DNA from: an uncultured Lachnospiraceae bacterium | GTDB lineage: Bacteria > Bacillota > Clostridia > Lachnospirales > Lachnospiraceae | DNA: 64,000 nucleotides | NCBI GenBank assembly: GCA_947626505.1 | Contig: CANQSN010000003.1 | Span: 1 to 64,000, forward strand | Direction: 5' to 3' | In this document: positions 1-64,000 of the stretch, one piece after another | Numbering within the stretch: the first letter of the stretch is position 1 | Layout: every line of letters begins with the position of its first letter | The notes under the pieces: generated by a model | Seen by the model: the letters and a program-made list of their open reading frames with translations, nothing else | Databases searched by the model: none | What the model was told of the DNA's origin: nothing | Program-made: the position numbers and the translations under genes

Positions 1-922
1 AGAATAGTATAATAGCTACAATCGAGCCGACAATATCCACAATTCTTTTAATAATCTTGTTTACTGTATTGCTTAAAGGTACGTTTCGTATATTGATTAC
101 AGGAAGCCCGCTTAAGTCTTCTACATAAGGCTGGGTAGTAATAAACTTATAGTAATCCGGTACAAACTTTGTATGGGTACCGCTTTTCTCGCATATATTA
201 ACGATATGCTCTAATTTATGATATTCTTTAATATTCAAAGTAATGATGGTTTCATCTAAAACATTTTCACTTAAATAACTTTCTAAGTCGCTTATAGTTC
301 CAATCTTTGGAACGCCGCGGTACTCAAAATCCTGCGCCATAGTGTCGTCAAATATACCATGTATGCGGTACCCCCACTGGGGGTTAAGCTTAAGCCTGTC
401 AATATAGGATGCTGCCGCCGGACTAAATCCAATAATAATAATATGCTTTAAATTATGTCCGCCCTCCCTCATAATAGCCAAGGATTTGCGGATAATATTA
501 CGCACCAGCGTAGACAAGAATATATTTATACCGCAAAATATCATCAAAAGCCAACGGGAATAATTATCAAGCTTAAGCAGGTACAGCATTACAAATATTA
601 TAACAAGACCGGTTACATTTGCCTTTATAATATTAATCAGCTCATACTTTCTGCTTAAAAAACGCTTCGGCGCATACAAATGAAAAATATAATAAAGAAT
701 AATGTATCCTATTGTAATATATAATACCGGCGACCTGTAAACCGGCAATAAATAATCCTTTAATGTGTAATAAAAAATACCTAAGGTTCCCGGCTCATGG
801 GTTGGCGCAAAAGGCGGAAGCTTAAAACGTACATAATAAGCAGTCACGAAGGACACTACTGTGATAATAGCGTCCAGCACCAAATGCAGGGCGTTGAAGT
901 ATTTTTGGTTTTCTTTAATCAT
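1..922 (-). CDS. Polyprenyl-phosphate sugar-1-phosphate transferase (bacterial sugar transferase family), 3' end truncated by window start
   Basis: Not in the ORF track; manual minus-strand reading from ATG at 922 gives MIKENQKYFNALHLVLDAIITVVSFVTAYYVRFKLPPFAP...ending ...LPVINIRNVPLSNTVNKIIKRIVDIVGSIVAIIL at the window edge; multi-TM N-terminus plus nucleotide-binding-like region typical of the WcaJ/CpsE type. Confidence 0.8.
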   Translation of the reverse strand, partial: MIKENQKYFNALHLVLDAIITVVSFVTAYYVRFKLPPFAPTHEPGTLGIFYYTLKDYLLPVYRSPVLYITIGYIILYYIFHLYAPKRFLSRKYELINIIKANVTGLVIIFVMLYLLKLDNYSRWLLMIFCGINIFLSTLVRNIIRKSLAIMREGGHNLKHIIIIGFSPAAASYIDRLKLNPQWGYRIHGIFDDTMAQDFEYRGVPKIGTISDLESYLSENVLDETIITLNIKEYHKLEHIVNICEKSGTHTKFVPDYYKFITTQPYVEDLSGLPVINIRNVPLSNTVNKIIKRIVDIVGSIVAIILF

Positions 923-1308
923 AATATAGACCTTCCATCTGCAAACATAGCATATAACTATTTAAAAGTCTTAACCGTTTATTAATAAAGGAAATAACCT
1001 TTATAACATACTGTTTATTATCTCCGCGTATATAATACAATAAATGCAGCATTTTCTCAATGGTTTTTGACAAAAAATATGTTTGTATATTTTTAAAGAG
1101 TATCTATTATATTATACATATAGTATTTCACTGGCGCTGTTTCGCATTCATAAAACATTTTAATGAGTTCACAAATTTTCATTTATTTTACACACAGTTG
1201 TAACAACTCAGTCACACTTTAATCACAATCCATTGATACTATAATACCTGTAAACAAACTAAGTCAACATAAACGATGAGTATACATTTATGAAAGGAGC
1301 ATTTATTT

Positions 1309-3078
1309 ATGAGTGAAGAATATCAAAAAAACGACGGTCAGGAAGCTGTACAGAATGCTGACTTTGTAATGTCAGATAGCAGCAAAGAACCTGCAGACAG
1401 CAAATCATCAGAAACAGAAAACAATGCCGAAGCGCAGGGTACCACTTATCATAGAAGTTATATAAATGACAATGATCCCAATGCAAGAACCTATATCAAC
1501 GGCAGGGCTGAACAAAAACCGGATAACCACGGCGAGCCAAGATTTTACGCCGGATATGAACCTAAGGGAAGTTACTCAAATCAGAGCGGCGGTTATTATA
1601 ATCAGCAGGGGTATCAGGGAGGCAACGGTTATTCAAATAGCGGCTATAACAATACCTACCAAAACGCTAACGCCGGCGGATATCAGAACAGCTATACAGG
1701 ATATACTGCTCCTGCAAAACAGCCCAAGCCTAAAAAGAAGATGAGCGACAAGGCAAAAAAAACATGGGCTTTTATTGGAAAGGCGGCGGCATTTGGCGCA
1801 ATTGCAGGATTAATTATACTCGGCATGAACGCAGCATTTTATAAAATTGCAAATAAAAACAATGCCGGCAATAAAACTACTACAACGACGGGAACAACCG
1901 GAACTGTTAAGACTACCTCAGGCGGAGAAAAGTCTGACACAAGCGATGTATCGCAGCTTGTAAAGAACGTAATGCCTTCAATTGTATCCATAACAAGCAC
2001 ATTTAATGCAACAAACAGCAGTGATTTCAACAGCTTTTACTACTGGTTTTATGGCGGTAATGACAGCAACGCCAAGGAACAGACAGGAAGCGGCTCAGGA
2101 GTTGTAATTGGAGAGACTGACAAGCAGTTAATGATTGTAACTAACAACCACGTAATTTCCGATAATTCTTACGGAGATGCTACAAAGGTTCAAGTGACAT
2201 TTTCAGATGATAAGACAGTAGACGCTACTGTAAAAGGTACGGATTCAGATGCAGATTTGGCGGTACTTACGGTAAATAAATCAGACATGGAAAAGGATAC
2301 TCTGGAAAGTACAAAGATTGCAGTGCTTGGCGATTCTGATTCCATGAATGTTGGAGACAGCGTAGTTGCCATAGGAAATGCGCTTGGCTATGGGCAGTCT
2401 GTAACCAGAGGCATCGTAAGCGCCATGAATCGCGACGTACAATTAGAAGACCGAACCATGACGCTATTGCAGACTGACGCTGCAATCAATCCGGGTAACT
2501 CAGGCGGCGCCCTGCTGAATATGAATGGTGAGCTTATCGGTATAAATTCCGTAAAATACGCCTCCGATGCGGTAGAGGGCATGGGATATGCAATTCCGAT
2601 GGTGATTGCACAGCCTATCATAGAGGAACTAATGAATGAAGAAGAAGTCAAGGCATCTGATGCGGCTTATCTTGGTATATATGGTAATGATATCAGCACA
2701 GACCTTTCCGGCGTATATGACATGCCCGAGGGAGTGTGGGTTAAGGAGGTAACAAAGGATTCCCCCGCTGAGGACGCCGGAATACAACAGAGAGATATCA
2801 TTGTAAAATTTAACGAGCACAAGATTACTACTATGAAAGGCCTTCAGGAGCAGATTGCTAAAAAGAAGGCGGGTACTGAAGTTACCATTACGCTTAAACG
2901 TCAGGATTCCGATGGCGGATATAAGGATGTTGAACTTAAGGTAACATTAGGAAAGCGTTCTGAAGCGGGCTCTGAATTTGATAATTACAATAATAATCAA
3001 CAGGATAATCAGGATAATCAAACTCAGGAAAATATTCCTTTCTTTGGAGATGGCTTTGATAATTTCTTTGGGAACTAG
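1309..3078 (+). CDS. HtrA/DegP-like trypsin-fold serine protease, single TM, C-terminal PDZ
   Basis: NNHVIS (His), DADLAVL (Asp), GNSGGAL (Ser) catalytic motifs; PDZ (GVWVKEVTKDSPAEDAGIQQRDIIVKFN); TM segment after a KPKKK stretch; RBS aaaggag. Confidence 0.95.
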   Translation: MSEEYQKNDGQEAVQNADFVMSDSSKEPADSKSSETENNAEAQGTTYHRSYINDNDPNARTYINGRAEQKPDNHGEPRFYAGYEPKGSYSNQSGGYYNQQGYQGGNGYSNSGYNNTYQNANAGGYQNSYTGYTAPAKQPKPKKKMSDKAKKTWAFIGKAAAFGAIAGLIILGMNAAFYKIANKNNAGNKTTTTTGTTGTVKTTSGGEKSDTSDVSQLVKNVMPSIVSITSTFNATNSSDFNSFYYWFYGGNDSNAKEQTGSGSGVVIGETDKQLMIVTNNHVISDNSYGDATKVQVTFSDDKTVDATVKGTDSDADLAVLTVNKSDMEKDTLESTKIAVLGDSDSMNVGDSVVAIGNALGYGQSVTRGIVSAMNRDVQLEDRTMTLLQTDAAINPGNSGGALLNMNGELIGINSVKYASDAVEGMGYAIPMVIAQPIIEELMNEEEVKASDAAYLGIYGNDISTDLSGVYDMPEGVWVKEVTKDSPAEDAGIQQRDIIVKFNEHKITTMKGLQEQIAKKKAGTEVTITLKRQDSDGGYKDVELKVTLGKRSEAGSEFDNYNNNQQDNQDNQTQENIPFFGDGFDNFFGN

Positions 3079-3090
3079 ACATTTATAATA

Positions 3091-3120
3091 AAAAGGGTTG
3101 CCGCAATGCAACCCTTTTTA
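3091..3120 (+). terminator. Rho-independent terminator after htrA-like gene
   Basis: aaaagggttgc-cgcaat-gcaacccttttta just downstream of the stop. Confidence 0.85.
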
Positions 3121-3165
3121 TTTTTATTATGTATTTATAGTAAAAAATGCTTTCAATAAAAATTA

Positions 3166-4743
3166 TTAAAATGGCGCCAATGGCATCTCCTTTTTATTAT
3201 AAACATTTGCCCTCATAAAATTATGATGGGCATATCTTGCAACTATAGGATTAGGAACCATAGGACTGCTCAAAATTATAAAATCCTTTTCCACCGCCGC
3301 AACAGCAGGTGAAAATCTTCCGTCTGCTCCGGCAATCTCAAAGCCCTCAGGGTAAATACCAAGCTTCGCTGCATCTTTTACTGAAACCAATACCGGCTCC
3401 CGCCCAATTGGTTCTGTGTTTAACATAATTTCCCGATAAGTATGGTTAAAATATAATGTCAGCATACCTGCCTCTGTAAAGCTTCCGGCATAGGACATAA
3501 ACGTCCCTTCCTCCTGTCTGTCATAACACATGACAAGCGCCGCCCTTCCAAGCCTTGTTCCGGGAGTCCTTTTATCTGTAGGATGCACATTATCAAATTC
3601 TCCCAAATCACACAGAGGAACATATGAAACCATAGCCATATTCTCCGCCACATTTCTTTGCGCCTGACGAATCATGCCCCATGAACCATCATCCTCTGCT
3701 CCTTTTTCAATATACATTGGAAGCTGCAACAGCAAAAACGGAAGCTCTTCATCCCACAACTGTCTCCACCATGTAATCATCTTTTTTAACATAGTTTCAT
3801 AATACTCAGCTTTAGCAGCATCTTCTTCCCCCTGATAATACCACACCCCTCGCATGGTATAGGGCGATACTCTCTTTAGCATATACTCTGCCATTCCGCC
3901 CGGTCTGTAAGGAGAAAGCCAGCCCTGCGGCTCCGGCCATGGATATGGTCCCGCCAATTCATTTATCTGTTCACCTGATAAGATTTTTCCTTTACTGCTT
4001 GCGTCCTGCTTTAACTTATCTACCTTTATTTGATATTCTTCTAATATCTTATTGTATTCTTCCATCTCCTTAAGATATGTTTCATTTGTTTTATCCCCTA
4101 CCAAATCTTCATATTCATTATAGTACCTCTGTCCCTCCGGAAACGACATAAGCTGCTCCTTACTAAGCCATGCCATAATAGATGTTCCTCCCTTGCTGCA
4201 ATTAATAATTCCTATAGGCACTTTAAGCTCGCTATTTAACTTCTTGGCGGCAAAATATGCAATTGCCGACAAATGAACAGCCTTCTCGCAAAGCATATTA
4301 TCCCAATGCGCCTGAGCCTCCTTTTTAAGCCACTCCTCGCTTTCATAAGTCATTTTTTCTGTGTAATAAAAGCAAATATCCTTAGCGATATTTGTATTTT
4401 CCTTTATCCACTTAAATTCCTCTTCTGCCTGCATACAGTTTCCAAGCTCTAATTCCATGTTGGACTGTCCTCCTGCCAGCCAGATTTCTCCATAACGGAC
4501 ATGGTAAAATACAAGCTGCTCGCCGCCTGATTTAACCTTAAGAGTAACCTCATTTCCCTCCTCCTGCGCTGGAAGAACTCCTAAAAAATATCCTTCCTCA
4601 GAAGCTTTGGTCTCTACCATAAGCCCTCTCTCAGGAACTTCAATAACAACATCTGCACAAGGCTCTGTATACCCATATACATTTACCTTTTTTAAACGCT
4701 GTAAAATCATATTGTCGCTAAATATCGAATGCATCTTCAGCAT
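3166..4743 (-). CDS. Sialate O-acetylesterase-like (SGNH/SASA) carbohydrate esterase, no signal peptide
   Basis: LAGGQSNMEL nucleophile block, WYQGEEDA, DNVHPTDKRTPGTRLGRAAL. Start moved from 4803 to ATG 4743, preceded by ggaggtg RBS. Confidence 0.85.
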   Translation of the reverse strand: MLKMHSIFSDNMILQRLKKVNVYGYTEPCADVVIEVPERGLMVETKASEEGYFLGVLPAQEEGNEVTLKVKSGGEQLVFYHVRYGEIWLAGGQSNMELELGNCMQAEEEFKWIKENTNIAKDICFYYTEKMTYESEEWLKKEAQAHWDNMLCEKAVHLSAIAYFAAKKLNSELKVPIGIINCSKGGTSIMAWLSKEQLMSFPEGQRYYNEYEDLVGDKTNETYLKEMEEYNKILEEYQIKVDKLKQDASSKGKILSGEQINELAGPYPWPEPQGWLSPYRPGGMAEYMLKRVSPYTMRGVWYYQGEEDAAKAEYYETMLKKMITWWRQLWDEELPFLLLQLPMYIEKGAEDDGSWGMIRQAQRNVAENMAMVSYVPLCDLGEFDNVHPTDKRTPGTRLGRAALVMCYDRQEEGTFMSYAGSFTEAGMLTLYFNHTYREIMLNTEPIGREPVLVSVKDAAKLGIYPEGFEIAGADGRFSPAVAAVEKDFIILSSPMVPNPIVARYAHHNFMRANVYNKKEMPLAPF

Positions 4744-4759
4744 TTTTTCACCTCCGGTA

Positions 4760-5362
4760 TTACTTTTTTTCGTCATATTCAATAATATAGTGGTCAAAGG
4801 CATTAACTACCCTTGTATCCTTATATACCCGTTCCCTTTTATTATTCATGCCATAATTCATGTGAATATGACCGTGGACAAAATACTTGGGCGAATACTT
4901 GTCCATTAATTCCACAAAAGCCTCAAAACCTTCATGACACAAATCTTCCCCGTCATATACGTTATATGCCGGCGCATGGGTAACTAAAATATCAAAACCC
5001 TTGCGCCATTTTAAAGCCATCCATAATCTGCGGACGCGTTTACGCATTTCCTTTTGCGTATATTGGTATTTACCATTGTTGTAACGCATAGAACCGCCCA
5101 GTCCCAAAATCCGCACCCCTTTATAGACATATATCCGGTCCTCAATGCTTATACATCCATCCGGCGGATTCTCGTCATAACAATCATCATGGTTGCCATA
5201 CACATATAAAATAGGTACTTTAGCATAAGTTGCCAAAAAAGACAGATATTCAGGTTTTAAGTCCCCACATGATATAATTAAATCAATCCCATCCAATTTA
5301 TCCTTGCTAAAATAATCCCAATAGTACTTTGATTCCACATCTGATAGTACAAGTATTTTCAT
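4760..5362 (-). CDS. Calcineurin-like metallophosphoesterase
   Basis: SCGDLKPEYLSFL, YGNHDD, VTHAPAYN, VHGHIHMNYG metal-binding motifs. Confidence 0.9.
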   Translation of the reverse strand: MKILVLSDVESKYYWDYFSKDKLDGIDLIISCGDLKPEYLSFLATYAKVPILYVYGNHDDCYDENPPDGCISIEDRIYVYKGVRILGLGGSMRYNNGKYQYTQKEMRKRVRRLWMALKWRKGFDILVTHAPAYNVYDGEDLCHEGFEAFVELMDKYSPKYFVHGHIHMNYGMNNKRERVYKDTRVVNAFDHYIIEYDEKK

Positions 5363-5382
5363 CCTTTTCCCTCAATCCTTTA

Positions 5383-7338
5383 CTACTCACTTCCCTTTAC
5401 TTTGCCGCCTTCTTCATCATCTTCCGTCTTTACGCCCGAAACCTCAACCACAGGTCTCGCCTCCTGCCTAAGTTCCTCCAGAGTAGGTATATCTCCCAAA
5501 ACATTTTCCAGAAGCCAATCCATCTTCATAATATCCTCAGGCTGTATCTCTCCTTCCTCGCCATTGTGCAGATTACCCTCTTGGTCATATAACCTGCATG
5601 AAAATGTATGAAAACTGCCATTGCTTATATTATCTCTCACAAGATTAACCAGTCTCCTGCTATCCTCCGGCACATTGTTGGAGCAGATAACATCTATAAC
5701 TCCGGCAGAAATTCCCCACCAATAATTATACGCCTTGCTTTGCTGATTCTCCTTCTCCCAAGAACCATTTAAAACGCTTTTTACTAATCTCTCATAAAAT
5801 ATACCCCAATGCCATACCGGCATTGCCATATTAACAGGCCCTTCGCTGCCTCTGTAATACAATCCAAATTCCCTCGTAGCGCTGTCCGGCGTGATAAAAT
5901 CCTGACCTGACAAATACCTTATATCCTCTTTCGCAAAATTTTCTCCATAATCATAGTCCTTTCTGGTAGGCCAATCCAGATATACCTTAGCCCTTGGATT
6001 AACAAGCTTAGCCCCAAGCGCAAATGCATTTATATTGGAAATGGTTCCAAAAATGGGATATTCTGCAAGATAACCGATTTTGTCATTTGCAGTAAGCGAA
6101 CCCGCAATCATACCTGTTAAAAACTTTGCCTCATACATACGTCCATAATAAGTGCGGATATAATTGTGCGAGGTATTAAGAGAGCAATTTAAAATCTTAA
6201 CATCCGGATACTCAATCGCCACCTTAAGCGAAACCTCCATAAGCTGTGGGGTAACGGAAAATATCATATCGACTCCCATATCGACCACTTCATGAAACAG
6301 TTTTTCCGCATCCTTTGAGCCTGACGGAATAACCGCCTTAACTGTCTCAAGCTCGCCTTTAAAGCAATCCTCTAAGTACAATCTGCCAAGCTCATGCGCA
6401 TAAATCCAATCGGACTTTTCAGGCTCCTTATCATAAATAAATGCAGCCCTGTATATCTTTCCTCTGCTCGGAAGAAAATAATGAAAAATCTTCTTATTAA
6501 TAGATTCCCTTTTCTGTTTCTCCTCATTAGGATCCATAACAAGACTAACCTGCTCACCCTGAGCCAGCAATATAAATTCATTCCAGATTTTTGCAACTGC
6601 AATGCTCATCTCGTCAGGAGTCATTTCCTTTACCTTATCATATCCGTATATGGTAAGAAATGGAACAAGCGCATCTCCGGATTTTATTGGGAGCTTACCT
6701 CCCCCTCTCTCCTTAAAAACCTTACGGAACATAAAAAATACAGCGTTAAATTCTTTGCGCCTTTCTATACTCCATGGCTCCTCGGTTTCGCCTACAAGCT
6801 CTATAATCTTTGAGAACCTTGAAAGCTTCGACACATAAAGAGAGTTAATACCTGTTTTTTCATAAAAATCCATAAACTCGTAATATCGCTGGTTTTCCTC
6901 GTCGTCCGTCCGCTTCGGAACCTTCCTGATAACATTTCCCGGTATTGACACAGCGCCAAAAAACTTCATAACGCTTACGCGCTTGTTGCCCTCAATAACA
7001 TAAAACCTATTCATATATTCATAAGCCTGTATCGGATCTCTGATTCCCTCCTCAACCTGTGCGTCGCTCAAATTTGCCCACTTAGCGCTAAACTCTGTAC
7101 CATATTCTAAAAGCGGCATAAAATTTCTGGCAAATGCCTCAGTTCTTCCCGAAGTAGCGGTTCCCACAATGCGGTTTAGCGGTATATTTACCAGCCCCAG
7201 CTTTTCGTCTTTCTCAATTTCCACATGCTTTAAAATCTCGTCAAGTACTGGAAGATACGGATACTGCCCATTACTGCTGGCAGCTCTGTATTCCTTTTTC
7301 CCCAGCTTTAAAGCATCCAAATAATCATATGCTGACAT
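5383..7338 (-). CDS. BMP/PnrA-type nucleoside-binding domain protein with N-terminal ParB-like domain, apparently cytoplasmic
   Basis: C-terminal half resembles Bmp lipoprotein family (FSVTPQLMEVSLKVAIEYPDVKILNCS...AKFLTGMIAGSLTANDKIGYLAEYP...NINAFALGAKLVNPRAKVYLDW); N-terminal YVIEGNKRVSVMKFFGAVSIPGNVIRKVP is ParB/sulfiredoxin-like; no signal peptide or lipobox. Confidence 0.7.
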   Translation of the reverse strand: MSAYDYLDALKLGKKEYRAASSNGQYPYLPVLDEILKHVEIEKDEKLGLVNIPLNRIVGTATSGRTEAFARNFMPLLEYGTEFSAKWANLSDAQVEEGIRDPIQAYEYMNRFYVIEGNKRVSVMKFFGAVSIPGNVIRKVPKRTDDEENQRYYEFMDFYEKTGINSLYVSKLSRFSKIIELVGETEEPWSIERRKEFNAVFFMFRKVFKERGGGKLPIKSGDALVPFLTIYGYDKVKEMTPDEMSIAVAKIWNEFILLAQGEQVSLVMDPNEEKQKRESINKKIFHYFLPSRGKIYRAAFIYDKEPEKSDWIYAHELGRLYLEDCFKGELETVKAVIPSGSKDAEKLFHEVVDMGVDMIFSVTPQLMEVSLKVAIEYPDVKILNCSLNTSHNYIRTYYGRMYEAKFLTGMIAGSLTANDKIGYLAEYPIFGTISNINAFALGAKLVNPRAKVYLDWPTRKDYDYGENFAKEDIRYLSGQDFITPDSATREFGLYYRGSEGPVNMAMPVWHWGIFYERLVKSVLNGSWEKENQQSKAYNYWWGISAGVIDVICSNNVPEDSRRLVNLVRDNISNGSFHTFSCRLYDQEGNLHNGEEGEIQPEDIMKMDWLLENVLGDIPTLEELRQEARPVVEVSGVKTEDDEEGGKVKGSE

Positions 7339-7405
7339 AATTATTCTCCTTTTTCAATTATGTATGTATTCAATGAGCTTCCGCCTGATATTTATTAATA
7401 TTTAC

Positions 7406-8548
7406 CTATTTCTCAATTCCAAGGAGTCTGGCAATTCTTTGGCAGCTTTTACCATCATTATAGGCAAAAGTATCATTTACAAAATCTTTTATGCCATAGC
7501 GTTCCTCATATTCTTCTTCGGTCATAGCTTTTACTTTTCTTACGGACTCTATAAGCTCCTCCTCATTCTCCACCACAGGTCCCGGAACATACTCCTTGTA
7601 ATTCCAATAAAACCCTCTGCTATTTTTCTCAAATTCATTCAAATCATAGGCAAAAAATATAATTGGTCTTTTAAGCACTGCATATTCAAATGTAATTGAA
7701 GAATAATCCGTAATCAGCAGCGCTGTCGCAAACAAAAGCGTATTAAGACTTCTAAAGCCGCTGAAATTAATTACATTATCAGGAAGCTCCTTGTCATTAT
7801 AATGCTTTGCCACAAAAGGATGCAACCTCAATCCCACCACATATTCTTCGCCAAGCTGCTTTGCCAAGCTGTTAATATTAAGTCCCAGCTTAGGCTCATC
7901 TACCTGACTGTCCCTAAAGGTAGGCGCATATAACACCAGCTTCTTTCCTTTAAGAATCGGGTATTTTTTTAACAGCTCCCTAACCCTTTGATACTGATAC
8001 TGACTGTTAAAAAATACGTCTGTTCTCGGAAGTCCGGTCACAAACACCTTATCCTCCGGCATAGAAAAACTTTTCCCATATATTCTTTTAGTTGTATTGG
8101 AGCTTACAAGCAAATGGGTATTATTCTGATTGGCCAAAAACTCCAACTCCTTCAACCTGCCATGATTAGCATCTGCGCCAATCTTTTTAATTACCCCTGT
8201 GCCATGCCAAAGCTGGACAACCGAAACTGATTTGCGAAACTTTAAAAACGCCATTGGAAGAAACATATTATCTAAAAACACATACTTACTTCTTGCAAGA
8301 CTATACGCCGCCACTACAAAAAAACGCCATATCTTTACTAATGATTTTCCAAAATGCGTATCGGAGCGTTTAAGCTCAAAAAATACAAATTCCTTATCAA
8401 GCGATATTATATAATCGCGAATAACAGCTATATTTCCTTCAGGACCTGAATCATGCGTCATAACAAGAAACGCCCTTTTATCACTTACAGGAAACAAACA
8501 AAAAATGCGATAAAGAATCGCAAATACCCTATATCCCAACTCTTTCAC
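7406..8548 (-). CDS. CDP-glycerol glycerophosphotransferase (TagB/TagF family)
   Basis: VVQLWHGTGVIKKIG, LYAPTFRDS, LLITDYSSITFEYAVLKRPIIFFAYDL, PGPVV motifs. Confidence 0.9.
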   Translation of the reverse strand: MKELGYRVFAILYRIFCLFPVSDKRAFLVMTHDSGPEGNIAVIRDYIISLDKEFVFFELKRSDTHFGKSLVKIWRFFVVAAYSLARSKYVFLDNMFLPMAFLKFRKSVSVVQLWHGTGVIKKIGADANHGRLKELEFLANQNNTHLLVSSNTTKRIYGKSFSMPEDKVFVTGLPRTDVFFNSQYQYQRVRELLKKYPILKGKKLVLYAPTFRDSQVDEPKLGLNINSLAKQLGEEYVVGLRLHPFVAKHYNDKELPDNVINFSGFRSLNTLLFATALLITDYSSITFEYAVLKRPIIFFAYDLNEFEKNSRGFYWNYKEYVPGPVVENEEELIESVRKVKAMTEEEYEERYGIKDFVNDTFAYNDGKSCQRIARLLGIEK

Positions 8549-9723
8549 CGCATTCTCCCTTCTATAATCTGCGCCACTTTACATGAAGCATTACCATCAT
8601 CAGCATGGTTATATGTCCTTGAAAAAGCATCATACTGCTTCTGCCAGTCCTCTTTATCATAGCTTAAAATTGCCTCGGTTAATTCTTCCGTAGTTCTAAC
8701 TACAGGTCCGGGGGCAGTCTTTAAAAAATCAAAATAAAATCCCCGCAAATTATCCCTGTAATTATCCAAATCATAAGCAAAAAAGAACATAGGTCTCTTT
8801 AGAAGACTGTAATCAAACATAACAGACGAATAATCTGTAATAAGTATATCTGATACAAGATACAGCTCAGAAATATCCTGCTGTTCATTAAACTCAAAAA
8901 TAAACTTATCATAAGAAGACCAATCCATATGGTCCTTGACCAGATAATGAAACTTTACAATTAAAACATACTCCTCCAACAGCTTCTTCTTCATTAAGTC
9001 ATAATTCATATCGCTTGTAAACTTGTAAAAGCTGTCATGGTAATACTGGTCGTCTCGCCATGTGGGCGCATAGAGTATAACCTTCTTATCTAACGGAAGG
9101 TTAAGCTTACGTTTAAGCTTATCTATATATTCTTTATTGTTGCCTGTGAACAAAATATCGTTTCTTGGATAACCAATCTCTAACATTTCTCCTTTAAATG
9201 CAAAACATCTTCTAAAGGTTTCTGTAGAAAATGCATTCTGGGAAATAAGATAATCCCAAGTCTTAGTATTAGCGGCAAACTCCTCATGGTATTTCTCAAT
9301 ATCACTCTTGCCGCCCATACTTAACACATTCATATCGAGCGCCAGCTTCTTAAGAGGAGTGCCATGCCATGTCTGAATATAGGTATTACCCTCTCTCTTA
9401 ATAAGCCATGCCGGCATTCTGCTGTCAGACACCCAAACCCTTGCAACCGACATATAATATAAGTATTTGAAATGTGTCCTTTTCACCTTGACAGCCTTTC
9501 CCGGAATAACAGTATCCAGATTTTCAAGCGACCAGACCATTTTGTATCTTTTGTCCAGCCCTCTTGAAACCATATATTCATATATGGAACGTACATTACC
9601 GCTGTAATTTCTTCCCACGTTGGACTCCCATACAATTACATTACCGGAAACAGGCATTACCTTTGTTAATATAAAGTACCACACCAATGCAAGCTTACGA
9701 AGACATTTTTTAATTGCTTTCAT
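8545..9723 (-). CDS. CDP-glycerol glycerophosphotransferase (TagB/TagF family)
   Basis: TWHGTPLKKLALDM, LYAPTWRDDQ, ILITDYSSVMFDYSLLKRPMFFFAYDL, PGPVV; 4-nt overlap with next gene. Confidence 0.92.
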   Translation of the reverse strand: MKAIKKCLRKLALVWYFILTKVMPVSGNVIVWESNVGRNYSGNVRSIYEYMVSRGLDKRYKMVWSLENLDTVIPGKAVKVKRTHFKYLYYMSVARVWVSDSRMPAWLIKREGNTYIQTWHGTPLKKLALDMNVLSMGGKSDIEKYHEEFAANTKTWDYLISQNAFSTETFRRCFAFKGEMLEIGYPRNDILFTGNNKEYIDKLKRKLNLPLDKKVILYAPTWRDDQYYHDSFYKFTSDMNYDLMKKKLLEEYVLIVKFHYLVKDHMDWSSYDKFIFEFNEQQDISELYLVSDILITDYSSVMFDYSLLKRPMFFFAYDLDNYRDNLRGFYFDFLKTAPGPVVRTTEELTEAILSYDKEDWQKQYDAFSRTYNHADDGNASCKVAQIIEGRMR

Positions 9724-9749
9724 ATAAGTTTATGTCCTCCGAAAATCTG

Positions 9750-10151
9750 TTATTGCTCTTTATTTTTAGCCATTAAATCACCCTTAATCTTAGTTGTGGA
9801 AATGCCCTCTGTACGCGGAAGATAAACAACCTCACAGTAATCTTTAAGAAAATCAAACTTGCCTTCCCAATCATGTCCCATTACAAACACATCGATATTA
9901 TTGTCCTGAACATCCGATATCTTCTGCTCCCAAGTATACTCAGGAATTACTTCATCTACATACTTTATCGCTTCCAAAATCTGCTTGCGGTCCTCATAAG
10001 AATAATACGCTTTTTTCCCTTTCAATTCGTTAAATTCATCAGACGACAATACAACCAGCAAATAGTCTCCAAGCTCCTTTGCCCGTCTCAAAAGATTAAT
10101 ATGCCCTACATGCAGCAGGTCATAGGTTCCATAAGTAATTACTTTTTTCAT
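9750..10151 (-). CDS. tagD: Glycerol-3-phosphate cytidylyltransferase
   Basis: GTYDLLHVGHINLLRRAKELGDYL nucleotidyltransferase HxGH, EDRKQILEAIKYVDEVIPE, RTEGISTTKIK. Confidence 0.92.
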   Translation of the reverse strand: MKKVITYGTYDLLHVGHINLLRRAKELGDYLLVVLSSDEFNELKGKKAYYSYEDRKQILEAIKYVDEVIPEYTWEQKISDVQDNNIDVFVMGHDWEGKFDFLKDYCEVVYLPRTEGISTTKIKGDLMAKNKEQ

Positions 10152-10177
10152 TTTACAAATTCCTCCTACGTCGTTTA

Positions 10178-11092
10178 TTACTTATTTTCATTGACATACT
10201 CTGCCATAATCTCTTTTCTGATTTCTTGCTCTAACTCTTTTCTGATAGTAACCCTAAGTCTTTCCTCCGTTTCCTTCTCAATCGTCTCTCTAAGCTCCTT
10301 CTCTACATTCTGACGTATTCTTTCTCTCATCTTCATCCGCTTAGTAGGCTTTCCGCCTCTTATAATACTGACATACTCGTCTGCAACAGCGTCAATATCT
10401 CCAAATCTTTTAACCTCGCCATGGTCAAGAATAATCGCCTTATTACATATCCTTCTAACCTGCTTTACGGAATGCGATACAAATAATACCGTAACTCCCT
10501 TATCAAACATTCCCTGAAGCTTAGCCTCGCTTTTCTTTCTAAATGCAGCGTCTCCTACCGCAAGCACTTCGTCCAAAATCAAAATCTCAGGCTCCACAAC
10601 CGTTGCGATAGAAAAACCGAGTCTTGCCTTCATTCCTGAAGAATAATTCTTAATAGGAACGTCTATAAACTCCCCTAATTCTGAAAATTCCACAATCTCG
10701 TCATACTTTTCATCAATAAACTCCTTTGTATATCCCAGCACAGCGCCATATAAATAAATATTCTCGGCGCCGGTATACTGCTTGTCAAAGCCCGCCCCCA
10801 GCTCTAAAAGCGGTACAATCTTCCCCCTGGTTACAATGCTGCCCTCAGTAGGCTTTAAAACTCCCGCAATGACCTTAAGCAGAGTGCTTTTGCCGGCTCC
10901 ATTTGTTCCCAGTATCCCTAAACGGTCTCCCTGCTGCAATTTAAAGGAAACATCCTTTAACGCCCAATATTCATTATATGAAATCTGCCCCTTTAAAGAC
11001 TTAATAAAATATTCCTTTAAATTGTCCACCTTTTCGGTGCTGAGATTGAATTTCATGGATACATGATCCACCTTTAATACCGGTTTAGCCAT
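10178..11092 (-). CDS. Polysaccharide/teichoic acid ABC exporter ATP-binding protein (TagH-type) with charged C-terminal extension
   Basis: GTNGAGKSTLLK Walker A, NYSSGMKARLGFSIATVVEPEILILDEVLAVGD signature and Walker B; K/R/E-rich helical tail. Confidence 0.9.
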   Translation of the reverse strand: MAKPVLKVDHVSMKFNLSTEKVDNLKEYFIKSLKGQISYNEYWALKDVSFKLQQGDRLGILGTNGAGKSTLLKVIAGVLKPTEGSIVTRGKIVPLLELGAGFDKQYTGAENIYLYGAVLGYTKEFIDEKYDEIVEFSELGEFIDVPIKNYSSGMKARLGFSIATVVEPEILILDEVLAVGDAAFRKKSEAKLQGMFDKGVTVLFVSHSVKQVRRICNKAIILDHGEVKRFGDIDAVADEYVSIIRGGKPTKRMKMRERIRQNVEKELRETIEKETEERLRVTIRKELEQEIRKEIMAEYVNENK

Positions 11093-11109
11093 AAAACTCC
11101 CTCACATTT

Positions 11110-11892
11110 CTATATATATAAGATAAATTTGTCTTGTTTCTTTATAAACAAAGCTACTCCAATTATAAAGCTTACTACTGAAAACAAAAATGCATATAGC
11201 AGCAATCCCCAGTGGATAGTATCTCCAAATATTCCATTACGGAATACAGTTATACAACAATACAATGGATTAAGATTAAAAATAAATTCCTTTGCAGCGT
11301 CTCCCTTAACTACATCCTCTACATGATAGAAAATAGCTGATGAATACATAATCAGCATTGTCGCCACACCCCAGAGATACTCTAAATCCCTGAAAAATAC
11401 GTTCAGGGTAGATAAAATCATACCAACTCCTATTGTCATAATACCTACAATAATCAATGGTAAAACGCATACCAGTACCTTGTATGTTGGAAACACTCCC
11501 AAAAACAAACTTACAAGTATAAGTATAATAAGTGATATTAAAAATATGGCATAATTATAAATAACTGTTGATAACGGATACATATATTTGGGAACATATA
11601 CCTTTTTAATCATTCCGGCATTTGCTCTTATTGACTTCATTGCAGCGGTAGTCCCACTGGAAAAAAAGCTGTATAAAAGCCTTCCGGATAAAATATAAAC
11701 CGGATAAGAACTGTTGCCGCGGTTCAAAAGATTGCCAAATATAACCGTAAGTACAATAGTAGTAAGCAACGGTTCAATTAATGTCCATAAAATACCAAGA
11801 TACGACCTTCGGTATTTTAATTTGATACCCTTTTTTACCAGCTCCATCAACAGAAACCGATATTTCATAAAATTTTGTATGAATACACGCAT
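11110..11892 (-). CDS. Polysaccharide/teichoic acid ABC exporter permease (TagG-type)
   Basis: KGIKLKYRRSYLGILWTLIEPLL ABC-2 signature, multiple TM segments, paired with the ATPase. Confidence 0.9.
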   Translation of the reverse strand: MRVFIQNFMKYRFLLMELVKKGIKLKYRRSYLGILWTLIEPLLTTIVLTVIFGNLLNRGNSSYPVYILSGRLLYSFFSSGTTAAMKSIRANAGMIKKVYVPKYMYPLSTVIYNYAIFLISLIILILVSLFLGVFPTYKVLVCVLPLIIVGIMTIGVGMILSTLNVFFRDLEYLWGVATMLIMYSSAIFYHVEDVVKGDAAKEFIFNLNPLYCCITVFRNGIFGDTIHWGLLLYAFLFSVVSFIIGVALFIKKQDKFILYI

Positions 11893-12005
11893 AGCCTGCT
11901 CCCATTCACAATAACTAAAACTCTAAATTACTTTACAAAACATAATATCACACAATATCTTCAATGTAAACTTAACAGCCAAAGTTTTACATATACGAAA
12001 TTGTA

Positions 12006-14285
12006 TCACACCTCTTTTTCTGCATCCTCATAAGCAAATACATCCGCCATTTCCACAAACATTTTACGCGCAAGCATTTCTGCGCTTCTGCCTGAGCCGG
12101 CGCAATACTTTGCAAAAAATGCGTCATACGCCTCTTTGTAATCAACCTTAGTCTTACTTTCATTTTTCATATAATCAATGATTTCCTGAGTAGTGCGGCA
12201 TACCGGCCCCGGCAGCTTCTTCTCGTTCCAATCAAAATAAAAATGCTCCTTGTGCTTCTCAAATTCCTCAAAATCATAAAAATAAAAATAAATCGGCCTT
12301 CTTAAACATGCATAATCAAACACCATTGAGGAGTAATCGGTAATCATAACATCGGATACCATCATCAACTCCTGTACATCATCATAAAAGCTGAAATCAT
12401 ATATAAAGCCTTCCAATGCCTGATCCAGTATTATTTTGCCCGTAATATAATCGTGGATTCTGATAAGTACAATATACTCGTCGCCAAGCTGTTCCTTCAT
12501 ACGATGAAGCCCAAGCTGCATCTTATAATAGCCCTCAACATCCGTTTCCTCATCCTCTCTCCACACAGGCGCATATAAAATCGTCTTTTTATCATCAGGC
12601 AGTCCCATGCTTTTCTTTAAACGCGCCTTCTCCTTAGAAGCGTCCGGCCTCATTAAATAGTCGTTTCTAGGTCTTCCAATCTGAAGAATCTGATTTACCT
12701 TTACCCCAAGTCCGGACTGATAGCACGCAGACGAGTACGTGTTACTGCTGATTACTGCATCCCACTGCTCTACCTGAGCCTTTAATCCTCGGCGCAAGGC
12801 GCCATCCACTGTATTAAAAGCCTGCTTATCCAAAAACAGTTTCTCCATCGGGGTATTAAGCCATGTGGAAATATATACCTGTTCTGTAGATTTGTACCAC
12901 CAAATAGGCTGTCTGGTATCCTTTATCCAATATTTTGCCCTTAATATGTAATAAAAATAACGTAAACTAAAAAGTTTTACAATTATTCTCTGACCTTCGA
13001 TGCGCTTTGCTAATTCCTTGTCATTGGCAACCCATACGCACCTGTATTCTCCGGGATAATTATCCTGTAAATACTTATATATGTATTTTACATCGCCATA
13101 ATACCGCTGTCCTCTTGCGCTTTCAAAAACTATATAGCGCTCCAGAATATCCATGTTGCCAAACATTTTCTCCGCCAAATAACGCAAAAAATTGCTTTTG
13201 CGCTGAAACAGATTCTCGCGCTTCTTACGCTTAATAAATGTTCCCATATATGCAATTGAACGTTTCATATCCCCATCGTGTAAAAGCTTCAAATGCTTTC
13301 TCTCCGCTCCGGAAAAACTGTTCACTACTCGCTTATCCACACGCTTCATCTGGTTTGCAAAAACCCTGTATAATGATGAAGCAAATTCCTGATCTTTGCT
13401 TTTACTTATCAAGCGGATTGCCACATTTACATAGCGGCTGCACATTGTCTCCTGAACTAACAGCATCATTTCAAGATTGCTTATACAATAGCTGTACGCC
13501 CTGTCATAACAGCGCATATAATCCTGCAAGCGCTGTTGCCAATTATAGCCTGCTTCATGAGAATACCTAAAGGTTCCCGACCTTCTGATATAACCGCCCT
13601 CCTCCACAGCCAGCGATTCCTCTGCATATATAAGCGCCTTACATATAAAAGGCGCATCCGGATATAATATAATATTTGAATCAAATATTATATCATTTTC
13701 TTTAAGAAAGCTTTTATGGAAAACACACCCAAGCACTGTAAAATCCTCTAAATCGTCTCTAAGCTCTACCATATATTGCAGGGCAGTCCTGTCATATACA
13801 GCCAACGCCTGGTCGATTGCAGGCCTCTTAGACAGCCTGTCTGTATCTGTCTCATATAAAAGCTCAACCTCCTCCTCATATTCTTCATGATAACCGCTAA
13901 GCAACGGATGCAGAGGCTTAACTCTTGTATACACCATAGGCACCGGCAGATTAGGCACAGCCTCTAATAGGGCGCGCAGCGTACCTGCCTCAAGCATGTC
14001 CTCCGGATCAACAAAAGTAATGTATTCGCCCTTCGCCTTAGACATACCAAAATTCCTTGCCGCCGCCAGACCATGTTCCTCGGTACATTCTACCTGATTT
14101 ATTGGATACTTGGCAGCATAAACCTTCGCATATTCCATTATTTGTTCATTTACTTTATCAGATGGAAAATCCCTTACAATCAGAACATCAAAATTATGTA
14201 TATCCTGATTCGCTATACTTTCCAAACATTCCTCTAAATACTTTGTTTCCTTTAACAGTGGAATAATCACCGTTAATTTACTCAT
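12006..14285 (-). CDS. Bifunctional GT2 glycosyltransferase / CDP-glycerol glycerophosphotransferase
   Basis: N-terminus MSKLTVIIPLLKETKYLEECLESI...GLAAARNFGMSKAKGEYITFVDPEDML (GT2); C-terminus STWLNTPMEKLFLD, LYAPVWREDE, MITDYSSMVFDYACLRRPIYFYFYD. Confidence 0.92.
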   Translation of the reverse strand: MSKLTVIIPLLKETKYLEECLESIANQDIHNFDVLIVRDFPSDKVNEQIMEYAKVYAAKYPINQVECTEEHGLAAARNFGMSKAKGEYITFVDPEDMLEAGTLRALLEAVPNLPVPMVYTRVKPLHPLLSGYHEEYEEEVELLYETDTDRLSKRPAIDQALAVYDRTALQYMVELRDDLEDFTVLGCVFHKSFLKENDIIFDSNIILYPDAPFICKALIYAEESLAVEEGGYIRRSGTFRYSHEAGYNWQQRLQDYMRCYDRAYSYCISNLEMMLLVQETMCSRYVNVAIRLISKSKDQEFASSLYRVFANQMKRVDKRVVNSFSGAERKHLKLLHDGDMKRSIAYMGTFIKRKKRENLFQRKSNFLRYLAEKMFGNMDILERYIVFESARGQRYYGDVKYIYKYLQDNYPGEYRCVWVANDKELAKRIEGQRIIVKLFSLRYFYYILRAKYWIKDTRQPIWWYKSTEQVYISTWLNTPMEKLFLDKQAFNTVDGALRRGLKAQVEQWDAVISSNTYSSACYQSGLGVKVNQILQIGRPRNDYLMRPDASKEKARLKKSMGLPDDKKTILYAPVWREDEETDVEGYYKMQLGLHRMKEQLGDEYIVLIRIHDYITGKIILDQALEGFIYDFSFYDDVQELMMVSDVMITDYSSMVFDYACLRRPIYFYFYDFEEFEKHKEHFYFDWNEKKLPGPVCRTTQEIIDYMKNESKTKVDYKEAYDAFFAKYCAGSGRSAEMLARKMFVEMADVFAYEDAEKEV

Positions 14286-14311
14286 AATAATTCACACACT
14301 TTCTTTATCAT

Positions 14312-14587
14312 TTAGTTCCCTTTGGGTACATCCATGTCTCTGTCTATCAACGCAGAAATCTCCTCCATTGCCGACTCCTCGTCTACTCCATCACAGGTTA
14401 TTGTTATAGAATCCCCCTGCTTAACCATTGCAGCCAACAAGCTCAAAACACTCTTTGCATCTGCATGGCTGTCTCCGCGGGAAAATGTAATACTACAGTC
14501 ATACTTAACTGCGGCCTTGCAAAGATTTGTAGCCGGACGTAAATGCAGCCCATTTTGGTCTGTTACTTTAATCACTTTTGTGAGCAC
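14312..14587 (-). CDS. HPr-family phosphocarrier protein
   Basis: GLHLRPAT and DAKSVLSLLAA motifs. GTG at 14587 places His at residue 15 and Ser at residue 46, the HPr phosphosites, with gaggga RBS; track start at 14605 is six codons too long. Confidence 0.9.
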   Translation of the reverse strand: MLTKVIKVTDQNGLHLRPATNLCKAAVKYDCSITFSRGDSHADAKSVLSLLAAMVKQGDSITITCDGVDEESAMEEISALIDRDMDVPKGN

Positions 14588-14655
14588 ATCCATTCCCTCT
14601 TTCATCTATCTTACATATAATGATGTACTTTATTCTATTCCAAATAGCTTATAAC

Positions 14656-16005
14656 TTATGACAAACGCTCCATAATAAAATCCGCCAGCTTGTTAGCCTC
14701 CTTCTCCAACTCCTCTTTATCCTGTCCCTCAATCATAACGCGGACTAAAGGCTCTGTCCCGCTGGGACGGATTAACACTCTGCCCTTTCCGTCAAAGCGC
14801 TCCTCAAGCTCTGCAATAGCCTTTTGAATCTCTTCATCCTCCATATATTTATTCTTTTTCTTGTTAGACACCTTTGCATTTACTAATACCTGCGGAAGTA
14901 CCTTTACCACAGAAGCAAGCTCTGATAACGGTTTCTTTTTATTAACCATAACGTCAAGCAAATGCATAGCTGACAAAAGCCCGTCTCCCGTAGTATTCTC
15001 ATCAAGAAAAATGATATGTCCCGACTGCTCGCCGCCAAGCGAATATCCCTTTTCCCTCATGCATTCCAAAACATAGCGGTCCCCTACTACTGTCTGCTCA
15101 ATGTTAAGATTCTGTTTATCCGCCATAATATAAAAACCAAGATTACTCATAACAGTAGCCACAATAGTGTCCTTCTTAAGCTGCCCCTTCTCTCTCATAT
15201 ACAAACCGCAGATTGCCATCAATTGGTCGCCATCCACTACGTTCCCCTTCTCGTCCACTGCTAAAAGCCTGTCCGCATCACCGTCAAATGCCAGTCCTAC
15301 CTGAGCGTTATTTGCCAGAACAGCTTTTTTAAGCGAGCTTAAATGAGTAGAGCCGCAGTCTTTATTTATATTTGTGCCATCCGGCTCATTATGCAGCACA
15401 ACTAAATCTGCTCCCAAACGTTCTAAGGCTTTTGGCGATGTATAAAATGCAGCCCCATTAGCGCAATCTATAACAATCTTCATTCCTGAAAGATCTATAG
15501 GCACGCTTCCGGTAATAAAATTAATATATTTTTCTTTTGCCTCAAAATCGTATGTCAGCTCTCCAACACCGTATCCTGTCGGTCTTGCAACCTCCTCTAA
15601 ATCATTTCGTATAATCTCCTCCATACGGTCTTCCATCTCATCTGACAGCTTAAATCCATCTCCGTTAAAGAACTTTATACCATTAAATTCAGATGGGTTA
15701 TGCGAGGCAGAAATAACCACTCCCGCATCAGCCTTCATCTGTCTTGCCAGATACGCTACTGCCGGAGTAGGAATTACCCCAAGGTAAACTGCATCTGCAC
15801 CGGCAGAACAAATACCTGCCATAAGCGCCATTGCCAGCATATCTCCTGATTTCCTTGTATCACATCCTACAATAATCTTAGGCTTATGGTGTTTGTTCTC
15901 TGTAAGCACATGGGCTCCAACCTGTCCAAGCTTTGTAGCCAGCTCAACTGTAAGCTCTTTGTTTGCCACTCCTCTTACACCATCTGTTCCAAATAATCGG
16001 CTCAT
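14656..16005 (-). CDS. glmM: Phosphoglucosamine mutase
   Basis: MSRLFGTDGVRGVAN, ISASHNPSEFNGIKFF, AFDGDADRLLAVDEKG, GGEQSGHIIF, RPSGTEPLVRVMIEG. Confidence 0.97.
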   Translation of the reverse strand: MSRLFGTDGVRGVANKELTVELATKLGQVGAHVLTENKHHKPKIIVGCDTRKSGDMLAMALMAGICSAGADAVYLGVIPTPAVAYLARQMKADAGVVISASHNPSEFNGIKFFNGDGFKLSDEMEDRMEEIIRNDLEEVARPTGYGVGELTYDFEAKEKYINFITGSVPIDLSGMKIVIDCANGAAFYTSPKALERLGADLVVLHNEPDGTNINKDCGSTHLSSLKKAVLANNAQVGLAFDGDADRLLAVDEKGNVVDGDQLMAICGLYMREKGQLKKDTIVATVMSNLGFYIMADKQNLNIEQTVVGDRYVLECMREKGYSLGGEQSGHIIFLDENTTGDGLLSAMHLLDVMVNKKKPLSELASVVKVLPQVLVNAKVSNKKKNKYMEDEEIQKAIAELEERFDGKGRVLIRPSGTEPLVRVMIEGQDKEELEKEANKLADFIMERLS

Positions 16006-16026
16006 AAAACTCTCCTTTCAATGCTG

Positions 16027-17259
16027 TTAATTGGAATTCTTTCCAACCCTTAGCTTCACCTTTCCATCAACAGTTGCACTAACTCCTTCCACCTCTGCCA
16101 GTACTATATCGCAAACATAGCTTCCCATGGAATAACCCGACACCTCCACCATCGGATTAAAATCTACAGCAGTCAGACTGTCAAGCTTACTTCTGAAGCC
16201 TCTCAAAGTAACTTTTATCTTTGTATTCCTGTCAATCAAATAACTGTATTTGGGCGTTCCTCCGGCAATGTCAATCTGGTCGGCGTTTATTGTAATAGTT
16301 CTTGTGGTAATCTGTCCCACTTTAGCAGTAACCATAATCTGCTGCTCCGGTTCAGTAAGCACCACGCCCTCCGGAACATAGTCCTCCACAGCAAACGACT
16401 GCTCATAGTCGCTGCTAAGTCCGGTAATATCCACATCTGGAATTGTAAGCTCTTTAATAGAAGCTAATACCTCGTCTGTTCCGGCAATTGTAATACTTTG
16501 GGGCTCATAATTCAAGCTCTCTAAACTGTAGCCCAGCGCCGGCTGACCTTTAGCAGTTACATTTACTGATATTTCCTTTGTTTTTAACACCTGAACTGTA
16601 ACCTCGGCCCTTTTTGAATCTGAATGCAGTCTGGTCTTATCAAGCTCGTCGCCGTCCCCGTCAAAATACGATAATACGCATTTGTCAGAAACCTCTCGGC
16701 TGGCATGTTTTACATTGATAAATGCGCTTACCTTGTCAATCTTTCTGACTAAGCTCTTAGGTCCTGTAACCTCTACAATATTAGGAGTTACCACCTTTTG
16801 TCCCAAAGCATAACCGTAAGCCACATCTCCCTCCGTCACAATATTTATCGGGAAGCTTTCAGTTGCTTCATCCTCCAAAGCCACGCACAATGTATTGGAA
16901 TTTCTGTAAATCTCTATGTCAAGATTGTTATTCTTCGGGTAAATCTCCACAGGAACCGAATAAACTTCAGACATATGGGACAAATCCGCCACTACATTGA
17001 AATCCTTCGCTCTAAGGTTATCAAGCGCACTTCTTCTGCCCTTCACAGTAAACGTTGCGGTCTCCCCGCTCTTAATCTCATATACCTTACCGATAGAATC
17101 CAGCACCTGCTCGTTTGTCACCTTTACCTCGACATCCCTGAATTGTTTTGTTGACACAGGATTCTCTATATTTGCAACAACCAGCCACAAAAGTATAGCT
17201 AACAGCAGGGAAAGCAACTTAAGGCCCGGATTATTTAGAAGCATCTTCTTTAATTTCAC
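16027..17259 (-). CDS. cdaR: YbbR-domain protein, CdaA regulator
   Basis: N-terminal TM (GLKLLSLLLAILLWLVV), repeated YbbR-like repeats, between cdaA and glmM. Confidence 0.88.
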   Translation of the reverse strand: MKLKKMLLNNPGLKLLSLLLAILLWLVVANIENPVSTKQFRDVEVKVTNEQVLDSIGKVYEIKSGETATFTVKGRRSALDNLRAKDFNVVADLSHMSEVYSVPVEIYPKNNNLDIEIYRNSNTLCVALEDEATESFPINIVTEGDVAYGYALGQKVVTPNIVEVTGPKSLVRKIDKVSAFINVKHASREVSDKCVLSYFDGDGDELDKTRLHSDSKRAEVTVQVLKTKEISVNVTAKGQPALGYSLESLNYEPQSITIAGTDEVLASIKELTIPDVDITGLSSDYEQSFAVEDYVPEGVVLTEPEQQIMVTAKVGQITTRTITINADQIDIAGGTPKYSYLIDRNTKIKVTLRGFRSKLDSLTAVDFNPMVEVSGYSMGSYVCDIVLAEVEGVSATVDGKVKLRVGKNSN

Positions 17260-18124
17260 GGTTCATACGCCCTTTCCATATTTTAAACTTTTTAACATCT
17301 ATCGTCTTTCTCTGCAAATAACTGAGCTTCTTTCTGACAGACTCTGCATCCACATCGCGGTAAATCTCCCCGCCTATTACAACTGAAACCATGCCGGTTT
17401 CTTCCGATACTACAATCGTTAAACTATCCGACACCTCGCTTATCCCCAACGCCGCCCTGTGCCTTGTACCAAGCTCCTTATTAATATCCAGATTAGATGT
17501 AAGCGGCAAATAACAGGTGGCGGATACAATACGGTTATTACGGATAATAACCGCTCCATCATGCAGAGGCGTATTTTTTTCAAAAATATTGATTAAAAGC
17601 TGGCTGCTGACTGCCGCATCTACAGCAATCCCAGTACGCTCATACTCTCCCAGCGCAACCTCCTGCTCAACCACAATCAAAGCCCCTGTTTTATATTTTG
17701 CCATTTCAAATGTAGCCTTAACAATCTCGTTTATCGTTCTCTGGCTGAACCTCTCCGACTTACCGCTCTGGTCGTCAGAGGACGGAAGCAGGCTTGCAAC
17801 AATATTCTTTCTTCCAAGCTGCTCTAAAGCATTTCTGAATTCCGGTTGGAATACAATTATAATCGCAATTACTCCCACATTAAACATCTTTGTAAAAATC
17901 CATAATATAGTGTTTAACTGGAATACCGCCGCAATTATCATCAGAGCAATCAGCACCAGAAAGCCTTTAAACAGTGACCACGCCCTTGTCTTCTTAACCC
18001 AGCGGAAAATCTGATAGATTAAAAAAGTAATAATCACTATCTCAATAACATCTGTTACCTGAATCCTCGGAAATGACATCCAGTATAGATATTTTTCTAT
18101 AAACTCTAGGATTCGATTATTCAT
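17231..18124 (-). CDS. cdaA: Diadenylate cyclase CdaA
   Basis: N-terminal TMs, LHDGAVII (DGA) and LGTRHRAALG (RHR) catalytic motifs. Confidence 0.96.
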   Translation of the reverse strand: MNNRILEFIEKYLYWMSFPRIQVTDVIEIVIITFLIYQIFRWVKKTRAWSLFKGFLVLIALMIIAAVFQLNTILWIFTKMFNVGVIAIIIVFQPEFRNALEQLGRKNIVASLLPSSDDQSGKSERFSQRTINEIVKATFEMAKYKTGALIVVEQEVALGEYERTGIAVDAAVSSQLLINIFEKNTPLHDGAVIIRNNRIVSATCYLPLTSNLDINKELGTRHRAALGISEVSDSLTIVVSEETGMVSVVIGGEIYRDVDAESVRKKLSYLQRKTIDVKKFKIWKGRMNREIKEDASK

Positions 18125-18128
18125 AATA

Positions 18129-19067
18129 CTACTCCTGCCTTATTTCTCTAGTATTAATCTTCTTGACATTTATATTCTTTGCGGAAACCGTTACCTTAGG
18201 AACCGCCTTTACATAATAATAGTAATCATCATCTTCAAACTGCACAATCTCTACTCTGCTGTAATCCACCACACATTTGAAAAACTGGACTACCAAAGCA
18301 ACTGCGCAGGAAATCATTGAACCAAACAAAATAACGCTTATCCCAAGCTCGTCCTCCAGCAAAACGCTTCCTGCCAAAAGTCCCAGAATCATCAAAACCA
18401 TTCCTGATACAATTGCAATAACCCATGAGTAATGTATGGAGCTGCGGTAAATCATATAAGTCACCATTATCACGACAGAGAATACTACTATAAACATTAG
18501 CATTTCCTGATTCCTTATAAGGCTGTCTATTATAAATGTAATAGGTTGGACTGAGCTTTCATCTGTGGAGGCTGTTAAAAACGACTGCAATTCATGGGCA
18601 TGTACGCTGTAATAGTACAATACAATTCCGCAAATAACGGGAACAATCCCTACAGGGCCAACCAGCATCGCAACAAGCAGCGGCACGCAGCATGGAAGCT
18701 TCATAAGCAGCGCCATAGTAATCAGTACAATATAGCTCTTGCCGGGCACTAACCTTAAATAAAGCAGGTAAACAACCGCCACAAATGCAAGCCAGACAAC
18801 CGCCGCCTCCATACTTAAGCTTAATAAATCCACAAACGCTATCAAAAATGCGATTAAAGAAATAACTCCGCTCGGTATAAATGCACACACAAAGGATACT
18901 CCCAAAATAAAGCTGATTCTGTATATATCTTCGTTATACCCAAACAACTCCTTGAAAGAAAAATATAATATCATCATATATAGGAAACGGATTAAAAAAA
19001 TAAAAAAACGTTCCCGCTTCTGGTAGAAAGAACAAATCCTATCCCTAATAATCAATAAATTCATCAT
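18129..19067 (-). CDS. Uncharacterised polytopic membrane protein upstream of cdaA
   Basis: Many hydrophobic segments; acidic/aromatic QFEDDDYYYYVKAVPKV C-terminal tail; start moved to ATG 19067, overlapping the upstream gene. Confidence 0.7.
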   Translation of the reverse strand: MMNLLIIRDRICSFYQKRERFFIFLIRFLYMMILYFSFKELFGYNEDIYRISFILGVSFVCAFIPSGVISLIAFLIAFVDLLSLSMEAAVVWLAFVAVVYLLYLRLVPGKSYIVLITMALLMKLPCCVPLLVAMLVGPVGIVPVICGIVLYYYSVHAHELQSFLTASTDESSVQPITFIIDSLIRNQEMLMFIVVFSVVIMVTYMIYRSSIHYSWVIAIVSGMVLMILGLLAGSVLLEDELGISVILFGSMISCAVALVVQFFKCVVDYSRVEIVQFEDDDYYYYVKAVPKVTVSAKNINVKKINTREIRQE

Positions 19068-19503
19068 TTTGTTCAACCACTCCCCCTTCCTCAAACACTT
19101 TAGGGCTCTTATCCTGTTCATTGCTATAAATGGACTGCAATTTCTTTAAATCCCTATAATACCTGCGAATCCCTTTTTTGGCTCTATCAAACTGCTTCGC
19201 ATATATCGCTCTTGATATTACATAATATACCATAAGCAAAACAAAAAATGCTATAATAGCAATAATACTAATATTTTTAATTCCAAACTTATTAATCAGC
19301 TTAAAAAGCTGCTCATAATATGCCAATATAACTATTCCTGACATTAAAGCAAATGCGATTATTACAGAAAATATACTCTTTAACATCTGCAGCTTCACAT
19401 AATCCTTTTTAAAATATCCTGCCAACTGCAGCTCTTTTTTACTATTATGCTTCTCATAACATGCGCATTTTGTCATTATACGAACCTTTTCCTGATTAAT
19501 CAC
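19045..19503 (-). CDS. Uncharacterised small membrane protein, two predicted TM segments
   Basis: Two hydrophobic stretches, basic linker, acidic C-terminus; operon-like with the downstream genes. Confidence 0.6.
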   Translation of the reverse strand: MINQEKVRIMTKCACYEKHNSKKELQLAGYFKKDYVKLQMLKSIFSVIIAFALMSGIVILAYYEQLFKLINKFGIKNISIIAIIAFFVLLMVYYVISRAIYAKQFDRAKKGIRRYYRDLKKLQSIYSNEQDKSPKVFEEGGVVEQNDEFIDY

Positions 19504-19651
19504 ACCTTCCCACCTCCAACCGCAAAACAGTTATATCATATATATTCCTAACCGCTGGTAATAGTCTATTTACTTATTATTGCCAATCATTGAATAGTAT
19601 ACCATAGAATACTACTTTATTCAAACATGGCGTTAGTATTTATGTAACAAA

Positions 19652-19680
19652 AAAAGCACTAAAAATAGTGCTTTTTTTAT
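19652..19680 (-). terminator. Terminator downstream of the FN3 protein gene
   Basis: aaaaagcactaaaaatagtgctttttttat hairpin; A-run gives a U-tract on the minus transcript. Confidence 0.75.
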
Positions 19681-19704
19681 TTTATAATTACTATAAATTT
19701 TTTA

Positions 19705-22017
19705 TTATTTTACCTTTTTAGTTAAAGACGACGTCTTAAATGCACAAATTCTATCCATTGGAGCAGTTACTGTACTGAACGCAGTCGATTCGTTGCACAC
19801 ATAAATGGTATTGCCCGATATTGTAATTCCTTCGCTCATACTCGGCATAGGGCAGACATTTTTACATTTTTTAAGCGACTTAATATTATCGCCCGACCAT
19901 TTAGGGGAATAGTAATCTAACTGACTTATATAGTATGGCATAGTATCCAGATACAGATTACCGCGGGAAAGTACCAAATCGCCATTAGGCAAAAATGCCA
20001 ATCCCTGCACTCTGTCAGGCAGATTAATCTTCTTCTTTGCAGTAAGCGTAGGCGTTGAACTTTTGTTTCCAATAGTATAGCTGTATAGCGGCTGCTTTCC
20101 CTGCTCTCCAACCTTTCCAACCCACAGCATTCCCTTATAATACGTCATATATGATGCTGTTGTCTTAACCTTGCACATTGCGTCGTATTCTACATACTGG
20201 AATGTTTTCTTCTTCTTTGCCGCGCTCTTTATTTTTGAAAAACGTATAGCCGCCGCATTGCTTCCATGGCTCACCCAAAGATTTGTTCCATCATAAGCCA
20301 ATCCGCCCGCATGTACCTGATCAGGCAGCACAATAGTAGTCATAAGCTTACCATTACTCTTTTTCATAACATATAAAACCGTATTTACATTTGAATTATA
20401 ATCATAAGCCGACATAATAATATACGAGCCCGCAGCAGTAATTCCCTGAGGCGTCATGCGCGTAGAAGAAAATCCTCCTGCATTTGTATTAATTGCGCCC
20501 GGAATAATAATACTCTTTTTAAATAATACGTATTTTTTAAACCACTTATTTGTGGTGTATACTTTAGATTTCTTGAACTTCTTATAACTCTTAAAATACT
20601 TTGCCTTAGTGCTTGTCGCTTTAATCTTAGCGGGTACAACCTTTTTAATCTCAGAACCCAGTGAAGCATAAGGGAAACTTGAAACAGTCCTGTACGACTT
20701 TACCTGAAACTCATATTCCACGCCATTTACCAGACCAAGCTTTATATAATAATATGTTCCCTGCTTTATGTCGGCAATCTGTTTAAATTCTTCTTCACCG
20801 CTTTTCTTTGCATATATATAATATCCGGTAGCTCCGCTTACCTTTTTCCACGACACCTTAGCCGCCTTACTTCCCGAAAGCATTGTAACAACTGTTTCTG
20901 CCGGCGAAGTGCTGAACTTAACTCCCGTTGACGCCTTTCCGGCAAATGCATCCGACACCTTATATGCCTTTACTCTGAAATAATAGCTTTTTGCTGATTT
21001 TAACTGCGCAACACCATATTCAAGCACATTGCCGACATCGCCTAATGTAGTATACTGCGGATCGTCTGTAGCTTTGTACTCTACAATATATCCGTCCGCT
21101 CCGTTAACCGGATTCCATGAAAATGTAACGGAATCAGGAGAACACTGCTTAAATACAACGGGCGTTGCCTGTTCAGGCGTTGTTACTGCTGTAAATGAAT
21201 CAGTCATTTCACCATATACTGCAACTGAAGGCGTTGTTCCGTAATATGCTCTGATTCTGAAGGTATATACCGTTGCCGGAGTAATAGTAATATTATTTGA
21301 CGACTTAATATTAGTCTGATTCGTCGTCACATAGTTGTTAGTAGGGCCGCCCTTAATACTTTTCCACTTCTTTTCAGCTTCATCATACTTCATAATCTGA
21401 TAACCTGTGGCCCCCTCTACGACATCCCACGTCAAATAAATGGAATCCACTGCCGGATCGAGCTGCTGTATATTGGCTGTCTTATCCGGAACTACATCTA
21501 TCTTGTATGTAGCGCTCAAATCCTTATATTTTACTGTTATCACTTTTTCTCCCATCTCGGCTGAAATCTCTGTCGAACCCTCTTTTAATTCCTTGTCATT
21601 CCAGAAAAATGTACAGTCCTTTACCGGCAGCGAAACTGCGTTGCCGCTGGCGTCTGTATCATTCTTTATTCCCTTTATCTCAACATCCGCAGTTGTAAAG
21701 GGCTGCTTATAAACAAGCTTTTTATTCAATGCTTCAGCTTTTATGGAAATGTACTCTGCCTCTTCTGGAAGATCCCCTGAAGAATCGCCGACAACTTCTT
21801 CTGAAGTATCGGAAGGATTACCTGATGCATTTCCCGAAGGATTACCTGAAGAATCACCGGTTGCTGAAGCCGGATTGCCTGATACTAAGTCCCCTTCTTC
21901 CGCATTTGTAATAATTGTACTGACGCCTAAAACGCATGCACTAATTCCTTCCCCACCTGTTTGCATAAGCATTGCTGCAATCAACAGCATTGCAATAAAC
22001 TTACATCCTTTTCTCAT
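19705..22017 (-). CDS. Secreted fibronectin type III repeat protein with C-terminal beta-propeller-like region
   Basis: Signal peptide MRKGCKFIAMLLIAAMLMQTGG; repeated FN3 units (YLTWDVVEGATGYQIMKYD, TFSWNPVNGADGYIVEYKA, KVSWKKVSGATGYYIYAKK). Confidence 0.8.
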   Translation of the reverse strand: MRKGCKFIAMLLIAAMLMQTGGEGISACVLGVSTIITNAEEGDLVSGNPASATGDSSGNPSGNASGNPSDTSEEVVGDSSGDLPEEAEYISIKAEALNKKLVYKQPFTTADVEIKGIKNDTDASGNAVSLPVKDCTFFWNDKELKEGSTEISAEMGEKVITVKYKDLSATYKIDVVPDKTANIQQLDPAVDSIYLTWDVVEGATGYQIMKYDEAEKKWKSIKGGPTNNYVTTNQTNIKSSNNITITPATVYTFRIRAYYGTTPSVAVYGEMTDSFTAVTTPEQATPVVFKQCSPDSVTFSWNPVNGADGYIVEYKATDDPQYTTLGDVGNVLEYGVAQLKSAKSYYFRVKAYKVSDAFAGKASTGVKFSTSPAETVVTMLSGSKAAKVSWKKVSGATGYYIYAKKSGEEEFKQIADIKQGTYYYIKLGLVNGVEYEFQVKSYRTVSSFPYASLGSEIKKVVPAKIKATSTKAKYFKSYKKFKKSKVYTTNKWFKKYVLFKKSIIIPGAINTNAGGFSSTRMTPQGITAAGSYIIMSAYDYNSNVNTVLYVMKKSNGKLMTTIVLPDQVHAGGLAYDGTNLWVSHGSNAAAIRFSKIKSAAKKKKTFQYVEYDAMCKVKTTASYMTYYKGMLWVGKVGEQGKQPLYSYTIGNKSSTPTLTAKKKINLPDRVQGLAFLPNGDLVLSRGNLYLDTMPYYISQLDYYSPKWSGDNIKSLKKCKNVCPMPSMSEGITISGNTIYVCNESTAFSTVTAPMDRICAFKTSSLTKKVK

Positions 22018-22227
22018 TGTTAAATCTCCTTTGTTTCATCTTACAATTAACTTTTTCTTTGTCACTTCTCTTCAATTGTCATAGTATATATGGTATATGT
22101 GAGAGTAAAGTGAATCCTGTTATATCTTCTTGGCGATAACAGAACATAACAAAAGCACATCAAAGATGTTCTATGTAAAAAACAACATACTTTGCGTGCT
22201 TGCTTTGTTTTTTTAATTATATCAATA

Positions 22228-22584
22228 CTATTTTGACTGTTCGTACTCGCGAATAGCGGCAACAGTATCGTTATATACTTCCGTCACCTTTTGGTATAAC
22301 TCCTCATAATTGCCATGAGGACCGTTTCTTAACGCCTCCGTCATATCTTCACTAGCTTTGCACAGTCTGTCAAATGAGAGATTCTGGCATACTCCCTTCA
22401 TAGTATGAGCGGCTCTAAACGCCTCCTCATAATTGGGCTCCTCCATCCCGCTTTTCAAAAGGTCATAGCTTGAATCGTTAAGATATTTTATTACAAACTT
22501 ATCCACTATCTTATCGCTCATAAACCTTCCAAGTACGCTTTTATAGTCTCCTCCGATTCTCTCATATAGCTGTTCTATTGTCAT
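22228..22584 (-). CDS. Stand-alone HPt phosphotransfer protein
   Basis: EEAFRAAHTMKGVCQNLSFDRLCKASEDMTEALRNG with conserved His. Confidence 0.85.
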   Translation of the reverse strand: MTIEQLYERIGGDYKSVLGRFMSDKIVDKFVIKYLNDSSYDLLKSGMEEPNYEEAFRAAHTMKGVCQNLSFDRLCKASEDMTEALRNGPHGNYEELYQKVTEVYNDTVAAIREYEQSK

Positions 22585-22608
22585 ACTATAATTCCTCCTT
22601 ATAAAATA

Positions 22609-25455
22609 TTACACCGGAATAATATCGTCTGAATCTAATTTTTCTGCAAATTCATGCTCCGGCAGCGGCTTAGAAAAATAATATCCCTGAATATAATCAC
22701 ATTGATGATGTTTAAGGAACTCTACATGCTCCTCCAATTCAGCGCCCTCCGCCACAATCTTTGTGCCAATGCGGTGAGCCAAATCTGTAACTGACGTAAT
22801 AATGCTCTCAGCCTTTGAGTTCTTGCCAATCTTACGTATAAAACTCATATCAAGCTTAACTATGTCAAAATCATGATCAAGCATCATCTCAAATGATGAA
22901 TATCCTGTTCCAAAATCATCCAATAAAAGCTTTGCTCCATTTTCCCGCATCTGCTCCAAGACTTCTCCGCTTCTTGATACAACAGACGCATATGCCGATT
23001 CCGTAACTTCAAATCTCCAAATATCTTTGGGGAGCTTTGAATTCTTAATATCCGATAATATGGTTTCAATCATCTTATCATCAAAGAAGTCCATGCGGGA
23101 AAGATTGACCGAAACAGGTACAATAGGCAGACCTTTATCGTAACGTTCCTGCTGGAACCGCATAACTTCCTGCTCCACATATAAATCTACTTTGGAAATA
23201 TGTCCCTTCTTCTCCAATGCCGGTATAAATGTCCCCGGCGAAACCATACCATGTTCCGGATGAATCCATCTAACTAACGCCTCGGCAGAAGCAAGCCTTT
23301 TAGTAACCGGATCATAAATAGGCTGGTAATATACCTTTATATCTTTATTGGCAATAGCCTGTTCAATCTCTCCGGTCAATGCGGTAGCATCAATATAGTT
23401 CTCATGCATGGAATTCTCAAATACTGCATATGGCTGAACATTATGATTCTCAATGTGCGTCCCTGCAAGGCTCGCCCTGTCGCACATACCGCTTATATGC
23501 ATTCCGGTATCCTCAATCATATATATACCGCATCTTCCGTTAATACAGATTGACTTACCTTCAATCTCTACATTCTTATAGCAAATATCTGATATAACAT
23601 CATAATCCAGATTCTCCTGCTGAATAAGCGCAACAAAATGATCCGCATCCAGCCTTCCGGTTATAAGAGGCTTTAAATCAGAATTCTTAATCTGCATATA
23701 GAAATTACGCAGCATCTGATCTCCCACATCAAGTCCAAACATCTCGTTAATAACCTTAAAATCATTCAGGTTAAAATGCGCTAAGGCAAACTTGTCGTCT
23801 TGACTGCTTATATTAAATATATTCTTGGCTCCTTCAAAGAATCCCTCTCTGTTCATGCCGCCCGTAAGGGTATCCGTATGGGCAAATTCTGTATTATCCT
23901 CAACAGACATAACAATATAAGCCTTCGTATCATCAAGGTAGGAAAGATGAATCTTCACTACGATTGTTTTGCCTGAGCTGCTTGCCCCCTGAACTGAAAA
24001 TTCATAACTATCCAGCATATCAAGTTTCTGTTCAATATTAGAAAGCTCCAGATTCTTAATGAACTTTTCCCTGTCCTGTAAGGCAATAACCTCTTTTGCC
24101 ACCTTTTCATAGGTGTCTTTATAATCATATACCTCCGACATATTATTAAACTGTGAATCATATGCGCACTTTTGGAGCCTTACCGTCCTGTTCCTTCTGT
24201 CTATCACTCCTACTACCTGATATTCCTTATTATACAAAGCCGCCGGCAGCGTTTCATCCAAATATTCCTGTGTAATATCAACCATATAAAATACAGCCTC
24301 TATACTCTCAGACAGGGCGTCATGCATTAAGCGTACCACAGCTTTTACATACTTGAGCGGTTCGCCATCCCCCTTGCTTTCAAATGGATACTTGCCTTCA
24401 ATTACAGTATGCCCCTCCTGAAACGCCTGATAAATCATATCCTTATGGAACTGGTTAAGGAAATTTTCTCTCTTGCCCTCCTGCTCAGGAATATACTTGG
24501 ACAGCACGTCAACCATGTAATCCAGTGTTTCTGCATTTTTAACGTATTCATCAGGAAGCTTGCTTGTAACGCTGCTCAAGCCTGAATCATTAAAATTAAA
24601 CTGGCATGATACAAACGAACCTACCGATATCTTAACAGCAGAATTCATCTGCCTCATAAAATCCTCATTAATATCGCGAACATAAAGTATTACAACCTGA
24701 TGGTCATCCGAATATTCCGCACTTTGATAAAGTTCCATTGAAACCCAGCGGTAATCTCCGCTTATCTTGCGTCTGTAACGACATGCCGCAGTCTTCTTGC
24801 CTCTTGCAAAATGCCTTCTAAGATAATCAAGTCTTGTAAAAGCCAGATAATCCCTTACGTCCTCCGGATGCACCATGCCTAAATCAGCAAAATTCTTAAA
24901 CCATTTGGACATCTGTATATTATACCCCGCTTCAGGAGTGGCCTCTTCTTCATTCATTCTAAGCACCTTATGCCTGTCTGAAGTAAGATTCACTTTAAGA
25001 ATCTTATAATATACAAAGGACAGCATACGCACTGCATCCTCTGTATCACTGGATCTCTTTCTATAAAGCATAATTGTGTTTATTACTCTGTGGGAAATAA
25101 CCGTAGCATCAAAAGGCCTTGTAAAATAATCTGTTGCCCCAAGCTCATATGCCTGACAAATACTTTCTATATCATTCTCCGAAGAAATTACGATTACCGG
25201 CATACTGTCAAGCCAGTATTTTTCCTTTAACTCTCTCAATACATCATACCCGCTCATCCCCGGCATAATAATATCAAGCAATACCAAATCATACGCATTG
25301 CCCTTTTCCTCAATCATTTTAAGGGCGCTCTCGCCATCCACTGCTTCCTCAATATAATATTTATCGTCTAATATAGTTCTAAGCATATCTCTGTTTATCT
25401 CGGAATCATCTACGACTAATATTGTAAATTCCTTTTCATCCTTCCGGTTATCCAC
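22609..25455 (-). CDS. Response regulator with degenerate GGDEF and intact EAL domain
   Basis: REC (VVDDSEINRD, LLDIIMPGMSGYD); GGDEF domain whose signature is RLDADHF; EAL domain EALVRW, EVTESA, DDFGTGYSS, KLDMSFI. Probable GTG start at 25455 after ggagg (track start 25494). Confidence 0.9.
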   Translation of the reverse strand: MDNRKDEKEFTILVVDDSEINRDMLRTILDDKYYIEEAVDGESALKMIEEKGNAYDLVLLDIIMPGMSGYDVLRELKEKYWLDSMPVIVISSENDIESICQAYELGATDYFTRPFDATVISHRVINTIMLYRKRSSDTEDAVRMLSFVYYKILKVNLTSDRHKVLRMNEEEATPEAGYNIQMSKWFKNFADLGMVHPEDVRDYLAFTRLDYLRRHFARGKKTAACRYRRKISGDYRWVSMELYQSAEYSDDHQVVILYVRDINEDFMRQMNSAVKISVGSFVSCQFNFNDSGLSSVTSKLPDEYVKNAETLDYMVDVLSKYIPEQEGKRENFLNQFHKDMIYQAFQEGHTVIEGKYPFESKGDGEPLKYVKAVVRLMHDALSESIEAVFYMVDITQEYLDETLPAALYNKEYQVVGVIDRRNRTVRLQKCAYDSQFNNMSEVYDYKDTYEKVAKEVIALQDREKFIKNLELSNIEQKLDMLDSYEFSVQGASSSGKTIVVKIHLSYLDDTKAYIVMSVEDNTEFAHTDTLTGGMNREGFFEGAKNIFNISSQDDKFALAHFNLNDFKVINEMFGLDVGDQMLRNFYMQIKNSDLKPLITGRLDADHFVALIQQENLDYDVISDICYKNVEIEGKSICINGRCGIYMIEDTGMHISGMCDRASLAGTHIENHNVQPYAVFENSMHENYIDATALTGEIEQAIANKDIKVYYQPIYDPVTKRLASAEALVRWIHPEHGMVSPGTFIPALEKKGHISKVDLYVEQEVMRFQQERYDKGLPIVPVSVNLSRMDFFDDKMIETILSDIKNSKLPKDIWRFEVTESAYASVVSRSGEVLEQMRENGAKLLLDDFGTGYSSFEMMLDHDFDIVKLDMSFIRKIGKNSKAESIITSVTDLAHRIGTKIVAEGAELEEHVEFLKHHQCDYIQGYYFSKPLPEHEFAEKLDSDDIIPV

Positions 25456-25615
25456 ATCCACGCCTCCTCCATTTGCCTTTAACATCATAAACACAGTACA
25501 TTCTTTAATATTGTATCATAATACTTTTTATTTTACAATGCGGCAACGCAAAAAGAAAATTAAATTTTGAAACACTGGCTTTCATAATATCAGAGCTTTA
25601 ATTATAAAACAAAAA

Positions 25616-27691
25616 TCACATCATCTGCTGCATTACCTCGAACAAATAATGCGTATCAATCGGTTTAGTGACATGCGCATCCATTCCGGCTTCTCTTGAC
25701 CTCTGAAAATCCTCCGCGAAAGCATTTGCAGACAGCGCCACGATTGGAATATTAGCCAATTGCTTATTGTCAAGCTTACGTATAGCTCTTGCGGCTTCAT
25801 AACCATCCATAACCGGCATCTGTATATCCATTAGCACTATGGAGTAATAGCCCGCAGGCGCGCTTTTCAATTTTTCAAGCACAACCGCCCCATTTTCGCC
25901 AGAATCCACAACATATCCATTTTCACTAAGCAGCTCGGTAATAATCTCGCGATTGATATCATTATCCTCCGCCAGCAGCACATGGACATTATGGACGTCC
26001 GAATATTGAGCGATTTCTTTATCCTCCGCTGATTCTTTAGCGGTCTGTTCTTTTTGCAGCCTCAACAGCACTTTAATTGAAAAGCTGGTTCCTTTGCCGG
26101 GAGCGCTCCTTACATCAATCTCGCCCTCCATCATATCCACAATATTATTTACAAGCGCAAGTCCCAGCCCTGTTCCAAGTACGCCGCTGTGGGTGGTATT
26201 GTTCTCCCTTGAAAAGGGCTCAAACATTTTTTCCTGAAACTCCTTTGACATACCAATCCCAGTATCCTCTATAACAAACTCATACTTCCTGTATCCTTTT
26301 AAATTTATATTATTTTCCCTGACAATAAGCCTAATCTTTCCCTTACTGTTTGTGTACTTTACCGCATTATCCAAAAGCTGGCCTATCATTTCCTTCATTC
26401 TTACAAAATCTGCGATAACGTCATGGTTTTCTATCCCTGACTTATCCATCTCAAATTCAATATTCTTCGCCGCAAATTGTTTTTCAAAGCTCTTTTTCAA
26501 CTCATCAAGCAGATTATTCAAATTAAAATCCGAATTGGACAAATTAAAATTGCCCGACTCCATCCTTGTAACCTCCATTGATTCAGTTACAATAGACAAA
26601 AGCTGCTCGCTTGCCATGCGAATCTGCTCTATATATCCGTCCACTTTATCCTTAAAACCGCTGTTCTTCTCTGCAAGCTCAGTATAACCTATAATAGCAT
26701 TAAGAGGCGTCCTTATATCATGCGACATATTGGATAAAAATACCTCCCTTGCGACAGTCGCTCCTTTTGCCTGCTTTAATGCGGATTGAAGCAAATGCTG
26801 TCTTTCCACCTGCGCAGTCATATCCTTTGCAGTAAAAAGACCTATAACATCCTGTGTATGCATATTTTTCCCCAGAAGGAAAATATACTGTATAAAACGC
26901 TTTCTATCATATGTATCCGTAATCTGAAAATCACAAATCTGTTCCAAATCCCCCTTGCTGTAGCAGCGAATCAGCCTGTCCGGATCAAAAAACTTACGAT
27001 ATTTTTCTCTATCATCCGGCTCCAAACGCTCTGCGCAAAAATTAACGTAATCAGAATATTTGTCAAATGGCTCAACTCCCATATACTCAAATAAATCTAT
27101 CTCCTTGCCATCTTCTACCTGCGAGGCTTCGGTAAGGAAAGTATCCTTTGTAAGATTCACCTCAAAGAAGGTCATTGCATCTGACAAAATGGCTTTTCTG
27201 TATTGCTTCTCTTTAACATAAGCTTCATGCAGCCTTGCGTTAAGCTTTTCCAGATTCTCCATGCGCCGCTTAAGACGCTCTGTAGCGTCGTCTACGAACA
27301 CATAAAAAATATCGCCATACACATCAGTATGGACAAAATGTCCATAATCCTCCAACCAGCGCACAGTTCCATCCTTTTGGATAATACGGTATTCGACATA
27401 ATCAAGCCCATATATGCTGTTACTAATCTGATCATATATACTCTTTTCAACCTTTTCATAGTCGTCAGGATGCACAATACCTTTAAACGTATTACCCGTA
27501 AGCCGCTTAAATTCTTCATTCGTATCGCAGCCAAAAATGCGCAGCATCGATTTATTAATGAAAATTAACTCCTCATTTCCATCTGCATGATAAATAAAAA
27601 ATCCTCCCGGCATTCCATCGGCAATTCCTTCCAATATATGAATCGTCTGTTCGTTTAATTCAACTGGTACATCATTTTCTTTGTTTTTCAT
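25616..27691 (-). CDS. Hybrid histidine kinase (PAS-HisKA-HATPase-REC), no TM segment
   Basis: PAS region, FLSNMSHDIRTPLNAIIGY H-box, DTGIGMSKEF / GTGLGLALVNN, C-terminal REC VLMDIQMPVMDGYEA. ATG at 27691 preceded by gggagg. Confidence 0.93.
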   Translation of the reverse strand: MKNKENDVPVELNEQTIHILEGIADGMPGGFFIYHADGNEELIFINKSMLRIFGCDTNEEFKRLTGNTFKGIVHPDDYEKVEKSIYDQISNSIYGLDYVEYRIIQKDGTVRWLEDYGHFVHTDVYGDIFYVFVDDATERLKRRMENLEKLNARLHEAYVKEKQYRKAILSDAMTFFEVNLTKDTFLTEASQVEDGKEIDLFEYMGVEPFDKYSDYVNFCAERLEPDDREKYRKFFDPDRLIRCYSKGDLEQICDFQITDTYDRKRFIQYIFLLGKNMHTQDVIGLFTAKDMTAQVERQHLLQSALKQAKGATVAREVFLSNMSHDIRTPLNAIIGYTELAEKNSGFKDKVDGYIEQIRMASEQLLSIVTESMEVTRMESGNFNLSNSDFNLNNLLDELKKSFEKQFAAKNIEFEMDKSGIENHDVIADFVRMKEMIGQLLDNAVKYTNSKGKIRLIVRENNINLKGYRKYEFVIEDTGIGMSKEFQEKMFEPFSRENNTTHSGVLGTGLGLALVNNIVDMMEGEIDVRSAPGKGTSFSIKVLLRLQKEQTAKESAEDKEIAQYSDVHNVHVLLAEDNDINREIITELLSENGYVVDSGENGAVVLEKLKSAPAGYYSIVLMDIQMPVMDGYEAARAIRKLDNKQLANIPIVALSANAFAEDFQRSREAGMDAHVTKPIDTHYLFEVMQQMM

Positions 27692-27928
27692 GCAAAGAAT
27701 ACCTCCCATTTACATTGATTTACATTGTATGATTATTACAAATATTACAAAATATGCCTGACAGAATAAGCCCGCTCTAATAATTATAAAGATATTTTAT
27801 TAAAAAGCAAGGGCTTTCTATATAATAATGATAATAATGCATTAACCGCATAACCCCTATAAAACGTTACTTAAAAGCCCGCTTATCTGCTAATCTTATT
27901 ATAAAGAACAAACAGCTTACAATACAAA

Positions 27929-27973
27929 ACAGGCAAAATGCGCATTAACGTGTCATGCTGCATTTCGCCTGTT
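27929..27973 (-). terminator. Terminator downstream of D-2-hydroxyacid dehydrogenase
   Basis: caggcaaaatgc ... gcatttcgcctg inverted repeat with T-rich run on the minus transcript. Confidence 0.65.
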
Positions 27974-28003
27974 ATTAAAAAATACTGTTAATCCTATAAC
28001 CTC

Positions 28004-28993
28004 TTACTTAACCCGATTTACATCTTTTATACTTCCATTTTCGTAATCCATCGCGTTTTGCAATGTAACCTCGCTGATGGCGGCCAACGCCTCCTCAGTC
28101 AAAAACGCCTGATGCGAAGTAACTATAACATTTGGAAATGACAAAAGCCTTGCAGTCACTGAATGCTCCAAAAGCTGGTCTTCTCGGTTTTCAAATACGT
28201 TCGGCCCTTCCTCCTCATATACGTCAAGCCCCACTCCAAAAAACCTATTCTCGCGAATACCCTGAATCATGTCCTCCGTATTAACCAATGCGCCTCTTGA
28301 TGTATTTACTAAAACAACATTAGGTTTCATCATACTTATTGTATCCTTGTTAATTAAATGATGCGTCTCTTCAGTCAGCGGACAATGCAGTGAAATCAAA
28401 TCGGACTGCTTTAAAACCTCCTCAAGTGATTTATACTCTACAAAATCCAAATCTTTATTTGGATACATGTCATAAGCAATAACCTTCATTCCAAAACCGC
28501 GGCAAATCCTGCACATGGCAGAACCTATCTTACCTGTTCCGACAATTCCGGCAGTCTTTTGATAAAAATTGATTCCCGTAAGTCCCACAAGACTGAAATT
28601 GTTTTCCCTAACCTTAATATAGCTTTTATGCAAATGACGGTTTACTGCCAATGCCAGCGTCATGGCGTGTTCCGCCACTGCTTCCGGCGAATATCCCGGA
28701 ACGCGAAGTACCGTCATACCGCATCTGGTTGCTTCTTCCAAATCCACATTATTAAATCCGGCGCACCTTAAAAGAATCAACTTAATCCCAATATCGCTAA
28801 GCGCCTTGATTACCGGTGATGAAAGGTCTGAATTAACAAATGCGCAGATTGCATCATACCCCTTAGCCAAGGACACCGTCTTTACTGAAATATCAATCTC
28901 CTGATAAGTAATCTCCACATCCGGAAACTGCTCCAATGTCTTGTCAAAGGACTTTTTATCATACATAGCTGCATCATAAAATAAAATCTTCAT
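28004..28993 (-). CDS. D-2-hydroxyacid dehydrogenase, D-lactate dehydrogenase type
   Basis: GIVGTGKIGSAMCRICRGFGM dinucleotide fold, HCPLTEETHHLINKDTISMMKPNVVLVNTSRGALVNT. Confidence 0.92.
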   Translation of the reverse strand: MKILFYDAAMYDKKSFDKTLEQFPDVEITYQEIDISVKTVSLAKGYDAICAFVNSDLSSPVIKALSDIGIKLILLRCAGFNNVDLEEATRCGMTVLRVPGYSPEAVAEHAMTLALAVNRHLHKSYIKVRENNFSLVGLTGINFYQKTAGIVGTGKIGSAMCRICRGFGMKVIAYDMYPNKDLDFVEYKSLEEVLKQSDLISLHCPLTEETHHLINKDTISMMKPNVVLVNTSRGALVNTEDMIQGIRENRFFGVGLDVYEEEGPNVFENREDQLLEHSVTARLLSFPNVIVTSHQAFLTEEALAAISEVTLQNAMDYENGSIKDVNRVK

Positions 28994-29135
28994 AAATCAT
29001 TACTCTCCTTATATACATACTATTTACATTATGATACCCTTTTTTCTTTTATCTATTCTAAAATACGAGAGGTTTGTAACCTCCCGCCTGAATTCTTTTA
29101 TAATCTTTTAATGGATTAGCCGAATCACTATGTAA

Positions 29136-29924
29136 TTACTCTCCTGCCTCAAAAATATCCGATAAATTGTTAATCGCTTCTGTAACTTCAACAACAGACT
29201 TCTCTATATCGCCATAGATATCGGAAGATTTAGCGCTTAATTCTCCCATACTCTTTGCCACCACTGCAAATCCTACTCCGGCCTCGCCGCTTCTTGCCGC
29301 CTCAATTGATGCGTTAAGTGAAAGTATCTTCTGCTTGCTGGCAATCGCTTTCAAATTATCAGTGCTGGAATTAATATTGCCCATAACCTCTCTGGTATGT
29401 CGAATCTCCTCACTAAGTCCCTCCAGCTTATTGTTGTTTTTATGCTTGAAATATTCCAAATTAACCAAATGATTTACCATATTGCCGAGCAGCGCTGCCG
29501 AAGCCCTGATACGCTTCTCCGTACTAATTGGCACCTTCCTTAAAGCCTCTATATAAGCGTCAGGATCAATACCAAGCTCCTTTGCAGTCTCTCTGAACTT
29601 CTCCTCATCCGGTTCCTCCGGCAGCACCTGTCCTCCAATAATTGCGCCAATCTTTTCTCCCTCAAGCATAATATCAATTGAGAAATCCATAAGTCCCGCA
29701 TGGCAGAAATATGTTCCGGTACATTCGTTGTCGCACTTTATGCAGCGCCTGTTGCCCTCTGCTGAACCTCTTGTATACTTCATACAGAAATCAGTAAAAT
29801 TACTTCCCTCCGTAAGGTACTTTCCATCCATTCCTACTGCTATAGCTGCCAATCCGGTTGAATCTGAAAATGCATCCTGAATCTCCTGCAGTTTCTTCAT
29901 GTCCATAAAATCTCTAATATTCAT
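29136..29924 (-). CDS. PocR sensory domain fused to a short MCP signalling tip, soluble
   Basis: PocR Cys pattern RRCIKCDNECTGTYFCHAGLMDFSIDIMLEGEKIGAIIGGQVL; MCP tip [34 protein letters not shown]. Confidence 0.85.
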   Translation of the reverse strand: MNIRDFMDMKKLQEIQDAFSDSTGLAAIAVGMDGKYLTEGSNFTDFCMKYTRGSAEGNRRCIKCDNECTGTYFCHAGLMDFSIDIMLEGEKIGAIIGGQVLPEEPDEEKFRETAKELGIDPDAYIEALRKVPISTEKRIRASAALLGNMVNHLVNLEYFKHKNNNKLEGLSEEIRHTREVMGNINSSTDNLKAIASKQKILSLNASIEAARSGEAGVGFAVVAKSMGELSAKSSDIYGDIEKSVVEVTEAINNLSDIFEAGE

Positions 29925-30104
29925 TACTATTTATCCTCCCTTATATCATATGCCAATCAGCAATAGCGTATTGCCTATTAGCATCTTTATTTACACTTCT
30001 TTGATATTATATCATTTCCATGTAGAATACGCAACCGCGATTCACTTAAATGAACACAAAAATGTTTATAAATCACCGGTACATATCAGGCGCGCTTTTG
30101 CCTG

Positions 30105-30956
30105 CTATATGCTATTGCGAAGACACACTTCACCGCTGCACTCCATAACAGGATTTTCACGAATAACCTCTCCTACGCTGTCTGCTGTAATCTTCCCTGA
30201 TTTGGGATTTTTTATGGAAATAATATGTCCTTTAACATCCGCCTGCACATCAGAATATTCAAAAGCCAAATCCGTATCAACCATTGTGCAGTTAATCAGC
30301 TTAAGGTTGCTGCAATAGCAAAGCGGCTGCGTGCCGATAATTTCGCAATTAATAAGGGTAAGTCCATCGGAAAACCATGCAAGATACTCTCCCTTTACCA
30401 CGCTGTTTTGCACTGTTACATCTTTACTGTGCCAAAATGCATCCTTTGTATCTAAGTAACTGTCTGTAATACTAAGCTTCTCCATATACTGGAAAGAATA
30501 TTTACCGCTCATTTTTACATTATTAAGGCTTACATTTTTGCTGTCCAAAAAAATGTACTCTGAATCAATCTTTGTATCCTCCAATACAATATCGCTGCTC
30601 TTCCATCCAAATTCAGGCGAATTGACTCTGCATTTTTCAAGCCTTATATCATGACATTCCCTGACTGCCTTTATTCCATTAAGCTCGCAGTCCTCAATCA
30701 AGCCATGCTGCGCATACCATATAGCCGCTCTCGTATACTCATCCATTTTGCAATTCTTCATTTTAAATTCTTTTACATGCCAAACAGGATATCTAAGTGA
30801 AAAACTGCAATCCGTCAAAACAATATCTCTTGATTCCTTCAAAGCAGATTCTCCGTCCGCCGGCCCCGCAAAGGTACAATTTCTAATATCGCACCCTTTT
30901 GAAAAATATAACGCCCGTTCTTCGTCAAACTGCTTGTTTTCAATTATTTTTCTCAT
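30105..30956 (-). CDS. DUF3737-type right-handed beta-helix protein
   Basis: Short beta-helix repeats (DIRNCTFAGPADGESALKESRDIVLTDCSFSLRYPVWHVKEF...). ATG 30956 with ggagg RBS. Confidence 0.85.
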   Translation of the reverse strand: MRKIIENKQFDEERALYFSKGCDIRNCTFAGPADGESALKESRDIVLTDCSFSLRYPVWHVKEFKMKNCKMDEYTRAAIWYAQHGLIEDCELNGIKAVRECHDIRLEKCRVNSPEFGWKSSDIVLEDTKIDSEYIFLDSKNVSLNNVKMSGKYSFQYMEKLSITDSYLDTKDAFWHSKDVTVQNSVVKGEYLAWFSDGLTLINCEIIGTQPLCYCSNLKLINCTMVDTDLAFEYSDVQADVKGHIISIKNPKSGKITADSVGEVIRENPVMECSGEVCLRNSI

Positions 30957-31138
30957 TTTATATTCCTCCAAAACTATTAATTAAAAAATATATAAGCTGT
31001 TTTCTAAGATATAACGGATAAATATGCAAAACATGCCTTCCGACTATATTATATATTATTTTACATAATATACAAATACTTAATCAGCATAACATTATAT
31101 GCCCAATATATCAATAATACAATTTAATGTCAAAAAAT

Positions 31139-31173
31139 AAAAGGCATAAGCCGCCATATTGCTTATGCCTTTT
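31139..31173 (-). terminator. Terminator after DUF6033-like gene 1
   Basis: aaaaggcataag-ccgccatattg-cttatgcctttt. Confidence 0.75.
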
Positions 31174-31179
31174 ATAAGA

Positions 31180-32463
31180 TTACATCATGATATTTATAGT
31201 AAGCCTGTTCTGCTCCTCCTCGCTTTGATACCTGCTCATCTGCATAATCTCCTGCTGCCTTTTTTGCGCTCTCTTAATCATTGCCTTTACCTTTTTTACT
31301 TCTGCTTCATCGCACATACCCTGCTTTAATCCCGACTCGCAATCATCCAAATCCTTTTCAAGCAGTGTAAATACCATCTTAATGTCTGCGACGGTCTGTG
31401 CGCTTGATATCTGCGCCGCTCTCTTTCCTTCCGGAAATGTTACGCTGCTCTTGCTTTCCTCTGTCTCTATCTCATCTTTCTCCCGAATTAAATTTTCTTC
31501 TGTGTCGTCTTTTTTATCAGATTTGCCGGATTCTTCTATAGCTTCACCGTCCGGCTGCGCTTTTTCCTCGTTTTCATCTATTATATTATCACCGTCAGTT
31601 TTATCGTTAATCTCGTAAATATCCTCTGCCGATTGATATTTTCCGCCCTCTGCCCTAAGCTGCTCCATAGCTTCGTTCAAGGCGTCCTGCTTTAGTTTTT
31701 CCTCTGCCTTTTTACGCTCTCTTTTCTTCTCCGCCCGTTTTTCTTCCCTTTCTTCAGCAGCCTTCTTAGCCTCCTTACGTTTTTTCAAACGCTTTTCCTC
31801 CAGCCTTGCGGCATTCAGCTTGCGATCTCTTGCGGCAGATTTTGCCGGATCAATATTGTCATATAAAAAGCTCATACTCCTTACCTGTACGTGGGAATCC
31901 GAACTGGAAAACGGATGGTCAGACATGCCGCTGCCCCGATAAGGGATACCGTCCGCCCCCGCATATTTGCGGTTTTCCTCGCACAATGAGAAAATGCTGC
32001 CTACAATGTGTGACGTCACATTCCTTCCATCGCTGTATTTTAATGTGTAGCCTGCTCCCGAACTAAGCTCGGCGTCCATAAGTCCATACACCTTTGCCCT
32101 GTAATCCGCATCCTTTGCCATTTTCTCAAGATTCTTCTCATCAATGTACAAATAGTGCTTTCCTGCCCTCACCTCCTTAGGCTCATGGTCAGTTAAAGTA
32201 TACTGTGAAAACAACTCCCCTATCTGTTTTTTTAACTCGTCAACAGTAAGAATATCCTCACCCTTGCTTTTTATCTGTGATGCATAATATGACACTGCCT
32301 CCTTCTTGTAATTTTGTATTGCAGTGTTCATATCCTCCAAATATGTATACGCCTTTTTTGTATTCCATTTGGGACGTTTCGCACTCCCTGCGCTTTTTGC
32401 GGTTGCATTTGCCCCAGCCACAACGCTTTCTCCATAATAACTTCCTGTCATTCCAACCGTCAT
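31180..32463 (-). CDS. DUF6033-like protein with long K/E-rich helical region
   Basis: HYLYIDEKNLEKMAKDADYRAKVYGLMDAE core, then RKLNAARLEEKRLKKRKEAKKAAEEREEKRAEKKRERKKAEEKLKQ coiled-coil-like stretch. Confidence 0.6.
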   Translation of the reverse strand: MTVGMTGSYYGESVVAGANATAKSAGSAKRPKWNTKKAYTYLEDMNTAIQNYKKEAVSYYASQIKSKGEDILTVDELKKQIGELFSQYTLTDHEPKEVRAGKHYLYIDEKNLEKMAKDADYRAKVYGLMDAELSSGAGYTLKYSDGRNVTSHIVGSIFSLCEENRKYAGADGIPYRGSGMSDHPFSSSDSHVQVRSMSFLYDNIDPAKSAARDRKLNAARLEEKRLKKRKEAKKAAEEREEKRAEKKRERKKAEEKLKQDALNEAMEQLRAEGGKYQSAEDIYEINDKTDGDNIIDENEEKAQPDGEAIEESGKSDKKDDTEENLIREKDEIETEESKSSVTFPEGKRAAQISSAQTVADIKMVFTLLEKDLDDCESGLKQGMCDEAEVKKVKAMIKRAQKRQQEIMQMSRYQSEEEQNRLTINIMM

Positions 32464-32777
32464 ACTTATACCTCCTTGTATCTGTTTACATGTGTAAATG
32501 CCGTTTCCATAAAAAATGCTGCTAATTCCTCTAACAGCCCTTTTCCTGCTTGTAACACTTTATATGTATATCGGATTACGTTTGTAAATAATTAACCGCA
32601 ATTACACATTTTCTTCTAATTCATTTAACGCCGCCTCTAAAACCTCCGATAATTTTACTTTAAATGCTTGACGGATTATAGCGAATATAATACCATTTTA
32701 GAAAATAAACGGGCAGTCAGTTTGAGTTAAACATTTAAAAAATGGGAAAGCTAATTGCACAGACGGAGGATATCTTT

Positions 32778-33338
32778 ATGGGAATAATTGAATTACTGCT
32801 GCTTGCTGTCGGATTGTCTATGGATGCGTTCGCAGTATCTATATGCAAAGGCTTGTCAGTACAAAAGCTCAAGCTAAAACATATACTGCTGACCGGAATT
32901 TATTTTGGCGGATTTCAGGCGTTAATGCCTGTTATAGGTTACTTCGTCGGAAGCAGATTCGCAAAGCTTATATCCGCCTATGACCACTGGATTGTATTTA
33001 TCCTGCTGGCAATTATCGGCGGCAGCATGATTATGGAGGCTTTTGGCGAGGATGAAAATATAGCCCCTGACTTTGGGTTAAAAACGATGCTGATATTAGC
33101 TGTAGCCACCAGTATTGACGCGCTTGCAGTGGGAGTATCCTTTGCATTTTTAAAAGTAAACATTATATATGCCGCTTCCATAATCGGTGTAACAACATAT
33201 CTTTTCTCAGCAATAGGAATAAAGATTGGCAACATCTTTGGAAGCAAATACAAATCAAAGGCAGAGATAGCCGGAGGTCTTATACTTATTTGCATTGGAA
33301 TAAAGGTTTTGTTAGAGCATTTAGGAATTATAAGCTGA
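32778..33338 (+). CDS. mntP: Manganese efflux pump MntP
   Basis: [20 protein letters not shown] ... [22 protein letters not shown] 32778 preceded by ggagga (track start 32742). Confidence 0.92.
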
Positions 33339-33398
33339 TTTTTTGTATAATCTAACGCAATATAACATAGAATAAAAGAAAAAAGGGTTATTAACTAA

Positions 33399-34466
33399 AT
33401 GACAAGCCAAATATTACCTTATTATGTAACAGCAAACAGTTCAAGCGGACTGTATAATCTGCTGGAAACAAATCTTCATGACTGCCAGACCGTCTATGTA
33501 TTGACCGGTCCCAGCACAGTTCTTCACGAGGAGATTCTATCGCGTTTTCAAGAGGAGGTTTTAGATACCGTTCCTGAGCTTGAATGTATATATTCTTCGA
33601 CTCATCCTGATAAATTAAACGGTATTTTAATTCCTTCCATGAAAAAAGCGGTACTGTCAGAAAATATTGTTCCCAAGCAGCTTAACAATTCTTCTTATAA
33701 GCCGGAAACAATAGATACTTCATCTATTTTCCAACCTATATCGGATAGTGATAAAACATACTGTAAAAAATGCAGCGAGCTTGAGAGCGCTTCCTATGAA
33801 AATGCATATAAAAATTTTGAAAAAGCCATTAAAATTCATGACGAATGGGAAGCTGTCTATATAAGTAACATGAATTTTGAAGCTGCAGAAGATTATACCA
33901 AAGAGATTATATCCATGATGATACCGCTGCCATTATCCAAATCGGAAGGCTATATTAAACATAGATTCTTTGGCGGAGCCACCTATAAGGGTTCTGTCGA
34001 CTTTGTACAAGAAATTACAAAAAATCTAAGCAAACGCTATTTTATAAAGGGACGTCCGGGTTCCGGAAAATCCACTATAATGAAAAAAATCGCCGCCTTC
34101 GGAGAACAAAATGGCTATAATGTAGAAGTATATCACTGCGGTTTTGATCCTAAAAGTCTGGATATGGTAGTAATACCGGCTTTAAAATGCTGTATTTTTG
34201 ATAGTACAGCCCCGCATGAGTATTTCCCTGATTCCGAGCGGGATGAAATAGTAGACGTATATGCTAAGCTTATTACTGCCGGTACAGATGAAAAATATCA
34301 AGCGCAGCTAAAGGATATAACCTCGCGCTATAATGCATTGGTGCAGGAAGGAATAATACACTTGTCTAAGGCAAAGGATTATGGAGACGATTTTGAAAAC
34401 ACATATATGCGCTATGCAGATAAAACGAAACTTCCCGAAATATTAGAGAAACTAAAACAGCAATAA
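33399..34466 (+). CDS. P-loop ATPase/nucleotide kinase-like protein
   Basis: YFIKGRPGSGKSTIMKKIAAFGEQNGYNVEVYHCGFDPKSLDMVVIP Walker A; resembles the PRK06851-type family. Confidence 0.7.
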   Translation: MTSQILPYYVTANSSSGLYNLLETNLHDCQTVYVLTGPSTVLHEEILSRFQEEVLDTVPELECIYSSTHPDKLNGILIPSMKKAVLSENIVPKQLNNSSYKPETIDTSSIFQPISDSDKTYCKKCSELESASYENAYKNFEKAIKIHDEWEAVYISNMNFEAAEDYTKEIISMMIPLPLSKSEGYIKHRFFGGATYKGSVDFVQEITKNLSKRYFIKGRPGSGKSTIMKKIAAFGEQNGYNVEVYHCGFDPKSLDMVVIPALKCCIFDSTAPHEYFPDSERDEIVDVYAKLITAGTDEKYQAQLKDITSRYNALVQEGIIHLSKAKDYGDDFENTYMRYADKTKLPEILEKLKQQ

Positions 34467-34492
34467 AATTACTCTATAAAACTATATAAATT

Positions 34493-34528
34493 GAGGGACA
34501 GAAGAATCACACAATTATCTGTCCCTTA
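34493..34528. terminator. Hairpin between convergent genes
   Basis: agggacag ... ctgtccctt inverted repeat. Confidence 0.6.
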
Positions 34529-34545
34529 TTATATCTTTATATATG

Positions 34546-35385
34546 CTAGTACTCATCTAAAAAATGGTGTTTTACACCGTCCTTCTTATATGCAATCACA
34601 GTGCTTAAATTAACATTTTCCACACTCTTAAAAATATTGCTTTCAACAAAAGGATTAGTCTTCTTCATCTCCTGAATCAAACGTTTTACCTCTAACCGCT
34701 TTGAAGTGTTCTCCTCGTTCTGCTCATTTGCGCAATTCTCTGTAAAACGACAGGCGCACTGTAAAAACTGCAAATGATTATAATCCCGCCATGCCTTAAT
34801 ATGCTCCTCCCTTATAAGATACATGGGACGTATCAGCTCCATTCCCGTAAAATTGGTACTCTTAAGCTTCGGCATCATGGTTTGCACCTGCGCTCCAAAA
34901 AGCATTCCCATTAAAATTGTCTCAATAACATCATCATAGTGATGTCCAAGGGCAATCTTGTTACAGCCAATCTCCTTAGCCTGACTATATAAATATCCTC
35001 TACGCATTCTTGCACAGAGGTAACATGGAGACTTCTCCACATTATAAACAGAGCCGAAAATATCCGTCTCAAAAACCGTAACCGGAATATTAAGCTTTTT
35101 TGCATTTGCCTCTATCATTTCACGATTCTTAGGACTGTACCCCGGATCCATAACTAAAAACTTCATCTCAAACGGTACCTTGTTGTGCAGTCTAAGCTCC
35201 TGAAAAAGCTTTGCCATCAGCATTGAATCCTTACCGCCCGATATGCACACAGCGATTCTGTCTCCCGCCTGAACAAGGTCATATGTTCTCACTGCCTTAG
35301 TAAACCTGCACCATATATTCTTATGAAACTTTTTTCGGATACTTTTCTCCACTTCCTTATGAAATTCTTCCTTCTCCTCTGCCAT
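34546..35385 (-). CDS. TtcA/TilS-superfamily PP-loop tRNA thiolation protein
   Basis: AVCISGGKDSMLMAKLF PP-loop; CYLCARMRRG CxxC; ALGHHYDDVIETILMG. Confidence 0.88.
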   Translation of the reverse strand: MAEEKEEFHKEVEKSIRKKFHKNIWCRFTKAVRTYDLVQAGDRIAVCISGGKDSMLMAKLFQELRLHNKVPFEMKFLVMDPGYSPKNREMIEANAKKLNIPVTVFETDIFGSVYNVEKSPCYLCARMRRGYLYSQAKEIGCNKIALGHHYDDVIETILMGMLFGAQVQTMMPKLKSTNFTGMELIRPMYLIREEHIKAWRDYNHLQFLQCACRFTENCANEQNEENTSKRLEVKRLIQEMKKTNPFVESNIFKSVENVNLSTVIAYKKDGVKHHFLDEY

Positions 35386-35474
35386 TGACGTCTCCTAACC
35401 ATTTCTACATATATTAAGTCCGTCAACATTATAACACTATTTAAAGCTCATTTGCAATCTGTCTGTTTGCCATA

Positions 35475-37343
35475 TTAAAAATAAATAACCACTGTAACAG
35501 CATTCTCCCCGCTAACCATTTCACATGACATTTGATGAGCGTCTAATATCCCTTTGACAATTGAAAGCCCTACGCCGCCGCCCTGCTCATTGCTTCTTGC
35601 AAAGTCATTTTTCACAAAGGCGTCAAAAGCCTTTCTGCAAAATTCAGCCGGCAGGCTTACTCCCGTATTTTGCACCGACATGCATTTTTCTTCAATATCA
35701 ACTGTTATATGGGCGTTTTCAGGCGAATATTTAATTGCGTTTATAAAAATATTTGAAAGCGCCCTTGAAAATAAGCTGCGATCTATCATAAGCGTTACGT
35801 CGCCGTCAATATCCATTGTAATATTCTTTTTCTCCATTGCCGCTTCATAGAGCGCCCTTATTTCTTCCGCCAGAGCTGCCAGCGATACCTTTTCCTTGTG
35901 CAGCGCCATTTCTGAATCCTGCGTATTGGCCAAATGCAGAATATCCATTACAAGCCGGTTCATATAATCGACATTTTCAATGATTGCGTCCGCATAATGC
36001 TCCCGCTTGTCGCTGCGTATATTTTCTTTTAAATTTTCAGCGTATCCGGACAATATCATGAGAGGGCTTTTTAAATCATGCGCCATGGCGTTTGTGGTAA
36101 TTCTCCTGTAATTTTCAATTTCCCATCTTGCCTTTGACTTTTGAAAATAGCTGTTAGCGACAATAATACATACTACAAACGGAATAAAAAGCCATAAGAG
36201 CCACGCTAAAAGAATATGTTTACTATATTTTTTCATAATATTTAAGTTTGTTTCCACCATGATATAGACCTTTTTAGAGGGCATATTAAGCAATGCGTTT
36301 TTGAGCGGAATTATGCCATCCGGCGTCGTTATATCATTTTCGACGGTGCGGACATTATCTATTCTTTCATACAATTCTACAGAATCGCTGCTTAATATGT
36401 AAAGCTCTCCGCCTTCTGTCATCTGTTCTTCTACCGGCATATAAGAAACCGTACCGTCTTCTGTCTCATAAGAATTCTCCTCAAGCTTCGTGGAATAATT
36501 CTTTCTTAACGACTTCAATGCATTACTTCCAAATTCTGAGCCGCCGACCATAGAGCCTACCATCCTCCAATTTATTCCATCCATTTTAATATGTTCATAT
36601 CCGCTTGTATTCTTTGGCGAAGCGTCAAATGTATCAACGAGCTTTATATATTCATTTAAAACTTCACCCTCCTCTTTTTCGGAAGACTCATTCTTCCCAA
36701 CCGATTCATATTCGATTACATCTTCATGCCAATCTGTTTTACTCTTATAGACTTCAATAATTCCCGGCACTAAAGCCTTTACTCCATTTTCTTCTTTTAA
36801 ATATATATCCCTTACTCTAAGCTCATAATCGTCCATTCCTTCATAGTGTTTAATAAATTCCATAAGCCTGTTATTATCTTCCAACGCATAAGAATAGACG
36901 CATAAGCGTTCATTTTTTATATCTTTAACTATCATCAGCATACTTTTTGCAGAGTCGCATATAATTTCCCATTTGCCCGATGAATTTTTCTCTGCAATAA
37001 CCGCCGCAGTATCAAAGTCGTGAACAAAAACGCCAATATTATAAATTAAGCTTCTCATATATTTATCATATATCTCATCTAATTCTTTATCGGAACCCGC
37101 TTCCTCCGCCTCATCCAAATACGTTTGATTTATATTATCAATTCTAATATTAAGGGTTTGCGTCAATAACGTATGCTCATCCTCCGCCTCTTTTTGCTTA
37201 TACATATAAAAATTAACTATAATCCCAATACCTATAATGATAAATACGCACATAACCGGCAGAGCGATATTTATAAATATTTTTTTAAATACCGGCGGCG
37301 CCGGCCTGTTTACCTTATGTTTTGATTTATTTTTACGCTTCAT
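35475..37343 (-). CDS. Membrane sensor histidine kinase
   Basis: Two TM segments flanking an extracellular domain; TNAMAHDLKSPLMILSGYAENL H-box; GGGVGLSIVKGIL. Confidence 0.92.
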   Translation of the reverse strand: MKRKNKSKHKVNRPAPPVFKKIFINIALPVMCVFIIIGIGIIVNFYMYKQKEAEDEHTLLTQTLNIRIDNINQTYLDEAEEAGSDKELDEIYDKYMRSLIYNIGVFVHDFDTAAVIAEKNSSGKWEIICDSAKSMLMIVKDIKNERLCVYSYALEDNNRLMEFIKHYEGMDDYELRVRDIYLKEENGVKALVPGIIEVYKSKTDWHEDVIEYESVGKNESSEKEEGEVLNEYIKLVDTFDASPKNTSGYEHIKMDGINWRMVGSMVGGSEFGSNALKSLRKNYSTKLEENSYETEDGTVSYMPVEEQMTEGGELYILSSDSVELYERIDNVRTVENDITTPDGIIPLKNALLNMPSKKVYIMVETNLNIMKKYSKHILLAWLLWLFIPFVVCIIVANSYFQKSKARWEIENYRRITTNAMAHDLKSPLMILSGYAENLKENIRSDKREHYADAIIENVDYMNRLVMDILHLANTQDSEMALHKEKVSLAALAEEIRALYEAAMEKKNITMDIDGDVTLMIDRSLFSRALSNIFINAIKYSPENAHITVDIEEKCMSVQNTGVSLPAEFCRKAFDAFVKNDFARSNEQGGGVGLSIVKGILDAHQMSCEMVSGENAVTVVIYF

Positions 37344-37345
37344 GG

Positions 37346-38023
37346 CTATTCCTCCATTCTATATCCCTTTGAAAATACAGTTTTAATTTGAGAACCGCAT
37401 GGGCCCAATGCTCTGCGGAGCTTTTTAATATGGTTATCAACCACCCTGTCGCTTCCCTCAAAATCATATCCCCAGATACGAATAAGCAATTCTTCCCTGC
37501 CCGCCACAGAATTTTTGTGTTCCATCAAATATTTAAGTAAACTGTATAGCTTAGGCGTAAGCTCAACTGTATCGCCATTTGCTGTCACCTTCATTTCCCG
37601 AACGTCAAGGCAAATGCCGCCTACCGTCATTTTTTCCGACAGCGCCATTCCTTTAGAGCGTTTAAGCAAAACTTTTATTTTAGCGTAGAGTTCAGCCAGA
37701 GAAAACGGTTTCACCACATAATCATCACATCCCAATTCATATCCATAAAGCCTGTCCTCCTCCCTTCCTCTTGCAGTGATAAAAATAATCGGCGCGGCGC
37801 TGTTTATTCTAATCTGCCGGCACAAAGAAAATCCATCTCCCTCAGGAATCATTACATCAAGTAAAATCAGGTCAAATTCATATTCATAAAGCGCCTCCTC
37901 CGCCTCGCCTGCTGTAAATGCGCTTATTATGTCCATCTGTCCGCCGCTCTTTGCAGCGACATAATCACTTATTATTTCCTGAATGTGAGTATCATCCTCC
38001 ACCAGCAGCAATCTATAACTCAT
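37346..38023 (-). CDS. OmpR-family response regulator
   Basis: LLLVEDDTHIQ, LILLDVMIPEGDGF, winged-helix GREELLIRIWGYDFEGSDRVVDNHIKKLRRALG; ATG 38023 with aggagg RBS. Confidence 0.93.
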   Translation of the reverse strand: MSYRLLLVEDDTHIQEIISDYVAAKSGGQMDIISAFTAGEAEEALYEYEFDLILLDVMIPEGDGFSLCRQIRINSAAPIIFITARGREEDRLYGYELGCDDYVVKPFSLAELYAKIKVLLKRSKGMALSEKMTVGGICLDVREMKVTANGDTVELTPKLYSLLKYLMEHKNSVAGREELLIRIWGYDFEGSDRVVDNHIKKLRRALGPCGSQIKTVFSKGYRMEE

Positions 38024-38120
38024 ATCCGCTCCTCCTTCTAAATTTGTCCTTGTTTTTCCCCTCACTATAAAAATAACACAAAATTGTATCCTAAATATAT
38101 CCTTATCCTTAATTAAACAA

Positions 38121-38180
38121 AAAAATACTCCCTTTAGCGGATAATATCTTGGTATTATACTGCCAAAGAGAGTATTTTAA
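38121..38180 (-). terminator. Imperfect hairpin downstream of DUF6033-like gene 2
   Basis: aatactccctttagc ... gccaaagagagtatttt with A-run (U-tract on minus). Confidence 0.5.
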
Positions 38181-38183
38181 TTT

Positions 38184-39050
38184 TTATGCCTGCACATCTA
38201 CATTTGCACCGGCTGCGCTCTGCCCTTTTGCAGCCGCCTTTTTTGCACAATCCTCCTTTGCTCCATCAATCATTATTTGTACCTCGTCATGGTCCATGAA
38301 AATAATTCCGTCTTCTGATTCATTCATTTTCTCTGCCAGTAAACGTTCTGCCTTCTCAGTAGATGAAAGTACGTCTTTATCTTCTTTACTATTACCATCT
38401 ACCATTGTGTCTTCCTTATCTGCCGCCTTCTCCTGCCTTTTCTCCTCTAATACCTCTTTTAATTCCTCTTTCTTTTTAGCTGCTTTTTCCCTTGTTTTTT
38501 CAATAAGCTCCTTTACATTCTTCTCCGCCTGCTTACGAAGCTTTTCATTTAATATATCCTTCCTTACTGTCATTGCAGCATGGGTGTAATTGCCATTTTC
38601 ATCAATATACCAATTATCAAATACACACTCGTGTCCAAAGCTTTTTGTAGCTGCCTGTGCGTAATTAGAAGCCCTTTCAATATCCTTAAGCCGCTGTACA
38701 TACTTCTTTTCTAACTCAGGATCATTCTGCATTTTCTCTAAAAGCTCCGGATTTATAACTATGGTATGTACATTTTTCATTCTTCCTATAGTCAAACCCA
38801 TTCCCGATTCCAACTTCATGGAATGAACCTGCTTTTGCAGTTTCTTTAAATATTCTTCTGTTTTTTCTTTATTACTGCTCTTAGATGTTTCTTTTGCCTC
38901 GTAAGTCTTTACTGCCTCGCCTTTTTTCTCTGTCCTTACGTCTAATGTCTCATCCGCATTTAAATCTTTAGCTGCTTTTCTTACGCTGCTAATTCCCATC
39001 GCATTCTGCACTGCATAACTGCTGTAGCTGTTTGTAATCTCCATTGCCAT
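38184..39050 (-). CDS. DUF6033-like protein 2
   Basis: TIVINPELLEKMQNDPELEKKYVQRLKDIE core parallels 31180..32463; K/E-rich helical region follows. Confidence 0.6.
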   Translation of the reverse strand: MAMEITNSYSSYAVQNAMGISSVRKAAKDLNADETLDVRTEKKGEAVKTYEAKETSKSSNKEKTEEYLKKLQKQVHSMKLESGMGLTIGRMKNVHTIVINPELLEKMQNDPELEKKYVQRLKDIERASNYAQAATKSFGHECVFDNWYIDENGNYTHAAMTVRKDILNEKLRKQAEKNVKELIEKTREKAAKKKEELKEVLEEKRQEKAADKEDTMVDGNSKEDKDVLSSTEKAERLLAEKMNESEDGIIFMDHDEVQIMIDGAKEDCAKKAAAKGQSAAGANVDVQA

Positions 39051-39105
39051 AATTTTTTCCTCCTTGACTTTATAATGAATTCCATTTCTTAAAATAATAT
39101 AAATT

Positions 39106-40584
39106 TTAATACAAGCTTCCCTTTAACATAACCGACAATATAAATACCCCGTTGTCCGCTATGCAATCCATATCGCCCTCGTATTTTAATGCGCAGCGGC
39201 GGATATTTCTAAGACCAATACCATGAATGCCCTCCTCTTTTTTTGTTGAGCATGGGTATCCGTCGTTTCCCCATATTATACTTCCATCAAAACTATTCTC
39301 AATCTCAATAAAAAACATTTGATTCTTCCAAAATGACTTAATTTTTATATAAGTTTCCCTATCCGGATTTTTTAAATGTAATTTCCTGCAAGCTTCAATT
39401 GCATTGTCAAGTCCGTTATTTAAAATAATACCTATATCATAGGCTCTTACATTAACCTTATCGCTCAAAAGAAAGTCCTGCGTATCAAGAATAATGCCAT
39501 AAACCTCCTTTGCTGCATAATGAAACTTACTGCTTATAACTGCATCGCTCACTACATTTCCGGTTTGTATCCTTTGTTCCAAATTGTCAAGCTGGCTCTG
39601 CATATCCTGAAAAAATTGCAGCATTTCCCCATTATCCTTTTCAGGGTTCTGCTCTTTTTTGTTTTCCCCGTACTCCGGTTTTTGTACTGTAAGCATTTTC
39701 TCCATAACAGCCATCTGATTTTTCATATCATGCTTTACCTTGCTGAAGCTTTCATAAAAATGTTCCATCTCCGTCATGGAATTCTGCATTTGCAAAATCT
39801 GGTTTTTAAGCACCTGCTCCTTTATATTCTGTTCAGTAAGTCCCATAACGTCCTGCTGAAGCTTAAAGCCATACAAAATTGTCAGCCATGACATCAAAAA
39901 AATTGTGGTAATCAGCGTATATATACTTACATAATTATCATAGTAAATAATGTTTTCCCTTTCATTTATCAGTTGTATAATCAGATAGGAAATCACAGAT
40001 GTAAAGCTTCCCATAAATGGCAGCAGCATATAAGAAATCATTTCCTTTACGCTTTTTCTGTCAAACGCATACTTATAATTTTTCGCTATTATTTTAACTG
40101 AAATGTATAATACCGCTAAAATAAAAACCTTTTCGGAAAAATTCAGTATATCAATCAGCAGATAAATAAACTTCTGATTATTCATTTCATCTATAACCAT
40201 CGCCAAATGGTCAATAAGGTACATTAAGACTAGTTTTATCCCCAATCCAATCTGCGCGGATATAAATCTTAACGCCATATAAACCAGAGTTACAAACAAC
40301 TTTACCGTCTGTCTGCCGCAATATAAAAAATTGCTTATAAAATATGCAATAAGCATCTGTAATCCAAGTACAAGTACCTGTTTACTTAGTGAATTGGAAA
40401 AAGCTGAAAGCGCGGCATAACTTAATATCTTTACAACTAAAAGCCATATGGAAACCACTAACAGGCAATTCAGCCATTCCTTTTTTATTCTGCGTTCTCC
40501 AAATTCTTCAAGAAGCATAAAAAGACAGTACCCGTCGACAATGCTTATAAGCAACGCAAAATACGGTTCAATCATTTTATACAT
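39106..40584 (-). CDS. GHKL-domain sensor histidine kinase (agr-like)
   Basis: Multi-TM N-terminus; FSKVKHDMKNQMAVMEK; IILNNGLDNAIEACRK; GIHGIGLRNIRRCALKYEGD. Confidence 0.9.
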   Translation of the reverse strand: MYKMIEPYFALLISIVDGYCLFMLLEEFGERRIKKEWLNCLLVVSIWLLVVKILSYAALSAFSNSLSKQVLVLGLQMLIAYFISNFLYCGRQTVKLFVTLVYMALRFISAQIGLGIKLVLMYLIDHLAMVIDEMNNQKFIYLLIDILNFSEKVFILAVLYISVKIIAKNYKYAFDRKSVKEMISYMLLPFMGSFTSVISYLIIQLINERENIIYYDNYVSIYTLITTIFLMSWLTILYGFKLQQDVMGLTEQNIKEQVLKNQILQMQNSMTEMEHFYESFSKVKHDMKNQMAVMEKMLTVQKPEYGENKKEQNPEKDNGEMLQFFQDMQSQLDNLEQRIQTGNVVSDAVISSKFHYAAKEVYGIILDTQDFLLSDKVNVRAYDIGIILNNGLDNAIEACRKLHLKNPDRETYIKIKSFWKNQMFFIEIENSFDGSIIWGNDGYPCSTKKEEGIHGIGLRNIRRCALKYEGDMDCIADNGVFILSVMLKGSLY

Positions 40585-41290
40585 ATGGAACGCCTCCGTT
40601 CCTAAGATATCTCATATACTGCCTTACAAAATCCCGATATCTGCTCTTTGCCATATATATTTCTTCTCCGTTTTTAAGTTTTATGCTATTGGAGTTATAC
40701 TCTGCCACATAAGACAAATTCACAAGATACCCTCTGTGACAGCGGCAGAACAAACTCCCAACCTCTTGTTCCAGATTGTCCATTACTCCGTAAAAAGTAA
40801 TCTCACCATCTGTTGTGTGAACCGAAATCTTTCTCATCTGATTTTCAAAATACAAAATATCCGACGCATTCAATATAATGCTTCTGTCCCTTGTTTTTAC
40901 AAATATCTGCTTATTATTACCGCCCTTCCTTTTCTCAAGCTGATTTATCGCCCTGCTAAGCACCTCCTGCAATCTCTCGTCAGATACGGGCTTTACCAGA
41001 TAATTAAGAGCCGCTACGTCAAAGGCTTCAAATACATATTCCTTTACCCCTGTAATAAATATGATTATGCTTTCCTCATCATAACTGCGCAGCCTTTTTG
41101 CAATTTCTATTCCATCCGGCTGTCCCATCTGGATATCAAGGAAATATATATCAAAGCTCGTTTTATCAGACAACAATTCCTCGCCATTAAAAAACTTATA
41201 TACATTGCACTTAGGAACATATTTTTTTATTTTATCACTAAGCTGTTCTGCAAATACCGGCTCATCGTCACAAACCGCAATGCCTAACAT
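40577..41290 (-). CDS. LytTR-family response regulator
   Basis: REC GIAVCDDEPVFAEQL, YFLDIQMGQPDGIEIAK; LytTR KTRDRSIILNASDILYFENQMRKISVHTTDGEITFYG...CHRGYLVNLSYV. Confidence 0.93.
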   Translation of the reverse strand: MLGIAVCDDEPVFAEQLSDKIKKYVPKCNVYKFFNGEELLSDKTSFDIYFLDIQMGQPDGIEIAKRLRSYDEESIIIFITGVKEYVFEAFDVAALNYLVKPVSDERLQEVLSRAINQLEKRKGGNNKQIFVKTRDRSIILNASDILYFENQMRKISVHTTDGEITFYGVMDNLEQEVGSLFCRCHRGYLVNLSYVAEYNSNSIKLKNGEEIYMAKSRYRDFVRQYMRYLRNGGVPYV

Positions 41291-41357
41291 AGCATCACTC
41301 CCTCTTTAATTAAACCATGGTCTTACTGTTTATATCGGCATAATTTCTCCCAATTCT

Positions 41358-41396
41358 CTCAAAATGTAACGAAACATATCTCAAATGTAATGAAAC
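41358..41396 (-). promoter_or_regulatory. Candidate LytTR-regulator binding site: two direct repeats with 21-bp period
   Basis: ctcaaaatgtaacgaaac (41358-41375) and ctcaaatgtaatgaaac (41380-41396); atgtaa cores begin at 41364 and 41385. Confidence 0.6.
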
Positions 41397-41404
41397 CCTT
41401 ATCA

Positions 41405-41432
41405 AAGAAAAAAAGGCTCGCAAGCGAGCCTT
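41405..41432 (-). terminator. Terminator of the GntR/ABC operon
   Basis: aaagaaaaaaaggctcg-caa-gcgagcctt; perfect GC stem and U-tract on the minus transcript. Confidence 0.85.
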
Positions 41433-41439
41433 GAATATG

Positions 41440-42873
41440 CTATGGCAAATACATGCGGAGATCTCCCCCAATATCCATAAGATTATCTTTGTCCTTTATG
41501 TCGTTCGCCCTATACACAATATATGTGGTACTATATCCCGATAAATCATATGAAAAATAAGGCTGGTCATCACCCATAACTATTATGTCAAATATTCCCA
41601 TATAATTATCAACAAGCACTATTTTTTTATCATAGCTTAAATTGTATTCTCCATTATCAATCGTAAACTTTACGCTATCAATAAAATTCTGATATATATA
41701 TTTATCATTATATTTTTCATTACTTGCTATAGTACGAATGTACATCTGCCCATCAGCCAATATGGTATCCGCCGGAATAAGTCCCCCGCGTTTTGCATCA
41801 TTATATTCGCAAAAGTAAATAGACATTCCCATATCCTCAAGAGTCTCTCCGCCTATCTGCTTTGTATTCGTATAGCTTTTGTTCAACTCGGCAGCCGAAA
41901 CCTTTCCCACAGAAATAATGTCATCCTTATACAGCACCTTCCCCTCCTTAATATCCTTCTCCAATGTATATCCCGAACCATCATACATATCATCAGTAAT
42001 CGCCGGAAACCAATATAAAAACAGCGTTACCGGAATAATTATATAATAAGCTATCAATAATCCTACTATTATGTATCTTTTATCTTCCTTTTTCCATTCA
42101 TGAACCGACTTAGATATTAACCAGACAAAAGCCGACATTACTATAATCACAGCCAAAACCAAAAGAATGTTATTATAAGCTCCGATTTTTGATAAAAATC
42201 CGCTTATATCTGATAATATTGCTTTAACGCGCGACGTATTAGCCGACACATAAATACTCACTGTTACAATCAATACTCCCGTCACTATAAGAACCCTGAT
42301 AATTCCGAATCTCGCCAGCAGCCCATAAATTATGGCAAATAACATATAAACAGCTACACATAAAGCAGCAGCATAGACAAGCTTACATAAAAATCCCTTC
42401 CAATCAAACATTATAGCCGCAATATTCACTACTCCCAAATTCTTTAATACAAAACATATTATAAGACTCGCTAAATGAATAGCCGCATCGCAAATTGCCG
42501 CCTGTATTATCATACTTAAGTCGCACATAATCCTTGATAAAACCCTGCTCGCTACATTACCCGGCAGCATAGAAATTTCGTCGTTGTCAAAAATATTCTG
42601 CTCAGTACATACAATTGCAAGTATTGCAATAAATATCACAACTCCTCCGACGTTAGGAAAACCATCTGCAGAATATATATCCTTCGAGCTTAATATCCAA
42701 AAAATGCAACTTAAAAATGAAAGTACAATACCCGCAATTACAGTATAAATAACCAACTTTTTCCGAAGCTGCAAATTAACTTTATACAACCTTATTACAT
42801 TTTCCCAAAACGCCTCCATATCTTTCTTTTTCGGCTTCACATTATTATTTAAAACTAATTCTCCCATAGACAT
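41440..42873 (-). CDS. ABC-2 type multi-TM permease
   Basis: Multiple TM segments; ATG 42873 (MSMGELVLNNNVKPKKKDMEAFWENVIRLYKVNLQ) with ggagg RBS, overlapping the ATPase gene end; track start 42978 reads into the preceding gene. Confidence 0.75.
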   Translation of the reverse strand: MSMGELVLNNNVKPKKKDMEAFWENVIRLYKVNLQLRKKLVIYTVIAGIVLSFLSCIFWILSSKDIYSADGFPNVGGVVIFIAILAIVCTEQNIFDNDEISMLPGNVASRVLSRIMCDLSMIIQAAICDAAIHLASLIICFVLKNLGVVNIAAIMFDWKGFLCKLVYAAALCVAVYMLFAIIYGLLARFGIIRVLIVTGVLIVTVSIYVSANTSRVKAILSDISGFLSKIGAYNNILLVLAVIIVMSAFVWLISKSVHEWKKEDKRYIIVGLLIAYYIIIPVTLFLYWFPAITDDMYDGSGYTLEKDIKEGKVLYKDDIISVGKVSAAELNKSYTNTKQIGGETLEDMGMSIYFCEYNDAKRGGLIPADTILADGQMYIRTIASNEKYNDKYIYQNFIDSVKFTIDNGEYNLSYDKKIVLVDNYMGIFDIIVMGDDQPYFSYDLSGYSTTYIVYRANDIKDKDNLMDIGGDLRMYLP

Positions 42874-43754
42874 TCCAAATCCTCCTCTCTGTTGGCAGTG
42901 AGATAAACCACCGCATCCTCCGGCGAAACATTGCTGATTTTTAAACCCTCGCGCTTTAGCTCCTTTGCCATCGGACAATCCATATTTCCCCTCGCAATAA
43001 GAAAACTTCCAAGCTCGCCGAAGCTATGATAAATAACATCCTGCCTGTCAAGATACATGCCGACAGCTTCATTAGCGCCATCCGCACGAAACAGCATTTG
43101 CCTTACCTCGTCCATATCCTTGTAAAATATAAGTTTACCGTCCTCTATTAAAACCATCTCAGACAATAAATGCTCAAGCTCTTTCAAATTATGGCTGGAT
43201 ATTAAAAATGTCCTCGGATACTCCATATAGTCCCTGAGTAAAATCTCATAGGCGCGCTTGCGTTTCTTTATATCGATTCCTATAAACGGTTCGTCCAGCA
43301 TTGTAACTTTTGCCCTAGCTGCCAGAGCGCATATTAAAAAGAGCATACTCTTTGTTCCCTGAGAAAGCCCCTTCGCCTCTCTGTCAGGAATCTGAAACAG
43401 CTTGAGCAGTTTATCGGCAAATTCCCTGTCAAAATTCGGATATGCAGTATCGTAAATATTAACAATCCTGCTGACCTTATAATTTTCCAGAGGCAACGCA
43501 TACGTTGAATATAGCACCTCCGTCCTGATTCCCATGTTTCTTGTTACATCTCCTCCAAGAACAGACAACTCTCCGGCTGCGCTAAGCTCACCGGCGCAAA
43601 TCTTCATAAACGTAGTTTTTCCGCTGCCATTTGTACCAATTAATCCAATTATCTGATTGCTGTGAAGCGAAAGCGTTAAATCATCAATAGCCGGCTGCCC
43701 CTTCTTACGATACCGCTTCGTCATATCCTTAACTGTAATTGCATATTCTCCCAT
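42855..43754 (-). CDS. ABC transporter ATP-binding protein (YtrB-like)
   Basis: GTNGSGKTTFMKICAGE Walker A; GLSQGTKSMLFLICALAARAKVTMLDEPFIGID. Confidence 0.88.
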   Translation of the reverse strand: MGEYAITVKDMTKRYRKKGQPAIDDLTLSLHSNQIIGLIGTNGSGKTTFMKICAGELSAAGELSVLGGDVTRNMGIRTEVLYSTYALPLENYKVSRIVNIYDTAYPNFDREFADKLLKLFQIPDREAKGLSQGTKSMLFLICALAARAKVTMLDEPFIGIDIKKRKRAYEILLRDYMEYPRTFLISSHNLKELEHLLSEMVLIEDGKLIFYKDMDEVRQMLFRADGANEAVGMYLDRQDVIYHSFGELGSFLIARGNMDCPMAKELKREGLKISNVSPEDAVVYLTANREEDLECLWEN

Positions 43755-43798
43755 ATGTACCTGCCTTTCTTCCAAATAAATATAATTCTTTCCCTTTA

Positions 43799-44164
43799 TT
43801 AGTCATAAATATCATTAAGCTTCTTTATAAGCTCGTTCTTTTCTATCCCAAGCTTCTTAGCTTCATTCACCAGACTTATAATCTGTTCCTGCAAAACGCT
43901 CTCCATCTTGCGCCTTTTAATTATCTCTATAGCCCCCTTCTTAATCGTCATTGCCTGTCCTCTGTTCTTATCCAGTAATCCCCGTTCTACTAAAAGCCTG
44001 ATTCCCTTAGCAGCAGTCGCGGGATTAATGGAAAGCTCCTTTGCCAGCGTTACTTGCGAATAGCATTTGTCCCCCTCTTTTAACACGCCGCTTAAAATAT
44101 CATCCTCTATGGCGTCTGCAATCTGGATATATATGGGAACAACCTGATTGAAATCAATCCTCAA
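43799..44164 (-). CDS. GntR-family (YtrA-type) transcriptional regulator
   Basis: TTG start 44164 gives MRIDFNQVVPIYIQIADAIEDDILSGVLKEGDKCYSQVTLAKELSINPATAAKGIRLLVERGLLDKNRGQAM, with aggaggtg RBS upstream. Confidence 0.88.
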   Translation of the reverse strand: MRIDFNQVVPIYIQIADAIEDDILSGVLKEGDKCYSQVTLAKELSINPATAAKGIRLLVERGLLDKNRGQAMTIKKGAIEIIKRRKMESVLQEQIISLVNEAKKLGIEKNELIKKLNDIYD

Positions 44165-44178
44165 TTTATCACCTCCTA

Positions 44179-44210
44179 CCATACCACATTACTCATGTAA
44201 TGTGGTATGG
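44179..44210. promoter_or_regulatory. Perfect inverted-repeat operator (14-bp arms, 4-nt loop) upstream of the GntR gene
   Basis: ccataccacattac-tcat-gtaatgtggtatgg. Confidence 0.85.
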
Positions 44211-44212
44211 TT

Positions 44213-44241
44213 AGTATATATCCTTTCCACTCGATTGTCAA
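44213..44241 (-). promoter_or_regulatory. SigmaA-type promoter of the GntR/ABC operon
   Basis: Minus strand TTGACA-17 nt-TATACT (-35 at 44236-44241, -10 at 44213-44218). Confidence 0.85.
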
Positions 44242-44304
44242 TACATAAAATTCTTATTTTTTTGTATAAAATGCTAAATATTCTTAACTTTATCAATGAT
44301 TAGT

Positions 44305-44333
44305 TTGTAATTATAACGAAATAGTGTTAGAAT
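44305..44333 (+). promoter_or_regulatory. SigmaA-type promoter of the YvyF-like gene
   Basis: TTGTAA-17 nt-TAGAAT. Confidence 0.6.
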
Positions 44334-44404
44334 AGACTTAATAAATTTTTTGTCAAACGGAATAATAACCGCAAATGGTTTTTTAATAAGGAGGTGGCTT
44401 TGCT

Positions 44405-44866
44405 ATGGCAGATATAATTGACAAGAATCGTAAAAATTTAAGAATTTGCAGAAAATGCCGGCGAATGTTTGAATACATGAACATCGGATATGGCTTATGC
44501 CCTGAGTGTACGAAGCTTGACAACAAGATTTTTCAGAAAGTCAAGGATTATCTAATGGACCATAACACTGCAACAGCCCGTCAGATTAGCATGGCTTTGG
44601 ATATTAGCGAACATACCATCTATCAATATTTGCGCGATGGACGTATTGAGATTCCGGAAAACTCTCCCATTTTCATAAAATGCGAGAACTGCCATGCCGA
44701 CATCCGTTATGGCAGATATTGTCCGGAATGCGTAGTAAAGATGAAAAAAGAATTAAACAAAGGCACTATTGCCATTGATTTATACGAAGTCGGCGAGAGA
44801 CCTAAGTCAAATGACTCTGCAGTAATGCACACCTATGAAGGCAAAAAGGATAAAAAGAAGCGATAG
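44405..44866 (+). CDS. YvyF-like (TIGR03826-type) flagellar-operon-associated protein with two zinc-ribbon-like Cys clusters and an HTH
   Basis: CRKCRRMFEYMNIGYGLCPECTKLDNKIFQKVKDYLMDHNTATARQISMALDISEHTIYQYLRDGRIEIPEN ... CENCHADIRYGRYCPEC; ggaggtgg RBS. Confidence 0.75.
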   Translation: MADIIDKNRKNLRICRKCRRMFEYMNIGYGLCPECTKLDNKIFQKVKDYLMDHNTATARQISMALDISEHTIYQYLRDGRIEIPENSPIFIKCENCHADIRYGRYCPECVVKMKKELNKGTIAIDLYEVGERPKSNDSAVMHTYEGKKDKKKR

Positions 44867-44895
44867 AGCCTTTTTAAGTCTATCGCTTCTTTATT
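44855..44895 (+). terminator. Terminator overlapping the stop codon of the YvyF-like gene
   Basis: aaagaagcgatag ... ctatcgcttcttta; stem contains the last codons and the TAG stop. Confidence 0.8.
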
Positions 44896-44925
44896 AAGCA
44901 TATATTGCTGTTTGCAAAATAATAA

Positions 44926-46320
44926 TTATGATATCAGCTTCCTAAGATTCTCCAAATCACCTATTAAAACTTCAGAGTATTGGCTCACCTCGTCATATAT
45001 CTGCTGCGCCCTATCATAATTGTCTTCAAACAGAGCGTCAATTACTTTAGCGCCATAAGAATGAAACTTTTTATGCTTATCTCCAATTGTATCCCACAAC
45101 TTTTTAAATTCAGAATCCGTAGGACTCATTGCATAATAAAAATGCCCAAAACCGCATTTGCGGTCGTCCAATTGCAATGGCATTATAGTTTTCTCTTCAA
45201 CAATACGCTTAAGATTAGACAGCCAGCTCTTATGGGCGTTAATTGCCTTGTCAATATATTGTATAAAGCTATCCCGCTTAATACGGTAAAATGCATCCTG
45301 AGACATCTTGCCCATAACCACAGCGGAAGCATCCAATGTCTTTTCAATAGTCTGTAATGGATTAACGATATTGTCAATGCTCTGTCCTCTCTGGTTCAGT
45401 ACATCCGCATCGTTGTTTAATATTCCGCACTGTTCATCAATCTCGGCTACCCGATTTTCCAATTCAATCATGGAGCTGCTAATCTCCTCGCTGACACTTG
45501 CCAGTGAAGAAATATTATCTGTAATTGTTTCTATATGCTGCCTGTTATCCTCGTTTAATCCCCATACATGGCTAATCTTATCAGTAACAATTTCTAAAGA
45601 GGATATTGTGTTATCTACGCTCAACACGCTGTTTTCTGAAGCCTTGCGGATATCTGACACAAAATTGCCCATTGTTGCGGTAAGCTTCTGCGTCTCCTCT
45701 GCAAGCTTTTTAATCTCTTCCGCCACCACAGCAAAGCCCTTACCGGCCTCCCCTGCCCTTGCCGCTTCAATAGATGCGTTCAACGCCAAAAGATTAGTCT
45801 GTGATGAAATAGAATTAATTCCATCAATCACCTCATTCATCTTCAATATAACGCCCGTCAGCTCATTCATATCCCGCTTCATTTCTTCCGAGCTATTGAT
45901 TGTAACAGAAGACAAATCCCTAATCTCTGTCAACTCTGTCTGTCCTTCGTTAATCTTCTTAAAAACATTACCGGACTCCTCAGAAATCCCAATAATGCTG
46001 TTTGTCAATTCCTCGTGCTGTTTTGATACGGACTCCGCCACTCCTGAAGTTTCTCCGGCTGAATCATGTATTGTTCCAGTAGCCCTCGCTACGCTGTCAG
46101 ATATCTCTTTAAGCTGCTTTGAGTAATGACTTAACGACAAATCCAAAGAACTAATATGCATTAATGAATCAAATACATTAATCATCACTTCATCAAACTT
46201 AGAGCGTCCCTCCGTTAAACGCCGGTAAATCGACTGCAATTCAGTTGAGTCCTTACCATAGTCCGCATCCTGCATATTCGATAATGATGTTATTAAATTA
46301 TTATTCTTAAATCTACCCAT
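44926..46320 (-). CDS. Cytoplasmic MCP with C-terminal CZB (zinc-binding) domain
   Basis: MCP tip [39 protein letters not shown] motif AHKSWLSNL...[17 protein letters not shown]...[11 protein letters not shown]; no TM. Confidence 0.88.
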
Positions 46321-46353
46321 GATGCCTCTCCTTCATTAGTTTATTATACTTAA

Positions 46354-46412
46354 TACCAGATAGGAGATGACTCACGCCTTAATAGGCGGCGAGTCATCTC
46401 CCATCTGATATA
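46354..46412. repeat. Long inverted repeat between the two MCP genes
   Basis: accagataggagatgactcacgcc-ttaata-ggcggcgagtcatctcccatctgata; near-complementary arms. Confidence 0.75.
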
Positions 46413-46434
46413 TTATTGGCGCCTTATATGGTAA

Positions 46435-48231
46435 CTAGTACTTACCAAATTCGCCATCCAGAGAAATAATCTGCTCATTATAATTACTTGCATTGTAAGG
46501 AATATCCATATCCATCTCCATATCCTGACCAAAACCGCTCGCCTGATTATTTGACAATTTGAAACGCGTCATAATATTTCTAAGCTGTGCAGCTTGATTA
46601 GATAACTCCTCGCTTGCCGCCGCGCACTGCTCGCTTGTAGCAGAATTGGTCTGAACTACTTGGGATACCTGACCGATAGCTTGGTCAACCTGCGATACCG
46701 CTGTAGCCTGTTCGTTAGAAGCCGCTGCAATAGTAGTAATCAAATCTACTATATGGTCGATAGAATTAACAATCTCATCAAGAGACTTAGCAGTCTCCTC
46801 TGCAAGCTTAGCGCCATGCTCAACTCTTTGAATGGAATCCTCAATCATCTCCTGAGTCTCGCTTGCTGCCGACGCACTCTTAGCCGCCAGATTACGAACT
46901 TCCTCGGCTACTACTGCAAATCCCTTGCCATGCACGCCTGCTCTTGCAGCCTCAACCGCCGCATTGAGAGCTAGAATATTGGTCTGGAATGAAATATCAT
47001 CAATAGTCTTAATAATCTTGGAAATTGTCTGTGAAGACTCGTTAATATCATTCATGGCGCTAACCATCGTCTTCATCTGCTCGTTACCGGAAACAGCCAT
47101 CTGCTTAACATTATGTACAAGCTCGTCCGCTTGATTAGCCTCAGAAGCATTCTCCTTAGTATGCTCTGCAATCTCATTCATGGAAGCTGTTACCTGCTCA
47201 AGAGCGCTTGCCTGTTCTGTAGCGCCCTGCGCCAACGCCTGACTGGCAGACGCTACCTGCTCGGAACCAACTGTGATTTGTGCAGCAGATTCTTTGACAT
47301 TGCTTATAGCGTCATGGTTACTCTCAACCAATCTATGTAATGAATTTCCAAGTAAATCGTTCTCTCCTCTTGGAATAACGTTCACCGTCAAATCTCCATG
47401 CGACAGCTTATCTGCAACATCAGCCTGGTCATGTATGCTTTTAACCATTTCCTTGAAATGATCCATAAGGTCGCCGAGGTCGTCTTCATAAATCTTTTCA
47501 CAATCAACATCAACGTCGCCTTCAGCAAGTTTCGTTGCCGCCATAACAAGCTTGTTGACCGGAACAGTGATTCCCTTAATCAATATAAATGCATACATAG
47601 TTGTTACAATGATTGCAATTACAGCCACAATTATAAGGACAGCTATCATTGTTGAAAGCTCTCTATTAAGCTTTGCATTATTTTCTTCTGCATCTTCCTG
47701 CATCATATCTATTAAGGTCTTAAGTTCAGCCTCCGCCTTATCTGTAATTGCCTGTTCGTTGTCCGCCAAATCCTTAGCGGCTCCCTGATGATTACCATTC
47801 TTAACCATCTGTAAATCATTCGCTGTATTTTCAATGCATTTATCAATAGAATCCTCAACATTCTGGTACTGATCCCTAATATCCGAAGACAATTTATCCA
47901 TCGTCTCCTCAAATCTATTGAGGTATTCGCGAGTAGATGCTTCATAATTACTAATCTCTGTCTCTTGGTTCTGAAGATTAGCATTATCATCATAGTATAC
48001 AAATATTGCATCGCGTACACACGACTTAATATTAGAGAAGCTGCTTAACGCCTCGCTCAAATAATACTCATTCATCGCATAATAGTTGTAGCGGTTAGTT
48101 CTCTCTTTATTGATACAGGTTGATGAAAACAAGCCGACGCCTGCAATAATTATCATCAGCAGCAGCATGACTGAGCTAAATATTGTAATTTTGGTTCTTA
48201 CAGACATATTATTCATTGAAAATTTCTCCAT
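46435..48231 (-). CDS. Transmembrane methyl-accepting chemotaxis protein (four-helix-bundle sensor, HAMP)
   Basis: Two TMs, 4HB-like periplasmic region, [41 protein letters not shown] 48231 with ggag RBS. Confidence 0.93.
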
Positions 48232-48261
48232 AATAATCTCCATTCTCCTTTTTCCCAACAA

Positions 48262-48768
48262 TTATTCTTCCTCTTGCATCTCCTCAAGAAGCTCTAAATC
48301 CTCATCTCGGATTAACTTCTCCGGATCCAGCAATAATTTGACAGTATTGCCTGTCTTTGCCAGTCCGTATACATATTTGTTATGTTCCTTGTCCTTTTTA
48401 CCAAGACTTGGCGGAGGAACAATATCATCTTCTTCAATGGTATCAACCTCTGCTATCTTCTCCACAATAAGCCCAATCATTGTAGTCTTAACATTAATAA
48501 CGATAATACAGGTTCTGTCATTGTACTCGATTGGCTCCATCTTAAATCTTGCACGCACATCAATTACAGGAATAATCTTACCTCTTAGGTTAATCAGCCC
48601 TTTAATGTAATCCTCAACCTCCGGCATAGCTGTTATAGGCTGCATACTGATAATCTCATTAACATAACTTATGCTTATCCCAAAATATTCCTTACCGGTT
48701 TGAAACGTCATGAATTTGCCCTTTTGAGTATCCTCTTCCTGCAATTCTTCCTTTAATCCTTCTGCCAT
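48262..48768 (-). CDS. cheW: CheW
   Basis: FQTGKEYFGISISYVNEIISMQPITAMPEVEDYIKGLINLRGKIIPVIDVRARF. Confidence 0.95.
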   Translation of the reverse strand: MAEGLKEELQEEDTQKGKFMTFQTGKEYFGISISYVNEIISMQPITAMPEVEDYIKGLINLRGKIIPVIDVRARFKMEPIEYNDRTCIIVINVKTTMIGLIVEKIAEVDTIEEDDIVPPPSLGKKDKEHNKYVYGLAKTGNTVKLLLDPEKLIRDEDLELLEEMQEEE

Positions 48769-48771
48769 TTG

Positions 48772-50907
48772 TTATCTCCTTTCTTCGCTTTCTACCAATC
48801 CCGCAACATCCAGAATCAGTGCGATACTGCCATCTCCAAGCTGTGTACAGCCGGAAAGTCCCTGCACCTTCTTAATATAAGACGGTATAGGTTTTACTAC
48901 AATCTCCTGCTCCTGAAGCAGCTTATCAATTAATATACATATCTGTTTGCCCTCATGCTCAACCACAACTACTATGCCTTCATCAATCTTATCTATGGCA
49001 TTGTCTATATGGTATTTGTCACTAAGGCGTACAAATGGATAACAGTCTCCTCTTATAACGATATATTCTTCTCCATCGGGTTCCTGTACAACAGAATCCT
49101 CGCCAAGCCTTATAAATTCTTTTACTGAAGCAGTCTCAATAACAAATGCAGAGCCGCCCACCTGTACTACAATACCGTTGATAATAGCTAACGTAAGCGG
49201 AATAACCAGCGTCATCTCTGAACCGTTGCCCTCTTTGCTGGCAATATCAAGCCTTCCGCCTATAGCTTGTATATCCTTAACTACAACGTCCATACCGACG
49301 CCGCGTCCGGAATATTCTGTCACCTGCTCCTTTGTGGAAAATCCCGGCAACGTGATAAAACGGAAAATCTCGCTATCTTCAAATTCAGTAATGTCTTTAT
49401 CGCCAATAAGTCCGTTTGAACTTGCCTTATCATATAACTTTTGCTTATTAAGCCCCTTGCCATCATCCTTAACGCTTATGTAAACCTTACCGCCTTCGTT
49501 CTTAGCCTCCAGAGTAATCTTACCCTTTGCAGGCTTGCCGAGAGCAATTCGGTCTTCTGCATTTTCCTCGATTCCGTGGTCGACAGAATTTCTTACCAAA
49601 TGCATTAGCGGATCGGATACATGCTCAATAATATTTTTATCAACCTCTGTATTCTCACCGATTACCTCAAGCTCTATATCCTTGCCGAGCTTTCTTGAAA
49701 CATCAAATACAATTCGACGCATCTTCTGGAACACGTTGGTAAGCGGCATCATTCTAAGGGACATAATTACTTCCTGCAAATCCGTAGTAATCTTTGAAAG
49801 CTGTCCCGCCGCCTTCTGGAAGTTTGTCAAATCAAGCCCCGGTACTTTTAAATCCGGATTCTGCAATACCACTGCCTGCGCAATTACCAACTCGCCTATC
49901 ATATCCATAAGCGAATCCATCTTCTCCACATTAACGCTGATAATAGTCTGCTTTTTAGGCTGGTTCTTAGCAAGCGTCTTACCTTTACCCGTCTCCTTAC
50001 TCTTAACGACATAATCACCGGGGACAACAGGCTCGTCTTTCTTCTTGCCTTCCTCCGTTTTCTCCTCGCCTAAGTCAATTACAATCGGCTTATCATCAGA
50101 CGAGCCCTGAGCAACCTCTACGAGCCCTCTGCCAAATTCTTCTGCAGTGATATCATCAATATCAGTCGTCTCTGCTTCCGTACTGCTGATAAGTTGGAGA
50201 ATCTCCTCTTTTCCAGCCTTAGTCTGCAGCAGCATGTAAAATCCTTCCGCAAGAATTACATCAGCGCTTTCTTCATTGGAAATAATATCCTCTGGAGAAT
50301 ACAGAAGATCCTCTGCAACATCCTTAAGCGCATAAGTTGCAGAATAAGCTCTTATATTGCTCATCTGCGTATCGTTGCGGTAATGAATAATAATTCTGTA
50401 AAAATGGCTTTCATCACTCGCCATCGGAGCTATATAAAACTGACTTGGTTCCTCATGCTTGTTCTCCCTCGGAAGCCTTATGCCCTGCTCCTTAATCTCG
50501 CCCTTAAGTCGTTTAAGGAAGCTGTCAAGATCCTTTAAAATCTTATCTTCCTTTCCATCAGGGCTGCTGCCCTCCCGAATCTTCTCCAACTCACCGTTTA
50601 CAAAATCCGATACAGCAAGAACATGCTCCACCAATTCCATATGGGGAACATTATCCGGTTGAGACTCCCTTAAGTAGTAGAACACATCCTCCAGCTTATG
50701 AGTCACCTTTGTGATATTCTCATACATCATGATTCCCGAGGAACCCTTAATAGTATGCATAATTCTAAAAATCTCATTTATGTCATTGTCATCGAAGCAT
50801 TCTGCATCCTGTTTCTCTAAAATAATTGATTCCAGATTCTCAAGGAGTTGACTGCTCTCATACAAAAACATATCAAGCATTCCATCTACATTAAATTCTT
50901 CTGCCAT
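48772..50907 (-). CDS. cheA: Chemotaxis histidine kinase CheA
   Basis: P1 IMHTIKGSSGIMMYENI; P3/P4 LVRNSVDHGIE, GRGVGMDVV; CheW-like C-terminus. ATG 50907 is the likelier start (track 50940). Confidence 0.96.
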   Translation of the reverse strand: MAEEFNVDGMLDMFLYESSQLLENLESIILEKQDAECFDDNDINEIFRIMHTIKGSSGIMMYENITKVTHKLEDVFYYLRESQPDNVPHMELVEHVLAVSDFVNGELEKIREGSSPDGKEDKILKDLDSFLKRLKGEIKEQGIRLPRENKHEEPSQFYIAPMASDESHFYRIIIHYRNDTQMSNIRAYSATYALKDVAEDLLYSPEDIISNEESADVILAEGFYMLLQTKAGKEEILQLISSTEAETTDIDDITAEEFGRGLVEVAQGSSDDKPIVIDLGEEKTEEGKKKDEPVVPGDYVVKSKETGKGKTLAKNQPKKQTIISVNVEKMDSLMDMIGELVIAQAVVLQNPDLKVPGLDLTNFQKAAGQLSKITTDLQEVIMSLRMMPLTNVFQKMRRIVFDVSRKLGKDIELEVIGENTEVDKNIIEHVSDPLMHLVRNSVDHGIEENAEDRIALGKPAKGKITLEAKNEGGKVYISVKDDGKGLNKQKLYDKASSNGLIGDKDITEFEDSEIFRFITLPGFSTKEQVTEYSGRGVGMDVVVKDIQAIGGRLDIASKEGNGSEMTLVIPLTLAIINGIVVQVGGSAFVIETASVKEFIRLGEDSVVQEPDGEEYIVIRGDCYPFVRLSDKYHIDNAIDKIDEGIVVVVEHEGKQICILIDKLLQEQEIVVKPIPSYIKKVQGLSGCTQLGDGSIALILDVAGLVESEERR

Positions 50908-50978
50908 ATTTTTCTCTTTCTCGCTTATTGCATTGTCCATACAATACTGCGTTTTAATACTGACACAACCCTACGTTC

Positions 50979-51371
50979 CTAAATAAGCTTAAGCTTCTTA
51001 AGCATCTGCTCAAAGCGGTCCACATCAATGGGCTTACCTGTATATGCCTCGCATTCCAATTCAAATGCCTTCTTCACATTACGCTCCTCATTCAGTGCGG
51101 TTGTCATAACAATCTTCACTCTTTTTTCTTTTGAAACCTTCTTTTCCTTTTCAATATCGCGAATTGCTTTAAGCACTTGATAACCGTCTAATACCGGCAT
51201 CATTACATCCAAGCACACTAAATCATATGGCTCGCCATCTTCCAACGCCATCATAAAAGCGCCTACCGCTTCTTCCCCGTCTACCGTTACGTCACAATCG
51301 CCAAATTGCGACAAGTAACCGGACATAAATTTGCGGCTGGCAAAATCATCTTCTGCCAATAATGTCTTCAT
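50979..51371 (-). CDS. CheY-like response regulator
   Basis: MKTLLAEDDFASRKFM, LVCLDVMMPVLDGYQVLKAIR; ATG 51371 with gaggt RBS. Confidence 0.92.
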   Translation of the reverse strand: MKTLLAEDDFASRKFMSGYLSQFGDCDVTVDGEEAVGAFMMALEDGEPYDLVCLDVMMPVLDGYQVLKAIRDIEKEKKVSKEKRVKIVMTTALNEERNVKKAFELECEAYTGKPIDVDRFEQMLKKLKLI

Positions 51372-51401
51372 TACCTCTCCTCCTATCATATTATGTCCTG
51401 C

Positions 51402-52427
51402 CTACGAAGTCTTAAGCAGGCTGTATATTTTTGGCGTAACCGCCGTCAGGCTGAGCTGGTGCTGAACTGCACCTATATCATAGGCTACTTTCGGCATACC
51501 GTATACTATACAGCTTGCTTCATCCTCACCTATTGTAGAGGCTCCGGCATTTCGCATAGATAATAATCCCTTAGCGCCATCACCGCCCATTCCTGTTAAA
51601 ATCACTCCTATGGCCTTCTTACCAGCCACCTTAGCAACCGAATTAAACAAAACATCTACAGAAGGGCAGTGCCCGTTGACACGTTCCGTCCCCCTGCAAT
51701 CTACTTGATAAGCGTTATTCACCTTAACAAGCCGCATCTGCTTATCTCCCGGTGCAATCAACACCTGCCCCGGTATTACCCTGTCTCCTGTCACCGCTTC
51801 TTTAACCGCCACTTCACACTGATTATTTAAACGGTCTGCATACATCTTAGTAAATCCCGGCGGCATATGCTGTACTACCACCACTCCCGGAATATCCCTT
51901 CTAAACTGCTTCACTACTTCAAAAATAGCTTCAGTACCTCCCGTAGAAGCTCCAATAGCTATAACTCTATCCTTTCCATATGTTACCATCTCTTTGACTG
52001 AAGTATTTATCTCAGCCCTTTTCATATTGCCAACCTTGGCAGTTGAAGCAATCTTTATCTTTGTAATCAGCTCCTGCTTCATAAAATTCCCAAGGCTCGC
52101 CCTGTCCATGTTTGACGGTTTATTAACAAAATCTACTGCTCCTGCTTCCAATGCATCAAACACTTTATCATTTATAGAACTTATCATCACTACAGGCAGT
52201 GGATACTGAGGCATAAGCTTCCTCAGAAACTCAATACCGCTCATTCTTGGAAGCTCGACATCCAGCGTCATAACATCCGGCTTATAACGGATGATTGCAT
52301 CTCTTGCCTGATATGCGTCAGCCACTTGCGCCACCACGTTAATATTGGGATCCGCCTCCAAACTTTGTACCAGAAGATTACGAAACATAATAGAGTCATC
52401 TACAACTAACACTTTGATTGGTCTCAT
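51402..52427 (-). CDS. cheB: Protein-glutamate methylesterase CheB
   Basis: REC VLVVDDSIMFRNLL; catalytic AIGASTGGTEAI, VVQHMPPGFT, ILTGMGGDGAKGLLSM. Confidence 0.96.
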   Translation of the reverse strand: MRPIKVLVVDDSIMFRNLLVQSLEADPNINVVAQVADAYQARDAIIRYKPDVMTLDVELPRMSGIEFLRKLMPQYPLPVVMISSINDKVFDALEAGAVDFVNKPSNMDRASLGNFMKQELITKIKIASTAKVGNMKRAEINTSVKEMVTYGKDRVIAIGASTGGTEAIFEVVKQFRRDIPGVVVVQHMPPGFTKMYADRLNNQCEVAVKEAVTGDRVIPGQVLIAPGDKQMRLVKVNNAYQVDCRGTERVNGHCPSVDVLFNSVAKVAGKKAIGVILTGMGGDGAKGLLSMRNAGASTIGEDEASCIVYGMPKVAYDIGAVQHQLSLTAVTPKIYSLLKTS

Positions 52428-52496
52428 ATAATTATCCCTCTATTCTATATTTCATTATATATTATACTTCAACGCCATTATATAGCAATTATTCTT

Positions 52497-53306
52497 TTAT
52501 TCTTCTTTGCGATAAATAGAAGGCTGCACATATTTAAATGGCATCTTTGTCTTATCTAACGATTCTGTCGTTCCGATAAAAAGATATCCTCCCGGCTCCG
52601 TAAATTCGTATATCTTATTAACCAGCGGATACTTTACATCATCTGGAAAATAAATCATTACATTGCGCAAAAACACTACATGAAACTTTCTTTTAAATGG
52701 GAACTGGTTCATCAGGTTAAACTGACGGTAAATGACTTCTTTCTTAAGCTCGTCCCTCACTTCAAACTGACCGTTGCCCAAGCTCTTAAAAAACCGTCTT
52801 TTCCACCTGTCCGGCAACGGTTTTATATCTTCCTCAAGATAAATTCCTTTAATTGCATGATTAAGCACTTCGGTAGAAATATCTGTCGCTAGTACCTTTG
52901 TGTCCCATAAAGGATGATCCAGTCCAAAAAAATCCATTAAAATCATGGCAATAGTATACGGTTCTTCGCCCGTCGACGACGCTCCCGACCAAATCCTCAA
53001 ATCTCTGTTATCTGCTTCCTTTACTTTTAAATACGGTAAAACTACTTTCATGAAATAGTCAAAATGGACTGACTCACGCATAAAATATGTATGATTGGTA
53101 GTGAGAACATTAATCAGCCCCTTAGCTGCTTCTCCCTGAGGTTCACTCTCAACCTTTGCCATAAAATCTGCAAAATTATCATATCCGTTCCTGAAAAAAT
53201 ATGTTTCCAATCGTCCATTTACAAGTACCCGTTTTTGACTTAGGTCGATACCATACCTTGCCTTGACATAGAGTACAATCTTCTCAAACTCTTTGTCCGT
53301 TATCAT
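52497..53306 (-). CDS. cheR: Chemotaxis protein methyltransferase CheR
   Basis: TNHTYFMRESVHFDYF, WSGASSTGEEPYTIAMIL, VVFLRNVMIYFPDDVK, GGYLFIGTTESL. Confidence 0.95.
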   Translation of the reverse strand: MITDKEFEKIVLYVKARYGIDLSQKRVLVNGRLETYFFRNGYDNFADFMAKVESEPQGEAAKGLINVLTTNHTYFMRESVHFDYFMKVVLPYLKVKEADNRDLRIWSGASSTGEEPYTIAMILMDFFGLDHPLWDTKVLATDISTEVLNHAIKGIYLEEDIKPLPDRWKRRFFKSLGNGQFEVRDELKKEVIYRQFNLMNQFPFKRKFHVVFLRNVMIYFPDDVKYPLVNKIYEFTEPGGYLFIGTTESLDKTKMPFKYVQPSIYRKEE

Positions 53307-53370
53307 CGATATTCCATCCTTTTCCGTTTCAAAATATTTTTTAATAACCGAATGCCTATAGTCGCTTTAT

Positions 53371-53399
53371 ATGATAATATTATTAGGTTTTTTTGTCAA
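53371..53399 (-). promoter_or_regulatory. SigmaA-type promoter for cheR operon
   Basis: Minus strand TTGACA (53394-53399)-17 nt-TATCAT (53371-53376). Confidence 0.7.
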
Positions 53400-53426
53400 T
53401 ATCTGTATCGCTTTATGCGATAATAT

Positions 53427-54506
53427 TTAATCTGTCTGAAGCTGCCTTACCACCTTATTAAATACTCCCACAATGCCGGGATCATAAAGAGTTCCGCTTC
53501 TTTCGTTAATTATATCTATGCTTTCTTCTACAGTATGCGGTCTGTCGCAATGAATACCCGCCATTAAAGCGTCAAAATCATTAATTACCGTAGTTATTCT
53601 TGCGGCGAGAGGAATCTCCTCTCCTCTGACTCCTCCGGGGTATCCGTTGCCATCCCAGTTGGCATGGTGGTATTTTGCAATAACAACCGCCATATCCAGA
53701 AAATGGCTTGCGACACTGTCTTGATTAATCTCCTGCAATATTCCGGCGCCGGCCTCTGTGTGATGCTTTACAAATTCCCTCTTTTCCTTCTCCGACATAG
53801 TGTTCTTATATATAATCGTATCGGGAAGCATAATATTGCCAATATCGTGAAGCCTTGATGCAGTTCCAATTGTTTCTACAAAACTATCGGATATGTAATT
53901 CTCAAACTTAGGCACCAGTTGAAGGCTCTGCGCAAGTATTCTGCAATTATCTCCCACTCTTTCCAAATGGTGTCCTAAATACACGTTTCTCCTTTCCATG
54001 ACCTTAGTCAATGCCAAAAGCACATTCTCACGTTCTTTTTCTATCTGCTTTTTCTGCTCCGTCATCATCTTATGCATCATGCGGTTATAATTTTTCATTT
54101 CCTGCTTAATCCTGTAACTGTTAAGCTGGTTGTTTATCCGCATAATAACCTCGAAACGCTCAAAGGGCTTAGTAATATAATCCTCTGCGCCGGCTTCAAA
54201 CGCCTCCCGTTTTTCTTCAATGGAATCAGCGACCGTTATAAATATAAATGGAATCTCCCTTGTAATAGGATTGCTTTTCAGCAGTCTGCAAAATTCCAAT
54301 CCATCCATCTCCGGCATAGAAAAATCAGATAAAATCAACTGCGGCATAGTATCGTTCATAATATCAAGCGCTTTCTGCACGCTTAACGCGCCCAAGGGAG
54401 TATATCCTTCCGCCTTCACAATGTTTTTTAAGATTGAAACATTGACATTTAAATCATCTACTATCAATATCTTTGGGGGTTCTTTCTTTATCTGCTCAGT
54501 TTCCAT
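53427..54506 (-). CDS. REC-HD-GYP response regulator (predicted c-di-GMP phosphodiesterase)
   Basis: REC LILSDFSMPEMDGLEF; RLHDIGNIMLPD, HHTEAGAGIL, YHHANWDGNGYPGGVRGEEIPLAARI. Confidence 0.93.
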   Translation of the reverse strand: METEQIKKEPPKILIVDDLNVNVSILKNIVKAEGYTPLGALSVQKALDIMNDTMPQLILSDFSMPEMDGLEFCRLLKSNPITREIPFIFITVADSIEEKREAFEAGAEDYITKPFERFEVIMRINNQLNSYRIKQEMKNYNRMMHKMMTEQKKQIEKERENVLLALTKVMERRNVYLGHHLERVGDNCRILAQSLQLVPKFENYISDSFVETIGTASRLHDIGNIMLPDTIIYKNTMSEKEKREFVKHHTEAGAGILQEINQDSVASHFLDMAVVIAKYHHANWDGNGYPGGVRGEEIPLAARITTVINDFDALMAGIHCDRPHTVEESIDIINERSGTLYDPGIVGVFNKVVRQLQTD

Positions 54507-54527
54507 TTGCTAAACCTCCTATCGTAG

Positions 54528-55985
54528 TTAATCACCAAAATTTTCCTTTAAAGCTGCTTTTACTTTTTCATAAGCGTCTATGCTTTTCTCATAATTCTCC
54601 TTGCGGATTGCCATTTCCAAGCGGAGAATGGGGTTCTTCATACTTCCATCGGGCGTATTTGCCAATACCTTTATGGTATCTGCGAGAGTTTCCGCCTTTT
54701 CCCATGAGCCAAGCTCTATGGACAGCAGTAACTTTTCCATTCTCTTAGCAATCTCAGCCTTGTTTTCCTCTGTTCCGGAGGTCATGTACTCCTCCTCGTA
54801 ATCCTGCCCAATCCGGCTGGTAAGCTTTGACCAGTTATTGTATGTATCTTTTATGCCGCTGCTTTCTCCGGAATTGCCGCTTGTCTTCAAACGGATGCTA
54901 AATGAAAAACAACTGCCCTTGCCCTTATCGCTGTCCACATGTACGCTTCCGTTCATCATTTCCACAAGCTGCTTTGTAATTGAAAGCCCCAGACCTGTTC
55001 CGCCGAAACGTCTGGTAATGCTGGCGTCCACCTGCTTATAGCTCTGAAACAGCTTATCCTGTTCTTCCCTTGAAATTCCAATGCCTGTATCGCGCACCAT
55101 AAAAAACAGCTCTACCTCATCGTTAATCTGCATAGTTTTACTAACATCCACACTAATCTGACCAACTAATGTAAACTTAACAGCGTTTGACAGCAGATTA
55201 TTAAGAATCTGATTAATTCTAAGCTCGTCTCCTATTAACATCTGCGGAATATTCTCGTCCACATATACGTTAAGATGCAGCTCCTTCTTGTTAATCTCTG
55301 CAATATGCGTTGCAAGCACCTTATCCATCATCTTGTAGAAGTCAAATTCCACCATCTCCAATGAAAACTTGCCGGCCTCCAGCTTGGAAAAATCAAGTAT
55401 ATTGCTAATTATAGCAGACATATTGTCGCAGCAATATATTATAATCTCCAAAATTTTTCGCTGTTCCTCGTCAGTAATCTTATCGAGAAGCGCTGTAACA
55501 TGGCCCTTAATTCCATTGACAGGCGTCCTAAGCTCATGCGTTACATTTGCAGTAAATTCATTCCTTACCCTCTGATTAGTCTCCTCCTTCTCTTTAAGCT
55601 GCCTTATCCTTACATCCATATTCTTATGCTGGGTAATATCTTCCGCCAGTAAATATTCAATTCCTTCGCCGGAATCCACAAAATTAATAGATACCGGAAA
55701 ACACGAGCTGTTCTTTCTGTACATTACCGTTTCTTCTTTGCATATGAGCTTTTCCTTATCAAATGGGGCGTATTTACCGCTCTCCTGTTGGAACTCCTGC
55801 CAGAAAATTGCAGACATATTGCATTTTCTAAATTCCTCATCGCTATAACCGAGCTTTTCCCTCGCCGCCTTATTGCCATATAAAATACTTCCGTCCGGCT
55901 TAAATGCAATAACCAGCTCCAGAGTATCCTCAACCACCAGCTTCATGCTTTTAATGTAGTCGCATTCCCCGCTTCCCCGTTCCAT
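54528..55985 (-). CDS. PAS histidine kinase with C-terminal helical domain resembling a degenerate HPt
   Basis: PAS; FTANVTHELRTPVNGIKGHVTAL; DTGIGISREEQ; GTGLGLSITKQLV; C-terminus WEKAETLADTIKVLANTPDGSMKNPILRLEMAIRK. Confidence 0.9.
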   Translation of the reverse strand: MERGSGECDYIKSMKLVVEDTLELVIAFKPDGSILYGNKAAREKLGYSDEEFRKCNMSAIFWQEFQQESGKYAPFDKEKLICKEETVMYRKNSSCFPVSINFVDSGEGIEYLLAEDITQHKNMDVRIRQLKEKEETNQRVRNEFTANVTHELRTPVNGIKGHVTALLDKITDEEQRKILEIIIYCCDNMSAIISNILDFSKLEAGKFSLEMVEFDFYKMMDKVLATHIAEINKKELHLNVYVDENIPQMLIGDELRINQILNNLLSNAVKFTLVGQISVDVSKTMQINDEVELFFMVRDTGIGISREEQDKLFQSYKQVDASITRRFGGTGLGLSITKQLVEMMNGSVHVDSDKGKGSCFSFSIRLKTSGNSGESSGIKDTYNNWSKLTSRIGQDYEEEYMTSGTEENKAEIAKRMEKLLLSIELGSWEKAETLADTIKVLANTPDGSMKNPILRLEMAIRKENYEKSIDAYEKVKAALKENFGD

Positions 55986-56040
55986 TTTAATCTCCTTTCG
56001 CCAAATGCATAATAAAACTTTCCATTTATCCCATACCTAT

Positions 56041-56069
56041 ATATTATCTTATTCGAGGTTTTACGTCAA
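56041..56069 (-). promoter_or_regulatory. SigmaA-type promoter for the HK/HD-GYP genes
   Basis: Minus strand TTGACG-17 nt-TAATAT. Confidence 0.65.
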
Positions 56070-56102
56070 TCATACATTACACTATATCCTCCGTAAAAAA
56101 TA

Positions 56103-56131
56103 ATGACAACAGGGCAAAAATATGTTATATT
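56103..56131 (+). promoter_or_regulatory. SigmaA-type promoter for the FapA gene
   Basis: ATGACA-17 nt-TATATT. Confidence 0.6.
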
Positions 56132-56169
56132 TTAGTATAAATAACAAGATTTGTGTGAGGGGGTTCTTT

Positions 56170-57996
56170 ATGTATCCATTTGACATTTTATCCCAAGACA
56201 GCTTGGAGATTGACGATATTTTAAGCTCCATTGACAATTTAACGCAATATGAGGAGCAGCAGATAGAACTGTGTAACACAATTAATAAACCTGACTTGGA
56301 ATCCGTCAGAAAAGATATGGAGGAGAAGGGCTTCGTAGACAGCCAGATTCAGGAGGCTTTAACAGGACTGGAACAGAATTTGCCTATACAGGTTTATGCA
56401 AGAGATTGCTACAACTGGAAGCAGATGAGGGAGCTTAGGCTTGGGCTTCTTGATGAATTGGATGTTCATATATATGAGAACCCGCATTTTTCTGCAGAGC
56501 AGATGCAGGAGATTCGGCTTGGACTTAACGACAAGCTGGATGTAGAGTCTTACGCCAAGCTGATATATACCGCAAAGGATATGTCCCGCATACGCAAAAA
56601 ACTTTTATCTGAGGTTTATGTAGAAAACCCAAAGAGCTTTGCTAAAGAGATAATAGACGAAGACAGTCAAATCAAAGTACGTATTAGCGACGACTGCATG
56701 AAAGCCTACATAACAGTGCCTAATTATACAGACTGCACCATGTACGATTTAAAGAGGATACTAAACAAATATGACGTAGTCTTCGGAATTTCCATGGACG
56801 CATTAAAGAACGCTGTTGATAATAACGTGACGGATAAAGAGATTTTGGCAGCCGAGGGCAGGCCGCCTGTGGCAGGAAGAAATGGCAGATATGATTTCTT
56901 ATTTAACAAGCTGCTTCCGGAAAGTCCCAAAACCAGAGAAGACGGGAGCGTCGACTATGTAAATGTAGTTGTAGCGGACAGAGTAACGCAGGGCGCTCCG
57001 CTTGCCAAATACCGCCCCGCAACCGAAGGGCAGCCCGGAGAAACCGTAACCGGCGTTCCTTTGGAAAGTAAACATGGAACAGACCTTCCCCCATTTACCG
57101 GCAAGGGAATTATGCGCGATATAAAGGAAAATATGTATATTGCTGCCGCCGACGGTTTTGTATTTATGGACGAGGTACAGCATGTTCTGAACGTATGGGA
57201 CGTTTTTGTAGTCGAGGGCGATATAAACCGTTATAATGGCAATATAACTTATGATGGCATAATCCATATAAAAGGCTCCGTAAGCGACATGGCAGTGATT
57301 ACCGCCAGCGGAGACATAGTTATAGACGGTTTCCTTGAGAGCGCCATGATTCAGGCGGGAGGCAACGTTATCCTGAAAGACGGTGTAAATGCCGGAGGCA
57401 AAGGATATATACATGCCGGAGGCAAAGTAATGGGCAAATTCTTCGAGTATGCCCACATTGAGGCAAGAGGCCGAGTGGAGGGCAACTATTTTCTGGACTG
57501 CGATATTCAAAGCGATGATTCTGTTGTTGCAAGAGGCAATAAATCCCGAATAATGGGAGGACACATTCAGGCGGGCAGATATATAGAGTCGGCTGTTATA
57601 GGCAACTATAGCAGTTCCCACACTATACTCGAAGTAGGACACGCCACTTGGATTAACCAAAAAATGCAAATATACGAAAAGAAGCTTGAAGCGGTTTTAG
57701 AAGAATTAGAACAACTGGAAGCCGGAAGGGATAAATTAGATTCTGTTCTTGGAACCGATATTTCACAAAACAACCGCCTGTTCCAAAAGACCTGTCTTGC
57801 CATACAGATTAAGGAAGACCAGAAGCTTGCGCTTGAACGGGAGATTAATTACTACGATAATATAAAAGCTTTAATGCACCACGCATATGTAAAAGCCACC
57901 ACTATGCTTGAGGAGGGCGTGCAGATTTATATAGGCGGCAGTCGTAAGCATGTTGGAAAAAACATTAACGGAATTACACTTAAAGCATCAAAATAA
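56170..57996 (+). CDS. FapA/DUF342 family protein
   Basis: VSGDIVIDGFLESAMIQAGGNVILKDGVNAGGKGYIHAGGKVMGKFFEYAHIEARGRVEGNYFLDCDIQSDDSV polymer-like beta-helix repeats; ATG 56170 preceded by gaggggg. Confidence 0.88.
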   Translation: MYPFDILSQDSLEIDDILSSIDNLTQYEEQQIELCNTINKPDLESVRKDMEEKGFVDSQIQEALTGLEQNLPIQVYARDCYNWKQMRELRLGLLDELDVHIYENPHFSAEQMQEIRLGLNDKLDVESYAKLIYTAKDMSRIRKKLLSEVYVENPKSFAKEIIDEDSQIKVRISDDCMKAYITVPNYTDCTMYDLKRILNKYDVVFGISMDALKNAVDNNVTDKEILAAEGRPPVAGRNGRYDFLFNKLLPESPKTREDGSVDYVNVVVADRVTQGAPLAKYRPATEGQPGETVTGVPLESKHGTDLPPFTGKGIMRDIKENMYIAAADGFVFMDEVQHVLNVWDVFVVEGDINRYNGNITYDGIIHIKGSVSDMAVITASGDIVIDGFLESAMIQAGGNVILKDGVNAGGKGYIHAGGKVMGKFFEYAHIEARGRVEGNYFLDCDIQSDDSVVARGNKSRIMGGHIQAGRYIESAVIGNYSSSHTILEVGHATWINQKMQIYEKKLEAVLEELEQLEAGRDKLDSVLGTDISQNNRLFQKTCLAIQIKEDQKLALEREINYYDNIKALMHHAYVKATTMLEEGVQIYIGGSRKHVGKNINGITLKASK

Positions 57997-58111
57997 ATTT
58001 AGTTCAAGGCTCGCTTTAGAGTCTTGAATTAAGCTTAAAAGCTGCTTAACAGACGCTTTCCTATCCGAAGCTTTAGCGCATACTCGCAGAGCGTATATAC
58101 TGTATCCATAT

Positions 58112-60349
58112 TTATTTTAGAACATTTCCAAGTACTTCATACAGCACATTAACGTCTACCGGCTTAGCTATATGGGCGTTCATTCCGCTTGACATAGCTT
58201 TCTTTTTATCTTCGTCAAGCATGTTTGCGGTCAGAGCAATAATTGGGATTTCAGCCAAATCTTTTCGTTTAAGGCTGCGGATTTCTTTTGAAGCCTGATA
58301 ACCGTCCATTACCGGCATCTGAATGTCCATCAAAATACCGTCGTAATATCCCTCTTTAGAAGCTTTAACCATTTCCACTGCAACCTGTCCATTTTGCGCT
58401 GTTTCTACTGAAAAGCCTATCATGCCAAGAAGCTCCTTAGCAATTTCCATGTTCAATTCGTTATCCTCAACTAAAAGCAGCCTTTTACCGGAAAAATTAT
58501 TTTCAGATATATCCTCAGCTAAAAGCTGATGCTCATGCTCCTCCTGCTCTTTAAGTTTAAATGTAAACTTAAGGACAAATTCAGTTTCCTTATCAACTTC
58601 GCTGAACACCTGAATAGTTCCGCCCATCAAATCAACGAGGTTTTTTGTGATGGACATTCCAAGACCGACTCCCTCTATCCGGCTCATTGTCGAATTGCGC
58701 TCACGCTCAAACGGTTCAAAAATGTGAGACAAAAATTCCTTAGTCATTCCGATACCGGTATCCTTTACGCGTATCTCATAATCGGCATACTCCTCGATAG
58801 AGCATATATTCTGGGTTACTGTAATCAAAATACTGCCGCCCGTCTTGTTAAACTTTACAGCATTGCTTAAGATATTATATAAAATATGATTAATGCGGAC
58901 GCTGTCGCAGTAAACCCATTTGTTTTTTACTGCCGACATATCAGTCCGAATTGCGATATGCTTCTTATCAATCTCCAGCTTCAATATATCCAAAGTCTTT
59001 TCAATGCATTCTTCCAGATTGCATTTATCCTCCGTAAGCTCAACCTTTCCATTCTCAATCTTAGCCATATTAAGAACATTATCTATCAAATGCAAAAGCT
59101 GTTTCCCTGATGTTTGTATCTTTTCAATACAATCCGTAAGTTTAGCAATATCGCCTATATTGTGACGGGCTATTTCTGCAAAGCCTAAAATCGCATTCAT
59201 CGGAGTACGTATATCATGCGACATGTTGAACATAAATGTAGTTTTTGTATGGTTTCCCTCCTCTGCGAGCTTAAGGGAATCTATAAGGAGTATCTGCTGC
59301 TCTCTCATCCGTTCATTGATTGCAACTAACTCCTCCGTCCGCTGCTGGGCCGCAAGCTGCTCTGCATGTTTAATGTGCAGCTGCCGGTTATTCCGAAGCA
59401 GAACAATAATCAATATCAGGCTGACGAGCATCATAGCTGTTTCAAAACGATAACGGTACAAAATATCCCCTATGGTAAACTGGTAAGCGCTTTCCGCTGT
59501 CTCCTTAATAATAGTAAAAGAAACTTCTTCCTCGTCAAGGCTTGCAATTCCCTTATTGATAATAGACAAAAGAAGCGAAGTATCTTCGGATACGATATTA
59601 TTTTTATCCTTATCCATCGGTACCATGCAGGCAAGGCACTGGCTGTCGCCAATCGACGCTGTTGCCACAATCTGCAAATCTTCATATATAGGCTTACACA
59701 GGATTCTCTTTACAATGTACTGATTCTGTAAAACAGCATCCGCCTTTCCGGATAGAAGCGCATGTAACGCATCCTCGGTAGAATCACAAAACATAACCTT
59801 AAAATTGGGATACTGCTTCACAATAACTCTTTCAAGAGTCTGCGAACCCGAAGCAACAGCAATAACCATCTTACCATCCGGCTGAAACATCTCTCCTTCT
59901 CTACACACAAATACTTTTTCGGCATGTATATAGGGTTCTGTCATAATGATGCCGGAAGAATTCATGTTGACTTTGTTGTATTCCACACCCGCAACAATAT
60001 CTACCCCTAACTCCTGCAAATATTTGTATGTAATATTACCGGAGGGCAGCGCCTGATAGCGGAATGTAAGACCTGTTTTTTCCGCTATCATATCCATAAT
60101 ATTTATTGTAATACCTTCAAGCTTGCCTGTTTTTTCGTTCTTAAAAAGCAATGGGCAATTATCGGCAGTGCCGCCTATTGTAATCTCATCAGTGCGTTCG
60201 CAAAAAGCTCTTTCTTCCTCTGTAAGCTCAACCGACGTATGCTTTGTATCCTCTGATTCAGCAAATACGTCAGCCGGCAAAATCAAGACGCAGCACATAA
60301 TAAGTAAAGCTGATATTATGTATAATTTAAAATATGTATTTCTATTCAT
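58112..60349 (-). CDS. Hybrid histidine kinase with extracytoplasmic SBP_bac_3-type sensor and C-terminal REC
   Basis: Signal/TM, solute-binding-like domain (EITIGGTADNCPLLFKNEKTGKLEGITINIMDMIAEKTG), FMFNMSHDIRTPMNAILGFAEIA, REC LMDIQMPVMDGYQAS. Confidence 0.93.
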   Translation of the reverse strand: MNRNTYFKLYIISALLIMCCVLILPADVFAESEDTKHTSVELTEEERAFCERTDEITIGGTADNCPLLFKNEKTGKLEGITINIMDMIAEKTGLTFRYQALPSGNITYKYLQELGVDIVAGVEYNKVNMNSSGIIMTEPYIHAEKVFVCREGEMFQPDGKMVIAVASGSQTLERVIVKQYPNFKVMFCDSTEDALHALLSGKADAVLQNQYIVKRILCKPIYEDLQIVATASIGDSQCLACMVPMDKDKNNIVSEDTSLLLSIINKGIASLDEEEVSFTIIKETAESAYQFTIGDILYRYRFETAMMLVSLILIIVLLRNNRQLHIKHAEQLAAQQRTEELVAINERMREQQILLIDSLKLAEEGNHTKTTFMFNMSHDIRTPMNAILGFAEIARHNIGDIAKLTDCIEKIQTSGKQLLHLIDNVLNMAKIENGKVELTEDKCNLEECIEKTLDILKLEIDKKHIAIRTDMSAVKNKWVYCDSVRINHILYNILSNAVKFNKTGGSILITVTQNICSIEEYADYEIRVKDTGIGMTKEFLSHIFEPFERERNSTMSRIEGVGLGMSITKNLVDLMGGTIQVFSEVDKETEFVLKFTFKLKEQEEHEHQLLAEDISENNFSGKRLLLVEDNELNMEIAKELLGMIGFSVETAQNGQVAVEMVKASKEGYYDGILMDIQMPVMDGYQASKEIRSLKRKDLAEIPIIALTANMLDEDKKKAMSSGMNAHIAKPVDVNVLYEVLGNVLK

Positions 60350-60477
60350 AGAATATCACCTTCTAAAACAGTATTATGATAATATTACTATATATCAAAA
60401 TGACAAATACTGCAAACTAAATTGTAAATAACCGGAATTAACAATGCGGCTATATTAAGCTTTGCGCTGTAACCGCC

Positions 60478-61110
60478 CTATTCGCTATACTGCCATCCAT
60501 ACCGTTTAAGATCCACCCTGCCTTCCACAACTTCCACACCGTCTTCGCGAAGTCTCTCTGCCTGTGCATCCGGCCCGCCAAATGCAAATGATCCTGAACA
60601 TTCTCCTTTCGCATTTACCACACGAAAGCATGGAATATTTTCAGGATCAGGATTCTTATGAAGCGCATTACCAACTGCCCTTGCCATCTTTTTATCGCCA
60701 GCCATCCTTGCAATCTCGCCATAAGTTGCCACATGTCCGGATGGAATCTTTTTTACTGCTTCGTATATTCTCTTTTTGGGACTGTCTGCAACTAAATCGT
60801 AGCTTTCAGAAATCATTCTTTTAATATCTTCGTCCGGAACCGAGCCATCTAAAATAATAGTATTCCAGTGCTCCTTATTCTGATGGTATCCCGGTATTAC
60901 GGACGCATAGGCGTTTCTCCAAAAATCTCTCCACTCCGTATCTACCTTTACGTTTAAATTGATATAACCGTCCTTTTCATATGTCCATAAAAATGCTTTT
61001 TTGCTATCCTTAATTCTTATTAACTGCCAGTTTGTATCGCGAAACGGTGCGTCCTGATATGTATTTGCAAAGGTTAATCCATAAGCCAACGCTTCTTCTC
61101 TTGTAGTCAT
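60478..61110 (-). CDS. YjbR/MmcQ-like domain fused to MGMT/ATL-like DNA-binding domain
   Basis: N-terminal YjbR-like (WQLIRIKDSKKAFLWTYEKDGYINLNVKVD...HWNTIILDGSVPDEDIKRMISESYDLV); C-terminal IPSGHVATYGEIARMAGDKKMARAVGNALHKNPDPENIPCFRVVNAKGECSG. Confidence 0.88.
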   Translation of the reverse strand: MTTREEALAYGLTFANTYQDAPFRDTNWQLIRIKDSKKAFLWTYEKDGYINLNVKVDTEWRDFWRNAYASVIPGYHQNKEHWNTIILDGSVPDEDIKRMISESYDLVADSPKKRIYEAVKKIPSGHVATYGEIARMAGDKKMARAVGNALHKNPDPENIPCFRVVNAKGECSGSFAFGGPDAQAERLREDGVEVVEGRVDLKRYGWQYSE

Positions 61111-61158
61111 TTTTCTACCTTCCCATAATTTTTAATTATTAAAACAGCGGATAGTTCG

Positions 61159-61770
61159 TCAAGCAATTTTAAATATTTTATTTCCTGCCAAATAACTTAT
61201 AATACATATAAATATTAAAACAGCAAGTGATTCAGAAAAAGTAAATAATAATCCTCCGGTTTCTAAACCGCTGTATTCTTTACATCTAATCAGCATACTG
61301 TAATTTACAATGAAAAGAAGTCGTATCTTCCCAAGCATGAAAGAGTACAAACCCATAACTTCATACATTACTACGGAAATATAAATTATAATATGGCGTT
61401 CTACTAATGCGCAAAGACATGTTTGTATGGACGATAGCGCGATTTCACTAAAAAACGTTAGCGCAATCATATATACCCACTTTTTCATGGGTATTTGGCT
61501 GCCTTCAAGCATCAACAACAGATTGCATATCAAAAATATAACTGCATTGTATGCAATCGTAATCACAACCAGTCCTCTCCATATAGATTGGAAAAAATGT
61601 TTCTTTTGACGATAGCGCGGAAAAACATAATATCTTCTGTTCCAACGATTTTCAAAATAATATCCCGCTAAAACAATATAACCGAAATGCGCCAAAAACC
61701 AATAGCCTAATTCCTGTACGCTAAATTCATCAGGATTCCAATACAAACCTTGTAACATAGAAATACTCAT
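61159..61770 (-). CDS. Multi-TM membrane protein, probable ABC permease component
   Basis: Multiple TM segments; immediately downstream of an ABC ATPase. Confidence 0.55.
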   Translation of the reverse strand: MSISMLQGLYWNPDEFSVQELGYWFLAHFGYIVLAGYYFENRWNRRYYVFPRYRQKKHFFQSIWRGLVVITIAYNAVIFLICNLLLMLEGSQIPMKKWVYMIALTFFSEIALSSIQTCLCALVERHIIIYISVVMYEVMGLYSFMLGKIRLLFIVNYSMLIRCKEYSGLETGGLLFTFSESLAVLIFICIISYLAGNKIFKIA

Positions 61771-61785
61771 TATATTCTCTCCTAT

Positions 61786-62421
61786 TTATGGCTGTTCATC
61801 CACACGCTTTCCTTTATCTAAATGAATCGTTTCGTCACACAACTGATTAATATCTTCTTGACTATGGCTTGCCAAAATAATCGTCTTGCCCTGCCCTTTA
61901 TAACTAAGCAGTAAAGCGCGTATATCATCTACCCCCTCCTGATCAAGACCGTTCATAGGTTCATCCAGTATGAGTATATCAGGATTCTCCATAATAGCCT
62001 GCGCTATTCCTAAACGCTGACGCATACCTAAAGAGTATTTTCTCACATGCTTTTTGCTGTCAGGTTCTAATCCTACTTTATTCATCACATCTGCTATTTC
62101 TTCTTTACCTATTGTTTTCCTAATAGAGGCTAATGATAATAAATTTTTGTAGCCGCTTGTGAATGGTTGAAATTGCGGAGTCTCAATAATAATGCCTGCG
62201 TTCGGTAAAAAGTCAATATCTTTTCCGATTACTTTGCCGTCAACCTCTACTTCACCCGTAGTAGCCGGAACAAAACCGCATATAATTTTCATTAATACCG
62301 TTTTTCCTGAACCGTTTCTTCCAATAATTCCGTATATTTTTCCGGATTCAAAATCCTGACTGATTGACGATAAAACAGTAGTTTTTTTATATTGTTTTGA
62401 AAGATTTTTCACACTTATCAT
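61786..62421 (-). CDS. ABC transporter ATP-binding protein
   Basis: GRNGSGKTVLMKIICG Walker A; YSLGMRQRLGIAQAIMENPDILILDEPMNGLD. Confidence 0.93.
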   Translation of the reverse strand: MISVKNLSKQYKKTTVLSSISQDFESGKIYGIIGRNGSGKTVLMKIICGFVPATTGEVEVDGKVIGKDIDFLPNAGIIIETPQFQPFTSGYKNLLSLASIRKTIGKEEIADVMNKVGLEPDSKKHVRKYSLGMRQRLGIAQAIMENPDILILDEPMNGLDQEGVDDIRALLLSYKGQGKTIILASHSQEDINQLCDETIHLDKGKRVDEQP

Positions 62422-62430
62422 AATATTCTC

Positions 62431-63483
62431 CTAATAATTTGCATAATTTACATCATATACATATCCTGTTACCGCATCAACATAAAAGTATTTCGAAGAT
62501 TCTTGTTCCGTCTTTTGACCGTTTTCGACAAATGTTTCCTTTCCGGTCACCAAAACTTTCCAGCAAGGAGTTAAATTAACTACTTCTTCCTCACTTGAAG
62601 CAGGCATAGGTATATAACAGACGGATGCCTCCTCCACATTGTAAGTATTTCCGGCAAATTTTACGCTTCTTACATAATTTCGCATCGAATCAACTATTTC
62701 ATCCACTGTCAGCATATCTTTATCTAATTTTATTTTTTTCTTCTCCTTAAGCATTCTTTGCGCTTCAAACCTTTCAAATATGGAAGAATCTACATTATAA
62801 TTTGCAGAGCAATAACTGCCACTGACAACTGAACGCCAATCAGTATTTATTTCAGTTATCGTAGTCTTAACATAAGGATTATCCATATTAGCATTGCCTA
62901 TGCATGGTATACCATTATAAAGCTGACTGCAATCATATTGTATATCAACGCCATTGTCTCCTGATGTTTCCAACGCTTTAATATTATTTATATCAAGCTC
63001 CACTCCAATGCTTTTCTCCCATTTTTCAAAAACTTTTTTTGCATGTTCTTCTATTTTTCCGTCTGCAATCTTACTTTCTTCACCAGCATTTTCAAGATAT
63101 AACGAGAGATTACCGACGCCCTCCCCAAGACGGTATTTATTACCATTCACATTATAATATGTATAGCCTTGCGCATCTTTTTCAACCGTTTTTTGTGTTT
63201 CCTTTGGAATATCCCACAATTCGAGAATCTGTTCTGCATCCATTTTTTGAAAACACATTTCCGATACATAGATTTCTTCATCCGGCATCTGGAATTGAGA
63301 AGCATCGTAATTAATCTGATAATCCGTATCCTCTGATTGGCTGTCGGCTTCTTTATTTTCTTCTGATTGGCTGCCGGCTTCTTTATTTTCCTCTGTATTG
63401 TTTGTCGCCTTTAATTGGTAATGTTCGCAGCCGCTTAATGTTAATAATAAAATACATAAAACTAAAGTTAAGATTTTTTTCAT
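62431..63483 (-). CDS. Lipoprotein of unknown function
   Basis: MKKILTLVLCILLLTLSGC lipobox; acidic EENKEA repeats; located within the ABC set. Confidence 0.75.
   Translation of the reverse strand: MKKILTLVLCILLLTLSGCEHYQLKATNNTEENKEAGSQSEENKEADSQSEDTDYQINYDASQFQMPDEEIYVSEMCFQKMDAEQILELWDIPKETQKTVEKDAQGYTYYNVNGNKYRLGEGVGNLSLYLENAGEESKIADGKIEEHAKKVFEKWEKSIGVELDINNIKALETSGDNGVDIQYDCSQLYNGIPCIGNANMDNPYVKTTITEINTDWRSVVSGSYCSANYNVDSSIFERFEAQRMLKEKKKIKLDKDMLTVDEIVDSMRNYVRSVKFAGNTYNVEEASVCYIPMPASSEEEVVNLTPCWKVLVTGKETFVENGQKTEQESSKYFYVDAVTGYVYDVNYANY
63331..63390. repeat. Tandem duplication, 2 x 30 bp, coding for EENKEA(G/D)SQS repeats
   Basis: ctctgattggctgtcggcttctttattttc / ttctgattggctgccggcttctttattttc; two mismatches, in-frame. 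Confidence 0.9.
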
Positions 63484-64000
63484 ATTGAATCTCCTTCCAT
63501 CATCATTTCAGCTCCGCCAAAATCAAAATATTTCATATGTTTCCTTGCAAACAGCAGCAGAATAACAGCTAACGCAATATATTCTATTATTACAAACTTA
63601 AACGTCGGAGCTCCTTTTAAATATCCATAATCCCAAAAAGATGGCATCGACTCCCCTACCGGACACAATTTCCACCAAACCGGTCTCACATCAAGCTGCT
63701 GGAACATAAAAGATTCCGCCCACAAAAAAATAATTATTACATAAGCTATTCTTTTACAACCCAAAAACCTTAATTCCATGAATAAGGAAGCAATAAGGAA
63801 AATGAGAAAAGTTTGAACAAACACAACAGTGAAAAACATTGAGAATGGAGTATAATTTTGAACGATTTCATAAGAAAACCATATGTTTATATTTATTCCT
63901 ATATCCTGCACTATTCCCGTTTCAGAAACCAGCAAAACCGAATCGCTCCATTCATTATCAAATGTAACCTGCCATTTTATCGCAACAAGGAAACAAAAAA
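63480..64000 (-). CDS. Multi-TM membrane protein, probable ABC permease component, 5' end truncated by window end
   Basis: Track start (TTG 63935) is not the real start: the frame stays open to the window edge (FLVAIKWQVTFDNEWSDSVLLVSETGIVQDI...). Confidence 0.65.
   Translation of the reverse strand, partial: FCFLVAIKWQVTFDNEWSDSVLLVSETGIVQDIGININIWFSYEIVQNYTPFSMFFTVVFVQTFLIFLIASLFMELRFLGCKRIAYVIIIFLWAESFMFQQLDVRPVWWKLCPVGESMPSFWDYGYLKGAPTFKFVIIEYIALAVILLLFARKHMKYFDFGGAEMMMEGDSI

Follow-up and report, generated by a model that had tools for sequence, protein, structure and literature searches.

The analysed window, a stretch of 64,000 nucleotides from an uncultured Lachnospiraceae bacterium, carries on its minus strand a gene in which a region with the ParB/sulfiredoxin (ParB/Srx) fold is joined to a BMP domain, and which is followed by a gene for a metallophosphoesterase (MPE). 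Reading of the same interval on the plus strand was ruled out; the intact open frame lies on the minus strand. The features considered are listed below.

5383-7338, minus strand: ParB/Srx-BMP fusion gene, an intact open reading frame for 651 residues, with 99 full-length homologous sequences.
6463-7338, minus strand: residues 1-292 of the fusion protein, with the ParB/Srx-fold core (about 41-141), the EGNKR P-motif (residues 116-120) and then an all-helical region (147-288).
5485-6444, minus strand: BMP (type I periplasmic-binding-protein) domain, residues 299-618, recognised by PF02608, 3s99 and 6pi5.
5363-5382, minus strand: gap of 20 nt between the fusion gene and the MPE gene, read from the sequence and consistent with one transcript.
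4760-5362, minus strand: gene of the partner MPE, 200 residues, assigned by PF00149, fold, adjacency and co-occurrence.
3166-4803, minus strand: open frame of a SASA-type esterase with no signal peptide, overlapping the end of the MPE gene.
3087-3122: probable terminator with a 15-pair stem and a T-rich flank, between convergent genes.
7406-14285, minus strand: probable cell-wall polymer cluster upstream of the fusion gene, with CDP-glycerol glycerophosphotransferase-like proteins, an ABC exporter pair and a cytidylyltransferase-like gene.

The upstream cluster of glycerophosphotransferase-like and ABC exporter genes is common only to close relatives; its open frame 12006-14285 appears to encode a fusion of a glycosyltransferase with a glycerophosphotransferase-like portion. 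Scanning for sigma-70 promoters gave sites no more frequent than in shuffled sequences.

Between stops the frame of the fusion gene counts 656 codons, just five more than the coding frame itself, with an in-frame stop immediately upstream of the start and a AAAAAGGAG-type ribosome-binding site 5′ of the ATG codon, so that no N-terminal signal sequence was missed. In 99 of 99 homologues the N-terminal 45 residues are hydrophilic, their maximal 15-residue Kyte-Doolittle mean being 1.21 as against 2.4-3.3 for six clostridial BMP homologues that carry export signals, and neither a signal peptide nor a lipobox was found in any of the 99. Thus the absence of both, which the sequence-only reading of this locus had noticed in one protein, extends to the whole set, and homologues do not routinely carry signal peptides. 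Judged by these sequence properties, the fusion protein is predicted to be cytosolic.

The BMP domain, which the same reading had placed inside the cell, is recognised with confidence. Pfam model PF02608 covers residues 299-482 (E 2.4e-21, 76.4 bits against a cut-off of 24.1), while residues 297-618 match the Brucella Bmp 3s99 (about 4e-29) and AtzT 6pi5 (about 4e-28), which are the closest solved structures; on sequence grounds it is a real BMP domain of the AtzT/Brucella-Bmp branch, with structural residues in common with AtzT, Brucella Bmp and PnrA. In AtzT guanine is contacted by Tyr45 and Trp194 (stacking), Glu165, Asn218, Asn220, Ser97 and the backbone of Phe98 (PMC6834077). These contacts were transferred by alignment to 46 divergent members of the fusion family, whose mean column identity is 50%, with the numbering of the paper taken as chain index plus 5, inferred since the stated residue types fit. 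The position of Tyr45 is occupied by Trp (W311) in 46/46 members, so that its aromatic character is kept. Glu165 is replaced by Gly in 43 and Trp194 by Lys in 36 of the 46, and in place of Asn218 mostly Asp or Gly is found, whereas Brucella Bmp and three BMP relatives from Clostridia retain Glu165 and Trp194. Since these guanine contacts are replaced in most members, the domain probably kept its fold but changed its ligand. The exchange of a stacking Trp for Lys would be in keeping with a ligand that is larger or carries phosphate, while the designation “nucleoside sensor” is unproven because the ligand contacts differ from those of purine-binding relatives.

These data bear on the simplest explanation, according to which the protein is an ordinary binding component of a nucleoside importer, either mis-annotated or deprived of its signal peptide. 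The BMP domain itself speaks for it, as does the automatic annotation of the Collinsella homologue as “BMP family ABC transporter substrate-binding protein”. However, besides the complete lack of signal peptides and the altered ligand contacts, the ParB/Srx domain is strongly conserved, and no ABC importer is a conserved neighbour in 81 clostridial loci, just as none adjoins the gene in the window, where its absence had been pointed out before. An ABC ATPase cluster does occur within six genes of the fusion gene in 11 of the 81 loci, at scattered positions. The importer explanation is therefore hardly credible, and BMP-family importer annotations in gut genomes can cover cytosolic proteins tied to no importer.

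No Pfam or NCBIfam model matches the N-terminal region of the window protein. The ParB_N model PF02195 is below its cut-off throughout the family, giving weak matches in 4 of 46 members (best E 0.014) and none in the window protein. The fold was nevertheless apparent from the AlphaFold2 model of residues 1-292 (pLDDT 89.8): among the 50 Foldseek matches listed for it, 49 are ParB, Noc, KorB, PadC, sulfiredoxin, SbnI or serine kinase structures, and the remaining one, 1vk1, is an unnamed hypothetical protein. Alignment of the N-terminal profile with canonical ParB of related genomes by hhalign (E 8e-4) placed EGNKR over AGERR, and a chain of profiles led through short forms of the domain (E 4e-16 over 196 columns) to ParB (6.5e-7). 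With the profile of 46 divergent homologues the only match among PDB sequences was sulfiredoxin, with EGNKR over SGCHR and an E of 1.2 that is not significant; the two have the fold in common, and the catalytic Cys of sulfiredoxin corresponds to Asn118. The ParB/sulfiredoxin resemblance, originally suggested by the segment YVIEGNKRVSVMKFFGAVSIPGNVIRKVP (residues 113-141, strongly conserved), was in this way confirmed by structure prediction, fold search and profile comparison.

Within this segment E116-G117-N118-K119-R120 is invariant in the 46 homologues. Gly117 and Arg120 of the GxxR P-motif (Box II) are invariant in 46/46 and also in the short forms. The site of Box I (C-motif) is represented in the model by helix 82-96 and a loop before strand 103-108, with residues diverging from those of ParB. 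PMC12704722 states that GxxR of the P-motif contacts nucleotide phosphates in ParB proteins, that noncanonical homologues with the ParB fold bind CTP, ATP or GTP, and that nucleotide specificity is not predictable from sequence, for which reason we leave the nucleotide unnamed. From fold and P-motif together one can assume that the N-terminal domain binds a nucleotide.

The family has the core fold, the GxxR motif and fusion to other domains in common with the ParB-CTPase proteins ParB, Noc, KorB and PadC, but differs from them by falling below the ParB_N cut-off, by its BMP domain, and by the lack of two elements: a conserved ENxxR (Box III) was not detected in the N-terminal region, and no convincing helix-turn-helix family match was obtained for the helical region in 46 members, either by eye or by profile. 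The known clamp mechanism of ParB is, for want of both elements, not simply transferable. The same features are relevant to a regulator built like LacI, in which a ParB-type module would sit on DNA and the BMP domain would bind the effector. Effector domains of LacI and BMP proteins have the type I periplasmic-binding fold in common; ParB, Noc and KorB are the best fold matches, and their Foldseek alignments reach about 228 columns, that is into the helical region. But these long alignments have an rmsd of 14-19 Å, the hhalign alignment to ParB ends at the core, and single-domain relatives of 125-157 residues have no DNA-binding part at all, which together with the missing helix-turn-helix match makes such a regulator improbable.

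The product of the MPE gene, which begins at 5362, matches PF00149 (E 3.6e-11, 44.3 bits against a cut-off of 21.5). Its AlphaFold2 model (pLDDT 93) is closest in fold to the metallophosphodiesterase MPPED2 (3rl3, 1.4e-10) and then to the lariat debranching enzyme Dbr1. Residues D8, E10, D34, N57, H58, H129, H165 and H167 are invariant in 35 sequences, so the metal motifs DxH, GD, GNHD, H and GHxH are conserved except that the His of DxH is E10 (motif I being DxE); in a distant MPE (L137) inspection of the sequence showed Val at the motif-I position. As compared with MPPED2 the partner MPE is thus shorter and has Glu for His in motif I.

Neighbourhood analysis combined with tblastn found MPE adjoining the fusion gene in 99 of 102 full-length or near-full-length loci, at least five same-genome loci being counted twice in this number, and the genomes of the three remaining loci carry MPE elsewhere. 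Apparent absence of MPE in five loci (L002, L004, L010, L031 and L032) proved to be an artefact of longer antisense open frames and was resolved by tblastn, while in L095 the gene was masked and is truncated where the contig ends. The distance between the two genes in homologous loci varies from −41 to +225 nt, with −4 being commonest. In the 81 clostridial loci MPE is the sole conserved neighbour, the next commonest cluster occurring in 20. The SASA esterase, which had been grouped with the unit on the basis of this one locus, lies near the pair in no more than 3 of the 81; it is lineage-specific and was dismissed as a part of the module.

Co-occurrence of the two genes was estimated at two taxonomic levels, with MPE counted at E < 1e-50, a threshold set after the score gap was seen, and with one weak N-terminal match (G397, 6e-9) left out. 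Of the 245 genomes from the order, both genes occur in 61, the N-terminal domain only in 2, MPE only in 1 and neither in 181 (Fisher p 4e-54), so that both are present in 61 of the 64 carriers of either. For 293 genomes of the class the corresponding numbers are 30, 1, 2 and 260 (p 2e-37). Relatedness is not taken into account in these p-values, and six positive genomes belong to both samples. In genera g23 and g66 the presence or absence of one gene follows that of the other, and G362, seemingly an exception, was explained by a contig end. The pair is codirectional in most Lachnospiraceae loci, convergent in L018-L022 and split between different contigs in family f8, and its association therefore survives rearrangement. 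Thus the link with a phosphoesterase, first proposed from mere adjacency, stands in both surveys. Linkage of this kind suggests that the ParB/Srx protein and MPE are functionally coupled, although co-occurrence alone is no proof of physical contact or of opposing reactions.

The MPE (4760-5362, minus strand) also matches the PADLOC defence candidate PDC-S10 (2.7e-20), which speaks for anti-phage defence by the pair, with MPE as its effector or as a hydrolase of a nucleotide signal. However, PDC-S10 is merely a candidate and may be a general MPE model, no further gene recurs beside the pair in the 81 loci, and joint inheritance across whole families, mostly in single copy, does not resemble the patchiness of defence islands, all of which leaves a defence role very improbable. 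A search of viral contigs found no homologues. Records implying mobility were discounted: MT836456, a “phage”, is an unverified faecal scaffold with both genes, and of two records labelled “plasmid” that contain the BMP form, the one from Collinsella has ribosomal-protein and tuf genes, while the other, like MT836456, carries no annotation to check.

Outside the BMP-fused family the phylum-wide scan registered N-terminal domains in open frames of 318-365 residues beside the same MPE. By inspection of loci, ParB/Srx proteins with DGNHR or DGHHR adjoin MPE in L137-L142, L148 and L151-L153. The C-terminal domain is of the ferredoxin 4Fe-4S type (Pfam Fer4) in L140-L142, L151 and L152, and the same Cys pattern is seen in L153. 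The single-domain forms of 125-157 residues belong to genomes with MPE elsewhere (L144, L146). In Collinsella aerofaciens the BMP form and MPE overlap by 4 nt. In Tsukamurella (Actinomycetota, L156) a 288-residue form and MPE are flanked on one side by a sugar ABC transporter and on the other by an alpha-amylase gene, and in Cetobacterium (Fusobacteriota, L157) a 562-residue form with a third, uncharacterised C-terminal region and MPE follow glycogen phosphorylase; both settings hint towards carbohydrate metabolism. Four C-terminal states are therefore observed: BMP in Clostridia and Collinsella, 2[4Fe-4S] ferredoxin in other Bacillota, the uncharacterised region in Cetobacterium, and none in the shortest forms. 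Since the same MPE stands beside the same N-terminal domain with other tails, ParB/Srx and MPE make up the constant core, which is older than the BMP fusion or at least wider, and BMP is exchangeable. From the nature of the BMP and ferredoxin domains one may suppose that the exchangeable domains are sensors.

The nearest rival explanation is a metabolic pair, in which the ParB/Srx domain would be a SerK/SbnI-type kinase acting on small molecules, BMP would hold or deliver the substrate and MPE would remove the phosphate, serving salvage, repair or storage metabolism instead of signalling. SbnI and SerK, free serine kinases with the ParB/Srx fold, are among the fold matches; the DGNHR/DGHHR motif of the short relatives is like theirs, and these relatives score better with the SerK model of NCBIfam (1.7e-4) than with ParB models (2.9e-3 and 4.2e-3). 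The two distant copies in carbohydrate settings point in the same direction. But the short relative reaches only 20.8 bits against a SerK family cut-off of 380, the window protein does not match this model, the BMP-fused family has EGNKR instead, and no metabolic gene besides MPE is conserved near the pair in the 81 clostridial loci. We consider such a metabolic pair unlikely.

The reading we prefer, with a probability of roughly 0.5, is that of a cytosolic ligand-responsive ParB/Srx-BMP protein acting as an NTP switch or phosphotransferase together with an MPPED2-like phosphoesterase. The BMP domain at the C-terminus, descended from a lipoprotein that binds nutrients, would sense a small molecule inside the cell, and its ligand state would be passed through the helical region to the N-terminal module. 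The latter may bind a nucleoside triphosphate and work as a switch or phosphotransferase, whose output would be carried out with, or opposed by, the adjacent phosphoesterase; this direction of signalling, as well as the phosphoesterase substrate, we infer. Across bacteria the N-terminal module and the phosphoesterase stay constant, and the C-terminal domain is exchanged. That such two-protein modules, uniting a ParB/Srx NTP switch or kinase having BMP, 2[4Fe-4S] redox-type or other sensors with a dedicated MPPED2-like phosphoesterase, form an undescribed bacteria-wide cytosolic signalling system whose signal or modification is new is proposed tentatively, at slightly less than even odds.

Recognition that ParB-fold proteins serve as NTP switches outside chromosome segregation is recent, and the fusion family escapes the defining Pfam model. 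According to PMC12704722, a survey that defines the fold by PF02195, ParB-fold fusions are already known as a kind; BMP and phosphoesterases are both absent from its main text. In openly licensed papers we found no description of the ParB/Srx-BMP and MPE pair, in agreement with the initial impression of novelty, and there is a real chance that it is a new signalling module. Occurring in many gut Lachnospiraceae and in Collinsella, the pair offers a testable case of how a ParB fold may be linked with the sensing of small molecules or redox state and with the removal of phosphate.

Several individual loci are worth recording. MPE lacks a detected ParB/Srx-BMP partner nearby in L162 (G453), L154 (G345) and L155 (G140), and in the last of these it is adjoined by a second, different phosphoesterase-like open frame. 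On a plasmid of Rubrobacter tropicus (L158, 3806-4285) an arsenic-resistance cluster contains a 159-residue ParB/Srx relative, with a different metallophosphoesterase close by. Genome G009 has both genes a second time (contig C25, 1064-3683), and these copies have seemingly decayed together, with internal stops and fragments lying side by side.
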